Below are positions 1-64,000 of a stretch of DNA of 64,000 nt, piece by piece (position 1 is the stretch's first letter; each line of letters begins with the position of its first letter). The notes under the pieces were generated by a model, which ran no database searches, was not told where the DNA came from, and was given only the letters and a program-made list of their open reading frames with translations. Source of the DNA: Oscillospiraceae bacterium (GTDB lineage Bacteria; Bacillota; Clostridia; Oscillospirales; Acutalibacteraceae); NCBI GenBank assembly GCA_031268095.1, contig JAIRXU010000046.1:1-64000 (forward strand), in the 5' to 3' direction. The position numbers and the translations under genes were made by a program.

Positions 1-2
1 AA

Positions 3-320
3 GTCAAGAAATATTTCCCCATGACGGAAGTGGACACGCTGCAATGGGGGAAGGACCATGGGTGGACGTGGAACAAAACCCCGTGGGCGGATGCATGGGA
101 AGAGGCGAAGCATTATGAATCGGCGAAATCGCCGCAAAGCGACAGCTTGATAGCGCGTTACCAAGACAATGCGCACTGGTGGTGGCTTCGGTCGCCGGGC
201 GACGGTCCTGACTTCGCCGCGTACGTCGACAATGATGGCACTGTCGACCTCAATGGCCACCTTGTCGACAATAGTTCGGGCGGCATCCGCCCCGCGTTGT
301 GGTTAAATCTCGAATCTTAA
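3..320 (+). CDS. DUF6273-like / C-type-lectin-like domain protein, C-terminal fragment (5' truncated by window edge)
   Basis: Frame stays open upstream of the listed ATG (VKKYFPM...) so the gene starts outside the window; C-terminus HWWWLRSPGDGPDFAAYVDNDGTVDLNGHLVDNSSGGIRPALWLNLES is typical of DUF6273-type domains. Confidence 0.75.
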   Translation, partial: VKKYFPMTEVDTLQWGKDHGWTWNKTPWADAWEEAKHYESAKSPQSDSLIARYQDNAHWWWLRSPGDGPDFAAYVDNDGTVDLNGHLVDNSSGGIRPALWLNLES

Positions 321-420
321 CTCTTTAAATCGCCAATCCGGTACTCAATCAAAACGTTGCGAAGCAACGCAATCAGCCCCGCCGCAGCGGGTTCGCCGCA
401 GGCGGGCGAACTCAAAAAAC

Positions 421-469
421 AAAAAACGCGTTCCCCGTCCGGCCGGACGAGGGGCGCGCCGCTTTTTTT
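421..469 (+). terminator. Rho-independent terminator
   Basis: CGCGTTCCCCGTCCGG/CCGGACGAGGGGCGCG hairpin (427-458, one mismatch, two GU) followed by T7 at 463-469. Confidence 0.8.
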
Positions 470-549
470 CCGGAACCCCCTTGTCTTTTCCGGCTGTTTG
501 GTGTAAACTATAAAGAATAAATAAATGCCGTTCGAAAGGGGGCCGTGTC

Positions 550-1836
550 TTGGCTTCAGAATACCCCAATAAGGTCGAGCAGCGCCGCGGGCACATCATC
601 AATTTCCTCTATTACGCGCTGATTCTCCTGGCTTTTTACCTGTTCATGCGTTATGTCTTTTGGCTGGCGTTCCCGTTCCTCTTCGCTTTTTTTGTGGCGC
701 TGATTCTCCAGAAACCCATGAACTATGCCCACCGCAAAATCCGACTGAAAAAGAGTTTTTCCGCCGTGGCGCTCGTGCTGCTGTTTTACATTGCCATCGC
801 GGCGGTGATTTCCCTGATCGGCATCCGTCTCGTCAACGGGGCGAAAGATTTCATCACCTACCTCTCGAGCCAGGTGGATGAGGTGCCGAGGCTGATCGAA
901 GGGCTCCAGCACCGCATCCAAAGCCTGGTTCACTGGTTGCCGGACGCCCTCGAGCTGCGCTTCAACAACTGGATGGACGGCCTCGTCAAGAGCCTGCTGG
1001 CCGGAAAAAACACCCAGGGCGAAACCGTCGGTCTCTGGGGCAGCCTGACGTCCCACATCAATTTCGAATGGTTCCGCAGCCCGGTCAATGGGGTGCTGGA
1101 CACCGCCAAGCGGCTCCCCGCCGTGCTGGTGGCTGCGGTGATCACGGTCGTCGCCAGTTTCTTCATGACCGGCAGCTACGACCGGATCGTCGGTTTTCTC
1201 AAGCGGCAGCTCTCCCCCCCCCGCCAGCGTGCGCTTTCCGCCGGGAAATGGATCCTGATCTCCTCGCTGGGCAAGTTGGTGCGTTCCTACGCGACCATCA
1301 TGGGCGTCACCTTCGCCGAGTTCGCGCTGGGGCTGGGACTGCTGCGGCTGATCGGGGTCTATCAAAGCAACTACTTCATTGCCATGGCGATGCTGATTGC
1401 GGCGCTGGATATCCTTCCCGTGCTCGGCTCGGGCATGATCGTCATTCCCTGGGCGCTGTATTCTCTGGTCATGGGGGAAGTCGGCCTGGGCGTCGGTCTG
1501 CTGGCGATCCTCGCGGTGGTGATCGTTGTGCGGCAGATCATCGAGCCCAAGCTGGTGGCCTCGAACCTCGGGCTGCTGCCCATCGTCACGCTGGCGGGGA
1601 TGTATATTGGCTTGCAACTGTTCGGCATGGTGGGGATGTTCGTCCTGCCGCTGCTGCTGATTCTCGTCAAACTCCTCAATGACGACGGCGTGATTCATCT
1701 TTGGACCCCCGGTGTCCGGCGCGGCGCGGAATCCGAACCGAAGAAGCCCGCCCCCAAGCCGCCGTTCCGTTTTCCCGGGAAAAAACCGCGTCGGCCCAAA
1801 GCGGACGCGGCGGGACCGGCGGCGAAGAAAGAGTGA
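550..1836 (+). CDS. AI-2E family / YtvI-like transporter membrane protein
   Basis: 428 aa, multiple TM segments, C-terminal IAALDILPVLGSGMIVIPWALYSLVMGEVGLGVGLLAILAVVIVVRQIIEPKLVASNLGLLPIVTLAGMYIGLQLFG typical of AI-2E/UPF0118. Confidence 0.88.
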   Translation: MASEYPNKVEQRRGHIINFLYYALILLAFYLFMRYVFWLAFPFLFAFFVALILQKPMNYAHRKIRLKKSFSAVALVLLFYIAIAAVISLIGIRLVNGAKDFITYLSSQVDEVPRLIEGLQHRIQSLVHWLPDALELRFNNWMDGLVKSLLAGKNTQGETVGLWGSLTSHINFEWFRSPVNGVLDTAKRLPAVLVAAVITVVASFFMTGSYDRIVGFLKRQLSPPRQRALSAGKWILISSLGKLVRSYATIMGVTFAEFALGLGLLRLIGVYQSNYFIAMAMLIAALDILPVLGSGMIVIPWALYSLVMGEVGLGVGLLAILAVVIVVRQIIEPKLVASNLGLLPIVTLAGMYIGLQLFGMVGMFVLPLLLILVKLLNDDGVIHLWTPGVRRGAESEPKKPAPKPPFRFPGKKPRRPKADAAGPAAKKE

Positions 1837-1973
1837 CAGCCATGGAGGAGCCAAAAAACGCGCGCGGAGGAACCTCCGCCGCCGCTGCGCCAGCTGGCCC
1901 CCGCGGCGGACGGGCAGCTCTGGCGCGGCCGCTGTTACGAAAATGATTGGCTAACGATAGAAAGGGTTCATCA

Positions 1974-2687
1974 ATGGAAATGGTCAAATCTTTGCTGCGG
2001 GAGGCTTGGGCGGACGAACAGTTCCGGCTGACGGTCAAAACGCTGCTGCGGCTGGGAATGGCGGCGCTTTGCGGCGGAATCATCGGCTATGAACGCGAGC
2101 ACTCCCACCGCCCCGCCGGCCTGCGGACCCACATCCTGGTGGCGGTGGGCTCCGCGCTGGTGATGTGCACCGCGTCGTTCATCTTCGCCGGCGAAAATAC
2201 GGACCCCACCCGCATGGGCGCGCAGGTCATCAGCGGCATCGGTTTTCTTGGCGCGGGGACCATCCTGCGGGAGGGCTTCAGCGTCAAGGGCCTCACCACG
2301 GCGGCCAGCCTCTGGGCGGTGTCGTGCATCGGTCTGGCGGTGGGAAGCGGATTCTGGGGCGGCGCCCTGGTCGCGACCGGCGTGATCTATCTCACCCTCA
2401 ACGCCCTGAAGAAAGTGGTTTTCAGCCGGACGACGGGCCGGACCCTGTTTGTGGGCGTGACGGAGGCCAATTATGCGGATAAAATTTCGACTATCCTGAA
2501 AAATTGCGGCGCGAAATTGCGGACAATGGAAATTCTCTTGCCGGAGGATAGCGAAGGCGAGAAATTCAGCCGGGAAACCAGCGTTGTCCTGAAACTCTTC
2601 GTCTTCATTCCTTCGGAACGGGAGTTGGCGCTGATCAAAGAAAATTTGATTGGTCTGCAGGGGGTGAATGACTTTTATGTCGAATAA
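1974..2687 (+). CDS. MgtC/SapB family protein
   Basis: RLGMAALCGGIIGYEREHSHRPAGLRTHILVAVGSALVMCTASFIF...RMGAQVISGIGFLGAGTILREGFSVKGLTTAASLWAVSCIGLAVG; classic MgtC motif set. Start moved to ATG 1974 after AGAAAGG. Confidence 0.93.
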   Translation: MEMVKSLLREAWADEQFRLTVKTLLRLGMAALCGGIIGYEREHSHRPAGLRTHILVAVGSALVMCTASFIFAGENTDPTRMGAQVISGIGFLGAGTILREGFSVKGLTTAASLWAVSCIGLAVGSGFWGGALVATGVIYLTLNALKKVVFSRTTGRTLFVGVTEANYADKISTILKNCGAKLRTMEILLPEDSEGEKFSRETSVVLKLFVFIPSERELALIKENLIGLQGVNDFYVE

Positions 2688-3300
2688 CGCCAGCTTTTTT
2701 GCGCTGCTCTCGCGCATGAAATACATTCCCCGCTGGTCGTTGATGCGCAACGCCTCGGCGGAAAATCTGAGCGAACATACCTTGGAGACCGCGGTTTTAG
2801 CCCATTGCCTCGTGATGCTCCACAACGAGCGTTTCGCGGGCGCCGCCGGCCCCCTCTCCGCCGAGCGCGCCGCCACCCTGGCCCTGTTTCATGACGTCCC
2901 CGAAGTGTTGACAGGGGACTTGCCTACGCCCGTAAAGTACCACAGCGGCGGCGTTCGGGAAGCTTACGCCAAAGTGGAGAAGAGCGCCTGCGACACCCTC
3001 CTATCCTTCCTCCCGCCGGATCTGCGTCCCCATTACGCCGTCCTGCTGCGCCCCGCGGAAGAAGAACAGGGCCTCTGGCGCTACGTCAAAGCGGCAGACA
3101 AACTCAGCGCCCTGATTAAGTGCATCGAGGAACAGAAGGCCGGGAGCCGGGAGTTCCTCCGCGCGGAGGAGGCGACGCTGGCTGCCCTGCGCGCCATGCG
3201 GCTGCCAGAAGTGGACTGTTTTCTGACGGAATTTTTATCCGCCTATGCCGAGCCCCTGGACGGGATGATGGAGCGGCGAAAAGATGGCGCGGCCCCTTGA
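2677..3300 (+). CDS. YfbR-like 5'-deoxynucleotidase (HD domain)
   Basis: ALLSRMKYIPRWSLMRNASAENLSEHTLETAVLAHCL...ALFHDVPEVLTGDLPTPVKY; YfbR HD pattern. Start M4 of the supplied ORF. Confidence 0.9.
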   Translation: MSNNASFFALLSRMKYIPRWSLMRNASAENLSEHTLETAVLAHCLVMLHNERFAGAAGPLSAERAATLALFHDVPEVLTGDLPTPVKYHSGGVREAYAKVEKSACDTLLSFLPPDLRPHYAVLLRPAEEEQGLWRYVKAADKLSALIKCIEEQKAGSREFLRAEEATLAALRAMRLPEVDCFLTEFLSAYAEPLDGMMERRKDGAAP

Positions 3301-3356
3301 AAGCCTCCTCAGCGTCCGCATACTCGTCTCTCTCATACTGATTCCTCTATCCCCCC

Positions 3357-3386
3357 TTGACAAACCACCTGTCCATAGAGTATCAT
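3357..3386 (+). promoter_or_regulatory. sigma-A-type promoter upstream of yebC
   Basis: TTGACA (3357-3362) - 18 bp - TATCAT (3381-3386). Confidence 0.6.
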
Positions 3387-3422
3387 ACTAGTTATTCTTA
3401 TTTAGAATGGAGCGTAAACCAT

Positions 3423-4157
3423 ATGTCCGGACACTCCAAATGGAGCACCATCAAGCGAAAGAAAGAGAAGACCGACAGCCAGCGCGCGAAAATCTTCACG
3501 AAGATCGGACGGGAGATTGCCGTCGCCGTGCGGGAAGGGGGGCCGGATCCGGCCTCGAACTCCAAACTCAGCGGTATCATCGCCAAGGCTAAGGCAAACA
3601 ACATTCCAAACGACAACATCGACCGCATCATCAAGAAGGCGGCGGGGGAGACCGGCGGCGCGCATTACGAGGAGATTGTCTATGAAGGCTACGGCCCCTC
3701 CGGCGTTGCCGTCATCGTGGAGACCCTCACTGACAACCGCAACCGCACTGCCGGCGAAATGCGGCATTATTTCGACAAATACGGCGGCAATCTCGGGCAG
3801 CAGAACTGCGTCTCCTTCCTCTTTACCCGCCAGGGCGTCCTGGCCATTGAGGCGGAAGACGTGGACGAGGACGCCCTGATGGAAGCCGCGCTGGAAGCTG
3901 GCGCCTCTGATTTTCTCAGCGAGGAAGACGTTTTCGTCGTGCGCACGGAACCCAACGATCTGGGCGTGGTGCGGGAGGCGCTGGAGGCTGCCGGATACCG
4001 CTTCCTATCCGCCGAAGTGGAGTACATCCCCTCCGCCACCACCCCCCTGGCCTCGGAGGACGATGTCAAGAACATGACCCGCATGCTGGAAATGTTCGAG
4101 GAAAACGACGACGTCCAGGCCGTTTGGCATAACTGGGAAGCCCCGGAGGAAGAGTAA
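3423..4157 (+). CDS. yebC: YebC/PmpR family DNA-binding regulatory protein
   Basis: MSGHSKWSTIKRKKEKTDSQRAKIFTKIGREIAVAVREGGPDPASNSKLSGIIAKAKANNIPNDNIDRIIKKAAGE; start at ATG 3423, not the upstream TTG, which overlaps the -35 box. Confidence 0.97.
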   Translation: MSGHSKWSTIKRKKEKTDSQRAKIFTKIGREIAVAVREGGPDPASNSKLSGIIAKAKANNIPNDNIDRIIKKAAGETGGAHYEEIVYEGYGPSGVAVIVETLTDNRNRTAGEMRHYFDKYGGNLGQQNCVSFLFTRQGVLAIEAEDVDEDALMEAALEAGASDFLSEEDVFVVRTEPNDLGVVREALEAAGYRFLSAEVEYIPSATTPLASEDDVKNMTRMLEMFEENDDVQAVWHNWEAPEEE

Positions 4158-4344
4158 TGCGAAGCCCCAGCCGGGCGCCATCTTTTCCGGCGGCGCGCAT
4201 GATTCGGCGAGGGCTGAAACAGGTCTTATGCGATGGATCCCGGAATTTGCCTTCCACAAGGGCAAGGGCTGTACAATTTTTGTCAATTGTCATAAATTGT
4301 TTGTCAAAACCCGATAAAATAGGAAAAATTCCCGTCGAAATCCC

Positions 4345-4373
4345 TTGACTTTCCTGATTTATTGCTGTATCAT
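4345..4373 (+). promoter_or_regulatory. sigma-A-type promoter upstream of InlB-like repeat gene
   Basis: TTGACT (4345-4350) - 17 bp - TATCAT (4368-4373). Confidence 0.6.
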
Positions 4374-4402
4374 GTTGAAGTATAAAATCAGGAAAAGGAA
4401 GG

Positions 4403-6436
4403 ATGTTTTCGATGGGGATTTTTAATAGCAGCAACAGCCGCGGGCAGGAACCAATGCACTACACCGTTTCATTCCGGTTTGTCGAGGACGGTTCTCCCGG
4501 CTCGACCTTCCACCGCATGCCCGCTACGGCGGGTTCTACCATCCGGGACTATCCGGCGGATTCCCATCCGGTGCGCGAAGGCTGGGACTTTGTGCGCCAC
4601 AGCCCGCCGGAACTGATGCGGGTGGAACAAAACGAAGTGGTGGACGTTCACTATGTCCGGTCGGTGCATACCGTGACGTTCACGGACGAAAACGGTCGGC
4701 ATCTCTCGCTGCCCGGTGCGGTGCAGCGGGTGAGGCACGGCGAGGACGCCGAACCCCCGGCCTATATCCCGCCTGCGGGTTTTATCCTGACCGGATGGGA
4801 TGGCGGCTGGCGCCGGGTGACCGAGGACCGGAGCATCCGGGCCAAAGCGGTCCCCCGCAGCTATTCTGTGATCTTTCTGGACCGGGAAGGCAAGTACATC
4901 GGCAAACCCCGGCAGGTGGAGAGCGGCGGGCAAGTGGACCCGCCCCGGGTTTGGGACGGCGCGGAAGAGACGGCTCCGGCGGAGGGCGAAACGGCCTACC
5001 GGTTGCCGGAGGGCTTCCGCTTCCTCGGGTGGAGCCGCACGACCCAGGCCGTGACGGAAGACGTGATCAGCGTGGCGCTGGTGGAGAAAATTCCGGCGGC
5101 GCCCGTCAGCCATACGATAACATTCCTCGACGAGAACGGCAGCGAGCTGGAGCGCCGGGAGGTCCTGCGGGGCGGCCCTGCGGCCCCGCCCGCCTACACG
5201 GTGGAATTCCAGGGCGTGACTTGGCCCGGCGCTGACGAACCGGTGACGGAGGACCGCACCATCCGCTGCATATTGGTGCCGAAATATTGCGAAGTGACCT
5301 TTTTCTCGCCCCTCGACGGCGGCGTCATTGAGGCGCAAAGAGTCGTCTGTGGGCAGGACGCGGTTCCTCCCGCGCCGGAGGCCGTTGCCGGACTTCTTCC
5401 CCCGGACCATGAGTTTCTGGGCTGGTACCGGAACCTTCAGTGTGTGACCGCCGATATGTGGGTTCCCGCCAATATCCGCAAGATTACCTATCATAACGTT
5501 ACATTCCTCGACGAGACCGGCGCTCCCCTGGGCGCGCCCCAGCGTGTCCGGGACCGGGAAGACGCCGTTCCGCCCGCCTATCTGCCCCTCCAGGGAGAGG
5601 GCTGGCGGCATACCGGCTGGAGCGACGCCCTCGCGTGTGTGACGGAGGACCGGACGATCCAGGCCGAGGTGGAGCGCAAAGCCTATTTCGTGACCTTCTT
5701 GGACGAGACCGGGGAAGAATTGGGCCGGACCCAAGTGTTTTTTGGCGATGATGCAGCGCCCCCCGCCGGGCTGCCCGCGCTCCCGGCCGGTTGCAAGGCC
5801 CGCCGCTGGACGGGCGACTTGGCCGACGTCCGGGAGGATCGCACCCTCACCGAAGAACTGGAATGGGAAACCTGCTATGTGGTGTTCTATGACAAAGACG
5901 GCTACGAGCTGGATGAATTGGTGGTGGAGTATGGTCGGCCGGCGGTGCCGCCTGCCTACGATCCGCCGGAAGGCTGGGAGTTCTGTCGCTGGCAGACCGC
6001 CGGGGAAGCGGAGAGCGGGGAGACGCTTCCCGGCGCGCTGGACCGGATCACCGCGGATACCAAAGTGTATGCCCAATGCGTTGCCCATGAATATGGCGTT
6101 ATTGTCCTCGACCTGCGCCCCACCACACGGCCGCCGAAGTCCTACCGCTTGGGCAAACGCCCCCACGGCGCGCGGCTGACGCTCTCGGATCTGCTGGACC
6201 TGCGAATGGATCCCCCCGCCCTCAAGCAAGATTTCACGATTCTCGTGACGCAGGACATTATCCTGGCGGTGATGGAGAACGGCATCAAAGTATTCGACCA
6301 TGAGATGGGCGAACTGGCGGCCTACCGGGTCGGCCCGGCCCAGACCGCCGTCGGCTACCTGGCGCCCATGCCTGTTCCGGTGGACGATGTGCCCTTGAAC
6401 GACGAAGACCCGGTGGACCTTCTGGCGAATGCGTAA
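4403..6436 (+). CDS. InlB B-repeat-like tandem repeat protein, no signal peptide
   Basis: About eight degenerate units of the form h-VTFLDE(N/T)G...(Q/R)V..G.DA.PPAY.P..G....GW......VTEDRTI; N-terminus MFSMGIFNSSNSRGQEPMHY lacks a secretion signal. Confidence 0.75.
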   Translation: MFSMGIFNSSNSRGQEPMHYTVSFRFVEDGSPGSTFHRMPATAGSTIRDYPADSHPVREGWDFVRHSPPELMRVEQNEVVDVHYVRSVHTVTFTDENGRHLSLPGAVQRVRHGEDAEPPAYIPPAGFILTGWDGGWRRVTEDRSIRAKAVPRSYSVIFLDREGKYIGKPRQVESGGQVDPPRVWDGAEETAPAEGETAYRLPEGFRFLGWSRTTQAVTEDVISVALVEKIPAAPVSHTITFLDENGSELERREVLRGGPAAPPAYTVEFQGVTWPGADEPVTEDRTIRCILVPKYCEVTFFSPLDGGVIEAQRVVCGQDAVPPAPEAVAGLLPPDHEFLGWYRNLQCVTADMWVPANIRKITYHNVTFLDETGAPLGAPQRVRDREDAVPPAYLPLQGEGWRHTGWSDALACVTEDRTIQAEVERKAYFVTFLDETGEELGRTQVFFGDDAAPPAGLPALPAGCKARRWTGDLADVREDRTLTEELEWETCYVVFYDKDGYELDELVVEYGRPAVPPAYDPPEGWEFCRWQTAGEAESGETLPGALDRITADTKVYAQCVAHEYGVIVLDLRPTTRPPKSYRLGKRPHGARLTLSDLLDLRMDPPALKQDFTILVTQDIILAVMENGIKVFDHEMGELAAYRVGPAQTAVGYLAPMPVPVDDVPLNDEDPVDLLANA

Positions 6437-6451
6437 TGCGTATTACGCATT
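6428..6451. other. Perfect inverted repeat overlapping stop codon
   Basis: AATGCGTAAT-GCGT-ATTACGCATT, 10-bp arms, TAA stop within the left arm. Confidence 0.7.
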
Positions 6452-6512
6452 GCGCAGCGCGCGGTGTTTTGGGTCGTTGCATTTGGGCCGTTAAAAATGG
6501 AGGAAGGTTCCC

Positions 6513-6884
6513 TTGCTGGAAAAGACGTTTCATGTGACGTTCTATGACGCCCAAGGGGGGTGTCTGCGCCGGTGCAAGGTGCGGCACGGCCGGGCCGCCA
6601 AAGCGCCGGAAGCCCCGTCCCCGCCGGAAGGCTGGCAGTTTGAGCGCTGGGAGCCCCAGGTGGCCTTTATCATGGCGGATGCCTGTGCCTATCCGGTATA
6701 CCGCCGCCAGGAGCATTTGGTGACATTTCTCAGCGAGACCGGCGCGGTGCTCAAGCAGGAACTGGTGCTCCACGGTCAGGACGCAAGCCCGCCCTACTAT
6801 TCCTCCGGCCGGGGCAGCGCCGCCTGGGATGACTCTACCGCCGATATCCGTGCCTCGCGCGTTTTCCGCGCGGTTTTCCCGTAA
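6513..6884 (+). CDS. InlB B-repeat-like protein (short paralog of upstream ORF)
   Basis: TTG start after GGAGG; HVTFYDAQGGCLRRCKVRHGRAAKAPEAPSPPEGWQFERWEPQ and HLVTFLSETGAVLKQELVLHGQDASPPYY repeat units. Confidence 0.65.
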   Translation: MLEKTFHVTFYDAQGGCLRRCKVRHGRAAKAPEAPSPPEGWQFERWEPQVAFIMADACAYPVYRRQEHLVTFLSETGAVLKQELVLHGQDASPPYYSSGRGSAAWDDSTADIRASRVFRAVFP

Positions 6885-6889
6885 CACCC

Positions 6890-6924
6890 AAAGCGCCCCC
6901 GAACGGTTGGTTCGGAGGCGCTTT
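6890..6924. terminator. Hairpin between convergent genes, possible terminator
   Basis: AAAGCGCC...GGCGCTTT outer stem with CCGAAC/GTTCGG inner stem; U-tract poor. Confidence 0.5.
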
Positions 6925-6960
6925 GTAGCATTCGACCAGAGTCCTTCGTCTTGTTTCGGC

Positions 6961-7944
6961 TTACTTCGCCGCCACATAACCCGCGTCCTCAACGCACCGC
7001 GCACCGGCGTCGGAGAGGATCCAGTTCAGCAGCTGACGGGCGGGGCTGTCCTTGGCCGCGTTGGCGCGAACGACGGCATAAAAGGGGTTGAGGAAGGGAT
7101 AGTCCCCGGCGGAGATGGTTTGATTTGACGGCGCAACGCCGTCAATCTTCAGCAGTTTCAGGTCCGGATTCTGATACATGTTTTGGGCGTAGTAATAGAC
7201 CGAGTAGCCGAGGGCGCTGCCGCCGCTCTGATACGAGGCGATGGCGTCCATCAGACCGCCCATTTCCGCGATGCGCAATTCCGTTGGCGCGTCCGTCATC
7301 GCGGTGTCTCCCATCACCAGCTTCTGCATCAGGATCTGGGAGCCGGAATCTCCCGGCCGCTGGTAGGCGACAATGGCTTCGTCCTTCCCGCCAAGCTGCT
7401 TCCAGTTGGTGATCTTTCCGGCGTAGATATCCCGGGCCTGCGCGGAAGTGATACCGTCAACGGGGTTTGATTTGCTGGTGAGGAAGACCAGTGCGTCCCG
7501 GCCGACGGCATGCTTCTCGAGCTCCAGAGGATTGCCAAGCCACTGGTCGTTCGGCGCACCTTCATATACCAAGATCAGATCCACGGCCTCCGAGGGATTG
7601 GCCAGCCGCGTGTAAGCCTCCGTGGTTTTCGAGAAGTTCGCCCGTTCGTAGGCCTGGGCCTCGCTGATGCCGCTCACCCGCTGGAGCATCAGAACCGCCA
7701 GGGGGATGGCGGCGGTGGAGCCGTCGATTTTTGGCAGGGTCTCCAGCCGGAAGATCGGCTTGTCGGGGGACTTGGTTGGGGGTTCGCTGGCCGCTGGCCC
7801 GGCGGAGGCGTCGGCGCCGCTGGGATTGGAGGAGGTCGCGCTGGCGGTGCCGTCCGTCGGCCCGTCAGCGGCGCATGCACTCAGGCCGGCCAGTAAAGTG
7901 GCCAGCAACGCCGCCAGGGCGAGAGATACGAGTTTGCGAAACAT
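6961..7944 (-). CDS. PstS-like phosphate ABC transporter substrate-binding lipoprotein
   Basis: MFRKLVSLALAALLATLLAGLSACAADG lipobox; DALVFLTSKSNPVDGITSAQARDIYAGKITNWKQLGGKDEAIVAYQRPGDSGSQILMQKLVMG; RBS AAAGGA 8 nt upstream of ATG 7944. Confidence 0.88.
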   Translation of the reverse strand: MFRKLVSLALAALLATLLAGLSACAADGPTDGTASATSSNPSGADASAGPAASEPPTKSPDKPIFRLETLPKIDGSTAAIPLAVLMLQRVSGISEAQAYERANFSKTTEAYTRLANPSEAVDLILVYEGAPNDQWLGNPLELEKHAVGRDALVFLTSKSNPVDGITSAQARDIYAGKITNWKQLGGKDEAIVAYQRPGDSGSQILMQKLVMGDTAMTDAPTELRIAEMGGLMDAIASYQSGGSALGYSVYYYAQNMYQNPDLKLLKIDGVAPSNQTISAGDYPFLNPFYAVVRANAAKDSPARQLLNWILSDAGARCVEDAGYVAAK

Positions 7945-8015
7945 AGAGATCATCCTTTCTTCTCCATTTAATGCAATATCAACAATATGTGTCTTGTGTG
8001 CGCCGGACAGGCCCC

Positions 8016-9605
8016 TCAGTCCTCCAAGTCTGTCCACCGGGGCTCCACATATAGCCACGCCCCGTCCGGGCCGATATACCCCTGTTTGTCGCCTCGGACA
8101 ACCCAGGAGGGAGCGTCGGGGTAGCAGTTGAGGAGCGGGATCGGTGTGCAGCCGTCGAAGGGGGACTGCGTCCGTGCCGTGCCGTCCAGGCTGTAACGCA
8201 GCGGCGGATTCCCGTCCTCGCTCTGGAGGAAGATTTCCGCCCCGGAGAGGAGGGAAATCGTGTAGTAGGCGCCGGGCAGAGGGATGCTGCGCTTCCGGTT
8301 CAGGTCAAACAGCGCCATGCCGCCGCCGGGGACATCCAGCGGGACGAGGGAGCCGATGGCCGGTTCCCGCAGACTGTAGGGCCCGTCGAGGTCCGCGAGG
8401 AATTTTCCGCTTTCGTCCAGCAGCCGGACAGGAGCGTCGTCCCGGTTTAGCGCCAGCAGGCTCCGCTGCCCGTCCTCGCCCTGATAAAATCCGATGCTGC
8501 TGTAATCCGCCGGAAAGACCTCCTTGCCGCTGCCGTCGGTCAGCCCGACCGCCGCGCCGTCCCGGGAGAAGGCGAAGAACGGCCCGCGCCGGTCCAGGGA
8601 AACGAAGCCCTCCGCCAGGGCCGCGCCGCTGGTGCCGATGATCTGGAAGTCTGTCGGCTCCAGGGCTTGGGAGTTGTTTTCCTTGGCCTCCTGCCGTTGC
8701 TTGAGGGTGCCTCCCCCGGCGGCGACGATGGCCGTGCCGTCTGTGAACCCTTCCGCCCAGGTGTACCGCGCCGGAATGACCCAGCGCAGCGACTCGTCAA
8801 CATATCCGTAGTAACTCTCCTCATTTTGTGCCAGCCAGAGCTTCCCCGCCGCCAGGTCGTAGAGGCTCAGCTGGATCCCGGCGGGAATCTCCCTGCGCTG
8901 CCCCGTTTTAGTGTCGAAGAGCGCCTGCGACTGCGGGGAAATGGGGTAGCCTCCGTCCGGGGACTCCGTCTCCGTCTGGCCCCACTGCTCGATCACCGCC
9001 AGCCCCGCCCGCGCGGGGGTAATTGTCTGGCCCGGTTTCGGCTCAATCAGGTATTTCCCCGTCGCCGGATCCAGTAGCCCCGCGCTGCTTTCTATCACGT
9101 CCGCCATGACCTCCCGGAAAAAGACCATCGCCAGCGTCCCGTCCTCGGTCATCTCCACCCAGTTGAGCCCGTCGCGGGCGATTTCCGCGGTGACTTTGCC
9201 GTGCAAGTCGTAGACGGTGAAGTGCCGCTGCCGGGTCTCCTGATCGACCCGCGAAGCCACCACGCCCCGGGGTTTTCCGTCCCAGCCCCGGAAGAACGCG
9301 CAGTCCTCGTAAATTTTCGGCGCGACGGTCCGTCCGTCCTGGTCGATCAGCCCGAAGCGCCCATCGTACCGGTTCTGGAATTCCCCGATGGTTAGATAGA
9401 GCATCGGGCCGCCGTCCGGCGAGGGCAAGGCCTTCCCGGGATCGCTTGGCGGGGCAGAAGTCTCCGGCAGGGCCGGAGTGAGGCTGGAACTCCCGGTTTT
9501 CTCTGCGGACGCCTCGTCCCCAGGTCGTTTCTCCGCCGTCCTCTCGCATCCCGCCAGACCAAACAGCGCCGCCGCCAGTAACAGACAAAGTACCCGTCTG
9601 CGCAT
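8016..9605 (-). CDS. WG repeat-containing lipoprotein
   Basis: MRRRVLCLLLAAALFGLAGCERTAEK lipobox; repeats GRFGLIDQDGRTVAPKIYEDCAFF, YGYVDESLRWVIPARYTWAEGF, GYIGPDGAWLYVEPRW; RBS GGGAGGGG. Confidence 0.82.
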   Translation of the reverse strand: MRRRVLCLLLAAALFGLAGCERTAEKRPGDEASAEKTGSSSLTPALPETSAPPSDPGKALPSPDGGPMLYLTIGEFQNRYDGRFGLIDQDGRTVAPKIYEDCAFFRGWDGKPRGVVASRVDQETRQRHFTVYDLHGKVTAEIARDGLNWVEMTEDGTLAMVFFREVMADVIESSAGLLDPATGKYLIEPKPGQTITPARAGLAVIEQWGQTETESPDGGYPISPQSQALFDTKTGQRREIPAGIQLSLYDLAAGKLWLAQNEESYYGYVDESLRWVIPARYTWAEGFTDGTAIVAAGGGTLKQRQEAKENNSQALEPTDFQIIGTSGAALAEGFVSLDRRGPFFAFSRDGAAVGLTDGSGKEVFPADYSSIGFYQGEDGQRSLLALNRDDAPVRLLDESGKFLADLDGPYSLREPAIGSLVPLDVPGGGMALFDLNRKRSIPLPGAYYTISLLSGAEIFLQSEDGNPPLRYSLDGTARTQSPFDGCTPIPLLNCYPDAPSWVVRGDKQGYIGPDGAWLYVEPRWTDLED

Positions 9606-9652
9606 GCCAATCCCCTCCCGCATTTCCCAAATTAAGTATATTCTATACATTT

Positions 9653-9680
9653 ATTATAACAGAATTCACGCTGATGTCAA
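9653..9680 (-). promoter_or_regulatory. sigma-A promoter for WG-repeat lipoprotein
   Basis: Minus strand TTGACA (9680-9675) - 16 bp - TATAAT (9658-9653). Confidence 0.7.
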
Positions 9681-9780
9681 CAGCAAATTCAAACCGCCGC
9701 ATTCCCGTGCGGACGAGTCTGGCAGAGGCAGAGAAGTTCGAAAAAAATGAAAATAAATGCGGAATTTCAGAAAATTTTTC

Positions 9781-9809
9781 TTGACATTGCCCTGACGCTG
9801 TGGTATAAT
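9781..9809 (+). promoter_or_regulatory. sigma-A promoter of the S10 operon
   Basis: Consensus TTGACA (9781-9786) - 17 bp - TATAAT (9804-9809), about 450 nt upstream of rpsJ. Confidence 0.85.
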
Positions 9810-10102
9810 TCCCTAGCGTGTGTTTCCTGGGGAAGCGCATGCGGGATCAAGGTATGTGCGATGATGCGGGAGGTGGCCGCCCGGGGCGCGCCGTATGGCT
9901 TGCTCTTTGTGCCGGCGGGAAATTTCCGCGGAGTATGTCCGATTCACAAACCGGGCGAAACCAAGTCTGCCCCTGGGCCGCCTCCCTTGCGGCTCTGTGC
10001 AGACGGGCGTTGGACGCAGCCTTCGGCGGACGCGGCAGAGTTGCTGCGGCCTGCGCGGGAGGTCGATCCTGCGGGAGCAGTGTTGCGCGGCGGCGTCAGC
10101 AC

Positions 10103-10132
10103 CCCGGACTCACCCAGATCCGGGCGTTTTTT
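10103..10132 (+). promoter_or_regulatory. Candidate attenuator hairpin in the rpsJ leader
   Basis: CCCGGA-(10 nt)-TCCGGG-CG-TTTTTT within the untranslated leader. Confidence 0.5.
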
Positions 10133-10259
10133 CCGGGGCACAAAGACACACCCGGACGCGTTGCGAAAAATTCGTTCCTGCGGCGATCCCGCGAAAAACG
10201 CGGCCCGCCAATCCAAGGAATTCCGCGGAATTCCCAACGAAAGAAAGGCGTGAAAGACC

Positions 10260-10571
10260 ATGGCAGTCAAGGGGAACATTCGCATCCGGCTCAGGGGCTA
10301 TGATCACAACCAAGTGGACAAGGCGGCGGAAAAAATCGTCGAAACCGCGAAACGCACGGGCGCGCAGGTGTCCGGTCCCGTCCCTCTCCCGACCGAAAAG
10401 GAGATTGTGACCATCCTGCGGGCGGTGCACAAGTACAAGGACTCGCGTGAGCAGTTCGAACAGCGCACCCACAAGCGGCTGATCGACATCCTGCACCCCT
10501 CGGCCAAGACGGTGGAGGCCCTCTCCGGGCTGGAACTGCCGGCGGGGGTAGAGATCGAGATCAAGCTGTAA
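10260..10571 (+). CDS. rpsJ: 30S ribosomal protein S10
   Basis: [42 protein letters not shown]. Confidence 0.98.
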
Positions 10572-10670
10572 GCACCGGTTGATTAAGCGCGCTGAGCCGG
10601 GGATCCGGCTGTCCGTGCTCATTGGTCAAGTTGGCGCAGCCAACCAATAACCATCAAAGGAGGAACCACC

Positions 10671-11300
10671 ATGAACAAAGCGCTCATCGGAAAGAAGCTC
10701 GGCATGACCCAGCTTTTTGATGAGAAAGGGAACGTCGTGCCGGTGACCGTGATCGAAGCCGGCCCCTGCACGGTGATCTTCAAGAAGACCATCGCGAACG
10801 ACGGTTACGAGGCGATCCAGCTGGGCTTCGGGGACGTTAAGGTCCAGCGCGTCACCAAACCCCTCAAGGGCCACTTCGAAAAGAACGGCATCGCCCCCAA
10901 AAAGACCCTGCGGGAATTCCGGTTAACCCAGGGCGAGCTGAACGTTGGCGATATCCTCAAGGCGGACGTGTTTGCCGCCGGAGACCGCGTAGACGTTGTC
11001 GGCACCAGCAAGGGCAAAGGAACCGCCGGCGCGATCAAACGCTGGAATTTCTCCCGGCTGAAGGAGTCCCACGGCACAGGTCCCGTTGCCCGGCACGCCG
11101 GGTCCCTGGGCGCCTGCAGTACGCCGTCCCGCGTGTATAAAGGCAAGAAGCTCGCCGGCCACTTGGGCCACGAGCGCGTCACGGTCCAAAATCTCGTCGT
11201 TGTCAAGGCGGATGCGGAAAACAACCTCCTCGCAATTAAGGGCGCAGTTCCTGGCCCCCGGGGCGGCATTGTCCTCATCTCCAACACCAACAGGGCGTAA
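10671..11300 (+). CDS. rplC: 50S ribosomal protein L3
   Basis: MNKALIGKKLGMTQLFDEKGNVVPVTVIEAGPC...SHGTGPVARHAGSLGACSTPSRVYKGKKLAGHLG. Confidence 0.98.
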   Translation: MNKALIGKKLGMTQLFDEKGNVVPVTVIEAGPCTVIFKKTIANDGYEAIQLGFGDVKVQRVTKPLKGHFEKNGIAPKKTLREFRLTQGELNVGDILKADVFAAGDRVDVVGTSKGKGTAGAIKRWNFSRLKESHGTGPVARHAGSLGACSTPSRVYKGKKLAGHLGHERVTVQNLVVVKADAENNLLAIKGAVPGPRGGIVLISNTNRA

Positions 11301-11320
11301 AGGAAGGAGAGTCAGAGAGT

Positions 11321-11944
11321 ATGCCTACGGTATCCGTATTCGATCAAACCGGCGGCAAGGTCGGCGAACTGGCGCTGAATGAAAGTGTTTTCGGAATTGA
11401 GCCCCATGTTCCCGCCATGCACCTGGTGGTTCTCAATTATCTGGCCCGCCAGCGCCAGGGAACCCAGTCCACGCTGACCCGCGGCGAGGTTCGCGGCGGC
11501 GGCAAGAAACCCTGGAGGCAAAAAGGGTCCGGCCGCGCCCGGCAAGGGTCTACCCGGTCTCCCCAGTGGACCCACGGCGGCATTGCCCACGGCCCAAAAC
11601 CCCGCAAATATGGCGTCGCCATCAACCGCAAGGTCCGCCGCCTGGCCCTGAAGAGCGCCCTGAGCTCGAAGGTCCGCGACGAAGAAATCGTCGTGCTGGA
11701 CGATCTGAAGCTCGACGCGATCAAAACCAAAGAGGTCGTCAAGATCCTCTCTGCCCTGGAGGCGGGGAAGAAGACCCTGCTGGTGCTGCCGGAGAGCAAC
11801 GACGTGATCTACCGCAGCGCCCGTAACATCGCCGGCGTGAAAGTGGCGCCGGCCAACAGCCTGAACGTTTACGACATCCTCAACTGCGATACCCTCTTGG
11901 TGCTCCAGGATGCCGTGCGCCGGATCGAGGAGGTTTACGCATGA
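11321..11944 (+). CDS. rplD: 50S ribosomal protein L4
   Basis: TLTRGEVRGGGKKPWRQKGSGRARQGSTRSPQWTHGGIAHGPKPR. Confidence 0.98.
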   Translation: MPTVSVFDQTGGKVGELALNESVFGIEPHVPAMHLVVLNYLARQRQGTQSTLTRGEVRGGGKKPWRQKGSGRARQGSTRSPQWTHGGIAHGPKPRKYGVAINRKVRRLALKSALSSKVRDEEIVVLDDLKLDAIKTKEVVKILSALEAGKKTLLVLPESNDVIYRSARNIAGVKVAPANSLNVYDILNCDTLLVLQDAVRRIEEVYA

Positions 11945-12237
11945 GCAAGATTGCGCAGGATATTATCCTCCGTCCCATTATCACGGAAGGTTCTATGCTC
12001 GGCGTCAGCGAGAAGAAGTATACCTTCGCCGTCGCGAAAGACGCCAACAAAATCGAGATTGCCCAGGCGGTGGAAACCCTGTTTAAAGTCAAGGTGGCCA
12101 AAGTCAATACCCTGAACGTCAAAGGCCATCTCCGCCGTTATGGGAAGTTCGAGGGGTACACCCCCGCCTGGAAGAAAGCGGTCGTTTCCCTCACGGAAGA
12201 CAGCAAGACCATCGAGTTCTTCGACGGCATGATGTAA
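11941..12237 (+). CDS. rplW: 50S ribosomal protein L23
   Basis: [57 protein letters not shown] overlap with rplD. Confidence 0.97.
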
Positions 12238-12325
12238 GACGCCTGACGGGAACCCATTGACTTTGGCGGCGATGTATGGGGGCCTGGCATCCTCCGCGAA
12301 GCTGCCGAAAAGGAGAGTGAGCCAC

Positions 12326-13159
12326 ATGCCAATTAAAATTTATAAGCCGACGACCAATGGCCGGCGCAACATGTCCGTGACGGATTATGCCGGGCTTTCC
12401 AAGGTCAAGCCGGAAAAAAGCCTGCTGGAGCCCCTCAATAAAAACGCAGGGCGCAACAGCTACGGCCGCATTACCGTCCGCCACCGGGGCGGCGGCAACC
12501 GCCGCAAGTACCGGGTAATCGATTTCAAGCGCAACAAGACCGGCGTTCCTGCGGAAGTCCTGACCTTGGAATATGATCCCAACCGCTCCGCGCATATCGC
12601 GCTGCTGCAATATCAGGACGGCGAAAAGCGTTACATCCTCGCTCCCGCGGGCCTCAAGGTCGGCGACACTGTCTACGCGGGCCCGGACGCCGACATCAAA
12701 CCCGGCAACGCCCTTCCCCTGATCAATATCCCCACCGGCACGGTGATCCACAATGTGGAGCTTTACCCCGGCCGCGGCGGCCAGCTGGTTCGCGCGGCGG
12801 GCAACGCCGCGCAGCTGATGGCGAAGGAAGGGGCGTACGCCCTGCTCCGCCTGCCCTCCGGCGAACTGCGCAACGTCCCCGTCAAGTGCATGGCGACCGT
12901 CGGGGCCGTCGGCAACGGTGATCATGAGAACGTCAAGATCGGCAAGGCCGGGCGCACCCGCCATATGGGCATCCGCCCCACGGTTCGCGGTTCGGCCATG
13001 AACCCCTGCGACCACCCCCACGGCGGCGGCGAAGGCAAATCCCCCATCGGCCGGCCCGGGCCTGTCACCCCCTGGGGCAAGCCCGCGCTGGGTTACAAGA
13101 CCCGCGCCAAGAAGAAAGCTTCCAATAAGCTGATCGTCAAGCGCCGCAACGGTAAGTAA
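12326..13159 (+). CDS. rplB: 50S ribosomal protein L2
   Basis: [63 protein letters not shown]; start ATG 12326. Confidence 0.98.
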
Positions 13160-13178
13160 GAGAAAGGAGCAGAGATTT

Positions 13179-13454
13179 ATGGGCAGAAGCATCAAGAAAG
13201 GTCCTTTCGTGCAGCCCAAGCTGCTCGAACGGGTGGAAGCGATGAATACCGCCGGCCAGAAGCAGGTCCTTAAGACCTGGTCCCGCGCCTCCACCATCTT
13301 CCCCCAGTTCGTCGGGCATACCTTTGCCGTGCATGACGGACGCAAGCATGTCCCGGTCTACGTCACGGAGGACATGGTCGGGCATAAGCTCGGCGAGTTC
13401 GCCCCCACCCGCACCTTCCGGGGCCACGCCGGGTCCAAAACCTCGAAGAAGTAA
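13179..13454 (+). CDS. rpsS: 30S ribosomal protein S19
   Basis: [23 protein letters not shown]...[26 protein letters not shown]. Confidence 0.98.
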
Positions 13455-13476
13455 CGGTCGAAAGGAGTGTATTGCC

Positions 13477-13812
13477 ATGCAGGCAACCGCAAAGGTGACT
13501 TATGTCCGCATCGCGCCGCGCAAGGTGCAGGTGGTGCTCCCGCTGATCCGCCGCCAGCCGGTGGAGAAGGCCCTGGCGATTTTGAAGTACACGCCCAAGG
13601 CCGCCTGCGAGCCGCTGCTGAAGCTGCTCCGGTCCGCGATCGCCAACGCGGAAAATAACCACGATATGGACCCGTCCCGCCTCGTCGTTTCCGAGGTCAG
13701 TGTGGGTCAGGGCCCCACCCTCAAGCGCATGCGCCCCCGGGCCCAGGGCAGGTCCAACCGCATCAATAAGAAAACGTCCCACATTACCCTGGTTCTCGAA
13801 GAAGCGGAATAA
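13477..13812 (+). CDS. rplV: 50S ribosomal protein L22
   Basis: [43 protein letters not shown]...[24 protein letters not shown]; start ATG 13477. Confidence 0.97.
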
Positions 13813-13830
13813 GCAAGGAGGAGGTTCAAC

Positions 13831-14505
13831 ATGGGTCAGAAAGTTCATCCCACCGGTCTGCGCATCGGCGTGATCAAGCCTTGGGAATCCCGCTGGTATG
13901 CCAAGGATCGGGAATTCGGCGATACCCTGGTCGAGGACTATAACCTCCGCCGGTTTCTGCTGAAAACCCTCGCGCCCGCCGGCGTTCCGAAGGTGGAAAT
14001 CGAGCGGGATGCCAAGCGCGTCTACATTAAAGTCCACTGCGCCAAGCCCGGCATCGTCATCGGCCGCGGCGGAGCGGAAATTGAGAAGCTCCGCGCCGTC
14101 TGCGAAAAGAAACTGGGCGGCAAAAGCGTCTCGCTGGACATCGTCGAAATCAAGCAGCCCGACCTCAACGCCCAGCTGGTGGCCGAAAACATCGCCGCCC
14201 AGCTCGAAAAGCGCGTGTCGTTCCGCCGGGCGCTGAAACAGGCCATCGGCCGCACCATGAAACTCGGCGCCAAGGGCATCAAAACCCAGGTTTCCGGGCG
14301 CCTCGGCGGGGCGGAAATCGCCCGCACCGAGCATTACCATGAAGGCACCATCCCGCTGCAAACCATCCGCGCCGATATCGACTACGGTTTTGCCGAGGCG
14401 AAGACCACCTACGGCCGCATCGGCGTCAAGGTTTGGCTCTATAAAGGCGAGGTCCTGCGCGAGAATCGCGTCAGCCGGCCCCGCAGGGAAGGAGGCAGCC
14501 GCTGA
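13831..14505 (+). CDS. rpsC: 30S ribosomal protein S3
   Basis: [43 protein letters not shown]. Confidence 0.98.
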
Positions 14506-14933
14506 TGCTGTTACCCAAGCGTGTCAAGCACCGGAAGGTGCAGCGCGGCCGCATGAAGGGCAAAGCCCTGCGCGGCAATACCGTTAGCCACGGCGAATTC
14601 GGCCTGGTGGCTTTGGAACCCGCCTGGATCACGGCGAATCAGATCGAGGCCGCCCGTATCGCCATGACCCGTCACATTAAGCGCGGCGGTAAGGTCTGGA
14701 TCAAGATCTTCCCGGATAAACCCGTTACCGCGAAGCCTGCCGAGACCCGCATGGGTTCCGGTAAGGGATCGCCCGAATACTGGGTGGCTGTGGTGAAACC
14801 CGGCCGTGTGCTGTTCGAGATCGCCGGCGTAACCAACGACCTGGCCCGGGAGGCCATGCGCCTGGCGGCAAACAAACTGCCGATCAAGTGCAAATTTATT
14901 ACCAAGGAAGAAACGGGTGGTGAGCAGGAATGA
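14505..14933 (+). CDS. rplP: 50S ribosomal protein L16
   Basis: [75 protein letters not shown]. Confidence 0.98.
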
Positions 14934-15133
14934 AAGCGAGTGAGATCAGAGCCCTTTCCGCCGGGGAGCTGGATGCTAAGCTGCTTGCGCTAAAGGATGA
15001 GCTGTTTAAACTGCGCTTCCAGCAAGCCGTCAACCAGCTCGATAACCCGATGCGAATCCATGCCGTGAAGAAAGATATCGCCCGCATCAAAACCGTCCAG
15101 CGCGATATCGAGTTGCATGGCACCAACGCGTGA
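14930..15133 (+). CDS. rpmC: 50S ribosomal protein L29
   Basis: [56 protein letters not shown]. Confidence 0.97.
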
Positions 15134-15156
15134 AGGAAAGGGAGGGTTCAGAACCG

Positions 15157-15414
15157 ATGAGCGAACGTAACCTCAGAAAGACCCGGGTTGGCGTCGTGAC
15201 CAGCGACAAGATGGACAAAACCGTCGTGGTGTCCGTCAAGGATAAAGTCCCGCACCCCCTGTATAAGAAGATCATCAACCGCACCGTCAAGTACAAGGCC
15301 CATGACGAGAACAACGAGTGCGGGATCGGCGACCGGGTGCTGATGATGGAGACACGCCCGCTTTCCCGCGATAAGCGCTGGCGGGTGGTCCGGATCATCG
15401 AGAAAGCCAAGTAA
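15157..15414 (+). CDS. rpsQ: 30S ribosomal protein S17
   Basis: [78 protein letters not shown]. Confidence 0.97.
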
Positions 15415-15431
15415 TTAAGGAGGCAAACACT

Positions 15432-15800
15432 GTGATTCAACAGCAGAGTTACCTCAAAGTGGCCGATAACACCGGGGCGAAGGAGCTAATGTGCATCTGC
15501 GTCTTGGGCGGCACCGGCCGGAGGTATGCCAATATCGGAGACGTGATCGTCGCGTCCGTCAAAAAAGCTGCGCCTGGCGGCGTAGTGAAAAAGGGCGACG
15601 TGATCAAAGCGGTTGTTGTCCGGACCGCCAGCGGCCTGCGCCGGGATGACGGATCTTACATCCGGTTCGACGAAAATGCCGCCGTGATTATCAAGGACGA
15701 CAAAAACCCCAGAGGGACCCGCATTTTTGGACCGGTGGCCCGGGAGCTTCGCGAGAAGGAATATCTCAAGATCCTCTCCCTTGCCCCGGAAGTACTGTGA
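15432..15800 (+). CDS. rplN: 50S ribosomal protein L14
   Basis: [49 protein letters not shown] start. Confidence 0.98.
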
Positions 15801-15817
15801 AGCGGGAGGGTACGAAG

Positions 15818-16156
15818 ATGAGTGAGAAGCTGCATGTCAGAAGCGGCGACGAGGTCGTCGTCATCAACGGCAAGTACCGCGGCAAGCGCGGGGAGGTCCT
15901 TGAGTGCAGCCCGAAAGAGGGCAAGGTCATCGTCAAGGGCGTCAATATCGTCACCAAACACATCAAACCCCGCAAAATGGGCGAACAGGGCGGCATGATC
16001 AAAGCCGAAAGCGCGCTGTATGCCTGCAAGGTCCAGCTGATCTGCCCCAAGTGCCACCGCCCCACGCGGACCGGCCATTCCTTCAAGACCGAAAAGGGCA
16101 AGCAGGTCAAATACCGCCAGTGCAAGCACGCCGACTGCCGGCATGAATTTGAGTAA
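15818..16156 (+). CDS. rplX: 50S ribosomal protein L24
   Basis: LHVRSGDEVVVINGKYRGKRGEVLECSPKEGKVIVKGVNIVTKHIKP; C-terminal CPKC zinc-ribbon half typical of Clostridia L24. Confidence 0.96.
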   Translation: MSEKLHVRSGDEVVVINGKYRGKRGEVLECSPKEGKVIVKGVNIVTKHIKPRKMGEQGGMIKAESALYACKVQLICPKCHRPTRTGHSFKTEKGKQVKYRQCKHADCRHEFE

Positions 16157-16173
16157 AGGGAGGGACATGACAC

Positions 16174-16713
16174 ATGGCCAGATTACAGGAACTCTATGTC
16201 CAGACGATCGCGCCGCAGCTGATGGAGAAGTTTTCTTACAAAAGCGTCATGCAGGTCCCGAAGCTCGATAAGATCGTCATCAACATCGCCTGCGGCGAGG
16301 CGCGGGATAACCCCAAGATGCTCGACGCCATCGTCAGCGACCTCAAGGCCATCACCGGCCAGAAACCCGTGCTCTGCAAGGCAAAGAAGAGCGTAGCGAA
16401 TTTCAAGCTCCGCGAGGGCATGACCATTGGCGCGAAAGTGACGCTGCGCGGCGCCCGGATGTATGAATTCCTCGACCGCTTCTTCAACCTCGCGCTGCCC
16501 CGGGTCCGTGACTTCCGCGGCATCAACCCCAACTCCTTCGACGGCCGCGGCAATTATTGCATGGGCGTGCGGGAGCAGCTGATCTTCCCGGAGATCGATT
16601 ACGACAAGATCGACAAGGTGCGCGGCATGGATATCTGCCTCGTTACCACCGCCGCCAACGACGAAGAGGCCCGCGAGCTGCTGACGCTGCTGGGCGCTCC
16701 GTTCGCGAAATAA
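16174..16713 (+). CDS. rplE: 50S ribosomal protein L5
   Basis: [68 protein letters not shown]. Confidence 0.98.
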
Positions 16714-16730
16714 GAAGGAGGGAATTCACC

Positions 16731-16916
16731 GTGGCAAAAACGTCCATGAAGATCAAGCAGCAGCGCCCCGCGAAGTTCTCTTCCCGCCAATATAACCGGT
16801 GCAAGATTTGCGGCCGGCCCCACGCCTACCTGCGCAAGTACGGCGTTTGCCGTATCTGCTTCCGCGTGTTGGCGCACCAGGGCCAGATCCCCGGCGTGAA
16901 GAAAGCAAGCTGGTAA
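16731..16916 (+). CDS. rpsZ: 30S ribosomal protein S14 type Z (zinc-binding)
   Basis: GTG start; [61 protein letters not shown], 61 aa with CxxC...CxxC. Confidence 0.97.
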
Positions 16917-17023
16917 GATAGACTTTAGATGTTGGATCGGAGCGATGGGCAACGAGCCGGCGGACTGCCCGGCGCCTGAACTCCGGGATCTGATATCTAC
17001 TATCTATGAAGGAGGTAAACCGT

Positions 17024-17422
17024 ATGCAAATCACAGATTCCATTGCCGACATGCTCACCCGCATCCGCAACGCCAACGCGGCCAAGCACGATTCGGTCAA
17101 GATCCCCGCGTCCAATATGAAAAAGGCCATCGCGAAAATCCTGCTGGACGAAGGGTATATCAAGAACTTCAAGGTCGTCGAAGACGGCAAGCAGGGGATC
17201 ATCGATATCGCCCTGAAATACGGCCCCAATAAGTCCCAGGTCATCACCGGCCTGCGCCGCGTTTCAAAACCCGGCCTGCGGATTTATTCCGGCTGCGAAG
17301 AGATCCCCAAGGTCATGCGCGGCCTGGGTATCGCGATTCTTTCGACGCCGCAGGGCGTTATGACAGACCGGGCCGCCCGCAAACAGAACGTCGGCGGGGA
17401 AGTCCTGGCGTTTATTTGGTAA
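17024..17422 (+). CDS. rpsH: 30S ribosomal protein S8
   Basis: [54 protein letters not shown] upstream. Confidence 0.98.
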
Positions 17423-17439
17423 AAGGAGGTGCTGACATC

Positions 17440-17982
17440 ATGTCCCGAATCGGAAGGCTGCCCATTGCGATCCCTGTCGGTGTGGACGTCACCATTGACG
17501 GCAGCACCGTGACGGTGAAGGGCCCGAAAGGTACCCTCAGCCGCCAGATCCATCCCAACATCACCGTGTCCCGGGAGGAAAATGTCCTCCGCGTCACCCG
17601 GCCCAACGACGCGCAGCAGAACCGCGCGCTGCATGGCCTGACCCGTTCCCTGGTGGCCAACATGGTCGCCGGCGTGTCCCAGGGGTTCCGCAAGGAGCTT
17701 GAGGTCAGCGGCGTCGGCTACCGCGCCCAGCAGCAGGGAAAAGACCTGGTCCTCAACGTTGGCTATTCGCACCAAGTGATCGTGAAAGCCGTCGAAGGCA
17801 TCACCATCGAAGTCCCCGGCCCCAACCGGGTGGTGATTTCCGGTGCGGATAAACAGCAGGTCGGCCAGTTCGCTGCCGAAGTGCGCGAGAAACGCCCGCC
17901 GGAACCCTATAAGGGCAAAGGAATCAAGTATGCCGGCGAGATCATCCGCCGCAAGGAAGGCAAGACCGGCAAAGGCAAGTAA
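17440..17982 (+). CDS. rplF: 50S ribosomal protein L6
   Basis: [41 protein letters not shown]...[30 protein letters not shown]. Confidence 0.98.
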
Positions 17983-18006
17983 AGGGTAGCAAAGGAGTGA
18001 AACGCC

Positions 18007-18366
18007 ATGGTAACTCGACCGGACAGCAATCAGGCCCGGCAGAAACGGCATAGACGCGTACGGGGCAAAGTCTCCGGCACCGCCCAGCGGCCCCGCCTGA
18101 ACGTATACCGCTCCCTCCAAAACATCTACGCGCAGATTATTGACGATACGGCGGGCAAGACGCTCGTCTCCGCCTCCAGCGTCGAGAAAGCGTTCGAAGA
18201 GTACGGCGGGAACAAAGCCTCCGCCCGCAAAATCGGCCAGGTTCTGGCCCGGCGCGCGGCGGAGAAGGGCATTGCCGAAGTGGTGTTCGACCGCGGCGGC
18301 TACATCTACCACGGGCGGGTGCTTGAGCTCGCCGAAGGCGCCCGCGAGGGTGGCCTGAAGTTCTAG
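18007..18366 (+). CDS. rplR: 50S ribosomal protein L18
   Basis: [42 protein letters not shown]...[28 protein letters not shown]. Confidence 0.97.
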
Positions 18367-18381
18367 TAAGGAGGAAAACCA

Positions 18382-18882
18382 GTGGCTAAGATTGATGCAG
18401 CGGGGCTGGAGCTGACCGAACGGGTCGTCGCCATCAACCGCGTATCCAAGACGGTCAAGGGCGGCCGTATCTTCAAGTTCTCGGCCCTCGTCGTCGTCGG
18501 CGACGGCAACGGCATCGTTGGCTTCGGCCTGGGGAAATCGGGCGAAGTCCCGGACGCCATCCGCAAGGGCATTGAAGACGCGAAGAAGAACCTGTTCAAG
18601 GTTGCCCTGCGCGGCACCTCGATCCCCCACGAGATCCTCGGCAAGTTCGGCGCGGGCGTAGTGCTGCTGAAACCCGCTGCCCCCGGTACCGGCGTTATCG
18701 CCGGCGGCCCGGTGCGCGCGGTGGTGGAAACCGTCGGTATCCGCGACATCCGTACCAAGGCACTGCGGTCCAATAATCCCTGTAATGTGGTTCGCGCCAC
18801 ATTGGACGGTCTCTCCAAACTCCGCAATGCGGACGAGGTGGCCGCCATCCGCGGCAAGTCCGCCGCTGAGATTTTAGGTTAA
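18382..18882 (+). CDS. rpsE: 30S ribosomal protein S5
   Basis: [64 protein letters not shown] start. Confidence 0.98.
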
Positions 18883-18896
18883 GGAGGGTGGACGTC

Positions 18897-19106
18897 ATGG
18901 CAAATCCGGCAACCCTTTCGGTTCGGCTGGTGCGCAGCCTCATCGGCTGCAAGCCCAACCAGGTCGCCACCGCCCACGCGCTCGGCCTGTTCCGTACGGG
19001 CGACGCGAGCACCCAGCCCGATAACGCCGCCACCCGCGGCAAGATCCGAGTGCTGGCTCACCTGCTCGAGGTGAGGGAAACCACGCAAGGAGGTGCACAA
19101 GCATGA
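18897..19106 (+). CDS. rpmD: 50S ribosomal protein L30
   Basis: [53 protein letters not shown]. Confidence 0.95.
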
Positions 19107-19546
19107 GGTTGCACGACCTTTCTCCCGCGCCGGGCTCTACCAAAGAGCGCAAGCGCATCGGCCGCGGCCACGGCTCCGGTCAGGGTAAAACCGCCGGCAA
19201 AGGCCATAAAGGCCAGAAAGCCCGTTCCGGCGGCAGCATCCGTCCCGGTTTCGAAGGTGGCCAGACGCCCCTCCAGATCCGGGTGCCAAAACGCGGATTC
19301 ACCAACATTTTCCGGACCGAATACGCCATTGTGGGCCTGGATACCCTGGAAGCCAGCTTCGACCAAGGAGCCGTTGTCGATGCCCAGGCGCTGGTCGAAA
19401 AAGGCGTCCTGAAGAAGACCCTCGCCGGTGTTAAAATCCTGGCCAATGGGACGATCAGCAAGCCCATGACGGTCAAGGCGGCGAAATTTTCGGCGGCGGC
19501 GAAAGCGGCCATCGAGGCGGCAGGCGGAACGGCGGAGGTGATTTAA
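19103..19546 (+). CDS. rplO: 50S ribosomal protein L15
   Basis: [68 protein letters not shown]. Confidence 0.98.
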
Positions 19547-19547
19547 C

Positions 19548-20951
19548 ATGCTGCAAACGTTGATCAACGCATGGAAAATTCCCGATATCCGCAAAAAAAT
19601 GCTCTTTACCGCCTTTATTCTGCTGGTCTTCCGGATCGGTTCCGCCCTGACGATTCCCTTCGTCAACATCGGCGAGTCGGGCATCATCAAGGACATCGCG
19701 ACCGACAGCTCCTTCCTCTCGTATTTGAGCATGATGACCGGCAACGCCTTTAACTACGCGACCATTCTGGCCATGTCCATCACCCCCTACATCAACAGCT
19801 CCATCATCATGCAGCTGCTGACCGTAGCCATTCCGGCGCTGGAACGCCTCCAGCAGGAGGGCGAGGAAGGCCGCAAAAAGATTGCCTCCATCACCCGCTA
19901 CGTCACCATCGGTTTGGGCCTGATGCAGTCTTTGGCGTATTATTTCTTCATTCGCAACGGCGGCGGCGACGGCACAGTCAAGACCTTCCTGTTGACCGAC
20001 GCCAGCGGCGAGCTCTTTACCGGCCCGATCGCGGTGCTTCAGGCGCTGGTGATCATCTCTGTCCTGACGGCGGGCGCGGGCCTGACCATGTGGCTGGGCG
20101 AGCGGATCAATGAAAAAGGCATCGGCAACGGCGTCTCGATCCTCCTGTTCGCCGGCATCATTGCCCGAATCCCAACCATCGTTTCCCAGCTCTATAGCCC
20201 CGATCCCAAAGTGGGCGGCTATTTCTTCCGCGGCGGCCCGTATTATGTCCTGGCCCCCTTGGCGGGCATTCTGATGCTGGCGATCATCGCGTTTATTGTC
20301 TGGATGGACAACGCCGAGCGCCGCATTCCGGTGCAGTACGCCAAACGCGTTGTCGGCCGGAAGATGTATGGCGGCCAGAGCACCCACATCCCCATTAAGG
20401 TCAATATGTCCGGTGTGCTTCCCGTCATCTTCGCCAGTTCCATCCTCTCCCTGCCGCCGACGGTGGAAATGTTCATCAAGACCCCGGCGGAAGGGTCGTT
20501 CTGGGCGAAGTTCTTCTCGGTTTTCACCCAGGCCCACCCGGTCTATATCCCCATTTACTTTGTGCTGATCATCGCTTTTGCGTATTTCTATTCCAGCATT
20601 CAGTATAACCCGGTGGAGATGGCCAACAACATCCGCAAAAACAGCGGATCCGTCCCCGGTCTGCGGCCCGGGAAACCCACCTCTGATTATATTCAGAAGA
20701 TTCTTTCCCGCATTACCCTGCTGGGCGCGCTGCTGCTGAGCGTCGTTGCGCTCTTCCCGGTCGTGTTCTCCCAGCTTTCGAGCCTGATCCTCAAAGCCGC
20801 GCATTTCCTCGATCAGAGCGGCAATCCGTATACCATGAATGTTTCCATGGGCGGCACCTCCATCATCATTATGGTCGGTGTGGCGCTGGAGACGGTGAAG
20901 CAGCTGGAAAGCCAGATGATGATGCGCCATTACAAAGGCTTTCTGGATTAA
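19548..20951 (+). CDS. secY: Preprotein translocase subunit SecY
   Basis: 467 aa; DIRKKMLFTAFILLVFRIGSALTIPFVNI...MSITPYINSSIIMQLLTVAIPALERLQQEGEEGRKKIASITRYVTI. Confidence 0.98.
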   Translation: MLQTLINAWKIPDIRKKMLFTAFILLVFRIGSALTIPFVNIGESGIIKDIATDSSFLSYLSMMTGNAFNYATILAMSITPYINSSIIMQLLTVAIPALERLQQEGEEGRKKIASITRYVTIGLGLMQSLAYYFFIRNGGGDGTVKTFLLTDASGELFTGPIAVLQALVIISVLTAGAGLTMWLGERINEKGIGNGVSILLFAGIIARIPTIVSQLYSPDPKVGGYFFRGGPYYVLAPLAGILMLAIIAFIVWMDNAERRIPVQYAKRVVGRKMYGGQSTHIPIKVNMSGVLPVIFASSILSLPPTVEMFIKTPAEGSFWAKFFSVFTQAHPVYIPIYFVLIIAFAYFYSSIQYNPVEMANNIRKNSGSVPGLRPGKPTSDYIQKILSRITLLGALLLSVVALFPVVFSQLSSLILKAAHFLDQSGNPYTMNVSMGGTSIIIMVGVALETVKQLESQMMMRHYKGFLD

Positions 20952-20962
20952 GTAGGACGATT

Positions 20963-21718
20963 ATGATAGCTTTGAAAACAGCGCGGGAATTGGCCCTGAT
21001 GCGAGAGGCCGGCAAGATTGCCGCGGAAGCCCTCCGTCTGGTGGGCGAGGCGGTGCGGCCCGGCGTCACCACGGCGCAGCTGAACCAGATTGCCCATCGG
21101 GCCATTACCCGCCACGGCGCGGTCCCCACTTTCCTTGGATACAATGGCTTCCCCGCCGCGGCCTGCATCTCTGTCAACGATGAAATCATCCACGGCATCC
21201 CTTCCGCCCGGCGCGTCCTGCGGGAAGGGGACTTGGTCAGCGTCGATCTGGGCGCGACTTACCAGGGCTATGTGGGCGATACCGCCGCTTCCTTCGCGGC
21301 CGGTGTCCTTTCTCCCGAGGCCCGGCGCCTGTCCGATACCACCCGCGAGAGCCTCTTTCAAGGCATCGGCGCGGCGGTTGCGGGCGGAAAACTGGGAGAC
21401 ATCGGCGCGGCGGTGCAGCGGCACTGTGAGGCACAAGGCTATAGCCTTGTGCGGGAGTATACCGGCCACGGCGTAGGCCGGGCGCTCCATGAAGATCCTG
21501 CGGTGCCAAACGTCGGCCTCCCCGGCCACGGGATCCGCCTCAAGCCCGGCATGGTCCTGGCCATCGAACCGATGGTGAACCAGGGCCGGATGGAAATCCG
21601 CACGATGCCGGACAAATGGACGATCAAGACCCGGGACGGCAAGCTCTCCGCTCATTTTGAGCATACCGTCGCCATTACGCCGGACGGTCCAGTGATCCTG
21701 ACGATGGGGGAAAGCTGA
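20963..21718 (+). CDS. map: Type I methionyl aminopeptidase
   Basis: MIALKTARELALMREAGKIAAEALRLVGEAVRPGVTTAQLNQIAHRAI...YTGHGVGRALHEDPAVPN...GMVLAIEPMVNQG. Confidence 0.98.
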   Translation: MIALKTARELALMREAGKIAAEALRLVGEAVRPGVTTAQLNQIAHRAITRHGAVPTFLGYNGFPAAACISVNDEIIHGIPSARRVLREGDLVSVDLGATYQGYVGDTAASFAAGVLSPEARRLSDTTRESLFQGIGAAVAGGKLGDIGAAVQRHCEAQGYSLVREYTGHGVGRALHEDPAVPNVGLPGHGIRLKPGMVLAIEPMVNQGRMEIRTMPDKWTIKTRDGKLSAHFEHTVAITPDGPVILTMGES

Positions 21719-22012
21719 ATGCACGACAAGATATTTCCCCGGAAATCCTGGGTCAGAGGCGCTGTCGTGCGGTCTCTCGCCGGCAGGGATGCGGGAAAAT
21801 TCCTGTGCGTGACGGGAGAGAGCGAAACCGCCCCGTTGCTCTGCGACGGGAAGGACCGCCCCCTGGCGCGCCCCAAACGCAAGAACCCCCGGCACGTGCA
21901 GCCTCTCCCTGGTGTGGCGCTTTCGCCGGCGGACCTGGCAGGGAATCATGCCCTGCGCCGGGCCCTGCGCAGGCTGGAAGACCAATGGCCCGGTCCGTCT
22001 ACCGAATCCTGA
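21719..22012 (+). CDS. KOW-domain (L14e-like) RNA-binding protein
   Basis: RGAVVRSLAGRDAGKFLCVTGESETAPLLCDGKDRPLARPKRKNPRHVQP; conserved position between map and infA in Clostridia. Confidence 0.8.
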   Translation: MHDKIFPRKSWVRGAVVRSLAGRDAGKFLCVTGESETAPLLCDGKDRPLARPKRKNPRHVQPLPGVALSPADLAGNHALRRALRRLEDQWPGPSTES

Positions 22013-22026
22013 AAGGGTGATGTTTG

Positions 22027-22245
22027 ATGTCGAAACAAGACATGATCGAGATCGAGGGCATCGTCGTCGAAGCCCTGCCCAACGCCACCTTTCAGGTGGA
22101 GCTGGCCAACGGACACAAAATCCTTGCCCATATCTCCGGCAAACTGCGGATGAATTACATTCGCATCTTGCCCGGAGACAAGGTAACGGTGGAAATGTCC
22201 CCTTATGACCTGACCCGCGGACGCATTACCTGGCGCTCCAAATAA
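22027..22245 (+). CDS. infA: Translation initiation factor IF-1
   Basis: [72 protein letters not shown]. Confidence 0.98.
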
Positions 22246-22291
22246 AAAACAGCGAAGGTCCAGTCTATCCAGCGAAACGGAGGAATTTCCC

Positions 22292-22405
22292 ATGAAAGTT
22301 CGGCCTTCTGTCAAGAAGATTTGCGAAAAGTGCAAGATCATCCGCCGCAAAGGGCGTGTCATGGTGATCTGTGAAAACCCCAAGCATAAGCAGCGCCAGG
22401 GCTGA
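22292..22405 (+). CDS. rpmJ: 50S ribosomal protein L36
   Basis: [37 protein letters not shown] read directly from sequence (below track length cutoff); AACGGAGG RBS. Confidence 0.97.
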
Positions 22406-22437
22406 GCCCGGCGTACCCTGAATGGAGGAACTGTACC

Positions 22438-22806
22438 ATGGCTCGTATTTCAGGTGTGGACCTGCCCCGGGATAAGCGGATCGAGATCGCGCTGACTTAT
22501 ATCCTGGGCATCGGCCGCAAAACCGCAAGCGATATCATCAAAGCCACTGGCGTCAACCCCGACACCCGGGTCAAAGACCTCACGGAGGAGGACGTCTCCA
22601 AACTCCGTGAATACATTGACCGCAGCATCAGAGTGGAGGGCGATATCCGCCGCGACCAGGCGTTCGACATTAAGCGCCTGATCGAAATCGGCTGTTATCG
22701 CGGTGTGCGCCACCGCAAGGGCCTGCCCGTGCGCGGACAGCGCTCCAAGACAAACGCCCGCACCCGCAAGGGTCCCAAGAAGACCATTGCCAACAAGAAG
22801 AAGTAA
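22438..22806 (+). CDS. rpsM: 30S ribosomal protein S13
   Basis: [53 protein letters not shown]. Confidence 0.98.
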
Positions 22807-22818
22807 GGAGAGGAAACT

Positions 22819-23226
22819 ATGGCACCCAAAACCGCAGCCAAAAAGACGGCCGGGACCCGCCGCCGCCGCGAGCGCAAGAATGTCGAGCGCGGGGCTGTCC
22901 ACATCCAATCCACCTTCAACAACACCATCGTGACCATCACGGATACGCTCGGCAACGCCCTGTCTTGGGCCAGCGCCGGGGAAATGGGATTCCGCGGATC
23001 CAAGAAGTCCACCCCCTTCGCCGCGCAAACCGCCGCCGAAACCGCGGCCCGCGCCGCCATGGAGCATGGACTGAAGACGGTGGAAGTCTTCGTCAAGGGC
23101 CCGGGCGCCGGGCGCGAAGCCGCCATCCGCGCGCTGCAAACCGCCGGGCTGGACGTCACGCTGATCAAAGACGTGACCCCCATCCCCCATAACGGCTGCC
23201 GCCCGCCGAAGCGCCGCCGCGTCTAA
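22819..23226 (+). CDS. rpsK: 30S ribosomal protein S11
   Basis: [85 protein letters not shown]. Confidence 0.98.
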
Positions 23227-23258
23227 CCCACGACTACGAATTTTGGAGGTGCATTACC

Positions 23259-23885
23259 ATGGCAAGATATACCGGTGCGGTATGTAAGCTTTGCCGCCGG
23301 GAGGGCAAAAAACTCTTCCTGAAAGGCGACCGCTGCTATACCGGCAAGTGCTCCATCGAGCGCCGCTCCTATGCGCCGGGGCAGCACGGCCAGAGCCGCA
23401 AAAAAACGTCCGAGTACGGCATCCAGCTGCGCGCCAAGCAGCTCGCCCGCCGCTACTATGGCCTGGCGGAAGGCCAGTTCCACAAGTATTTCCTCATGGC
23501 AGAGCGTAAACAGGGCGTGACAGGCGAAAACCTGCTGCGCATCTGCGAGAGCCGCCTGGATAACGTCGTTTACCTGCTGGGCTGGGGGAGTTCCCGCGCG
23601 GAAAGCCGTCAACTCGTCACCCACGGCCACTTCAAAGTCAACGGCCACAAAGTGGATATCCCCTCCTACCTGCTCAAAGCCGGTGATGTTGTCAGCATCA
23701 AGGAAAAGAGCAGGGAGAGTGAAAAGATCCAATCGGCGCTGGAAAATAATTCCGCGCGTCCCGTCCCGCAGTGGCTGGATCTCAACCGGGAAATCGCTGA
23801 GGCGAAAATTCTCAGCTTGCCCGAACGGGAACAGATCGCGGCTCCGGTGGAGGAACACCTCATCGTTGAGTTCTACTCCAAGTAA
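23259..23885 (+). CDS. rpsD: 30S ribosomal protein S4
   Basis: [69 protein letters not shown]. Confidence 0.98.
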
Positions 23886-23999
23886 TCCTGGGGCGCGTCG
23901 CGGCCGAAGAAATTGTCAATTTTTTCCGCGCGGCGCCCGTGTCCCGGAGGAATGAACTCCCAAGTACCGGCCCCCGCGCATTGAAAGGGAGGTTTCTGC

Positions 24000-24950
24000 A
24001 TGATAGGAATCGAGAAGCCCAAAATTGAAACGACGGACCTGCTGCCTGACGGCACCTACGGCAAGTTTGTGGTGGAACCGCTGGAGCGCGGCTTCGGCAC
24101 GACGCTTGGCAATTCCCTGCGGCGTGTGTTGCTGTCCTCCCTCCCCGGCTTCGCCATTACCTCCGCAAAGATCGACGGCATCCTTCACGAGTTTTCAACC
24201 GTCCCCGGCGTGAAGGAAGACGTGACAGAAATTGTGCTCAACCTCAAAAGCGTGATTCTCAAGATCCAGGGCGACGAAGAGAAGCGCCTGTATGTAGAGG
24301 CCGAGTCGGCCGGAGAAGTCACCGCCGCGGATATCCAGACGGATTCCGAAGTGGAGATCATCAACCCCGACCTGCACATTGCGACCCTGGGCGAGGGCGC
24401 CCGACTCTCGATGGAGCTGACGTGCGACAAAGGACGCGGTTATGTCTCCGCCGAGCGCAATAAGCAGTTGATCAGCCCCCCCATCGGCGTGATTGCAATC
24501 GACTCGATCTATTCCCCGGTGCTGAAAGTCAATTACACCGTGGAGAATACCCGCGTGGGTCAGATTACCGACTACGATAAGCTGACGCTGGAGGTTTGGA
24601 CCGACGGCACCACCCCCGCTCAGGAGGCGGTTTCGCTGGGAGCCAAGATCCTCAATGAACACCTCACCCTGTTCGCGGATCTCTCCGATGAGATCTACGA
24701 CACGGAAATCATGGTCGTCAAGAACGACAGCAGCAAAGAAAAAGTGCTGGAGATGACCATTGATGATCTTGACCTGTCTGTTCGATCGTATAACTGCCTC
24801 AAGCGGGCAGGCATTAACACAGTGGAAGACCTGATCTCCAAGACCGGCGACGACATGATGAAGGTCCGCAACCTCGGCCGTAAGTCGCTGGATGAAGTCA
24901 TTGCCAAGCTCACCTCCCTGGGGCTCGAGCTGCGCAGGGACGAAGAATAA
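24000..24950 (+). CDS. rpoA: DNA-directed RNA polymerase subunit alpha
   Basis: [65 protein letters not shown]; alpha-[21 protein letters not shown]. Confidence 0.98.
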
Positions 24951-25012
24951 CCGGCAGCCCCTGCTTCGTGTGACCGCTGTCACACATGATCAAGGAAGGA
25001 GTGTGAACTACC

Positions 25013-25426
25013 ATGCCTGGCACCAGAAAATTGGGCCGGACCACCGACCACCGCCTGGCCATGCTGCGCGGCTTGGTTACCTATCTGCTGGAGAACGGCC
25101 GGATCGAAACCACCGTCACCCGCGCCAAGGAAGTGCGCGCCCTGGCGGAAAAAATGATCACCGTCGCCAAGAACAATACCCTTGCCGCCAAGCGGCAGGC
25201 CCTCGCCTTCGTCACAAAGGAAGACGTCGTGAAAAAACTCTTCGATGAGATTGCCCCCGCTTTCGCCGACCGTAGCGGCGGCTATACCCGCATCGTCCGC
25301 ACCGGCCAGCGCCGGGGCGACGCGGCGGAGATGTGCATCATCGAGTTGCTGACCTTCCAAGTGGTAGAAGAGGACAAGAAAAAAGCCAGGGCCCGCGAAA
25401 AGGCCAAGAAGGAAACAGACGAATAA
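25013..25426 (+). CDS. rplQ: 50S ribosomal protein L17
   Basis: [53 protein letters not shown]. Confidence 0.97.
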
Positions 25427-25439
25427 TTCCCGGAATCCG

Positions 25440-25501
25440 CGGCTGCCTCAGGGCAGGAGAGGCAGTATGGCCTTCCTGCCGGAGGCAGCCGTTGTTTTTT
25501 T
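25440..25501 (+). terminator. Strong Rho-independent terminator ending the ribosomal super-operon
   Basis: Outer stem CGGCTGCCTC/GAGGCAGCCG (10 bp) and inner stem GGCAGGA/TCCTGCC, followed by TTGTTTTTTT. Confidence 0.88.
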
Positions 25502-25522
25502 GTCGGGAGAAAGGAGGTCCCC

Positions 25523-26611
25523 ATGCCGACCGCCACTCTGGTTCCGCCCCCCGCAAAAGAGCGCCTCTGGTTTTGGGATAACACCAAAGCCCTGCTGATT
25601 CTGCTGGTGGTAATTGGCCATGCCTTGGAGATGATCCGGGGCGGCGGCCAAACGGTGCGAAGCATGACCAATCTCATTTATTTTTTCCATATGCCGCTGT
25701 TCATTTTGATTTCCGGCTATTTCAGCAAGCGCCTTCTGGCGGAACATGCCTCCGGCGGAACGCAGGCCCTCCCTGCGCGCCGGGCGGTGGGATTTATAGC
25801 GCTGTTTTTCGGACTGGTCGCGGTGAATACCCTCATCAGATCCGCGGCAACAGGCGCCCTGCATCCCGCAACGCCGCGCCTGCTGGTCCAAAGCGGCGCG
25901 CCTTGGTACCTGCTCGCCTCCGTGTGGTGGATTGCCTTCACCTATGCGCTGGGGACGCTGCGGATGAAACCTTGGCTTTGGCTGACCATTGCGGTGCTTT
26001 GCGGCTTGGCTGTGGGATACGACCAGTCTGTCAATGATTTCTTGGCCTTGCTGCGCGCGGTGAATTACTACCCGTTCTTCCTGCTGGGGGTTCTGTTTCC
26101 AAAGAAAGCCGCCGATTTTTTGCGGAGGCCCTGGGTTCGCGCCCTGGCCGCCGCGGTGCTGGTAGTCGCGCTTGCGCTTGCCCTGTGGCGGATGAACGAC
26201 GGCTTCGGCGCGCTGTTTCCCTTGTTTACGGGCAGGCACCCCTATCGGAATATCCCCGGGGCAGCCCCGTTCCGTTTGGCCGGCCTATACCGCTTGGGGC
26301 ACTATGTTCTTTCCTCGCTGGTCGGCCTGGCCATTGTTTCCGTGATGCCGGACCGCCGGATTCCTTTTGTCTCCGTTCTGGGCAGCCGCACCCTCCAAGT
26401 CTATCTCTGGCAGAGTGTGCTGTTTTCGGCGCTGTATTCCTTCGGTGTGCAGGCGGTCCCCGCCCAGGTGCTGCCGCTGCCGGTCTACCTGCTGTTCGCC
26501 GCTGCGCTGGCCTTTTTCCTCTCGCTCAAACCCCTCGGTGTCCCCGTTGCCTGGCTCCAGAACCTGCGCCTGCCCCGCTGGGCCCGTGTGCCCTCCCAAT
26601 CCAATTCTTAG
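25523..26611 (+). CDS. Acyltransferase 3 family membrane protein (fucose 4-O-acetylase-like)
   Basis: RLWFWDNTKALLILLVVIGHALEMIRGGGQTVRSMTNLIYFFHMPLFILISGYFSKR; multiple TM segments. Confidence 0.87.
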   Translation: MPTATLVPPPAKERLWFWDNTKALLILLVVIGHALEMIRGGGQTVRSMTNLIYFFHMPLFILISGYFSKRLLAEHASGGTQALPARRAVGFIALFFGLVAVNTLIRSAATGALHPATPRLLVQSGAPWYLLASVWWIAFTYALGTLRMKPWLWLTIAVLCGLAVGYDQSVNDFLALLRAVNYYPFFLLGVLFPKKAADFLRRPWVRALAAAVLVVALALALWRMNDGFGALFPLFTGRHPYRNIPGAAPFRLAGLYRLGHYVLSSLVGLAIVSVMPDRRIPFVSVLGSRTLQVYLWQSVLFSALYSFGVQAVPAQVLPLPVYLLFAAALAFFLSLKPLGVPVAWLQNLRLPRWARVPSQSNS

Positions 26612-26623
26612 GGGGAACGATCC

Positions 26624-28315
26624 ATGCATCCGATCTTTGACCAACTCGCCGCCGCTCGCCTGATCCCCGTAATCGCCATCGATGATGCCGCTGCCGCGCC
26701 AGCCCTGGCCCGCGCCCTGCTCGCCGGGGGGATCCCCTGCGCCGAGGTGACCTTCCGCACCGCCGCCGGCGAGGAGGCGATCCGCCGGATAGCGGCGGAA
26801 GTGCCGGAAATTCTCGTCGGCGCGGGCACCGTCCTGTCCGTGGACCAGGCCCGCCGGGCCGTCGCCGCCGGGGCGAAGTTCCTCGTCAGCCCGGGCTTTC
26901 AGCCCGCCGTCGCCGAGTACTGCGTCCAGCGGGGCATTCCCATCCTCCCGGGTTGCTCGAACCCCTCCGACATGGAGCGCGCCCTGGCCCTGGGCCTGGA
27001 GGTTGTGAAGTTTTTCCCCGCGGAGCAGGCGGGCGGCCTGGCCTATATCAAGGCCGTCAGCGCGCCCTACCCCACTCTCCGCTTCGTCCCCACCGGCGGG
27101 ATTACCGCCCAAAACGCCGCAGACTACCTCGCGTTCCCCAAAGTCCTGGCCTGCGGCGGCTCGTGGATGGTGCCTCCCGCCCTGATCCGGGAAGGGGATT
27201 TTGACCAAATTACCGCCCTGTGCCGGGCGGCCCTCGCCGCGCTGCAACCTTCCCCCGCGAAGCGCCCCCTGCCCCCGCCGGCACCGGAAAAACGCCCCCG
27301 CGTCGTTACCTTCGGGGAGCTGATGCTGCGCCTCGCGCCGGAAGGGTACCTCCGTTTTGTGCAGGCGGAGAAATTTCAGGCCACCTTCGGCGGCGCGGAA
27401 GCCAATGTCGCCGTGGACCTGGCCTGCCTTGGTGCGGAAGCCGCCTTCGTCACGAAGCTTCCCGCCCATGAGATCGGCCAGCTGGCCGTCAATTCCCTGC
27501 GCCGGTTCGGTGTCGATACCGCCGGGATTGTCCGCGGCGGCCCCCGTGTCGGCTCATATTTTGTGGAAAAAGGCGCGTCCCAGCGCCCCTCAAAGGTGAT
27601 CTACGACCGGGCCGGATCCGCCATCGCGCTGGCCCGGCCGGAGGAATTCGATTGGGACGCCCTCCTCGCGGGCGCGGACTGGTTCCATTTCACGGGGATC
27701 ACGCCCGCTCTGAGCGAGGCCGCCGCCGAAGCCTGCCGCCAGGCCGCCAAAACCGCCAAAGCAAAGGGGATCCCCGTGTCTTGCGACCTCAACTACCGCA
27801 AAAACCTCTGGTCCCGGGAGCGCGCAGGCCAGGTGATGGCCGGCCTCATGCCCCTGGTGGACCTATGTATTGCCAACGAAGAGGATGCGGCGGACGTGTT
27901 CGGCATTCATGCCCCCGGCAGCGACGTTACCGGCGGCAAGCTTTCCCGTGAGGGGTACGCCGCCGTCGCGCGACAAATGAGCGAGCGTTTCGGCGTCGGC
28001 GCAGTGGCGGTCACCCTGCGCGAGTCCCTCAGCGCCAGCGACAACCGCTGGGCCGCCATGCTTTACGAGGCTGGAACCGCCTACTTTTCCAAAGAATACC
28101 TGGTTCACATCGTTGATCGCGTCGGCGGCGGGGATTCCTTTGGCGCGGGACTGATTTTTGCCGCGCTGGCGGGGGATGCGCCGCAGGATCGGGTCGAGTT
28201 TGCCGCTGCCGCCAGCTGCCTGAAGCATGCTGTCGAAGGCGATTACAACGTGATTTCCGCCGATGAAGTCCGTAAGCTGGCGGGAGGCGACGCCTCCGGC
28301 CGTGTGCAGCGGTGA
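26624..28315 (+). CDS. Fused KHG/KDPG aldolase - PfkB-type 2-keto-3-deoxygluconate kinase
   Basis: N-half LIPVIAIDDAAAAPALARALLAGGIPCAEVTFRTAAGEEAIRRI...GAGTVLS...FVPTGGI (Eda); C-half VVTFGELMLRLAPEGYLRFVQAEKFQATFGGAEANVAVDLACLG...DRVGGGDSFGAGLIFA (KdgK); Pro-rich linker. Confidence 0.9.
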   Translation: MHPIFDQLAAARLIPVIAIDDAAAAPALARALLAGGIPCAEVTFRTAAGEEAIRRIAAEVPEILVGAGTVLSVDQARRAVAAGAKFLVSPGFQPAVAEYCVQRGIPILPGCSNPSDMERALALGLEVVKFFPAEQAGGLAYIKAVSAPYPTLRFVPTGGITAQNAADYLAFPKVLACGGSWMVPPALIREGDFDQITALCRAALAALQPSPAKRPLPPPAPEKRPRVVTFGELMLRLAPEGYLRFVQAEKFQATFGGAEANVAVDLACLGAEAAFVTKLPAHEIGQLAVNSLRRFGVDTAGIVRGGPRVGSYFVEKGASQRPSKVIYDRAGSAIALARPEEFDWDALLAGADWFHFTGITPALSEAAAEACRQAAKTAKAKGIPVSCDLNYRKNLWSRERAGQVMAGLMPLVDLCIANEEDAADVFGIHAPGSDVTGGKLSREGYAAVARQMSERFGVGAVAVTLRESLSASDNRWAAMLYEAGTAYFSKEYLVHIVDRVGGGDSFGAGLIFAALAGDAPQDRVEFAAAASCLKHAVEGDYNVISADEVRKLAGGDASGRVQR

Positions 28316-28361
28316 AAAGTTTCGAAAAAAGCCAACCATCATTCCAAAAGGAGGAATTTTC

Positions 28362-29429
28362 ATGAGAAAAATATCCCATAAGTTGACGGCGTTGCTTTTG
28401 TGCGCTGCCCTGCTGCTTGGACTGGGAACCGTCTTCGCCGGCGCGAAAACCAGCGCCCTGACCGTGAACGGCGAGGCTTTCAGCGGAACCTTCCAGGAGG
28501 CGCTGGCCGCCGCCGGCCCCGGCGGACTGGTCGAAATTTCCGGTACCGTCTACACCCGCCCCGTCGGCTGGCTGGACGACTTTGTGGTCCAGGACGTCAC
28601 CATCCAAGGCAACGGCGCCGGCGCCGTCCTGGCCCTGGAATCCCTCTATTTCGACGCGATCAGCGCCAAGTGCGATGTGCTGACCATCCGGGGGGACAAC
28701 GTCACCGTCCGGAACCTGACCATCCGGGCGGGTCTGCGGGTGGACTTCCCCCTGCGTCTGTTCGGTTCGAACCTTCTCGTGGAGGACGTGACCTGCACCG
28801 GCGGAACCCGCGGCGCAGTGAATATCCTCGGTCTGCGCCCCGGCAAAACCATGACCTTCCGCCGCGTCCGCGCCCAAAGCAGCCTCCAGGGCGGCTTCTA
28901 CTTCGACGACGATACGGACTGCGCCGGCCTGACCATGGAGGACTGCGTCACGTCAGGGAACCTTCGCGTCGGCGTGCTGGTGCGCAATACTTATAATGAT
29001 GTGCTGGATCTGGATCTCAGCGGAATCCGCTGCCGCGAGGGCGTTTTCGCCGTGGAGGACCGCACCCGCGCTGACCTGGCGGAAGGCGAGCGCACCAAAG
29101 AAATCCGCATCCTCGCGCCGCCGCAGGACGCCCAGGGCAAGCCCATCGACACAGCCCGCGCCCTAAACATAAGTTTCATCGAGACAAAGTATGATCACAT
29201 CCGCTACGGCGTCTCGTCGGAAGAATGCGCCGGAGCCGACGCTTGGATCGACGCCAGCCGCTATGGCTTCGATACCCGTATCCATTACACCCTCCCCGGC
29301 GCGGCCGAGGCGGATTGCCGGGACGGCGAAACCGTGGCGCAGAACCCCGACTGGTGGGCCCGCTCCTTCGGCAAGGCGACCGCCTTCCTTAGTTACCTCT
29401 GGCGCACCGTCGCGCAGGTATTGAACTAA
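28362..29429 (+). CDS. Secreted right-handed beta-helix (pectate-lyase-like) protein
   Basis: Signal peptide MRKISHKLTALLLCAALLLGLGTVFAGAKT; DVTIQGNGAGAVL...LTIRGDNVTVRNLTIRAGLRV...NLLVEDVTCTGGTRGAVNI coil repeats; RBS GGAGG. Confidence 0.75.
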   Translation: MRKISHKLTALLLCAALLLGLGTVFAGAKTSALTVNGEAFSGTFQEALAAAGPGGLVEISGTVYTRPVGWLDDFVVQDVTIQGNGAGAVLALESLYFDAISAKCDVLTIRGDNVTVRNLTIRAGLRVDFPLRLFGSNLLVEDVTCTGGTRGAVNILGLRPGKTMTFRRVRAQSSLQGGFYFDDDTDCAGLTMEDCVTSGNLRVGVLVRNTYNDVLDLDLSGIRCREGVFAVEDRTRADLAEGERTKEIRILAPPQDAQGKPIDTARALNISFIETKYDHIRYGVSSEECAGADAWIDASRYGFDTRIHYTLPGAAEADCRDGETVAQNPDWWARSFGKATAFLSYLWRTVAQVLN

Positions 29430-30193
29430 TCCCCGAACTCTGTCATGTTTTCCCAGTATCGCTTTGGCATATGCGTCATGCGGCAGCGGGGATTCTCCCG
29501 CGCCTCAATCGCCACTGCGTCATAAAACCGCCGCCAAAGCGCCCGGTACCCCGCCTCTAGTTCCGAAACCGCCGGGAACTCGATTCGTTCGGCCCGGATC
29601 AGCCGCAGCTGCCCTTGCTCCTGGAGCAGGGCGGCTTTGTGCGTTTTGTCAAAAATCAGAAAATTTTCGTTTGGATACCGCCCGGCAAAGTGGGGGGCAA
29701 GGAAGGGAAGCACGAAATTTTTCGGTGTAATGGTCGCCGCCAGCATCCCGCCCAGGTCTGAAAACCGGACGAACCCGCGCAGCAGCTGAACCTCCCCGCC
29801 CAGGTGCCGCTCCGCCTTGAGCAGCGGCGCCAGTTCCTCGTCCCCCAGCCGCTCCAGCAGGGAGGGCCCCTCCCGCCAGCCCCGCAGCAGGATGCGCAGC
29901 AGCCGCCATTCCCGCCGGGGCAGGCAGGAGCAGAACACCGTCTCCGTCAGCTCCAGCGCCCGGGGGGAGATGTGCGCCGCCACGGCCCGGCGTACCTTCC
30001 CGGCCTGCCCCTGGTCTGTGACGATTTCCGTCGGAGGAAAAAGGCTCTCCTGCGTTTCTTCCGGCGCGAAGATGGCGCAGGGAAATTCCCGCCGGTAGAC
30101 GCTGGCGTGTACGCAGCAATAGAACCCCTCCAGCGTCCCGTCATACAGATACGCCGTGTCGCTGGCCCGTGTGACAATATGGAATCTAGACAT
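29426..30193 (-). CDS. TIGR03915 family putative DNA repair/metabolism protein
   Basis: TAYLYDGTLEGFYCCVHASVYRREFPCAI...TPKNFVLPFLAPHFAGRYPNENFLIFDKTHKAALL...ARENPRCRMTHMPKRYWENMTEF. Confidence 0.85.
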   Translation of the reverse strand: MSRFHIVTRASDTAYLYDGTLEGFYCCVHASVYRREFPCAIFAPEETQESLFPPTEIVTDQGQAGKVRRAVAAHISPRALELTETVFCSCLPRREWRLLRILLRGWREGPSLLERLGDEELAPLLKAERHLGGEVQLLRGFVRFSDLGGMLAATITPKNFVLPFLAPHFAGRYPNENFLIFDKTHKAALLQEQGQLRLIRAERIEFPAVSELEAGYRALWRRFYDAVAIEARENPRCRMTHMPKRYWENMTEFGD

Positions 30194-30234
30194 CACGCCT
30201 CCCCATTTCCACTTAAAACAAAGGAAATCCCCGC

Positions 30235-31707
30235 TTAAAACCCTGCCGCCAGAGCCCGCGTCGCTTCCTCCGCCGCTTCCCGCAGCGAGCGCACGTCCCC
30301 CGCCCCCGGCAGTTCCGCCGGCAGCGCCGTGAACAGGCTCAGCTGCTCCATCCCGAAGGAGAAGATTCCCGGGTCGATCAGGGCGCGGACGATGCCTTCC
30401 CGGTTCAGCCCCGTGCCCCGGGGCCGGTCAGGCGTCAGCAGGAAGTACTGCGCCCGCTTGAGAACCACCCCCAAGCGCTTGAGGGCCGCGGTGTCGAGCC
30501 TGCCTTCCCGCCGGGCGGTGACGATCCGCGCCGCGCTCGTTGGCCCGACGCCGGGAACCCGCAGCAGGTCTTCCCGGCTGGCCCGGTTGACGTCCAGAGG
30601 GAAGCGGTCCATGTGACGCAAAGCCCAGTCACATTTGGGATCCAGGTACGGATGGAAGTTCGGCGCGTCGGCGCTGAGCAGTTCTTCCGCCGCGAACTGA
30701 TACCGCCGCAACAGGAAGTCCGCCTGATACAGCCGGTGTTCCCGCAGCAGGGGCGGCGGCGTGCCCGGTGCGGGCAGGAGGCTATTGTCCGTCACAGGCA
30801 CATAGGCCGAATAAAACACCCGCTTTAAACCGTAGCGGTGGTAAAGCCCCTGGGCCAGCCGGAGGATTTGGAAATCCGACTCCGGCGTCGCCCCAATGAT
30901 CATCTGTGTCGCCTGCCCGGCACCGGAGGTTCTGCCGTCGCGAGGCCAGCCGCCGCTGGCATTACCGCCGTTGCCCGCGGAGAGTTCTTTGTCAGAAAAA
31001 TGACCGGAAACAGAGAGCGTTCGCCCGGGAGAATCCAATTCATGGGAATTGCGCGGCGCGGAAAGCAGCCCGGGGCCGCGGTGTTCCGGCAGACAGAGAT
31101 GCCCGTTTACCCCGCTGTCCCGCTGAATCTGCGCCATGGGTCCCAGGACGCTCTGACGGGTTTTGTCCGGGCAGAGCAGCCGCAAACTCCGTTCGCTGGG
31201 CAGCTCGATATTGACGCTCAGCCGATCCGCCAGCTGCCCTGCGCGGCGGATCAGGTCTTTAGAAGCGCCGGGAATGACCTTGCAGTGCAAATATCCGTAG
31301 AAGGCATATTTCTCTCGAAGCAATTCCAACACGCGGATCATGCGCTCCATGGTGACATCCGGACTGTGAATCACCCCACTGGAAAGAAACAGCCCTTCGA
31401 TGTAATTTCTTCGATAGAATTGTATCGTCAGTTCCGCCAGTTCCTCCGGTGTGAAGGTTACCCGGGGAACGTCGTTGCTGCGGCGGTTGACACAGTATTG
31501 ACAGTCATAGATGCAGACGTTGGTCATCAGCACTTTCAGAAGGGAGATGCAGCGGCCGTCCGCAGCGAAGGAATGGCAGCATCCCGCTGCCATTGCGCTG
31601 CCCATGCCTTTGCCGGGGGGGCCGGAGCGGTCCGCGCCGGAAGAAGTGCAGGCGGCGTCGTACTTTGCGCCGCCAGTCAGCAAGGTCAATTTTTCCATGA
31701 GATCCAT
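30235..31707 (-). CDS. TIGR03916-like putative DNA modification/repair radical SAM protein
   Basis: MEKLTLLTGGAKYDAACTSSGADR...LLKVLMTNVCIYDCQYCVNRRSND (CxxxCxxC); C-terminal helix-hairpin-helix DVNRASREDLLRVPGVGPTSAARIV; start ATG 31707. Confidence 0.9.
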   Translation of the reverse strand: MDLMEKLTLLTGGAKYDAACTSSGADRSGPPGKGMGSAMAAGCCHSFAADGRCISLLKVLMTNVCIYDCQYCVNRRSNDVPRVTFTPEELAELTIQFYRRNYIEGLFLSSGVIHSPDVTMERMIRVLELLREKYAFYGYLHCKVIPGASKDLIRRAGQLADRLSVNIELPSERSLRLLCPDKTRQSVLGPMAQIQRDSGVNGHLCLPEHRGPGLLSAPRNSHELDSPGRTLSVSGHFSDKELSAGNGGNASGGWPRDGRTSGAGQATQMIIGATPESDFQILRLAQGLYHRYGLKRVFYSAYVPVTDNSLLPAPGTPPPLLREHRLYQADFLLRRYQFAAEELLSADAPNFHPYLDPKCDWALRHMDRFPLDVNRASREDLLRVPGVGPTSAARIVTARREGRLDTAALKRLGVVLKRAQYFLLTPDRPRGTGLNREGIVRALIDPGIFSFGMEQLSLFTALPAELPGAGDVRSLREAAEEATRALAAGF

Positions 31708-31735
31708 TGGAATTCCGCCTTCCCGTCGGTTCGAT

Positions 31736-31751
31736 TGTTTCACGTGAAACA
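31736..31751. promoter_or_regulatory. parS-like ParB/Spo0J binding site
   Basis: Perfect 16-bp palindrome TGTTTCACGTGAAACA; fits bacterial parS consensus TGTTNCACGTGAAACA. Confidence 0.88.
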
Positions 31752-31856
31752 TTTGTTCTAAGTATAGCACATTTGTTTTGAGATGTAAAGAGGGGAGAAA
31801 AAATATTTTGGGAAGAGATTTTGTGAAGAGGAAAATAAATAAAATTAAAAAACGAG

Positions 31857-31885
31857 TTGACAAAACAAAAGAAAGAAGATATAAT
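31857..31885 (+). promoter_or_regulatory. sigma-A promoter for DUF2089 gene
   Basis: TTGACA (31857-31862) - 17 bp - TATAAT (31880-31885). Confidence 0.85.
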
Positions 31886-31906
31886 ATGAAATAAGGGGGT
31901 GAAGAT

Positions 31907-32305
31907 TTGGAACGAGGAACGGGGCAATCGCCCCAAATGCCAAAGAGATGCCCGGCCTGCGGCGCGGGGATGCAGGTCAAATTGCTGGGCTGTCCGGGCT
32001 GCGGAACGGAAATCCAAGGAGCGTTTCCGCTCGGCCGCTTTGAAGCGCTGGAACCGGAACAGCGGCTGTTCCTGGAAGTGTTCCTCCAGTGCCGCGGCAG
32101 CCTGAAGGACGTGGGCGCCGCCCTGGGAATTTCCTATCCGACGGCACGGGGACGGCTGGACGCCCTGATTGCCGCCCTGGGATTCCAGACGGACGCGGAG
32201 GCGCGCGGCAGCGGATGGCGGCTGCGGGTGCTGGAACAGCTCAAACGCGGCGAAATCACGACAGACGAAGCGCTCAAATACCTGCAAGGAGGGACTTTCG
32301 GATGA
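31907..32305 (+). CDS. DUF2089 family protein (zinc ribbon + HTH-like)
   Basis: TTG start after AAGGGGGTG; MPKRCPACGAGMQVKLLGCPGCGTEIQGAFPLGRFEALEPEQRLFLEVFLQCRGSLKDVGAALGISYPTARGRLDALIAALGF. Confidence 0.88.
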   Translation: MERGTGQSPQMPKRCPACGAGMQVKLLGCPGCGTEIQGAFPLGRFEALEPEQRLFLEVFLQCRGSLKDVGAALGISYPTARGRLDALIAALGFQTDAEARGSGWRLRVLEQLKRGEITTDEALKYLQGGTFG

Positions 32306-32733
32306 CAGAAGAACAAAAAATGATCTTTGCAATGCTCAAAGCCGGCGAAATTACAGCGGAGGAGGCGGAGCGGCTGATGGAGGCGCTGCCCAGCGGGGTA
32401 GCCGGGGCGGCGGGGAATGCCGGCACCGTTGTGCAGCTGACGGCGGGGACGATACCGCAGCGGCTGCTGGTGACGGTGACAGAGCACGGCAGACAGCGGA
32501 CGCGGGTGCGGATTCCGTTCACGGTCGTGCGGCTCGCGCTGAAGCTCGGGCGCAGCATGGACCGCCTGATTGTCCATTTTGGCGGGCCGGACGGCGCGAA
32601 AACCGCTGAAATGCTTCAGTCGATCGACCTGGACGAGATCCTGCGCCAGATCGGTGACGGAGAGATCCCGCTGCCGTGCACACTGGCGGACATTGACGCG
32701 GAGGACAAGAACGTGAAGGTGGAGCTGGAGTAA
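32302..32733 (+). CDS. SHOCT-like domain protein, translationally coupled to DUF2089 gene
   Basis: MTEEQKMIFAMLKAGEITAEEAERLMEAL N-terminus; ATGA overlap with previous gene. Confidence 0.72.
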   Translation: MTEEQKMIFAMLKAGEITAEEAERLMEALPSGVAGAAGNAGTVVQLTAGTIPQRLLVTVTEHGRQRTRVRIPFTVVRLALKLGRSMDRLIVHFGGPDGAKTAEMLQSIDLDEILRQIGDGEIPLPCTLADIDAEDKNVKVELE

Positions 32734-32770
32734 CTATAGCAGAGACAACAGGAGACAACAGGAGAACAAC

Positions 32771-32818
32771 AAAAAAGCCGGCCCTCCCGGAACAGCGGGG
32801 GAGCTGGACTTTTTTTTA
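32771..32818. terminator. Probable bidirectional terminator between convergent genes
   Basis: AAAAAAGCCGGCCCTCCCGGAACAGCGGGGGAGCTGGACTTTTTTTT: imperfect stem flanked by A- and T-tracts. Confidence 0.7.
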
Positions 32819-32834
32819 TATATCATCACTGCCG

Positions 32835-33896
32835 CTACAAAATTTGCGCAAAGTAAGCCGCCGCGCCGCAGACCGCGAAGAGCGCGCCCCAAGCGCCCCA
32901 GGACAGGAGCGAAGAAATCAGCGCGGAAAGGACGCGGACAGAGCCCCGGCGGGGGTTCGGCGGCGAATCATTTTTCAGCCGGAGGACGAAGACGGCGGCG
33001 GCGGCCAGCAGCGGCGGCAGGACGACCAGCAGGAGGTTGACAGAATTGGGGATATTGACCACCCAGAGATCCAGGGCAATCGAGCCCAACGCGGGGAGCC
33101 AGGCCGCGCCCTGGAGGAGGACCAGCGTGAGGGAGCGGCCCCGGAGGGCCAGCCGGGCCAGGGAGGGCGGGAGCGCCCGCCGCCGCGCCAAAAACGAGGC
33201 CGCTCCCCGCAGAGCCGCCCAGCAGGAGAGGGGGAAGACCACGAGGGAGAACATGACGTGCCAGAAGGGCATCCGGTGCAGGGCCAGGCGGGAGAAGCCT
33301 TCCGCCAGGACCAGGAAGAGGGCCGCGCCGTCCGCCGCGCAACAGAGGAAGCAGACGCTGTTCAACTGCCGCCGCGCGTCGGCAAGCACTGCGTCCGGAT
33401 CGTTTCCCAATTTGCCGCGAAAGACCGAAAACAGCACGGCCAGCGCTCCCGCGCCGAGGGCCCAGAGGGGGAGGAAGATGGCGGCGCAGAGGCCGGTTGT
33501 CTGGCGGGCAGGGTAAGGGGCATCCCCAACGAAGAGGCAGAAGAAGAGCGGGAGGCCGACGAGGACCGGCAGCGCGCTGAGGGCCGCGCCGACCCGGAAC
33601 TGGGTCAAAACGCGCTGGGACAGGCGGCGCAGGCGCTCTTCCGTCCGGAGGGGAACGGAGCCTCCCGCGGAACTGTCCGCCGTGGGGATTCGCTCGCCGC
33701 GCGGCAGTTCGTCGCAGGTGACGCCGAAAAATTCTGCCAGGGCAGGGAGCATGGCGATGTCCGGCGCGCTTTCGCTTCGCTCCCATTTGCTGACCGTTTT
33801 GTTGGAGACATAGAGCGCGTCGGCCACATCTTGCTGGGTCAGGCCGCGGGCTTTGCGGAGGATGGCGAGAAACGCGCCCAAAGAGGAGTCGCTCAT
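32835..33896 (-). CDS. Helix-turn-helix (XRE) regulator with C-terminal transmembrane domain
   Basis: MSDSSLGAFLAILRKARGLTQQDVADALYVSNKTVSKWERSESAPDIAMLPALAEFFGVTCDEL followed by several hydrophobic segments. Confidence 0.87.
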   Translation of the reverse strand: MSDSSLGAFLAILRKARGLTQQDVADALYVSNKTVSKWERSESAPDIAMLPALAEFFGVTCDELPRGERIPTADSSAGGSVPLRTEERLRRLSQRVLTQFRVGAALSALPVLVGLPLFFCLFVGDAPYPARQTTGLCAAIFLPLWALGAGALAVLFSVFRGKLGNDPDAVLADARRQLNSVCFLCCAADGAALFLVLAEGFSRLALHRMPFWHVMFSLVVFPLSCWAALRGAASFLARRRALPPSLARLALRGRSLTLVLLQGAAWLPALGSIALDLWVVNIPNSVNLLLVVLPPLLAAAAVFVLRLKNDSPPNPRRGSVRVLSALISSLLSWGAWGALFAVCGAAAYFAQIL

Positions 33897-34061
33897 GGGA
33901 AAATTCTCCTTTCGTGCCGCTATATTTTTTGGTGGTTGTGAGGGCAACGGGACGGGAACCGCTCCTATTCTACCCGACAGAGAGCAAAAAAGCAATCCCC
34001 CGTCCGGAGAATGGCTCGCCGGACGGGGGATTTTTGGATTGGTTTGGATTGAAATGGAAAG

Positions 34062-34505
34062 TTACGCGATGGCGCGGCTGGCGGGGCCGGCGGAGAAAAA
34101 TCGGGCGGCGGGGCGGCGGGGTTCTCCGGGCGGTTCCCCGGCGACCGTGACCGACACATGGGGCAGCATTTCCTGAAGCAAGGAGGGGAAGGGGCGGCCG
34201 TAAGGGCGGCGGGACGCGCCGACGACGATTTGGGACGCGCCGATGTGTTTGGCGAAGACGGCGGCCACCACCGCTGGAGTGTCGTCATAATAAATGGATA
34301 CCCGCGCGCCGGAGGCTTCCGCCAGGCGCTGGAGCTCGTTCAGGGCGTCGTAATCGGGGGCGAAAGCGTCGTTGGGCGGGAGGACGCAGAGAATTTCCAG
34401 GGGGGCGCCGGTCTGGGCCGCGGCGGAGAGCCCGGCTTCCAGAAATTGGGCGGAAGACCGCTGAGCGGTCACGCAAAGCAAAATCGGGTTGAGGAGAGAC
34501 ACACA
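34062..34505 (-). CDS. Universal stress protein / KdpD-Usp-like domain protein
   Basis: NPILLCVTAQRSSAQFLEAGLSAAAQTGAPLEILCVL...DTPAVVAAVFAKHIGASQIVVGASRRPYGRPFPSLLQEMLPHVSVTV; GTG start 34505, RBS GGAGGT. Confidence 0.7.
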   Translation of the reverse strand, partial: CVSLLNPILLCVTAQRSSAQFLEAGLSAAAQTGAPLEILCVLPPNDAFAPDYDALNELQRLAEASGARVSIYYDDTPAVVAAVFAKHIGASQIVVGASRRPYGRPFPSLLQEMLPHVSVTVAGEPPGEPRRPAARFFSAGPASRAIA

Positions 34506-34665
34506 GACACCTCCAGTTTTTTGATGTGAATGGGAATAACGGGAAGAAGATCCGGCATGCAACTGTATGTGAGTGATGTTCTTATGTGATACCAGGAAAT
34601 TGTGTCAATGCGATAGTGGGTCCGTGAAAAAAGCAAAAATAATTTGTGAACTTTTCCGGAAGCGG

Positions 34666-34695
34666 TTGCGCTGCGGATGAAAATAAGGTATAATA
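34666..34695 (+). promoter_or_regulatory. Putative promoter for thiN-like gene
   Basis: TTGCGC (34666-34671) - 18 bp - TATAAT (34690-34695). Confidence 0.55.
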
Positions 34696-34765
34696 TGCAC
34701 AGTACGCTAGCTGGGTTCCGTCTGGCGGGTCTGCCAATGACTGTTCCGAGGAAATGTGGGATCGC

Positions 34766-35401
34766 ATGCCAATTTGCCTGATTGCCGGCGCGGCGCCGGA
34801 GGCCTCGCCCCCGCCGGAGCCGGTGGATTTCATCATTGCGGCGGACGGCGGGTACCGCCACCTGGCCCGCTGGGGGCTGCGGCCGGACCTGCTGCTGGGG
34901 GACATGGATTCGCTGGAGGACATCCCGGCGGGGATTCCGCTGCGGCGCTATCCGCCGGAAAAGGACGATACCGACCTGGCGCTGGCGCTGCGGGAGGGCA
35001 TGGCCCGGGGGTACCGGGATTTCCTGCTGACGGGCGTCTGCGGCGGACGGCCGGACATGACCGCCGCTGCCTTCCAGATCCTGCTCTGGGCGGCGAGGCA
35101 GGGCCTGCGGGCCGAATTGCTGGCGGCGGGGTTCCGCGCGGCAGCCCTCCCGGGACCGGGAACGCTGCGGCTGCGGGGGAAGGGAACGGTCTCGGTCCTG
35201 GCGGCCGGCGGTCCGGCCAAGGGCGTGGCGGTCCGGGGGCTGCGCTACCCTCTGGAGGGTGCGACACTGCGGGAAGACATCCCCCTGGGGGTCAGCAACG
35301 AGCTGGACGGGGAAGGGACGGTGTCCCTGGCCGAAGGGGCGCTGCTGGTGTTCCGGGAAGAGGGGATCACGGCGGAACGCGAACGCGGCGGACTGCATTG
35401 A
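34766..35401 (+). CDS. Thiamine diphosphokinase
   Basis: VDFIIAADGGYRHLARWGLRPDLLLGDMDSLEDIPAG...RYPPEKDDTDLALALREGMARGYRDFLLTGVCGGRPDMTAAAFQIL. Confidence 0.9.
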   Translation: MPICLIAGAAPEASPPPEPVDFIIAADGGYRHLARWGLRPDLLLGDMDSLEDIPAGIPLRRYPPEKDDTDLALALREGMARGYRDFLLTGVCGGRPDMTAAAFQILLWAARQGLRAELLAAGFRAAALPGPGTLRLRGKGTVSVLAAGGPAKGVAVRGLRYPLEGATLREDIPLGVSNELDGEGTVSLAEGALLVFREEGITAERERGGLH

Positions 35402-35430
35402 TTATCATATAAAGAAAGAAGTGGTCGGCC

Positions 35431-36471
35431 GTGCGGTACGCACTGATTGGGTGCGGACGGGTGTCGCCGGAGCATATCCGGGCGGCACAGACGAACGGGC
35501 TGGAAATCTGCGCCCTGGCGGATTGCGTCCCCGGGCAGCGGGAAGAAAATCTTGGCGCATTCCCCGGGCTGGCGGACACGCCGTTTTATACGGATTACCG
35601 GGAGATGCTGGAGCGGGAGCGGCCTGCGCTGACGGCTATTGCCACCCCCAGCGGGCTGCACGCTGTCATGGCCCTGGACGCCATCGCCGCGGGGTCCCAT
35701 GTGATTATCGAAAAGCCCATCGCCATGACGCTGGAAGACGCGGACCGGATTGCCGAAGCGGCCGCCGCGAAAGGGGCGGTGGTCTGCAACAACCTCCAGA
35801 ACCGGTTCAATCCGGCGGTGCAGGAACTGCGCCGGGCAGTGGACGCGGGGCGGTTCGGACGGATCCTCAGCGCGGCGCTGCAACTGCGCTGGCACCGGGG
35901 AGACGACTACTACGCCCAGGCGGCTTGGCGCGGGACGCGGGCGCTGGACGGCGGCGCAATGATGAACCAGAGCATTCACGGGATTGATCTGGTCAACTGG
36001 CTGCTGGGCGGCTGCCCGGAGAGCATCGCCGCCCAAAAAGCAACCCTCCTGCGCTCCATTGAGAGCGAGGATATCGCCGTAGCGGCCCTGCGGTTCCGGA
36101 CGGGAGCGCTGGCCAGCCTGGAATGCATGACGATCATGTATGCCGGGGCGCAGGAAGAGACGATTCAGATCAGCGGCACCCAGGGGATGGTCCGGCTCGG
36201 CGGCAGCTGCGCCCAGGAAGTGGAGGCCTGGCGGTTCGCGGACAGCGGCCCGGAGGAAGAAGCGGAGATGCGCCGCCGCTATGGCGCCAGTCCGGAAAGC
36301 GTCTACGGTCACGGGCACACGCTTCTGTATGCCGACGTATTGGCGGCCATCCGGGAGGGGCATGCGCCGCTGGTGGACGCCGCGGCGGGGAAACAGGCCC
36401 TGGCGATTGTCCTGGGGGCCTACGAAAGCGCGGAAAGCGGAAAAACAGTTGCATTTTCTGACGCGTTATGA
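35431..36471 (+). CDS. Gfo/Idh/MocA family oxidoreductase
   Basis: MRYALIGCGRVSPEHIRAAQTNGLEICALADC...GSHVIIEKPIAMTLEDADRIAEAA...VVCNNLQNRFNPAVQELRRAVDAGRFG; GTG start. Confidence 0.94.
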   Translation: MRYALIGCGRVSPEHIRAAQTNGLEICALADCVPGQREENLGAFPGLADTPFYTDYREMLERERPALTAIATPSGLHAVMALDAIAAGSHVIIEKPIAMTLEDADRIAEAAAAKGAVVCNNLQNRFNPAVQELRRAVDAGRFGRILSAALQLRWHRGDDYYAQAAWRGTRALDGGAMMNQSIHGIDLVNWLLGGCPESIAAQKATLLRSIESEDIAVAALRFRTGALASLECMTIMYAGAQEETIQISGTQGMVRLGGSCAQEVEAWRFADSGPEEEAEMRRRYGASPESVYGHGHTLLYADVLAAIREGHAPLVDAAAGKQALAIVLGAYESAESGKTVAFSDAL

Positions 36472-36477
36472 TATAAT
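36449..36477 (+). promoter_or_regulatory. Putative promoter for DUF5696-like gene, overlapping end of upstream ORF
   Basis: TTGCAT (36449-36454) - 17 bp - TATAAT (36472-36477). Confidence 0.6.
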
Positions 36478-36583
36478 ACTTTGTTGCTTTCCCGCAGCAC
36501 GCAATTTTCATTCCCGGCGGGAAAATCAGGAGCGTTTTTGGGGGACTCTCCCCGGCGCGCCGCGAAGTAAGAGGAATACCGTG

Positions 36584-38998
36584 ATGAAACATCGATGTAT
36601 AAGGATCATTTTGGCGCTGGTGCTGACGGCGGGGATGGCTGTCGGCGCCCTGTCCGGTTGCGCGGGCAGAAAGGGAACGTACGTTCGAGCCCTGCGGGAA
36701 GCCGCGGCGGTCACGGTTCAGCCGCCGGGCGGCGGTCCCCATGCCGCAGCCGTCCCCGCGGAAAAATCCGAGCCCCTGGTCAGCTCCGGCTGGCTGAAGC
36801 TCTACTTTGATGAGGCCAGCAAAACCCCGGTCGTTCGGGAAACAAATTCCGGCAAGGACTGGTCCGCGCTGCCCCTGACCCCGGCGACCCCCCAGGCCAA
36901 CGCCGGGGCCGCCGCCATTACGGCGACGATTATCGTCGGCACACAGCGGCTGGAACTCAATTCCCAGGATCACGCGGTCGCTTTCGGCGGCGCGGCGGCG
37001 GAGCCCCTCGGGCAGAGGGTCTACGGCATGCGGGTGCGCTACGTCCTGACGCCGGACGCGGCGACGGCCGCCCGGGCCGCGCAGGACAAACTGACGCAGA
37101 CGGACGTTGCCTTCGCGGTGACGGCGGACTATTTCCTGGAAGACGGGAACTTCGTCGCGGAAGCGGTTTGGCAGAATCTTTCCGGAAATCCCGACGCGCT
37201 GATCGAAAGCCTTGGGGTGCTGGAGCAGTTCGGCGCACTGCGGCAGCCGGGACAGGATGATTTCCTGCTGCTGCCGGACGGCTGCGGCGCACTGCTTTAT
37301 CCGGCGCGGACGACGAAAGACCAGACGGCGGAAGACCGGGCGAAGGAAAGCCAGACGATCCGGTACCAGGTCTATGGCCCGGATCCTTCCGCCCCGGAAG
37401 CCGAAGCGCCCAAAGAGATGATCACCCAGGGGACGGACGGCCAGCCGCTGCGGGCGAACCTGCCTTTTTTCGGCGTCCGCAAGCAGCGCAGCGCCTTCCT
37501 GGCGCTGATTGAGCAGGGCGACGCCCAGGCGGTGATCCTCGCCCGGCAAAGCATTCCCGGGGAGGTGCCGCAGAGCGCTGTTGGGCCCCGGTTCACGATT
37601 ACGCCCACCACCCTTCCGGTAACGCCCGGCGCGGACGCCGGGACGCAGGCGCGCGCGGCGGTGGCCGGCTTCGCCGAAGGGGACAGTCCGGGCGAGGGGA
37701 AAAACGGGACCATCCGGATCTGTTACCGGTTTTTCTTCGACAACAGCGCCACCGAAGTAACCATGGCGGTGGCCTGCCGGGAGCAATTGATCCGCTCGGG
37801 GAAACTTTCGACCACCAAGCAGGTGACGGAATCCGCGGCTGTATCCGACAAGGAGCAGCAGCCGATGCTGCTGACGCTGCTGGGCACCGTCCCCAAAGGG
37901 AAAAACGGGACCGGGCTGCGCACCGCCACCCGCTTTGAAGACGCGCTGGACATCCTCACGCGCCTCAAATCCAAGGGGATTGACAGCCTCAACCTCCGCT
38001 ACCAGACCGCGCTGCGCGGCGGACCGCGGCAGGCGGCGGCAGAAGACGTCGCGCCGCTGCTGCGGTTGGGCGGCGACAGAGGATTGGCGGAGCTCCAGTC
38101 CTACTGCGAAACAACGAATTTTTCGCTCTATGTGCAGGTGAACGTGCTCTCTCTGGGCGGCGGGCAGCGTTCGCGCCAGGCGGTGACGCTGGCGGGAGAT
38201 CCGGTCGCGCTGGCGCTGCCCCAGGCGGCGGGAACGGGCGTACCGGTAGGGTTGCGGACCCTCTCGGCGAAGGATACACCGGCCAAGGCGCTGCTCAAGC
38301 GGCTGGACGCGCTGGACGGCATCGCGATTGGCGACCTGGGATCGGTGCTCTACGCCAGTTATCCGACGGGGATGCGCCGGCAGGACAGCGCCGCGTTCAT
38401 CGGCCGGCTGTTTCCGGCCCTTTCAGCCCGCTGGAAGATCATGCTTGACAACGGCAACGGCTATGCCCTCAAGACGGCGGACGTCCTGGCGGACCTCCCG
38501 CTGGACACCCAATTGCGCCAGCCGACGGCCAACCGTTACCGGGCCGTCCCCTTCGTGCCCATGATCCTCCACGGCAACTTGGATTACGCGGGCCCGGCGA
38601 TCAACTTGGCGGCGGATCCGCAGCAGGCGCTGCTGCGGGCGGTGGAATACGGCGCGTGCCCCAGCTACACCTGGGTCGGCCAGCAAGGCGCGGCGGACGC
38701 CTTGGCGAACGAATCGTCTGCTGACGAATCGTCTGCTGAGAAAGCGCCGGCGACGGGATCGCTGGCGGATCGGCTCTACTTCGAACCGCTGCTGAGCGCG
38801 GCGGCCGACGACTGCGCGCGGGTCAGCAGCGCCCTGCGGGGACTGCGGGGGCAGCGGATCACAGACCACAGCGAGCCCCGCCCCGGCCTGATGCTGACCA
38901 GCTACGACACGACGCTGATTTACGTCAACTACAACGACCGGCCCGTCACGGTAGACGGGATCACCGTCCCCGCGCGGGATTTTCTGCGGGTAGGGTAA
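36584..38998 (+). CDS. DUF5696-like lipoprotein
   Basis: Lipobox MKHRCIRIILALVLTAGMAVGALSGCAGRKG; GWLKLYFDEASKTPVVRETNSGKDWSALP; ...TRFEDALDILTRLKSKGIDSLNLRYQTALRGG. Confidence 0.72.
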   Translation: MKHRCIRIILALVLTAGMAVGALSGCAGRKGTYVRALREAAAVTVQPPGGGPHAAAVPAEKSEPLVSSGWLKLYFDEASKTPVVRETNSGKDWSALPLTPATPQANAGAAAITATIIVGTQRLELNSQDHAVAFGGAAAEPLGQRVYGMRVRYVLTPDAATAARAAQDKLTQTDVAFAVTADYFLEDGNFVAEAVWQNLSGNPDALIESLGVLEQFGALRQPGQDDFLLLPDGCGALLYPARTTKDQTAEDRAKESQTIRYQVYGPDPSAPEAEAPKEMITQGTDGQPLRANLPFFGVRKQRSAFLALIEQGDAQAVILARQSIPGEVPQSAVGPRFTITPTTLPVTPGADAGTQARAAVAGFAEGDSPGEGKNGTIRICYRFFFDNSATEVTMAVACREQLIRSGKLSTTKQVTESAAVSDKEQQPMLLTLLGTVPKGKNGTGLRTATRFEDALDILTRLKSKGIDSLNLRYQTALRGGPRQAAAEDVAPLLRLGGDRGLAELQSYCETTNFSLYVQVNVLSLGGGQRSRQAVTLAGDPVALALPQAAGTGVPVGLRTLSAKDTPAKALLKRLDALDGIAIGDLGSVLYASYPTGMRRQDSAAFIGRLFPALSARWKIMLDNGNGYALKTADVLADLPLDTQLRQPTANRYRAVPFVPMILHGNLDYAGPAINLAADPQQALLRAVEYGACPSYTWVGQQGAADALANESSADESSAEKAPATGSLADRLYFEPLLSAAADDCARVSSALRGLRGQRITDHSEPRPGLMLTSYDTTLIYVNYNDRPVTVDGITVPARDFLRVG

Positions 38999-39095
38999 CG
39001 AAGGCATACTTCGCCGCGCGCAGACATAGAACAGGACGGGGACGGCGCGCCCCCTATCAATTTGGTTTTCTGAGATTGGAAAGGAGTTTCCCTGC

Positions 39096-40211
39096 ATGGA
39101 GAATCTGTCCGGCATCCTAAGGCAGTTCGCGCTGGAAGAGGAATACAACGGCTTTTCCGCCCCAAAGACCCTGGAGGACGGCCACATCAACGACACGTAT
39201 GTCTTCGCCAGCCAGCGGGAGGGGGGAGAGCCCGGTCCGCGCTACCTGCTTCAGCGAATCAACACCTTCGTATTCAAGCATCCCCGGGAGCTGATGGAAA
39301 ACATTCTGCACGTTACCGAACACATCCGCAGCGGCGCAGCGGCGCAGGCCAGCGGGCTGCGGACCCTGTCCGTTTACCGCACGAAGACGGGGGAGCTTTG
39401 CTACACGGACGAAGAGGGCGGAACTTGGCGCTGCTATAATTACGTGGAGAACACGTATTCCCTCCAGGCGGCCAGCTGCCTGGAAGACGCCTACCGCGCC
39501 GCGCGGGCCTTCGGGGCCTTTGCCCGGATGATTGCCGATTTCCCCATCGGGCAGCTTCACGAGACGATCCCGGACTTCCATCACACGGTTCGCCGGTATG
39601 AGCAGCTGGAGCAGGCCATTGCGGAGAACCGGGCCGGCCGGTTGGAGGAGGTGCGGGCGGAAGTCGCTTTCGCGCAGGCGCGGCGGGCGGACGCGGCACG
39701 GCTGGTGGACCTGCTGGCGGCAGGAAAACTCCCGCTGCGGGTCACGCACAACGACACGAAACTCAACAACGTTCTGTTTGATTTGGACACGCATGAGCCT
39801 GTCTGCGTGGTGGACCTGGATACGATTATGCCCGGGCTCTCGCTCTATGACTTCGGGGACAGCATCCGGTTCCTGGGCAACACCGCCGCCGAGGACGAGC
39901 GGGACCTGACGAAGGTGGACATCAGCCTGCCCATATATGAGAGCTATGCGCGTGGGTATCTGGCCGAGGCGGGGGAGAGCCTTTGGGAAGAAGAGGCCCG
40001 GCTGCTGCCGTTCTCCGCGAAACTGATGAGTTACGAATGCGGCATGCGGTTTCTGGCCGATTACCTCAACGGGGACGTGTATTTCCGCGTTCACCAGGCG
40101 GACGATAATCTGGCCCGCTGCCGGACGCAGTTTAAGCTGGTGGAAAAGATTGAGGCGCGCCTGGACGAGATGGAAGCGGTCACGATGGGGATTTACCGGG
40201 GAGAGAAATAA
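39096..40211 (+). CDS. nahK: N-acetylhexosamine 1-kinase-like aminoglycoside phosphotransferase-family protein
   Basis: DGHINDTYVF...RYLLQRINTFVFKHPRELMENILHVTEHI...LPLRVTHNDTKLNNVLFDLDTHEPVCVVDLDTIMPGLSLYDFGDSIRFLGNTAAEDERDLTKV...LLPFSAKLMSYECGMRFLADYLNGDVYF; closely resembles Bifidobacterium NahK. Confidence 0.85.
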   Translation: MENLSGILRQFALEEEYNGFSAPKTLEDGHINDTYVFASQREGGEPGPRYLLQRINTFVFKHPRELMENILHVTEHIRSGAAAQASGLRTLSVYRTKTGELCYTDEEGGTWRCYNYVENTYSLQAASCLEDAYRAARAFGAFARMIADFPIGQLHETIPDFHHTVRRYEQLEQAIAENRAGRLEEVRAEVAFAQARRADAARLVDLLAAGKLPLRVTHNDTKLNNVLFDLDTHEPVCVVDLDTIMPGLSLYDFGDSIRFLGNTAAEDERDLTKVDISLPIYESYARGYLAEAGESLWEEEARLLPFSAKLMSYECGMRFLADYLNGDVYFRVHQADDNLARCRTQFKLVEKIEARLDEMEAVTMGIYRGEK

Positions 40212-40232
40212 AAAAACATCGGAAATTACAGC

Positions 40233-40270
40233 GGCCCGGAGACGATTCAGTTCGTCTCCGGGCCTTGTTT
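40233..40270. terminator. Terminator hairpin between convergent genes
   Basis: Perfect 13-bp stem GGCCCGGAGACGA/TCGTCTCCGGGCC with 6-nt loop, then TTGTTT. Confidence 0.82.
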
Positions 40271-40275
40271 GCGGA

Positions 40276-40923
40276 TCAGGGCTGGTCGATTGATTCCACG
40301 AAGCAGCGGAAGACCAGGCAGGTTACGCCTTTCTCCGCCGTCTCGCTCTTGAGCGCGCAGAAGGCGATGGTGGCGCCGACCTCTGCCGAAGGCTCGAAGG
40401 CGGAGCGGGAGGCCATGAACGCTTCCTCTGCAGCCTCGGTGCCTTCGAAGACCAGTTCCGTGCCCAGGGTGATCTTGCGCCCGTCCGCGTAAGTGCCGGT
40501 GATGCGCACTTGCAGATCCTTTTCCAAGGCGGTCCGGTCGCCGGTCGCCGCGGAAATCCGGTAAAGGGAGGAGCGGGGGTCATCCGGGGCGTCGCCGGAT
40601 TTGCGGATGGGTTCCCAGGTCACCGCTTCTCCGGCCAGCATGGCTGGAAGGGCAAAGACGGGCGTTTGGATTTCCTCCCCGGCGGAAGGGGCCGGCTGGT
40701 CCACAGACGCGCCGGGAGTAAAGGGCCGCCAGAGGGGGTAGGTCAGCGCGCCGCCAAGCACCAGCAGCAGACAGGCCGCCAGGGCGGCCATCCGCCGGAC
40801 AGGCAGGGAGGAGCGCCGGGCCGCGCCGCCCGCAGCGGCGGTTTCAATGGCGGAGAACATCCGGGCCTCCTGCGCGGCGCTGGGGGAAAGGGCATCGAAC
40901 AGATCATGGATTCGCTTCTTCAT
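40276..40923 (-). CDS. Single-pass membrane protein, putative anti-sigma factor
   Basis: MKKRIHDLFDALSPSAAQEARMFSAIETAA... then TM RRMAALAACLLLVLGGALTYPLW; overlaps 3' end of ECF sigma gene. Confidence 0.6.
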   Translation of the reverse strand: MKKRIHDLFDALSPSAAQEARMFSAIETAAAGGAARRSSLPVRRMAALAACLLLVLGGALTYPLWRPFTPGASVDQPAPSAGEEIQTPVFALPAMLAGEAVTWEPIRKSGDAPDDPRSSLYRISAATGDRTALEKDLQVRITGTYADGRKITLGTELVFEGTEAAEEAFMASRSAFEPSAEVGATIAFCALKSETAEKGVTCLVFRCFVESIDQP

Positions 40924-41434
40924 CAAGCATACCTCCCAAGTCAAGTAAGTCGAGTTTGAGCAGGGCGCGGCCCTTGGCCAGCTGGGTTTGGAGGGTGCTC
41001 TCTTTCCGCCCGAGGAGCCGCGACAGGTCCCGGACGCGGTAGCCCTCGTAGTAGTAAAGATAGAGCAAGGTCTTGTATTTTTCCGGCAGGGCGAGGAGCG
41101 CGCGCAGGGTATCGCCGTCCGAGACGGCAGAATCGGGAGAAGAAAGCTCCGGGAGATCGTCCCAGTTGGTCCGGCGACTGCGCCAGGGGCTGCGGAGCAG
41201 GTCCCGGCAGTGGTTGCGCGCGGCAGTGATCAGCCATGCCTTTTCGTGCTCCGGGTCCTGGAACTGCTTCGGATGCTGGAGCAGCTTCAGAAAGACCGAC
41301 TGGACCGCGTCCTCCGCGTCGGCGTCGCTGCGCAGGCTGAGCCGGCAGAGCCGGTAGACCATTCCCGTGTGCCGCCGGTAAAGGTCCGCAAACGTATCCG
41401 GCCGTGATAACGCATCGTCCTTTGTGTGTCTCAA
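40904..41434 (-). CDS. ECF-type RNA polymerase sigma factor
   Basis: FADLYRRHTGMVYRLCRLSLRSDADAEDAVQSVFLKLLQHPKQFQDPEHEKAWLITAARNHCRDLLRSPWRS...LPEKYKTLLYLYYYEGYRVRDLSRLLGRKESTLQTQLAKGRALLK. Confidence 0.93.
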   Translation of the reverse strand: MRHTKDDALSRPDTFADLYRRHTGMVYRLCRLSLRSDADAEDAVQSVFLKLLQHPKQFQDPEHEKAWLITAARNHCRDLLRSPWRSRRTNWDDLPELSSPDSAVSDGDTLRALLALPEKYKTLLYLYYYEGYRVRDLSRLLGRKESTLQTQLAKGRALLKLDLLDLGGMLDEEANP

Positions 41435-41561
41435 ACTTTCACCTCCCTGTCAAGTACACGGGCGGGGAGCCGGAAATATCTTTTCCGAGGAAAATTTTTT
41501 TTGGGGACGCAGTGTTCTGCGTCCCCCGGTGGTATTTGGTTGCGGTTTCCGGCCTTGCCGG

Positions 41562-43310
41562 TTAATACCAGAGCCAGCCGAAGAGGAAGATGAGGATCAG
41601 CCACTGCCACCAGGCGTAAGCGACGGTCAGATTGGCGTCGCCGTATTTTCCCGTAGCGGAATAGCAAAGCACCTTGGTTGCCCCTGTGCCGGTGGTGATG
41701 ACTTCGCCGTTATCGCCCATGGTCGCGACAGCTTCGTCTTCCGTCAGCCAGAGATACCAAATCTCATTGCCGGACGCCTGAAATTTGAAATCTTCTTTGT
41801 ACTGCATATCTTTACGCCAGGGGGTAAGCTGCAGCGGGGAAATACCGGGCGGATTATACGGCCCGACGGTGCGCTGCTGGAGGGACAGCTTGCCGTTCGC
41901 GGCCTTGACGGCATAGAACATCTGCCCGGCAAGGACGATGTTGCCGACGATCTGTCCGGGGGCGCGGACGGGGTCCGCAAAGAGCTGCGTCGGGTTTTGC
42001 AGGTTGCTGTCCAGGGAGCAGGCCTCGTAATAGAGGGTATAGCAAAGCAGGCCGTTCCCGATGGAGAGGCAGGGGGGAGCCATGGAGCCGGGGGAAATGG
42101 AGCCGTTGGGGAAGGGCTGGGAATCGATGGCGACACCTTGCAGCGATTCTGCGGTCGCGAAAGTATAGGTCCAGAGATGATAGCCGACGCTGATCATGTT
42201 ACCCGTATAGACGGGAGAGCGGCTGTAGGCCTTGACGTAGCACCACTTGCCGTTATAGTAAACCATGGGACCCTTCGCGTCCTTCCAGAAGAAGTTTTCG
42301 TAGTCCGTCGAATTGGCGGCGGCGGGGGCGGTGGAGGCGTAACCGTAGTGGGCGGGGCTTTTGCTCTGCATGGCGGCGTCGCTGAGGAGAAAATAGGTGT
42401 AAGTAGAGCGGCCGAAGTCCGAAGGGTCGTCCCACGTCGTATCGACATGATACCACTGGCCGCCGAGCTTCACCATGTTCCAGGCATGGTTCATGGCGTC
42501 GCTGGAGACAAACACGCAGTCCACGCCCAGCCGCTGCATCAGCAGCAGGAAAGCCAGCGCGTAGCCCTGGCAGACGCCGAGGCCGTCAACGAGGATACCG
42601 TAGACATTGAAGGCGGAGTAATAATAGGGCAAATACTTGTTGGCGTCTTTGGTGACCATCTCCGCCGCTTCGTAGTCATACTCCGCGGTGGTGGTCAGGT
42701 ACTCGTGAACCCACAGGGCCTTTTCCGCGTCGCTGAGAGCGGCGGGGATTTGGCTGAGAATGTAGTTCAGCACATCGTTGAGCAGGAGGGTCTGCGCTTT
42801 GATGCTGCGGGTGGTATAGATATAGGCGGGAGCGATGATCTTCGGATTGTTCTTCATGGAATAGTAGCCGGCGACATAGAAGATTTCCGGATGGGTATTG
42901 ATGATCCGCATGAAGAGCTGCTCAATTTCGGCCGGGGTGATGCTGAAGGAAGACAGGTCGATGGTCTCTTCGAAAGCCAGCATGCCGGAGACCAGACGGG
43001 ATTCCGCTGTTTCCGCCTGGGGGGTGAGGGTGCGCTTGGGCGCGGGGCAGGCCGCCAGAAAAGAACCCGCCTGGAGGAGTTCCGTGTCCGCCGGGGCGGA
43101 GAGGTCCGCGCCTTCCGGCGGGACGTATGGCTGGAGATCGGCCGCCGCCTTGCGCAAAGCGGGGGAGCCAATCGCGTCCGCCAGGCTGGCGGATCCCTGT
43201 ATGGTTTCCGCAGGAGAAGCCGAGGCGAGCGCCGCCGGAAGCGCGCCGAAGAGCAGAACCGCAGATAGCAGCAGAGAAAGAAGACGCTTGGCCATGGTCG
43301 TCAGTTTCAT
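41562..43310 (-). CDS. Secreted transglutaminase-like domain protein with C-terminal TM segment
   Basis: Signal peptide MKLTTMAKRLLSLLLSAVLLFGALPAALASASP; GLGVCQGYALAFLLLMQRLGVDCVFVSSDAMNHAWNMVKLGGQWYHVDTTWDDP (Cys/His/Asp triad); C-terminus AYAWWQWLILIFLFGWLWY. Confidence 0.85.
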   Translation of the reverse strand: MKLTTMAKRLLSLLLSAVLLFGALPAALASASPAETIQGSASLADAIGSPALRKAAADLQPYVPPEGADLSAPADTELLQAGSFLAACPAPKRTLTPQAETAESRLVSGMLAFEETIDLSSFSITPAEIEQLFMRIINTHPEIFYVAGYYSMKNNPKIIAPAYIYTTRSIKAQTLLLNDVLNYILSQIPAALSDAEKALWVHEYLTTTAEYDYEAAEMVTKDANKYLPYYYSAFNVYGILVDGLGVCQGYALAFLLLMQRLGVDCVFVSSDAMNHAWNMVKLGGQWYHVDTTWDDPSDFGRSTYTYFLLSDAAMQSKSPAHYGYASTAPAAANSTDYENFFWKDAKGPMVYYNGKWCYVKAYSRSPVYTGNMISVGYHLWTYTFATAESLQGVAIDSQPFPNGSISPGSMAPPCLSIGNGLLCYTLYYEACSLDSNLQNPTQLFADPVRAPGQIVGNIVLAGQMFYAVKAANGKLSLQQRTVGPYNPPGISPLQLTPWRKDMQYKEDFKFQASGNEIWYLWLTEDEAVATMGDNGEVITTGTGATKVLCYSATGKYGDANLTVAYAWWQWLILIFLFGWLWY

Positions 43311-43347
43311 GATGGTAATCCTTCCTGTTTCAGTTTGAGCCTGTTTA

Positions 43348-44295
43348 TTATACAGGCGAAGGCGGTTCTTTGTCAATGGGTTCCGGGGCGTCTGCTGAAA
43401 TTTTGTCACCGGCGCTGTTTTTTTGATCGGCGGGCTGGCGGGGGGTGGAGCGCGGCTCCAGGGCGGAAAGGTTGCGCTCCAGGACGGCGCGGCCCCGCCA
43501 GGCATAGGCACGGCCGGTAAGGGAAGCGGGATCCAGGCAGTCCGGCTCCAGGCGGGGCCGCAGGCCGGCGGTGAACTCCGGCAGGGGAGCGAGTTCGGCG
43601 GCGCGGCCCCGGGGGCAGGCCTCCTGGCAGAGATCGCAGCCCCAGACGGTCCCCGCCCGGCGCAGAAGGAGCGCTGTCCGACTGTCCAGATCGCCTTTGC
43701 GCTGGGAGAGGAAGGACAAGCAGCGCTCCCGGCGGAAGCCGCCTGCTTCCAGCGCGCCGGCAGGGCAGGCGCGGCGGCAAGGGGGAACGCGGTCCCCGGC
43801 GGCGCAATTTTCGCAGGGATCCGGCAGCGGTCCCGGGGCGGGGCGGCCGAGGGCTAAGCGCAGTTCGGCGGCGGGGAGGGAGGAGGCGAGCGTCCCCAGA
43901 AAGACCCAGGAGCCGAAGCGTTCGGTGATCAGAAGATGATGGCACCCGCGCCGCCCCAGCCCAGCCTGCTCGGCCAGAGCCACTTCCGGCAGGGGGGAAT
44001 TGTCGCAAAACCAGGGGAAGGCCGCGCCGGGGAACCGCTCCGCCAGGGCCGCGCCGGCCGCCGCCAGCCGCGCCCCGACGATCCGGTGATAATCCGGGGG
44101 GACAGCGTAGCGGGAAAGGTTGCGGCCGGGATAGCATGCCTCCGGCAGACGGTAAGGGAAGGCGGCGACAAGGCAGGCGGCGGGGGGGAGGGGGCAGGGC
44201 GCGGGGGCACGGGTCTCCCGCAGGGGGAGGGACGCGTCCCAGGCGCAGATCCCCCAAAGAGGCAGCAGGGCGTCCAGGCGTGACGCAAGATCCAT
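43348..44295 (-). CDS. QueG-like iron-sulfur protein (epoxyqueuosine reductase family)
   Basis: GRRGCHHLLITERFGSWVFLGTLASSL...DPCENCAAGDRVPPCRRACPAGALEAGGFRRERCLSFLSQRKG...GCDLCQEACPRG; start ATG 44295. Confidence 0.8.
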   Translation of the reverse strand: MDLASRLDALLPLWGICAWDASLPLRETRAPAPCPLPPAACLVAAFPYRLPEACYPGRNLSRYAVPPDYHRIVGARLAAAGAALAERFPGAAFPWFCDNSPLPEVALAEQAGLGRRGCHHLLITERFGSWVFLGTLASSLPAAELRLALGRPAPGPLPDPCENCAAGDRVPPCRRACPAGALEAGGFRRERCLSFLSQRKGDLDSRTALLLRRAGTVWGCDLCQEACPRGRAAELAPLPEFTAGLRPRLEPDCLDPASLTGRAYAWRGRAVLERNLSALEPRSTPRQPADQKNSAGDKISADAPEPIDKEPPSPV

Positions 44296-44299
44296 GGGC

Positions 44300-44379
44300 A
44301 GGCCTCCCCTCACGCGCGCGTTTGGAAAATATGCGGACATTGGTTCTGCTGGAACGCAGGCCTCCCTCACGCGCGCGTC
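44300..44379 (-). repeat. Near-perfect 21-22 bp direct repeat in 5' region of QueG-like gene
   Basis: AGGCCTCCCCTCACGCGCGCGT (44300-44321) and AGGCCTCCCTCACGCGCGCGT (44359-44379), one indel; on the minus strand each carries a GGGAGG RBS-like core. Confidence 0.8.
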
Positions 44380-44389
44380 TTGATTTTTG

Positions 44390-45436
44390 TTAGAGTTGCT
44401 CCAACTGCCGGAGAATGTCTTGGAAGCGGCCGTCGGCCCGGAGGGGATCGAAACAGGGGAGGATGAGATATTCTTCCCGCAGGAGCAGCGGCAAGGGACG
44501 GGTGTCGGCAGTATGGCAGGGTTCGTCGTCGATATTGGCCGCCGCGTGTTCCGCGGCCTGGGCGAGGTGGTCCAGCGCGGCGGCCCGGTCGCCGAGGGCC
44601 AGCGCGTCTTTGGCGTTTTCGGCGGCCAGCTTGGCCAACTGCTCGTGCCAGCCGCCGAACGATCCGTCCAGCGCGAGGGCAACGCAGCGCGCGACCTTCT
44701 CCCGCCAGGCGATCCGCGCCGCCGGGGTATCCGCGCCGCCCCTGGAGAGGAAGGCCCGCATGGCCCAGGTCAGCAGCTCCAGGCCCTTGGTGATCCGGCC
44801 GCGCAGGAAGGACAAACGCTCCTCGCCTTCGAGGGCCCAGTAGAGCATTTGCTCGCGGCAGCTGGCCTCGGCGGGGAGAGTTTCAATCAGTGCGCGGCCC
44901 TGAGACTTGCGGCCGGTCTCGCAGTAATGGAAAGCAAGGCGGGCTTGGGCTTCCAGACGCAGGGCGTCCTCCGGGCAAAACCGCAGAATTTTTTCGCCCA
45001 GGGCGACGATTTCCGCGCCATAGTTTTGCTGGTTTTCGCGCCAGTTGGGGATGTTGCCGTCGTCACTGCCCGCGACGAAGAGGGCGTACATCAGTTGATT
45101 TTGCAGCGGCCAGCTGCCGGGAAATTCCCGCGCCGCCGCCCGGGCCAGTTCCACCGCGTCGTTGACCAGGCCGCGGTTCATGGCCTCGTCAAAAGAGTGC
45201 AGATGCGCCTGGATTTGAGCGGTTCGGGCTTCTTGCCCGGCACCGAGCAAGTCGTCCACGGTGACGCCAAAATAGGCCGCCAGGTTTGGCAACAGGGTGA
45301 CGTCTGGCAGGGTGACTCCGGTTTCCCAACGGCTGACCGCCTGGGGCGACACCCCGAAGACTTCCGCAAGTTGCTCCTGGGTCAGGTCCCGCGCCCGGCG
45401 CAGGGTCTTGATGGTTTCCTGGAAGGTGATGCGCAT
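44390..45436 (-). CDS. XRE family transcriptional regulator with TPR-like C-terminal region
   Basis: MRITFQETIKTLRRARDLTQEQLAEVFGVSPQAVSRWETGVTLPDVTLLPNLAAYFGVTVDDLLG. Confidence 0.9.
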   Translation of the reverse strand: MRITFQETIKTLRRARDLTQEQLAEVFGVSPQAVSRWETGVTLPDVTLLPNLAAYFGVTVDDLLGAGQEARTAQIQAHLHSFDEAMNRGLVNDAVELARAAAREFPGSWPLQNQLMYALFVAGSDDGNIPNWRENQQNYGAEIVALGEKILRFCPEDALRLEAQARLAFHYCETGRKSQGRALIETLPAEASCREQMLYWALEGEERLSFLRGRITKGLELLTWAMRAFLSRGGADTPAARIAWREKVARCVALALDGSFGGWHEQLAKLAAENAKDALALGDRAAALDHLAQAAEHAAANIDDEPCHTADTRPLPLLLREEYLILPCFDPLRADGRFQDILRQLEQL

Positions 45437-45535
45437 GTCAAATGCCTCCTTCTGTTTGGGTTGCTTTAGCATACCACGGGGAAAGGGGAAAGGCAAGCAA
45501 CCAAAGCGGGAGGAGAATTCTCAGGGGCAGGAGGG

Positions 45536-45955
45536 TCAAAACAGGTGCATTTCTTCGTCCAAAACGGCGTCGCTCTGGTCGGAGAGGACCTCCCGCAGGC
45601 CAATGCGCTTTTGATCCCGCGCCTCCTCGATCAGCTCACTGAGCAGTTCCTTCACGTCCCCGGGAATTTTGACGCGCTTCAGGTCAAATTCCCGGCAGGA
45701 GCGGTCGGAGGAGATGCAGTGAATGCTGCCGGTGCCCAGGATCCGGTCCCAGAGGGTCCGGCGCAAAGAGATGTCTAAGATGCGGTAAAGCCGGACTTCG
45801 TCCTCGACACGCCGAAACAGGCCGATGTCGATAATCAGCCGCTCTTCGGAGAGGTAATACCGGGTGAAGGTCCAGGGCTGGCCGAGGAAATTGCGCTTGC
45901 GGTCCGCCCAAAGAACCTCTTTTTTGCCAATCATCTGCCGCGCTTGCTTGCCCAA
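45536..45955 (-). CDS. PH domain-containing (YdbS-like) protein
   Basis: EVLWADRKRNFLGQPWTFTRYYLSEERLIIDIGLFRRVEDEVRLYRILDISLRRTLWDRILGTGSIHCISSDRSCREFDLKRVKIP. Confidence 0.8.
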   Translation of the reverse strand: MGKQARQMIGKKEVLWADRKRNFLGQPWTFTRYYLSEERLIIDIGLFRRVEDEVRLYRILDISLRRTLWDRILGTGSIHCISSDRSCREFDLKRVKIPGDVKELLSELIEEARDQKRIGLREVLSDQSDAVLDEEMHLF

Positions 45956-46030
45956 AGATGCCGCTTCCCTTCTGATGGTTCTCTGCCGGAGTCCATATCT
46001 ATCATGTCTAAAAGATAGGATGAGGGCGCG

Positions 46031-47200
46031 TTACCGCCTTTTTTTGAGCACAGCCACCGCGGCCAGGCCCGCCGCCGCGCCGGAGGCAATGGTCAGGCCA
46101 AGGATGCTCCGGCGGACGAGGGGTTTTGCCGCGCCGAAACTGGAGGGCACCGCGTCAATGACCGGGAGGGCCCAGGGGACTTTGGCGTCTTCGCCGAAGA
46201 GGTCCGCAAAGGTGCGGATGTACGTTTCATACCGGGCAATGTCCTCTTCCCGGAAGCGGAACATCCGCACACCCCGGCGGCGGCCCGGCCCGTAGGACTG
46301 GAAGCCCAAGGCGGGGGCATAGCCCAGATCGACGCCGCCAACGACGCCGTGGAACCCGTTGTGGTGGTCATGGCCGAAATACATGCCCAGCATGTCCCCC
46401 TTTTCCTGGGCGGCGGCAAAAAGCCCGGCGTTATGGTCGGGGGTGGAAGGCAGTTCGCCCATGAAGGAGCCGGGGGCGGCTTTGGTCTCGTCCAGGACGT
46501 AGTAACTGCCTTCATGGGAGCGGAAGCCCTCCAGGGCCCCTGCCGTCCCCTTGGGGACTTTGCGGTAGAGCTCCAGGATTTCTTCGACGGCGATGTGCTG
46601 AAACAGCAGCGAAGGGACCGGACGGCCGCCGTTGCGGGCGATGAGCGCATCGCGGGTGCGGCGGTACCAGTCCACCTGCTCCGGCCGCAGCGGCTGGTAG
46701 CCCAGTCCTTTGGCCCCATGGGAGTCCAGCAGGTAGAAGTTCAGCGCCGGGCCGCTGCCGGCGGAATGCAGGACCTCGACGGTATGGTTGGCGCAGCCGG
46801 GCGCGTCGGCCAGGTCCGCGGCGCAGCAAAGGGGGTAACTCTGATAAATCCGGACCTGCTCATCGTCGTCCAGGGGCGCGTCGTGGTCATGATTGCCGAA
46901 GACGAAGGTGAACGGGATTCCGCGCTGGGCCAGGGGGGAAAGAATGTCATCCAGCGTACGTTCGATTTTCTGGCGCTTCTGCGCGGCGGTGCCGAACCAG
47001 AGCGACGCGCCGTAGCCCTTGACCTGATCCCCGGTGAGAATGACGAAATCTGGGCGCTCCGCGTCCAGCAAAGCCTCCAGCAGCGTTCGGGTGGGGTTGT
47101 CCAAGCCGTTGCTATGCTGGATGTCGGAAATCTGCATGACGGAGAAGGAGCCGTCGGGCCGAAAGCGTAGGGTGGGTTTCGCGCTTTGCATGGCGTTCAT
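46031..47200 (-). CDS. Metallophosphoesterase family protein
   Basis: FSVMQISDIQHSNGLDNPTRTLLEALLDAERPDFVILTGDQVKG...FVFGNHDHDAPLDDDEQ...MYFGHDHHNGFHG; C-terminal TM. Confidence 0.92.
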   Translation of the reverse strand: MNAMQSAKPTLRFRPDGSFSVMQISDIQHSNGLDNPTRTLLEALLDAERPDFVILTGDQVKGYGASLWFGTAAQKRQKIERTLDDILSPLAQRGIPFTFVFGNHDHDAPLDDDEQVRIYQSYPLCCAADLADAPGCANHTVEVLHSAGSGPALNFYLLDSHGAKGLGYQPLRPEQVDWYRRTRDALIARNGGRPVPSLLFQHIAVEEILELYRKVPKGTAGALEGFRSHEGSYYVLDETKAAPGSFMGELPSTPDHNAGLFAAAQEKGDMLGMYFGHDHHNGFHGVVGGVDLGYAPALGFQSYGPGRRRGVRMFRFREEDIARYETYIRTFADLFGEDAKVPWALPVIDAVPSSFGAAKPLVRRSILGLTIASGAAAGLAAVAVLKKRR

Positions 47201-47384
47201 TTTGCCTGCCTCCTGTTTATCTGATCTTTCCTTTATTATACCACAGATCGGCGAAAAGCACAACAGAAATTGCCAAGTGACTTCCCAAAAATGTCAAAGC
47301 AACCAAAGCATTTGTGGAAGTCGGATAAAATTTCGGTCAGATTTTGTGCAAAGCTACAAAACTGAAAAAGTTGTTACAAAAGGG

Positions 47385-47413
47385 TTACAATTTGGTGGCG
47401 TTTATGATATACT
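47385..47413 (+). promoter_or_regulatory. Putative promoter for alpha/beta hydrolase
   Basis: TTACAA (47385-47390) - 17 bp - TATACT (47408-47413). Confidence 0.55.
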
Positions 47414-47463
47414 ATTGACGTAGCACAGATCATCAACGAGCGCGAAACGGGGAGGTGGGGCCG

Positions 47464-48450
47464 ATGGCGCGGCCGGGAAAGCCGGAAACCCAGGGGCAGG
47501 GAACTGCGGACATCGTGCGGCTGGAGTACACGTACCCCTCCGCCTCGGGCCTGGGGGAGATTTACGCCCGCGGCTGGATGATCAACGGCGTTGCCCCGAA
47601 AGCGCTGGTGCACGTTGTGCACGGAATGGCGGAGCACGGAGAGCGGTACGAGGCGTTTGCCCGGGCCCTCTGCCGGGAGGGCTACGCCCTTTGGGCCGCC
47701 GACCTGATCGGGCACGGACGGTCCGCCCAAACGGACGAGGACCTGGGCTGGTTCGGAGAAAGCGGCGGCTGGTTGTCCTTCGTCAACGACACCAAGCGGC
47801 TGAACGACCATTTGCGCCGTCTGTATCCGGACATCCCCATCGTCTTGTTCGGACACAGCATGGGTTCCTTCGTGGCGCGGGCATATTGCGCAAGGTACGG
47901 CGGAGAGTTGGCGGGCGCCGTCTTCTGCGGCACCAGCGGCCGGAATCCGGCCACAGCGGCCGGGATCCTCGCGGCGCGGCTGATGATCACCTTCCGGGGA
48001 GGGCGGCACCGCAGCGAACTGCTGGACACCGCCGCCTTCGGAACCTATAACAAAAAGTATTCCGGCAAGCCCCGCACGAAGTTCGACTGGCTCAACACCG
48101 ACCCCGCGCAAGTGGACCGCTACTTGGCGGATGAGCGCTGCGGCTTCCTCTTTACCGCCGCCGGTATGCTGGACATGATGGGGCTGCTCCAGAACGTCTC
48201 GCGGCAGAACTGGTTCCAGTCCGTGCCCTACCGGCTGCCGATGCTGCTGATCGCGGGGGAGGACGATCCCGTCGGGGATGACGGCAAGGGTGTGCGGCAG
48301 GTCTACCGTGAGCTCAAGGAAAGCGGGCACAACAACACGTCTTGCAAAATTTTCCCCGGAATGCGGCACGAAATTCTGCTGGAACCCCGGCGCCAAGAAG
48401 TGTATGACGCTATTTTCGCGTGGCTCGCGGCCGCGCTCCCCAAAGAATGA
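47464..48450 (+). CDS. Alpha/beta hydrolase (serine aminopeptidase S33 / monoacylglycerol lipase-like)
   Basis: KALVHVVHGMAEHGERYEAFARALCREGYALWAADLIGHGRSA...PIVLFGHSMGSFVARAYCARYGGELAGAVFCGTSG. Confidence 0.92.
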   Translation: MARPGKPETQGQGTADIVRLEYTYPSASGLGEIYARGWMINGVAPKALVHVVHGMAEHGERYEAFARALCREGYALWAADLIGHGRSAQTDEDLGWFGESGGWLSFVNDTKRLNDHLRRLYPDIPIVLFGHSMGSFVARAYCARYGGELAGAVFCGTSGRNPATAAGILAARLMITFRGGRHRSELLDTAAFGTYNKKYSGKPRTKFDWLNTDPAQVDRYLADERCGFLFTAAGMLDMMGLLQNVSRQNWFQSVPYRLPMLLIAGEDDPVGDDGKGVRQVYRELKESGHNNTSCKIFPGMRHEILLEPRRQEVYDAIFAWLAAALPKE

Positions 48451-48507
48451 CCTAGGCCGGATGTTCCGCCGAGTACCAATAGCAAACAATATGTGGAGGT
48501 ATATTTT

Positions 48508-48987
48508 GTGAAAACACTGTTAATTTATCACAGCACCAGCCGCCGGGTGATTGACCTATGCGAAGGCGCCGCCTGCGGAGACGTAGATGTCCTCGCCCTC
48601 GCGCCCCGCTACCGCCGGGGAGCGCTCTGGAACGCCGTTGTCGGCGCGCTGCGCGCCCTCGCCGGGAAAGGCAACCGCATTGAGCCGCTGGAAGTGGACC
48701 TGTCCCAGTACGACGCCATCGTCCTTGCGACGTCCCTGCGCTTCTGCGCGCCCAGCGCGGAATGCAACGAGTTCCTGTACCGGTACAACCTGGCCGGACG
48801 GGAAGTGACGTCCCTGGTGTTCAGCCGGGTCCGGCTGTTCGGCCGCTCGATGGAGCTGATGCGCAAGCGGATTCGGCTGGCCGGCGGCGTGTGCCGCGGC
48901 ATTGTCTGCCTGAGCGAAAGCACCATGCCCAAGGCGGAATCCACCAATGTGCTCGCCCTGGCGAAACTGCGCACCTACGCGCGCTGA
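48508..48987 (+). CDS. Flavodoxin-like protein
   Basis: GTG start after GGAGGT; VKTLLIYHSTSRRVIDLCEGAACGDVDVLALAPRYRR...SQYDAIVLATSLRFCAPSAECNEFL. Confidence 0.65.
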   Translation: MKTLLIYHSTSRRVIDLCEGAACGDVDVLALAPRYRRGALWNAVVGALRALAGKGNRIEPLEVDLSQYDAIVLATSLRFCAPSAECNEFLYRYNLAGREVTSLVFSRVRLFGRSMELMRKRIRLAGGVCRGIVCLSESTMPKAESTNVLALAKLRTYAR

Positions 48988-49041
48988 GGTCTGGCCGTAA
49001 AAATTGGAGCGGCAGTTTTTGAAATATTTTTCAAAAAAGGG

Positions 49042-49070
49042 TTGACAAGAACGGAAAATTAGGATATAAT
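49042..49070 (+). promoter_or_regulatory. sigma-A promoter of candidate non-coding transcript
   Basis: Consensus TTGACA (49042-49047) - 17 bp - TATAAT (49065-49070). Confidence 0.85.
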
Positions 49071-49076
49071 AGGCGT

Positions 49077-49216
49077 GTAAGGGGCAGAGGTAACGATAGA
49101 TCCGCTTCTTGCCAGCGCGGAAAGACGCCGCCGGTTACTTTATTTTTTCCATTTTGCTTCATACAAACCCTTCAACCCAAAGAAGCGGGGCATTATGCCC
49201 CGCTTCTTTGGGTTTT
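49077..49216 (+). ncRNA. Candidate small RNA / attenuated leader upstream of infC
   Basis: Region between a consensus promoter and a 19-bp hairpin (49174-49192/49196-49214); no convincing plus-strand ORF. Confidence 0.45.
49174..49216 (+). terminator. 19-bp perfect hairpin, terminator-like
   Basis: AACCCAAAGAAGCGGGGCA-TTA-TGCCCCGCTTCTTTGGGTT followed by TT. Confidence 0.7.
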
Positions 49217-49269
49217 CCGGATTCTTTGCGAGGGAAGGCGGGAAAAATGCAAAGGCAACGAAAAAAATC

Positions 49270-49298
49270 TTGACATCGGCGGCGAAAGCTGGTATACT
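49270..49298 (+). promoter_or_regulatory. sigma-A promoter for infC-rpmI-rplT
   Basis: TTGACA (49270-49275) - 17 bp - TATACT (49293-49298). Confidence 0.8.
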
Positions 49299-49456
49299 AT
49301 CTAGGCAAATGAAGCAGAGCAGAAATGCTTTCACCCACGAGGTACCGTCCGCCGCGGGTCGATATTCCCGGAAACGCCGTTCGGCGGGGCCGGCTGGAAT
49401 TTCGTGCGGCGGCGTCTGTCCCGCGCGTTTGCTATTTTTTGGGGAGGTGTTTTCAC

Positions 49457-49975
49457 ATCAGTACTAGGGATCTGCAAATCAATGACGCGATACGGGACCG
49501 GGAACTGCGCATCGTTTCCGAGACCGGCGAGCAGCTGGGCATCATGTCCGCCGCCCAGGCGCTCGACTTGGCTACAAGCAAGAATCTGGACCTGGTCAAG
49601 ATCGCGCCGCAGGCCAAACCGCCCGTCTGCAAAATTATGGATTACGGCAAATACCGCTTCGAGCAAGCCAAGCGGGAAAAAGAGGCGCGAAAGAATCAAA
49701 AGACCGTCGAACTCAAGGAAATTCGCCTTTCCGTGGGCGTTGGAGAGCATGATTTTGAGACGAAGGCCAATCATGCCCGGCAGTTCCTGGAGGACGGCCA
49801 TAAGGTCAAGGTTTCCATCCGCTTCCGCGGGCGGGAGATGACGCACACCGATCTCGCGCTGAAGAAGATGGCCTCGTTTGCCGAAACCTGCGCCGAGGTG
49901 AGCACCATTGAGCGCCCGGCCAAAACGGAAGGGCGGCAAATGCTGATGTTCCTGACCCCCAAGGTGAAATCCTAA
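49457..49975 (+). CDS. infC: Translation initiation factor IF-3, apparent ATC start
   Basis: (I)STRDLQINDAIRDRELRIVSETGEQLGIMSAAQALDLATSKNLDLVKIAPQAKPPVCKIMDYGKYRFEQAKREKEARKNQKTVELKEIRLS; RBS GGGGAGGT 8 nt upstream of in-frame ATC; no ATG/GTG/TTG at the conserved N-terminus. Confidence 0.93.
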   Translation: MSTRDLQINDAIRDRELRIVSETGEQLGIMSAAQALDLATSKNLDLVKIAPQAKPPVCKIMDYGKYRFEQAKREKEARKNQKTVELKEIRLSVGVGEHDFETKANHARQFLEDGHKVKVSIRFRGREMTHTDLALKKMASFAETCAEVSTIERPAKTEGRQMLMFLTPKVKS

Positions 49976-50002
49976 ATTTCAAATCACAGGAGGAGCGAAA
50001 CC

Positions 50003-50200
50003 ATGCCCAAGATCAAAACGCACAGCGGCGCGAAAAAGCGCTTTAAGCTTTCCGGATCCGGGAAGCCCATCCGCAGTCACGCGTTAAAGTCCCACATCCT
50101 CACCAAGAAGACCCGCAAGCGCAAGCGCAGCCTGCGGCAGACCGTCGTGGCCGACGCAACCAACCAGCGCCAGATCAAGCGCTTGATTCCTTACAAATAA
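50003..50200 (+). CDS. rpmI: 50S ribosomal protein L35
   Basis: [46 protein letters not shown]. Confidence 0.98.
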
Positions 50201-50283
50201 GCAGCGGGCGGACCCGGTTGTTCAGCATCGAATCATCTATCACTCATTCCTAATATTTATCATATAAACGGAGGTTTCCAGCC

Positions 50284-50637
50284 ATGGCTCGTGTCAAAGG
50301 CGCGATGATGACGCGCAAACGCCGCAACAAAGTATTGAAGCTCGCCAAGGGCTATTACGGCTCCAAAAGCCGCCTATTTAAGACCGCGAAACAGGCGGTC
50401 ATGAAGTCCGGCCAGTACGCTTACATTGGCCGCAAGCAGAAAAAACGCGATTTCCGCCGCCTCTGGATCACCCGCATTTCCGCCGCCGCAAAGCTGAACG
50501 GTTTGAATTATTCCACGTTCATGGGCGGCCTCAAGCGGGCGGAAATTACCCTCAACCGCAAGATGCTCAGCGAAATCGCCATTGCCGATCCGGCGGCCTT
50601 CACGGCGCTGGCGGAGCAGGCGAAGGCGGCGCTGTAA
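50284..50637 (+). CDS. rplT: 50S ribosomal protein L20
   Basis: [65 protein letters not shown]. Confidence 0.98.
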
Positions 50638-50642
50638 GACGC

Positions 50643-50684
50643 AAGAAGCAGGGAAGCAGGCTATCCGCCCGCGTCCTGCTTCTT
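50643..50684 (+). terminator. Hairpin after rplT, probable terminator
   Basis: AAGAAGCAGG/CCTGCTTCTT 10-bp stem; weak T-tract. Confidence 0.5.
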
Positions 50685-50783
50685 CGATTCTGTTTTGGCA
50701 TACTGCGGAGAGAACACAGGCGGGAGAAAGCTGCCCTTTTTTATGATAAGGCGGCGGGGTAGACGCGGGAAGGGGGCGGGCCC

Positions 50784-51500
50784 ATGACGGGCAATGCGGC
50801 ACACTTCAGCGGCAAGGCGGATGTTTACGCCGCGGCGCGGCCAAGCTACGCGCCCGCCGCTCTGGATTTTCTCGCGGGTCTGCTGCCGTCCGGCGCGGCG
50901 GTGGCCGACGTCGGCGCGGGGACAGGAAAGTTTTCCGTCCTGCTGGCGGAAAAGGGGTTCTGCGTCACGGCGGTGGAGCCGAACGGGGACATGCTGGCCA
51001 AGCTGCGGGAAATCCCGGGGATCCGGGCGGTGCAAGCGGCCGCCGAGGCGACGGCGCTGCCAGACGGCAGCGCGGACGCGGCGACTTGCGCGCAGGCGTT
51101 CCACTGGTTTGAACCGGCGGCCTTCCGCGCGGAATGCGAGCGGATTCTTCGGCCCGGCGGCAGGATTTTCATTGTGTACAACCGCCCGGGCGCGGCGTTT
51201 TATGAGGATTCCGAACTGAATTGGCACCGCCGGCGGGACGACCACCGCGCCCAAACGGAACAGCGGATGGAGAATGTGCGCAACTTCCTGGGCCCCGGCA
51301 TGCGGGAAGAACGCTTCCCGAACCCGGTGGCATACGATCTGCCGGGCTGGCAGGCGTATATGCTTTCCCACTCCCATTCGCCCCGGGAGGGTGACCCGGA
51401 CTATTCCCGGTTCCTGGGAAGCTGCGCCGCTATGTTCGAAAAACGCAGCGAAAACGGAACGCTGCGCCTCCCGCTGGAAACCATTGTTTATACGGCATGA
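50784..51500 (+). CDS. Class I SAM-dependent methyltransferase
   Basis: FSGKADVYAAARPSYAPAALDFLAGLLPSGAAVADVGAGTGKFSVLLAEKGFCVTAVEPNGDML...DAATCAQAFHWFEPAAFRAECERILRPGG. Confidence 0.93.
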   Translation: MTGNAAHFSGKADVYAAARPSYAPAALDFLAGLLPSGAAVADVGAGTGKFSVLLAEKGFCVTAVEPNGDMLAKLREIPGIRAVQAAAEATALPDGSADAATCAQAFHWFEPAAFRAECERILRPGGRIFIVYNRPGAAFYEDSELNWHRRRDDHRAQTEQRMENVRNFLGPGMREERFPNPVAYDLPGWQAYMLSHSHSPREGDPDYSRFLGSCAAMFEKRSENGTLRLPLETIVYTA

Positions 51501-51555
51501 ACCCGGGCAGACAGCAGTGTCTGCCTTTCGCTTGCCTAGTGAAATGGGGGATAGT

Positions 51556-51963
51556 ATGACTGCGGACCGGAAGAAGCGGCTATTCTATGCCGGAGCGGCG
51601 CTGGTTCTTTTCGCTGCGGAAGTATGCATCGCTCTGGCTGCCCACGACGGGTTTGTCCGGCCCTACTTGGGGGACGCGCTGGCGGTCATTTTGCTGCACT
51701 GCGCCGTCCGGATTCTCTGGCCGGAAAACCCCCGGCGCCTGCCGCTCTATGTATTCTTGCTGGCCTGCGCGATAGAAGCCGCCCAGGCGATTCACTTGCT
51801 GCGCTTTTTGGGGCTGGAGGGGGTTGGCTGGCTGACGTTCCTGCTGGGCAGCAGTTTCAGCTGGGGGGACGTCCTCTGCTATTTTGCTGGCTGCGCGTTC
51901 GTCGCGGCAGGGGAGTGTGTCTATGCGGTTCGAAGAGCCCGAAATGATCCGCGCCAAGGATAA
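51556..51963 (+). CDS. DUF2809 family membrane protein
   Basis: DGFVRPYLGDALAVILLHCAVRILWPE...ACAIEAAQAIHLLRFLGLEGVGWLTFLLGSSFSWGDVLCYFAGC. Confidence 0.85.
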   Translation: MTADRKKRLFYAGAALVLFAAEVCIALAAHDGFVRPYLGDALAVILLHCAVRILWPENPRRLPLYVFLLACAIEAAQAIHLLRFLGLEGVGWLTFLLGSSFSWGDVLCYFAGCAFVAAGECVYAVRRARNDPRQG

Positions 51964-52744
51964 TGTCCGGATCAAGGCCGCTGTCCGCCTGCGGGACGAC
52001 GCGCGGGAGCGGCGGGACCAAGGCCGGTTTTTCCTGGAAGGCTATCGCCTGTGCGCCGACGCCTTGCTCTCGGGCTGCGCGCCGGAAACGCTTTTTCTGA
52101 CGAAGGCGGCGCGGGAGAGCTACGACACCGCCGCACTGGAAGCCGCGGCGGGGCAGGTGTTCCTGGTGCCGACGGAGCTGGCGGGAAAACTCGGGGACAC
52201 CAAGCATCCCCAGGGGATTTTTGCGGTGCTCCGAACGCCGCCGGAGGCTCCCTGGCACTTCCGGCTCAGGGGACGGTACGCGGCGCTGGAGGGAATACAG
52301 GATCCCGCCAACCTGGGGGCCGTTGCCCGGACGGCGGAGGCGCTGGGCGCGGACGGGCTGCTGCTCTGCGGCGGCTGCGACCGCTTCCATCCCAAGGCGC
52401 AGCGGACCGCGATGGGTTCCCTGCTGCGGCTGCCGGTGCTGGAGACGGCGGACTTGCCCGCCGCGCTGGCGGAAGCGGAGGCGCTGGGGATTCCGGCGTA
52501 TGCCGCCGTGCCGGACGCATCCGCCCCCGCCGTGACGGAAATGGACGGGTCCGGCGGCGGGATCCTGGTGGTCGGCAACGAGGGAAACGGGCTGAGCGCC
52601 GGGCTGCTGGCGGTCTGCCCGCGCCGGGTGACGATCCCCATGCGGGGCCGGGCGGAATCCCTCAACGCCGCCGCCGCCGCTGCCATCCTGCTTTGGGAGC
52701 TGATGGGGCGCTGCATTCCAGCGCGGGCAGCGGCAGAATTCTGA
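51923..52744 (+). CDS. TrmH/SpoU family RNA 2'-O-methyltransferase
   Basis: RFFLEGYRLCADALLSG...KHPQGIFAVLRTP...YAALEGIQDPANLGAVARTAEALGADGLLL...LVVGNEGNGLSAGLLAVCPRRVTIPMRGRAESLNAAAAAAILLWEL. Confidence 0.93.
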   Translation: MRFEEPEMIRAKDNVRIKAAVRLRDDARERRDQGRFFLEGYRLCADALLSGCAPETLFLTKAARESYDTAALEAAAGQVFLVPTELAGKLGDTKHPQGIFAVLRTPPEAPWHFRLRGRYAALEGIQDPANLGAVARTAEALGADGLLLCGGCDRFHPKAQRTAMGSLLRLPVLETADLPAALAEAEALGIPAYAAVPDASAPAVTEMDGSGGGILVVGNEGNGLSAGLLAVCPRRVTIPMRGRAESLNAAAAAAILLWELMGRCIPARAAAEF

Positions 52745-52775
52745 CGTCCCAAATCTAACAGCGGAGTTGGTTTCG

Positions 52776-54029
52776 ATGGAAGAGGCGCAGTACTGGGTGT
52801 GGCTTCAGCAGGCGCTGGGCATCTCCGCCGCGCTGCGGACCCAGGAGATCGTTGACGCCTTCGGCGGGGCGCGGGAACTGTATGACAGTTCCGATTACGC
52901 CCGGCGTGTCTCCGGCGTCCTGACCAATTTGCAGCTGACGAAGCTGGCGGCGACGCCTCTTTCCGCGGCGGATTCCGTTCTGCGGGAATGCGCCCGGGAT
53001 TCCCTGCATATCCTAACACCGCAGGACCCCGGGTACCCGACCCAGCTGCGGGCGCTGGTCAACTTCCCGCTGGCGCTCTACGTCTGGGGCAGCCTGGACT
53101 GCCTGCGGGACCGGCTGGCGCTGGCGCTGGTCGGCACCCGGCACGCCGCCCGCAAGAGCTTAGACATTGCCGCCCGGCTCAGCGGTTCTCTGGCGCGGGC
53201 CGGATGCGCGGTGGTCTCCGGCGGGGCGCTGGGAATTGACAGCGCCGCCCACCGGGGCGCACTGGAGGCCGAGGGCTGGACGGTGGCGGTTCTGGGCTGC
53301 GGAATCCGTACGCCCTACCTGCCGGAAAACGCGGAGATGCGGGCAAGAATCGCGAAACACGGCGCCGTCATCAGCGAATACCCCGCCAGGACGCCGGCCC
53401 TGGGGCACCATTTCCCGGTCCGCAACCGCATCATTTCGGGCCTGAGTTTCGGGACCATCGTCGTTGAGGCCGACGAGCGCAGCGGCTCTCTGATCACCGC
53501 GCAATGCGCCGCGGAGCAGGGGCGGGACGTATTCGCGGTGCCCGGGGACGCGTTTGGGTCAACTTACAACGGCGGGAATAAACTGATTCGGGAAGGGGCG
53601 CGGCCGGTCTTTTCGGCGATGGACGTGCTGGAAGACTACGCGATGTGTTATCCCGAGCTGGTCAACATGCGCCGGGTGGAACGGGACCTGGAACGGTCCG
53701 GCGGCGACCCGGACGCGGTTCCGGTGAAACGTCCGCGCCAGCCGGGAAGCGCCCGTCCGTCCAAGCCGCGCGCGGCAAGGGCCGGCGGGGACGGATTCCC
53801 CCTGACAGGCGGGCTGCCGCCGGCGGAGATTTCCACCGCGCCGCCGCCCCTGGCCGACCCGCTTCAGCGGCAAGTCGCCGCTCTGCTGGCGGAACATCCC
53901 GCCCACATTGACGCGCTGGCCAAACAGACGGGGGCCGCGCTGGGCGAACTGTTCGCCGCCCTGACGGCGCTCGAAATGGAAGGGCGGATCCGGCAGCTGC
54001 CGGGAAAACTGTATGAAGCGGCCGGGTAA
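52776..54029 (+). CDS. dprA: DNA-processing protein DprA
   Basis: DPGYPTQLRALVNFPLALYVWGSLDCLRDRLALALVGTRHAARKSLDIAARLSGSLARAGCAVVSGGALGIDSAAHRGALEAEGWTVAVLGCGI...AVPGDAFGSTYNGGNKLIREGARPV. Confidence 0.95.
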   Translation: MEEAQYWVWLQQALGISAALRTQEIVDAFGGARELYDSSDYARRVSGVLTNLQLTKLAATPLSAADSVLRECARDSLHILTPQDPGYPTQLRALVNFPLALYVWGSLDCLRDRLALALVGTRHAARKSLDIAARLSGSLARAGCAVVSGGALGIDSAAHRGALEAEGWTVAVLGCGIRTPYLPENAEMRARIAKHGAVISEYPARTPALGHHFPVRNRIISGLSFGTIVVEADERSGSLITAQCAAEQGRDVFAVPGDAFGSTYNGGNKLIREGARPVFSAMDVLEDYAMCYPELVNMRRVERDLERSGGDPDAVPVKRPRQPGSARPSKPRAARAGGDGFPLTGGLPPAEISTAPPPLADPLQRQVAALLAEHPAHIDALAKQTGAALGELFAALTALEMEGRIRQLPGKLYEAAG

Positions 54030-54094
54030 GCCGACGGGGTCTTCCGCCGCGCGTCATCCAACGGTCAATTTTCAACTTCCCCTGGAGGTTTTGT

Positions 54095-56209
54095 ATGTCG
54101 AAACTCATCATCGTCGAATCCCCCGCCAAGGCCAAGAGCATCAAAAAATACCTGGGGCGCGGCTACGAAGTCGCCTCCTCGATGGGACATGTCCGCGACC
54201 TGCCTCCGGCCAAGCTCAGCGTGGACGTGAAGAACAATTTTACGCCGAAATACGCTGTGCTCAAAGGCAAAGAAAAGCTGGTAAAGGACCTCCAGCAAAA
54301 AGCGGCGGAAAGCGAGATGGTCTACCTCGCCACTGACCCGGACCGCGAGGGCGAAGCCATCTCCTGGCACCTGGCTTCCCTGCTGCGGCTGAACCTGGCG
54401 GACGAAAACCGGGTGACCTTTAACGAGATTACCAAAACCGGGGTCAAAGGCGGCATGGCTCATCCCCGGCGGGTGGACATGAACTTGGTCAACGCGCAGC
54501 AGACCAGACGGATTCTGGACCGGCTGGTGGGGTACCGGCTCAGCCCCTTTGTATCCCAAAAAATCCGGCGGGGGCTCTCTGCCGGGCGGGTGCAGAGCGT
54601 GGCGGTGCGGCTGATTGTTGACCGGGAACAGGAGATCCGCGCCTTCACACCGGAGGAATACTGGACCATCGAAGCCATATTGGCCAACGGCGAGGGAAGA
54701 AAGCTGACCGCGTCTTTTGCCGGGGACCAGAATGGGAAAATCGAGCTGAAAACCCGGGAGGAGACGGATCAAATTCTCGCCCGGTTAGATAAAGCGCAGT
54801 TTCAGGTGGGGCAAATCAAGAAGGGGACCCGCAAGAAAAATCCCGCCCCGCCGTTCATTACGTCAACGCTTCAGCAGGAGGCCTCCCGCCGCCTGGGGTT
54901 CCAGGCCCAGCGCACCATGCGCGTGGCCCAGGAGCTGTATGAAGGGGTGGAGATTCCGGAGGTCGGGACGACGGGGTTGATTACCTACATGAGAACCGAT
55001 TCCCTGCGGATTTCCGACGAGGCCCGCGACGAGGCTGCGGCTTTCATTACGGCGCAGTACGGGAAAGACTACCTGCCCGAGCAGCCAAGGATCTACAAAT
55101 CCCGGGCCAATGCCCAAGACGGGCACGAAGCCATCCGCCCGACGATGCCTTCTCTCACCCCCGCGCAGGCGAAAGGCCACCTGACGCCCGACCAGTTCAA
55201 GATCTATGATCTGGTTTGGAAGCGCTTCTTGGCCAGCCTGATGGCCAGCTGCATCCAAAATACCGTCCGCGCGTCCATTACCGCCGCGCGGCCCGAGGAC
55301 CGACGCAGGGGGAAATGGCTGAGTTTCAGCGCTTCCGGCTTCTCCGTGCGGTTCGACGGATTCACGGCCCTCTATGTTGAATCCACCGACGACGGGGACG
55401 AGGAGGCCGCCGCCGCGCTCCCGGAACTGCGGGAAGGGGAGGCCCTGGCGCTCCAGGAGCTGCAGCCGGGCCAACACTTCACGCAGCCGCCGCCGCGCTT
55501 TACGGAAGCGTCGCTGATCAAGGCGCTGGAAGAAAGCGGGGTCGGCCGGCCGAGCACCTATGTCACCATCATGAGCACAATCCTCAACCGGGGCTACGTC
55601 AAGCGCAACGGAAAGCTGCTCTGCCCAACGGAACTGGGCGAGGCAACAACGGCGCTGCTGAAGGACCGTTTCCCGCAGATTGTCAACGTCCGTTTCACCG
55701 CCGACATGGAGGATTCCCTCGACGAGGTCGGCAAGGGGCAGGCGGATTACGTTCAGATCCTGGACGGCTTTTACGCCGACCTGGACGCCAGCCTCACCAA
55801 AGCCAAGGAAGAGATGAAGGACGTCAAAATCACGCTCGAAGAGGACCAGACGGACATCCCCTGCGAAAAATGCGGGCGGATGATGGTGATCAAGACCGGA
55901 CGCTACGGGCGTTTTTTGGCTTGCCCGGGCTATCCTGAATGCAAAAACGCAAAACCTTTGGTGCTGGAGACCAAGGCCCTCTGCCCCAAGTGCGGCGGGA
56001 AGGTGATCCAGCGCACGAGCAAGAAAGGCCGGGTGTTTTTTGGCTGCGAGACTTGGCCAAAGTGCGATTTCGCGACCTGGGACACCCCGACGGAGGAGCG
56101 CTGCCCTCAGTGCGGCAAAAGCCTCTTCCAGCAGCGCAGCAACCTCATCCGCTGCCTGAATGAGGGATGCGGGTATTCGATGAAGACAGAGAAAAAGAAG
56201 GAGACGTGA
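54095..56209 (+). CDS. topA: DNA topoisomerase I (type IA)
   Basis: MSKLIIVESPAKAKSIKKYLGRGYEVASSMGHVRDLP...TDPDREGEAISWHLA...GLITYMRTDSLRIS; C-terminal CxxC zinc ribbons. Confidence 0.98.
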   Translation: MSKLIIVESPAKAKSIKKYLGRGYEVASSMGHVRDLPPAKLSVDVKNNFTPKYAVLKGKEKLVKDLQQKAAESEMVYLATDPDREGEAISWHLASLLRLNLADENRVTFNEITKTGVKGGMAHPRRVDMNLVNAQQTRRILDRLVGYRLSPFVSQKIRRGLSAGRVQSVAVRLIVDREQEIRAFTPEEYWTIEAILANGEGRKLTASFAGDQNGKIELKTREETDQILARLDKAQFQVGQIKKGTRKKNPAPPFITSTLQQEASRRLGFQAQRTMRVAQELYEGVEIPEVGTTGLITYMRTDSLRISDEARDEAAAFITAQYGKDYLPEQPRIYKSRANAQDGHEAIRPTMPSLTPAQAKGHLTPDQFKIYDLVWKRFLASLMASCIQNTVRASITAARPEDRRRGKWLSFSASGFSVRFDGFTALYVESTDDGDEEAAAALPELREGEALALQELQPGQHFTQPPPRFTEASLIKALEESGVGRPSTYVTIMSTILNRGYVKRNGKLLCPTELGEATTALLKDRFPQIVNVRFTADMEDSLDEVGKGQADYVQILDGFYADLDASLTKAKEEMKDVKITLEEDQTDIPCEKCGRMMVIKTGRYGRFLACPGYPECKNAKPLVLETKALCPKCGGKVIQRTSKKGRVFFGCETWPKCDFATWDTPTEERCPQCGKSLFQQRSNLIRCLNEGCGYSMKTEKKKET

Positions 56210-56215
56210 GACAGG

Positions 56216-57562
56216 GTGGGAGACGAAGGAAGCGCGCAGCGCCGGGAAACGGGGAAGGATGATCTTGTAACGGTCGTCGGCGGGGGATTCGCCGGGGCCG
56301 AAGCCGCGTGGCAGCTGGCCAGAGCGGGCGTTTCCGTGCGGCTGTATGAGATGAAGCCGGGGCGCTTTTCGCCCGCGCACCAAAATCCCGATTTGGCGGA
56401 GCCGGTCTGCTCCAACTCCTTCAAAGCCGAGCGGCTGGGGTCCGCCGCCGGTCTGCTCAAGGCGGAGATGCGGCGGCTGGATTCCCTTTGTGTGCCGGTC
56501 GCGGAGCAAACGCGGGTGCCCGCCGGGGGGGCGCTGGCCGTGGACCGGTCGGCGTTTTCGCGGGCGGTGACCGAAGCGATAGAGGCGGAGCCGAGGATCA
56601 CCCTCGTGCGGGAGGAAGTGACGGAAATCCCCGCCGCGGGGACGGTGATCATCGCCGCCGGGCCGCTGGCCTCCGACGCGCTGACGCTGCGGATTCAGGA
56701 ATGCTGCGGGAACGGACTGTCGTTCTATGACGCGGCCGCGCCCATTGTTACGGCGGAGAGCATTGCGATGGACAACGCCTTTCCGGCGTCGCGCTATGAC
56801 CGGGGCGGGGAGGACGACTACCTCAACTGCCCGCTCAATCAAGAAGAGTACGAGGCGTTCCAAGCGGCGCTGCAAGGCGCGCAGCGCGCCAGGACGCACG
56901 ACTTCGACGTCTATGAAGGCTGCATGCCAATTGAGGCGCTGGCAGCGCGGGGGGCGGACGCGATCCGTTTCGGACCGATGAAGCCCGTGGGACTGCGGGA
57001 CCCCCGCACGGGCCGCCGTCCCTGGGCGGTGCTCCAGCTGCGCAAGGAGAACCGGGCGGGGACGCTCTGGAATTTGGTGGGGTTCCAGACGAATCTGACC
57101 TTCGGGGAGCAAAAGCGCGTGTTCGGGCTGATTCCGGCGCTGCGGGAAGCGGACTATGTCCGATATGGGGTGATGCACCGCAACACCTTCCTGGATTCCC
57201 CCCGGCTGCTGGGGAGCGATTTTCAGATGAAGAGCCGCCCGGGACTCTACTTCGCCGGGCAGATCACGGGAGTGGAAGGCTATATGGAGTCCGCCGCCGC
57301 CGGGATCCTCGCCGGGCGGAATGCTGTCCGGCGCCTGCGGGGCCTGCCGCCGCTGACGCTGTCCCCGGAAACGATGCTGGGGGCCCTGAGCCGGTACATC
57401 AGCGACCCTTCCGTCCGGGACTTCCAGCCGATGGGCGCGAACTTCGGGCTGCTGCCGGAACTGCCGGAACGGATCCGGGACAAGCGGGCGCGGTACGAAG
57501 CCCTGGCGGCACGGGCGCTGGAAGCGCTGGAAGTGTGCCTGCGCGAAGCGGGGGAACCCTGA
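56216..57562 (+). CDS. trmFO: Methylenetetrahydrofolate--tRNA-(uracil-5-)-methyltransferase
   Basis: VTVVGGGFAGAEAAWQLARAGVSVRLYEMKPGRFSPAHQNPDLAEPVCSNSFKAERLGSAAGLLKAEMRRL; GTG start. Confidence 0.97.
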   Translation: MGDEGSAQRRETGKDDLVTVVGGGFAGAEAAWQLARAGVSVRLYEMKPGRFSPAHQNPDLAEPVCSNSFKAERLGSAAGLLKAEMRRLDSLCVPVAEQTRVPAGGALAVDRSAFSRAVTEAIEAEPRITLVREEVTEIPAAGTVIIAAGPLASDALTLRIQECCGNGLSFYDAAAPIVTAESIAMDNAFPASRYDRGGEDDYLNCPLNQEEYEAFQAALQGAQRARTHDFDVYEGCMPIEALAARGADAIRFGPMKPVGLRDPRTGRRPWAVLQLRKENRAGTLWNLVGFQTNLTFGEQKRVFGLIPALREADYVRYGVMHRNTFLDSPRLLGSDFQMKSRPGLYFAGQITGVEGYMESAAAGILAGRNAVRRLRGLPPLTLSPETMLGALSRYISDPSVRDFQPMGANFGLLPELPERIRDKRARYEALAARALEALEVCLREAGEP

Positions 57563-57617
57563 ATGGCTGGCCGGCCGGACCGCGCCAAAACCGACGAATT
57601 CCAAAGGAGAGATTGCC

Positions 57618-58142
57618 ATGCCGCCGCGCCTGTATCATGTGAGCGAGGAAAGCGATATTGCCGTGTTCTGTCCCCGCAAGCCGGAGCGCGGGGATTTGCG
57701 GGACAGCCCGCCGCTGGTTTGGGCAATCGAAGAGGACTGCCTGCCGAATTACCTCCTGCCGCGCGAGTGTCCCCGGGTGTGTTATCACGCGACAGAAACG
57801 ACAACCGGGCAGGACAGGGCGGCGCATCTTTCCTCCGCGGCGAATCATGTGGTCGCCATCGAACACCGCTGGTTTGCCCGCTTGCGGGCGGCGACGCTCT
57901 ATCTCTATGAATTCGCCCCCGCGGACTTCGTGCCGCAGGACGAAACGGCAGGGTATTACGTCAGTGAAACGGCGCAAAAGCCCATGGCGAACCGGGAGAT
58001 CAAAGATATTCCGGCGGAGCTCTTCCGGCGCGGGGTGGAACTGCGTGTTCTGCCGGAACTGTTCACGCTGCGCCGGAAAATCATCGGCAGCAGCTTTGCC
58101 TGGTCAATGATACGGATGCGGAACGCGGCGGCCGAAAGCTAG
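57618..58142 (+). CDS. DUF6886-like family protein
   Basis: RLYHVSEESDIAVFCPRKPERGDLRDSPPLVWAIEEDCLPNYLLPRECPRVCYHATETTT. Confidence 0.75.
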   Translation: MPPRLYHVSEESDIAVFCPRKPERGDLRDSPPLVWAIEEDCLPNYLLPRECPRVCYHATETTTGQDRAAHLSSAANHVVAIEHRWFARLRAATLYLYEFAPADFVPQDETAGYYVSETAQKPMANREIKDIPAELFRRGVELRVLPELFTLRRKIIGSSFAWSMIRMRNAAAES

Positions 58143-58202
58143 CGGCCGCGCTTTCGATTGGAAAAGATTTTTTTTGTTTCTGTGAAAGAAAGGAGTTGCA
58201 TC

Positions 58203-59198
58203 GTGAAAATCATCGTAGACGCCTTTGGGGGAGACAACGCGCCGCTGGCGGTTCTGGAGGGCTGCCGGCAGGCGCTGGACGCGGAGGGACAGGGGCTGAC
58301 CATTGTTCTGACGGGACCGCAGGAAGCCATTGAAGCCTGCGCGGCGGAGCACAAAATTTCGCTGGCGGGGATGGAAATCCGCCCCGCGCCCCGGATCTTC
58401 GAAATGGAGATGGAACCCCACACCATCCTCCGGGAAAACAGCGACACATCCCTGGGCGTAGGGCTCAAGGCCCTGGCGGCAGGAGAGGGGGACGCGTTCG
58501 TCAGCGCCGGCTCCACCGGGGCGCTGATGGTGGGCGCGACGCTCTTCGTCAAGCGGATCCGGGGGGTGCGCCGGGCGGCGATCGGGACGGTGCTTCCCTC
58601 GGACCAGGGGCCGTTCCTGCTGCTGGACGCGGGGGCAAACGCGGAATGCACCGCCGAGATGCTGGAAAATTTCGCGGTGCTCGGGGACGCCTATATGCGC
58701 AAGGTTCTGGGCGTGGCGGAACCGAAAGTGGGGCTGGCCAACATCGGCACGGAATCCACCAAGGGGGATACCCTGCGCCAGGAGGCGTACCAGCGGCTGC
58801 AAGCGCTGCCGGGGATCCGGTTCACCGGAAATATTGAGGCAAGAGAGGTCCCGAAGGGGGAGTGCCAGGTGGTGGTGACCGACGGATTCACCGGCAATAT
58901 CATGCTCAAGCTGTTTGAGGGAGTGGCGGGAACGTTGCTGGAGATGCTCAAGGACGTCTTCAAGAAAAATCCGCTGACGATGCTGGGCGCGGTGCTGGTC
59001 TCCAAAGGTCTGCTGGGCCTCAAAAAAAAGATGGACTATGCCGAATACGGCGGCGCGCCGCTGCTGGGCATCGACGGCGTGGTGATCAAGGCGCACGGGT
59101 CCGCCAACGCCAAGGCCTTTCGCTTCGCGATCCGCCAGGCGCGCCGCTGCCTGGAAAATCATATGGTGCAAACCATAAAGGAGAATCTGACCGCATGA
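58203..59198 (+). CDS. plsX: Phosphate acyltransferase PlsX
   Basis: VKIIVDAFGGDNAPLAVLEGCRQAL...DAGANAECTAEMLENFAVLGDAYMRKVLGVAEPKVGLANIGTESTKG; GTG start 58203. Confidence 0.96.
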   Translation: MKIIVDAFGGDNAPLAVLEGCRQALDAEGQGLTIVLTGPQEAIEACAAEHKISLAGMEIRPAPRIFEMEMEPHTILRENSDTSLGVGLKALAAGEGDAFVSAGSTGALMVGATLFVKRIRGVRRAAIGTVLPSDQGPFLLLDAGANAECTAEMLENFAVLGDAYMRKVLGVAEPKVGLANIGTESTKGDTLRQEAYQRLQALPGIRFTGNIEAREVPKGECQVVVTDGFTGNIMLKLFEGVAGTLLEMLKDVFKKNPLTMLGAVLVSKGLLGLKKKMDYAEYGGAPLLGIDGVVIKAHGSANAKAFRFAIRQARRCLENHMVQTIKENLTA

Positions 59199-59869
59199 AT
59201 ACGGCTGCGCTGGAACAGGCCATCGGTTACGCGTTCGCCCGCCCCGCGCTGCTGGAGCAGGCCCTGACCCATTCCTCCTACGCCAACGAGCGCAGGGACT
59301 CCGTCGGCTGCAACGAGCGGCTGGAATTCCTGGGGGATTCGGTGCTGGGATTCGTGGCGGCGGAATATCTCTACGCGGCGCATCCGAACCTGCCGGAAGG
59401 GGAACTGACCAAACGGCGGGCAGCGGCGGTATGTGAACCCGCGCTGTGCGCCTATGCGCAAAGCTTTGGGCTGGGAGACTACCTCCGGCTGGGCAAGGGG
59501 GAAGCCGCCGCAGGGGGGGGCCGTCGGCCGTCCATCCTGGCGGACGCCTTCGAGGCGCTGCTGGCGGCGATCTACCTCGACGGGGGCATAGCGCCGGCGC
59601 GGGGCTTCGTGCTGCGTTTTCTGGAGCGGCAGGAGCCCGCGCTGCGGGACGCAAAGACGCAGCTGCAGCAGATCGTTCAGCAGCGGCCGGAAGAAGCGGT
59701 GGAATATGTGCTGGTGGACGAGTCCGGGCCGGACCACGCGAAATGCTTCGCGGTGGAAGTCCGGCTGCATTCCAACGTCCTGGGGGTGGGCCGGGGCCGC
59801 AGCAAGAAGCAGGCCGAGCAGGCCGCCGCCGCCGAGGCGCTGACGCTGATGGGGGTTGCGCTCGGCTGA
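59195..59869 (+). CDS. rnc: Ribonuclease III
   Basis: LEQALTHSSYANERRDSVGCNERLEFLGDSVLGFVAAEYLY...ILADAFEALLAAIYLDGG...dsRBD C-terminus. Confidence 0.97.
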   Translation: MNTAALEQAIGYAFARPALLEQALTHSSYANERRDSVGCNERLEFLGDSVLGFVAAEYLYAAHPNLPEGELTKRRAAAVCEPALCAYAQSFGLGDYLRLGKGEAAAGGGRRPSILADAFEALLAAIYLDGGIAPARGFVLRFLERQEPALRDAKTQLQQIVQQRPEEAVEYVLVDESGPDHAKCFAVEVRLHSNVLGVGRGRSKKQAEQAAAAEALTLMGVALG

Positions 59870-59936
59870 GAGAAGCGGAAAGAAAAAGCGGAAGGCGGAG
59901 GAATGTAAATTCTTCATGAATTCTCCGCGGGGGCCC

Positions 59937-59965
59937 TTGCGCTTCCGGGCGGAAAAGGGTATACT
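59937..59965 (+). promoter_or_regulatory. Putative promoter for MFS transporter gene
   Basis: TTGCGC (59937-59942) - 17 bp - TATACT (59960-59965). Confidence 0.55.
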
Positions 59966-60009
59966 AGAACAGCGCCATATATCTTTGCAGGAAAGAAGGT
60001 TCGGCCGCC

Positions 60010-61569
60010 GTGAAAGAAACCGCGAAAGGGAAACTGAATTACAAGCAGACCATCCTGACGGGCTTTGGATTTTTGGCCACCTCCATCGCCTGGGCGATTT
60101 ATGACCCGTACATCACGAAAATCCTCAAGAAATTTCTGACGGAATCGCATATCGTGACCGAATGGAGCGCGAAGCTGGCCAACGTCAGCTTTTTGGCGCG
60201 GTTCATTTCCTCCCAGGGAGAGAGCGCCTTTGTCGGAGGAAAATTCACGCTGGTGCCGCTGTTCATCGGCGTCATCATGACGTTCGACAATATTTTCGGC
60301 GTCATCTTCCAGCCGCTTTTTGGAAAGATTTCGGACCAGTGCCATTCCCGGCTGGGCAAGCGGCGGCCCTTTATTTTGATTGGCGCGCCGATCTCCGCCG
60401 TGCTTTTCGCACTGATTCCCTGGATGCCTTCTCTCCCGGCGGTGATGGTCTGCATCATCCTGTTTGTGTTTGTGATGAGTCTCTGGCGTTCGCCGGTGGT
60501 GGCGCTGATGCCGGACCTGACGCCGCCGGACCTGCGCTCCGACGGCAACGCCGTCATTAACCTCATGGGAGGCATCGGCGCGGCGGTCGGCATGGGGGCC
60601 GGGACGGTTGTCACGGTACTCTGCGCCAAGGCGGCAGGGGTCGAAACCAAGGCGCTGGACGAATTCCTGACGTTCCCGTATGTGTTCCTGACCGGCGCGG
60701 TGGTCATGGTGGTTGGTATGCTGGCGCTGCTGTTTTTTGTGAAGGAGAAAGACAGCCGGCTGCTGAGCGCGGATCTTCTGGCCGACCGGGACGCGGCCGC
60801 CCGCAAGGCCGCCGAACAGAAAGCCAAAGCCGAAGAACGGGCCGCCCGCAAGGGGATGAAGCTGACGAAAGCGGAGCGCTTCAGTTTGGGGATGATGCTC
60901 CTGGGGCTGTTCTTCCTCTTCTGCGGCGTCAACGCGATCACGACATTTTTCTCGCTCTTCGCGGAAGAAATCCTCCACCGGGAAACGGCCGGCGCGGCGC
61001 GGCTGATCCTGATCCTCTTCCTCTGTTCGGCCCTGGCGGCGCTGCCTTCCGGAAAACTCGGGCAAAAATTCGGCCGGAAGAAGACCATTCTGGCGGGGCT
61101 GGTGATGTTTCTGGGGGCGTTTCTGGTATTCTTCGGGGTATTTCTGGGGGCGATTCATGCCCAGGGATTCACCGTTTCCTCCTATATCGCGCTGAATGCG
61201 GCAACGCCCGGCGCGGCGGAAATCAATTCCATTCTGGGAACACTGAACGTCCTGATCTATCCGGTGCTGATTTTGGCGGGGTTCGCGAACATGATGATCA
61301 CTGTCAACACGCTGCCGCTGGTGCTGGAAATCGGTGGGCTGTCCCGGGTCGGGACCTTCACCGGGTACTACTATACCGCGACGTTTTCCGCCCAGATCGC
61401 ATCGCCCATTGTCTATGGCTTCTTCCGGATGTTCAGCGGCAGTTATATTTCGCTGTTCTATTATAGTCCGATTGCCTTTGCCCTGGCGTTGCTGGTGATT
61501 CTCTTCGTCCGTCACGGAGAGGCCATCCCGGAGCGTGTCATCCGGGAGGCCAAGCTGGCGGAAGACTAG
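60010..61569 (+). CDS. MFS transporter (SLC45/GPH-like)
   Basis: GFGFLATSIAWAIYDPYITKILKKFL...MTFDNIFGVIFQPLFGKISDQCHSRLGKRRPFILIGAPISAVLFALIPWMPSL; 12-TM-like; GTG start. Confidence 0.88.
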   Translation: MKETAKGKLNYKQTILTGFGFLATSIAWAIYDPYITKILKKFLTESHIVTEWSAKLANVSFLARFISSQGESAFVGGKFTLVPLFIGVIMTFDNIFGVIFQPLFGKISDQCHSRLGKRRPFILIGAPISAVLFALIPWMPSLPAVMVCIILFVFVMSLWRSPVVALMPDLTPPDLRSDGNAVINLMGGIGAAVGMGAGTVVTVLCAKAAGVETKALDEFLTFPYVFLTGAVVMVVGMLALLFFVKEKDSRLLSADLLADRDAAARKAAEQKAKAEERAARKGMKLTKAERFSLGMMLLGLFFLFCGVNAITTFFSLFAEEILHRETAGAARLILILFLCSALAALPSGKLGQKFGRKKTILAGLVMFLGAFLVFFGVFLGAIHAQGFTVSSYIALNAATPGAAEINSILGTLNVLIYPVLILAGFANMMITVNTLPLVLEIGGLSRVGTFTGYYYTATFSAQIASPIVYGFFRMFSGSYISLFYYSPIAFALALLVILFVRHGEAIPERVIREAKLAED

Positions 61570-61627
61570 GGGTTCGGCGGACGGCGCGGCAGGCGAAGAC
61601 CCATCAAACGGAAATTGGGGTGACCAC

Positions 61628-62314
61628 ATGTCAAACATCATTGAAATCAAGGGGCTGACCAAGTCTTACGGCGCTCACGTAGTGCTGCAAAACATCGACC
61701 TGAACCTGCCCGCCGGGCAGATCATCGGGCTGATGGGGCCCAACGGTTCCGGCAAGACCTCGCTGATGAAGATTATTACGGGGATGATCAACGACTACAC
61801 CGGTTCGGTCAGGGTCGGGGGCGAGGCCATCGGCCCGCACACCAAGGCCATCATGGCTTACCTGCCGGACAAAAGCTTCCTGCCGCCCTGGATGAAAGCC
61901 GGGCAGGCCATCCGCTACTTCGCGGATTTTTACGGGAATTTCGACAAGGAAAAAGCTTTCCGGATGCTGGACGCTTTCCAGCTTTCGCCGGACATGCGGG
62001 TGAAGACCATGTCCAAGGGCATGCAGGAAAAGCTGCTGCTGCTGCTGGTCATGTGCCGCGCGGCGAAGCTCTTCGTGCTGGACGAGCCCCTGGGCGGGGT
62101 GGACCCGTCCGCCCGGGCGTTTATCATGGACACGATTCTGAACAACCGCCCGGCCGATTCTACCATTCTGCTGTCTACCCACATGATTTACGACATGGAG
62201 CGGGTGTTCGACGAGGCGCTGATGATCGGGCGCAGGCAAGTTCTCTATCACGCAAAGGTTGGCAACACCGACCTCAACAAACTCTTTCAGGAGGTGTTCC
62301 CGTATGTTGGGTAA
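61628..62314 (+). CDS. ABC transporter ATP-binding protein
   Basis: IIEIKGLTKSYGAHVVLQNIDLNLPAGQIIGLMGPNGSGKTSLMKIITGM...MSKGMQEKLLLLLVMCRAAKLFVLDEPLGGVDPSAR. Confidence 0.96.
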   Translation: MSNIIEIKGLTKSYGAHVVLQNIDLNLPAGQIIGLMGPNGSGKTSLMKIITGMINDYTGSVRVGGEAIGPHTKAIMAYLPDKSFLPPWMKAGQAIRYFADFYGNFDKEKAFRMLDAFQLSPDMRVKTMSKGMQEKLLLLLVMCRAAKLFVLDEPLGGVDPSARAFIMDTILNNRPADSTILLSTHMIYDMERVFDEALMIGRRQVLYHAKVGNTDLNKLFQEVFPYVG

Positions 62315-63140
62315 GCTGCTCAAATACGAAATTCTGCATACCGGCCGCAGTTTTCTCTGGGTGCTGGGGATTGGCCTGATCGTGGGCGGCGGGGCGACGC
62401 TCCTGTCTTTCACCAGGGATGCCCAAATGGGTCAGTTCCTGACGACGTTCCTGCTGAACATTCTGCTGTGTCTCATCGCGTTCGTCATCCTCATCCTGGC
62501 GATGGCGTTCATTCTGCTTGCGACGTCCCGGTCCATGTTCAGCGAACAGGGATACCTGGCGTTTTCGCTGCCGGTGTCCAGCCACCAGTTGCTGCTGGCC
62601 AAATTTTCCGCCAGTGTGCTCTGGCTGCTGCTCAGTGCCATCGAGGCGGCGGGGCTCTATATTGGCGCGTTTTTCAACATCCGGCGGCTGATCCTCAACG
62701 CCGGGGACGCCGTGCTCAGTTCCCTCAACGCGGAGGGCAGCATGGTGGAAGACTTCGGGTCGGTGCTGGGCCTGCCGAGTTTCGGCGAGATCCTGCATCT
62801 GGCCATTGCGCTGTTTATTTCTGTGCTGGTATTTCTGATGCTGGTGATGATGGTCGTCATTTTTGTCACCACCGTCAGCCATGTCCGGCCGTTCCAGGAG
62901 CTCAGCGGGCTCTGGACGGTGGTCTTCCTGGTGGCGTCCGCCATCGTCTTCGGCGGCCTGACAAAGGTTCTGTCGGATCAGATCCATATCAATTATTCGG
63001 TGAAATTCCTCCAAATGGCTGGGGAAGCAGCGGAAATGCTGCAAGTCAATCTGTTTAAGCCCATCTTGTATCTGATCTTCACCGCCGGGATGTTCTTCCT
63101 GACGGACTGGCTGCTGCAAAAGAAGATCAGCCTGAAATGA
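62304..63140 (+). CDS. ABC transporter permease
   Basis: MLGKLLKYEILHTGRSFLWVLGIGLIVGG; about six hydrophobic segments; overlaps the ATPase gene. Confidence 0.87.
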   Translation: MLGKLLKYEILHTGRSFLWVLGIGLIVGGGATLLSFTRDAQMGQFLTTFLLNILLCLIAFVILILAMAFILLATSRSMFSEQGYLAFSLPVSSHQLLLAKFSASVLWLLLSAIEAAGLYIGAFFNIRRLILNAGDAVLSSLNAEGSMVEDFGSVLGLPSFGEILHLAIALFISVLVFLMLVMMVVIFVTTVSHVRPFQELSGLWTVVFLVASAIVFGGLTKVLSDQIHINYSVKFLQMAGEAAEMLQVNLFKPILYLIFTAGMFFLTDWLLQKKISLK

Positions 63141-63757
63141 CGCGGCTGGGGATTTACGGCGGGAGCTTCCATCCGCCGCACCGCGGGCACGGCCGCGCGG
63201 CCGCGTTTTTCCGGGAAGCCTGCGCGCTGGATCAGCTCTGGATCATTCCGGCCAAGGAACCGGTGCTGCGGGAGGCCCTGGAGGGGGCGTCGCCGTCGGA
63301 CCGGCTGGCGATGTGTCGGCTGGCGTTCAGCGGATATCCCTGTACGCAAGTGAGCGACGCGGAACTGCGGCGCCCGGGGGTGAGCTACACGATCGATACC
63401 CTGCGTCAGGCGGCGGAAGACTGTCCCGGCAGCGAGCGGTTTCTATTGGTCGGCGGCGATCAGCTGGCGCAGTTCTCCCGCTGGAAGGACTGGCGGGAAA
63501 TCCTGGCGCTCTGTACGCTGACGGTCCTGCCCCGGGACAGCGCGCCGCTGGCGCTCCCGGCGCAGCTGCGGGAACAGCGGGAGCGGGTCCGGCTGCTGGA
63601 AGGCTTCGAGCCGCTGCCGGCCCGGGCGACGGAAATCCGCGCGCGGCTGCGCAGCGGGGAAGACGTGAGCGGGGACCTGGACTCTGAGGTGCTATCTTAT
63701 ATCAAGGAAAGAAGACTCTATGGATATGACCCAACAGACGCCGCCGAAGACCCGTGA
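63137..63757 (+). CDS. nadD: Nicotinate-nucleotide adenylyltransferase
   Basis: LGIYGGSFHPPHRGHGRAAAFFREACALDQLWIIPAKEPVLRE...GVSYTIDTLRQ...FLLVGGDQLAQFSRWKDWREIL. Confidence 0.96.
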   Translation: MTRLGIYGGSFHPPHRGHGRAAAFFREACALDQLWIIPAKEPVLREALEGASPSDRLAMCRLAFSGYPCTQVSDAELRRPGVSYTIDTLRQAAEDCPGSERFLLVGGDQLAQFSRWKDWREILALCTLTVLPRDSAPLALPAQLREQRERVRLLEGFEPLPARATEIRARLRSGEDVSGDLDSEVLSYIKERRLYGYDPTDAAEDP

Positions 63758-64000
63758 GGACTGCCGCCGGGTCATTGAGCCGTTGTTGCCGCCGGACCGG
63801 CTCTGGCACAGCGAATGCGTCGCTGACGCGGCGGAGGCGCTGGCGCGGCAGGTTGGCGCGGACGGGGAAAAGGCCATGCTGGCCGGGATGCTGCACGACT
63901 GCGCGAAGGTCTTTCCGCCGGAGGAGCAGCGGGCGCTCTGCGCGCGGTACGGCAAGCCCCTGACGGTGGAGGACGGGCGGAGCCCGAAAATCTGGCACGC
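63720..64000 (+). CDS. yqeK: YqeK-like HD-domain Ap4A hydrolase (3' truncated by window edge)
   Basis: MDMTQQTPPKTREDCRRVIEPLLPPDRLWHSECVADAAEALARQVGADGEKAMLAGMLHDCAKVFPPEEQ; HD motif, follows nadD. Confidence 0.9.
   Translation, partial: MDMTQQTPPKTREDCRRVIEPLLPPDRLWHSECVADAAEALARQVGADGEKAMLAGMLHDCAKVFPPEEQRALCARYGKPLTVEDGRSPKIWH

Follow-up and report, generated by a model that had tools for sequence, protein, structure and literature searches.

A probable diversity-generating retroelement variable region shared by dispersed DUF6273 genes of a Clostridia bacterium

How does a gene fragment at the very start of a contig come to end in a rigid protein scaffold interrupted by unrelated residues, and could it be the target of a diversity-generating retroelement (DGR) when neither a reverse transcriptase (RT) nor a template repeat (TR) accompanies it? 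The DNA analyzed here (the window) covers the opening 64 kb of contig C38 in an Oscillospiraceae genome, G000, whose assembly spans 2.56 Mb in 78 contigs and is 94% complete. Positions 3-320 (plus strand) hold the 3' part of a DUF6273 gene that encodes 105 aa up to a TAA stop and has lost its 5' end at the contig start. The preliminary description had read this frame and its rigid scaffold correctly, and the DUF6273-like domain that it suggested was recovered by profile search (Pfam DUF6273, E = 1.6e-7, profile positions 103-171 of 172). On its 3' side the gene is followed by ORFs with translations that look AI-2E permease-like, MgtC-like, HD-type, and YebC-like. An S10-Clostridia ribosomal leader at 9853-9958 (RF03136, 39.8 bits) very probably places the window on a Clostridia chromosome. 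Elsewhere in the window, a 677-aa ORF at 4403-6436 repeats "VTFLDENG..." units of about 65 aa and seemingly encodes a repeat-rich protein.

The variable region (VR) lies at 177-293 on the plus strand, at the C-terminal end of the DUF6273 domain, a domain for which a C-type-lectin fold has been reported (PMC10743442); a single-sequence AlphaFold model of L115 reached a pLDDT of 36. The VR is homologous to the TR of a relative, G295, and is common to two further contigs of the genome, C55 and C2, with variation in adenine columns. Diversified codons at 201-206, 210-215, 222-224, 228-236, 240-242, 246-248, 252-254, 258-263, and 267-272 (plus strand) stand between constant codons free of adenine (CCT at 207, GCC/GCG at 216-221, GTC at 225, GGC at 237, GTC at 243, CTC at 249, GGC at 255, and GTC at 264), and every variable codon within 201-272 is NNY. 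The earlier account of NNY codons set in a constant scaffold thus stands, with two corrections: the TAC of its residues "AAY" is also variable, and the L of "DLNG" (CTC) belongs to the scaffold. A G+C-rich stretch at 275-297 (plus strand), the same in the three copies save one base (A/G), marks the 3' end of the VR and occupies the position of a putative IMH-like site, so named solely for its resemblance to the IMH of Bordetella phage BPP-1.

BLAST of the region against the genome returned exactly two further copies, those on C55 and C2, both C-terminal in complete DUF6273 genes. The three scaffolds are nearly base-for-base alike, and the differences fall at the NNY codons; sameness at non-adenine sites, third positions included, is nearly complete. 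Between copies, 1-4 of 38 third codon positions in the VR differ, and first and second positions differ at 8-14 each. The same pattern appears in G013, a member of the same genus with three copies, and in G124, a member of another genus with two. Between genomes, 8-13 of 38 VR third positions differ. Each genome thus has its own homogenized scaffold with diversified AAY-type sites, the outcome that one template per genome, overwriting scattered targets, would give.

An outside template came from a pattern search for all-AAY templates in 398 genomes of the family, which led to contig C11 of G295, a member of another genus. This relative carries a complete DGR in cis, and its target shares the window scaffold. 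Behind an 861-aa target (YobI-ATPase, 8e-67; DUF6273, 2.7e-30; VR at the end) come a bAvd-like gene (1e-7, under Pfam's cut-off), the TR, and a DGR-type RT with GNQTSQ and YMDD motifs (RVT_1, 7e-21). The TR sits outside any DUF6273 gene, and it has A at each of its 14 mismatches to the VR, of 117 sites compared (P = 4e-11). The gene neighbors, read from their translations, look chromosomal rather than phage.

Adenines in the TR of this other genus predict which columns vary in the window and its two copies: 24 of the 27 adenine columns vary, against 9 of the 90 others (P = 1.5e-14, a guide only since this and the other P values of these TR comparisons, that of the G295 pair included, assume independent columns). 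Put the other way, 24 of 33 varying columns fall at TR adenines (P = 3e-12 with codon positions 1 and 2 only), as do 19 of the 26 varying columns in G013 (P = 2e-10). Differences off the adenine columns are few, such as GCG/GTG and GGC/GGT. Likewise, in G124, almost every variable site of one gene (on C35) reads AAY, and 15 of the 16 differences that separate its partner on C7 from it fall at A. At TR-adenine sites the G000 copies carry A 30 times, G 22, T 19, and C 10; the presence of G, T, and C together fits an error-prone RT rather than an adenine deaminase as the source of change. Because the TR of a relative predicts the variable columns, because the scaffold is homogenized, with adenine positions diversified, within each of three genomes, and because a DGR in cis has the same scaffold, we consider it very likely that 3-320 carries a DGR variable region, an adenine-diversified DUF6273 C-terminus. 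The same grounds support the earlier proposal that this gene "is, or derives from, a DGR target."

The corresponding machinery was not found in the assembly. No DGR RT was recovered from G000 with RVT_1, with a profile of eight family DGR RTs, each with a TR/VR pair in cis, or with the G295 RT; BLAST for a TR gave the three VR copies and no fourth; and tblastn with the G295 Avd gave no match in the window or the other G000 loci examined. No matching TR or RT was found in same-genus genomes or viral contigs, and RT searches found no DGR RT in the same-genus genomes G001, G006, and G013, all of which have VR-like copies. A tblastn search of phages and plasmids with the inferred all-Asn TR peptide gave no match, possibly owing to the low-complexity filter. 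The sole RT found in G124 is UG26 (516 bits) and not of the DGR kind, so it was rejected as a source; this UG26-type gene lies at 2321-3529 (minus strand) of L087, on contig C3 of a genome that also holds an all-AAY DUF6273 gene. RTs in two phage records were likewise rejected as not of the DGR kind. DGRs are common in the family, and one of them (L095) has in cis a target with a WWLR-type C-terminus of a different scaffold. The preliminary description had set two findings jointly against a DGR origin: absence of RT and TR, which holds for the assembly, and variation away from TR adenines, which does not (24/27 against 9/90). Since the machinery is missing from the assembly, the feature is filed as a DGR variable region, that is, a target, and not as a complete DGR. 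It is an orphan VR that would be served in trans, have its machinery unassembled, or have been left after RT loss. The earlier suggestion that RT and TR lie upstream or in trans may hold, and the contig start removes the upstream side from view.

Assembly breaks crowd at VR genes, here at C38, C65, and C7 and in G013 at C76 and C23, which stop 76 and 157 bp after the VR gene. C65 and C7 (first 119 bases; L155 and L156) share an identical 119-bp end inside DUF6273 (profile 1-76), although their gene starts differ (DUF4062 in one, TM in the other); this common end points to a k-mer break in a repeat. Within DUF6273 the window starts farther along than these ends, and the missing 5' half of its gene is probably on C65 (DUF4062-DUF6273) or C7 (TM-DUF6273), a join suggested by the domain positions. 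With two 5' halves and one 3' half, the 3' end of at least one VR gene, and what follows it, must be missing.

The alternative that survives best is a relic, in which the lineage once had a DGR that diversified these genes and has since disappeared, leaving sequences that are now static. It is a sub-case of the DGR-target reading, with which its confidence overlaps, and we give it serious weight, somewhat short of an even chance. Five VR-bearing genomes have yielded no DGR RT or TR, it is unlikely that chance assembly gaps alone account for the RT gap in all four such genomes of the genus and in G124, and some off-site changes separate the G000 copies. However, scaffold third positions of the window and C55 differ at just 1 of 38, which points to homing that is recent relative to species divergence, and an RT could hide at the contig breaks where several VR genes lie (C38, C65, C7, and C76/C23 of G013).

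What the diversified domain does is suggested by the proteins that carry it. Relatives carry the VR domain as a fusion with TIR_2 (1.6e-17), with DUF4062 (1.3e-26; the DUF4062-DUF6273 gene on C65 of G000 matches at 8e-26), with a deoxyribosyltransferase/TIR-like domain (5.6e-10 for the PADLOC effector match), or with a YobI/Tmn-like NTPase (Tmn match, 2.5e-26), and they also join it to membrane and coiled-coil segments. From these effector fusions we infer the hypervariable sensor of a conflict protein, and the domain content tips the balance modestly toward a role in defense, probably antiphage. Separately, L179 and L180 (C2 and C109 of G001) have open frames, as long as 1904 aa, in which several DUF6273 domains stand in tandem. 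The same fusions bear on a second alternative, in which a phage DGR diversified a receptor-binding or decoration gene of a prophage. The DUF6273 proteins already published as DGR targets come from phages, the same scaffold occurs on phage contig L115, and relatives match PHROG 9958 and Hoc-like proteins. Nevertheless, the window copy adjoins ordinary chromosomal genes, with the S10-Clostridia leader 9.5 kb off, and copies in relatives are fused to TIR, DUF4062, and NTPase domains, which together make a prophage origin improbable.

Less probable still is that duplicated DUF6273 genes underwent ordinary diversifying selection on a binding loop, no retroelement being involved. At the protein level, many DUF6273 proteins with no known DGR show the same rigid scaffold and variable positions, and for that reason we rejected protein-level variability alone as evidence. 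The codons tell against selection, because third positions are homogenized exactly where first and second positions diversify: C2 and C55 differ at 4 of 38 third positions in the VR and at 78 of 136 upstream (Fisher P = 1e-7), with 12/38 and 14/38 differences at VR positions 1 and 2, whereas an ordinary pair of DUF6273 paralogues (L056, the sole yield of a contig search for relatives), which served as a control, differs at 22 of 39. Nor would selection explain why adenines in the TR of another genus predict the variable columns. Gene conversion among paralogues combined with point mutation is just as remote: upstream DUF6273 parts do recombine (the 119 identical bases of C65 and C7), and C38 resembles C55 in its 3' flank, but conversion would also even out the adenine-derived sites, 24 of 27 of which differ. 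The paralogues also lack the shared blocks of variable codons that would favor conversion.

Returning to the DGR-target reading, the sequence behind the VR offers a candidate homing mark. The 3' flank at 306-450 (plus strand) opens with six AATC units (the first at 306) and continues into G+C-rich hairpins; it is similar in kind to the flanks of VR genes in relatives. Clusters of AATC with G+C-rich hairpins lie directly 3' of the VR in the window, C55, C76 and C23 of G013, C7 of G124, and the G295 target. The sites, in VR genes of four genomes, are window 306-450, L158 at 6857, L202 at 10876 (minus strand), L119 at 2008, L142 at 91 (minus strand), and the VR 3' flank in L167. No such cluster was found behind the G295 TR or those ordinary DUF6273 genes of the genus that were examined; the array is missing behind C2, C54 of G013, and C35 of G124; and three other DUF6273 genes (L115, L056, and G358) are followed by AATC runs that lack such hairpins. 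We put the flank forward as a possible homing target mark because BPP-1 requires a hairpin behind its VR (PMC3240598).

Overall, three dispersed paralogues are diversified in an adenine pattern on a homogenized scaffold, and a relative has a complete chromosomal DGR. The reading that best explains these observations is that a DGR template with the scaffold TGGTGGTGGCTTCGGTCGCC... and AAY at the variable sites rewrote the hypervariable, ligand-binding end of a putative DUF6273 sensor by mutagenic retrohoming in this lineage. A single RT/TR pair would have acted in trans on several dispersed targets; it may now sit in sequence missing from the assembly or on another replicon, or may have been lost. 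The host proteins would be conflict-system receptors whose variable, C-type-lectin-like surface binds a molecule of the invader, and binding would trigger the N-terminal effector or signaling part (TIR, DUF4062, YobI/Tmn-like NTPase, deoxyribosyltransferase/TIR-like, or membrane coiled coil). More tentatively, and with more doubt than belief, we suggest that Clostridia hold a dispersed, antigen-receptor-like defense repertoire that combines varied effectors with one DUF6273 sensor, a single trans-acting DGR on another replicon or mobile element, and the AATC-hairpin as homing mark.

If true, this chromosomal Clostridia version, with dispersed receptors that share one diversified surface, would extend anticipatory immunity to a far commoner bacterial group; DGR-diversified, immune-type sensors have already been described in multicellular bacteria (PMC10907252, PMC7159879). 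The RT-less state poses the testable question of whether one DGR can serve scattered genes in trans, or how long diversified receptors outlast the RT. Dispersed chromosomal DUF6273 DGR targets in Clostridia were not found in the literature searched, where five papers name DUF6273, which is weak evidence as subscription journals were mostly outside it.

Viral sequences hold related segments of their own. IMG/VR contigs (L259-L268 and L271) encode small phage proteins of about 140-320 aa with a WWLRSPG...VRPAL segment. One phage (G406) encodes two WWLRSPG proteins with only 6 differences over 39 third positions, although its RT is not of the DGR kind. At about 6064-6790 of L270, a phage contig, a TR/VR pair has 17 adenine mismatches and no others at a DUF6273-like C-terminus.

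Among known systems, DUF6273 is a published DGR target in the Faecalibacterium phages Roos, Pioen, and Lelie (PMC11792537) and in tentaclins, which have a C-type-lectin fold (PMC10743442). These phage targets resemble the window in having a DUF6273 VR with adenine-derived diversity, and the C-type-lectin fold is reported for the phage proteins. Their RT and TR are in cis, whereas the G000 copies are chromosomal and dispersed, with no RT or TR found. BPP-1 is likewise similar in its TR/VR adenine mutagenesis and in the G+C-rich end and downstream hairpin of its target (PMC3240598), but it has a single phage target (Mtd) and a complete cassette in cis, and the window hairpins have other loops and an AATC array.

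Finally, the DGR antigen sensors of multicellular bacteria, such as Thiohalocapsa PB-PSB1 (PMC10907252), and the MoxR-vWA ternary systems (PMC7159879) match the layout seen in the relatives, a C-terminal variable lectin domain combined with TIR, NTPase, or conflict domains, and trans action on dispersed targets was likewise inferred for them (PMC10907252, PMC7159879). Those sensors use another lectin-fold family (FGE-sulfatase-like; PMC7159879) in other organisms that have the RT in the genome; here the family is DUF6273, the hosts are Clostridia, and the RT is missing from the assembly.
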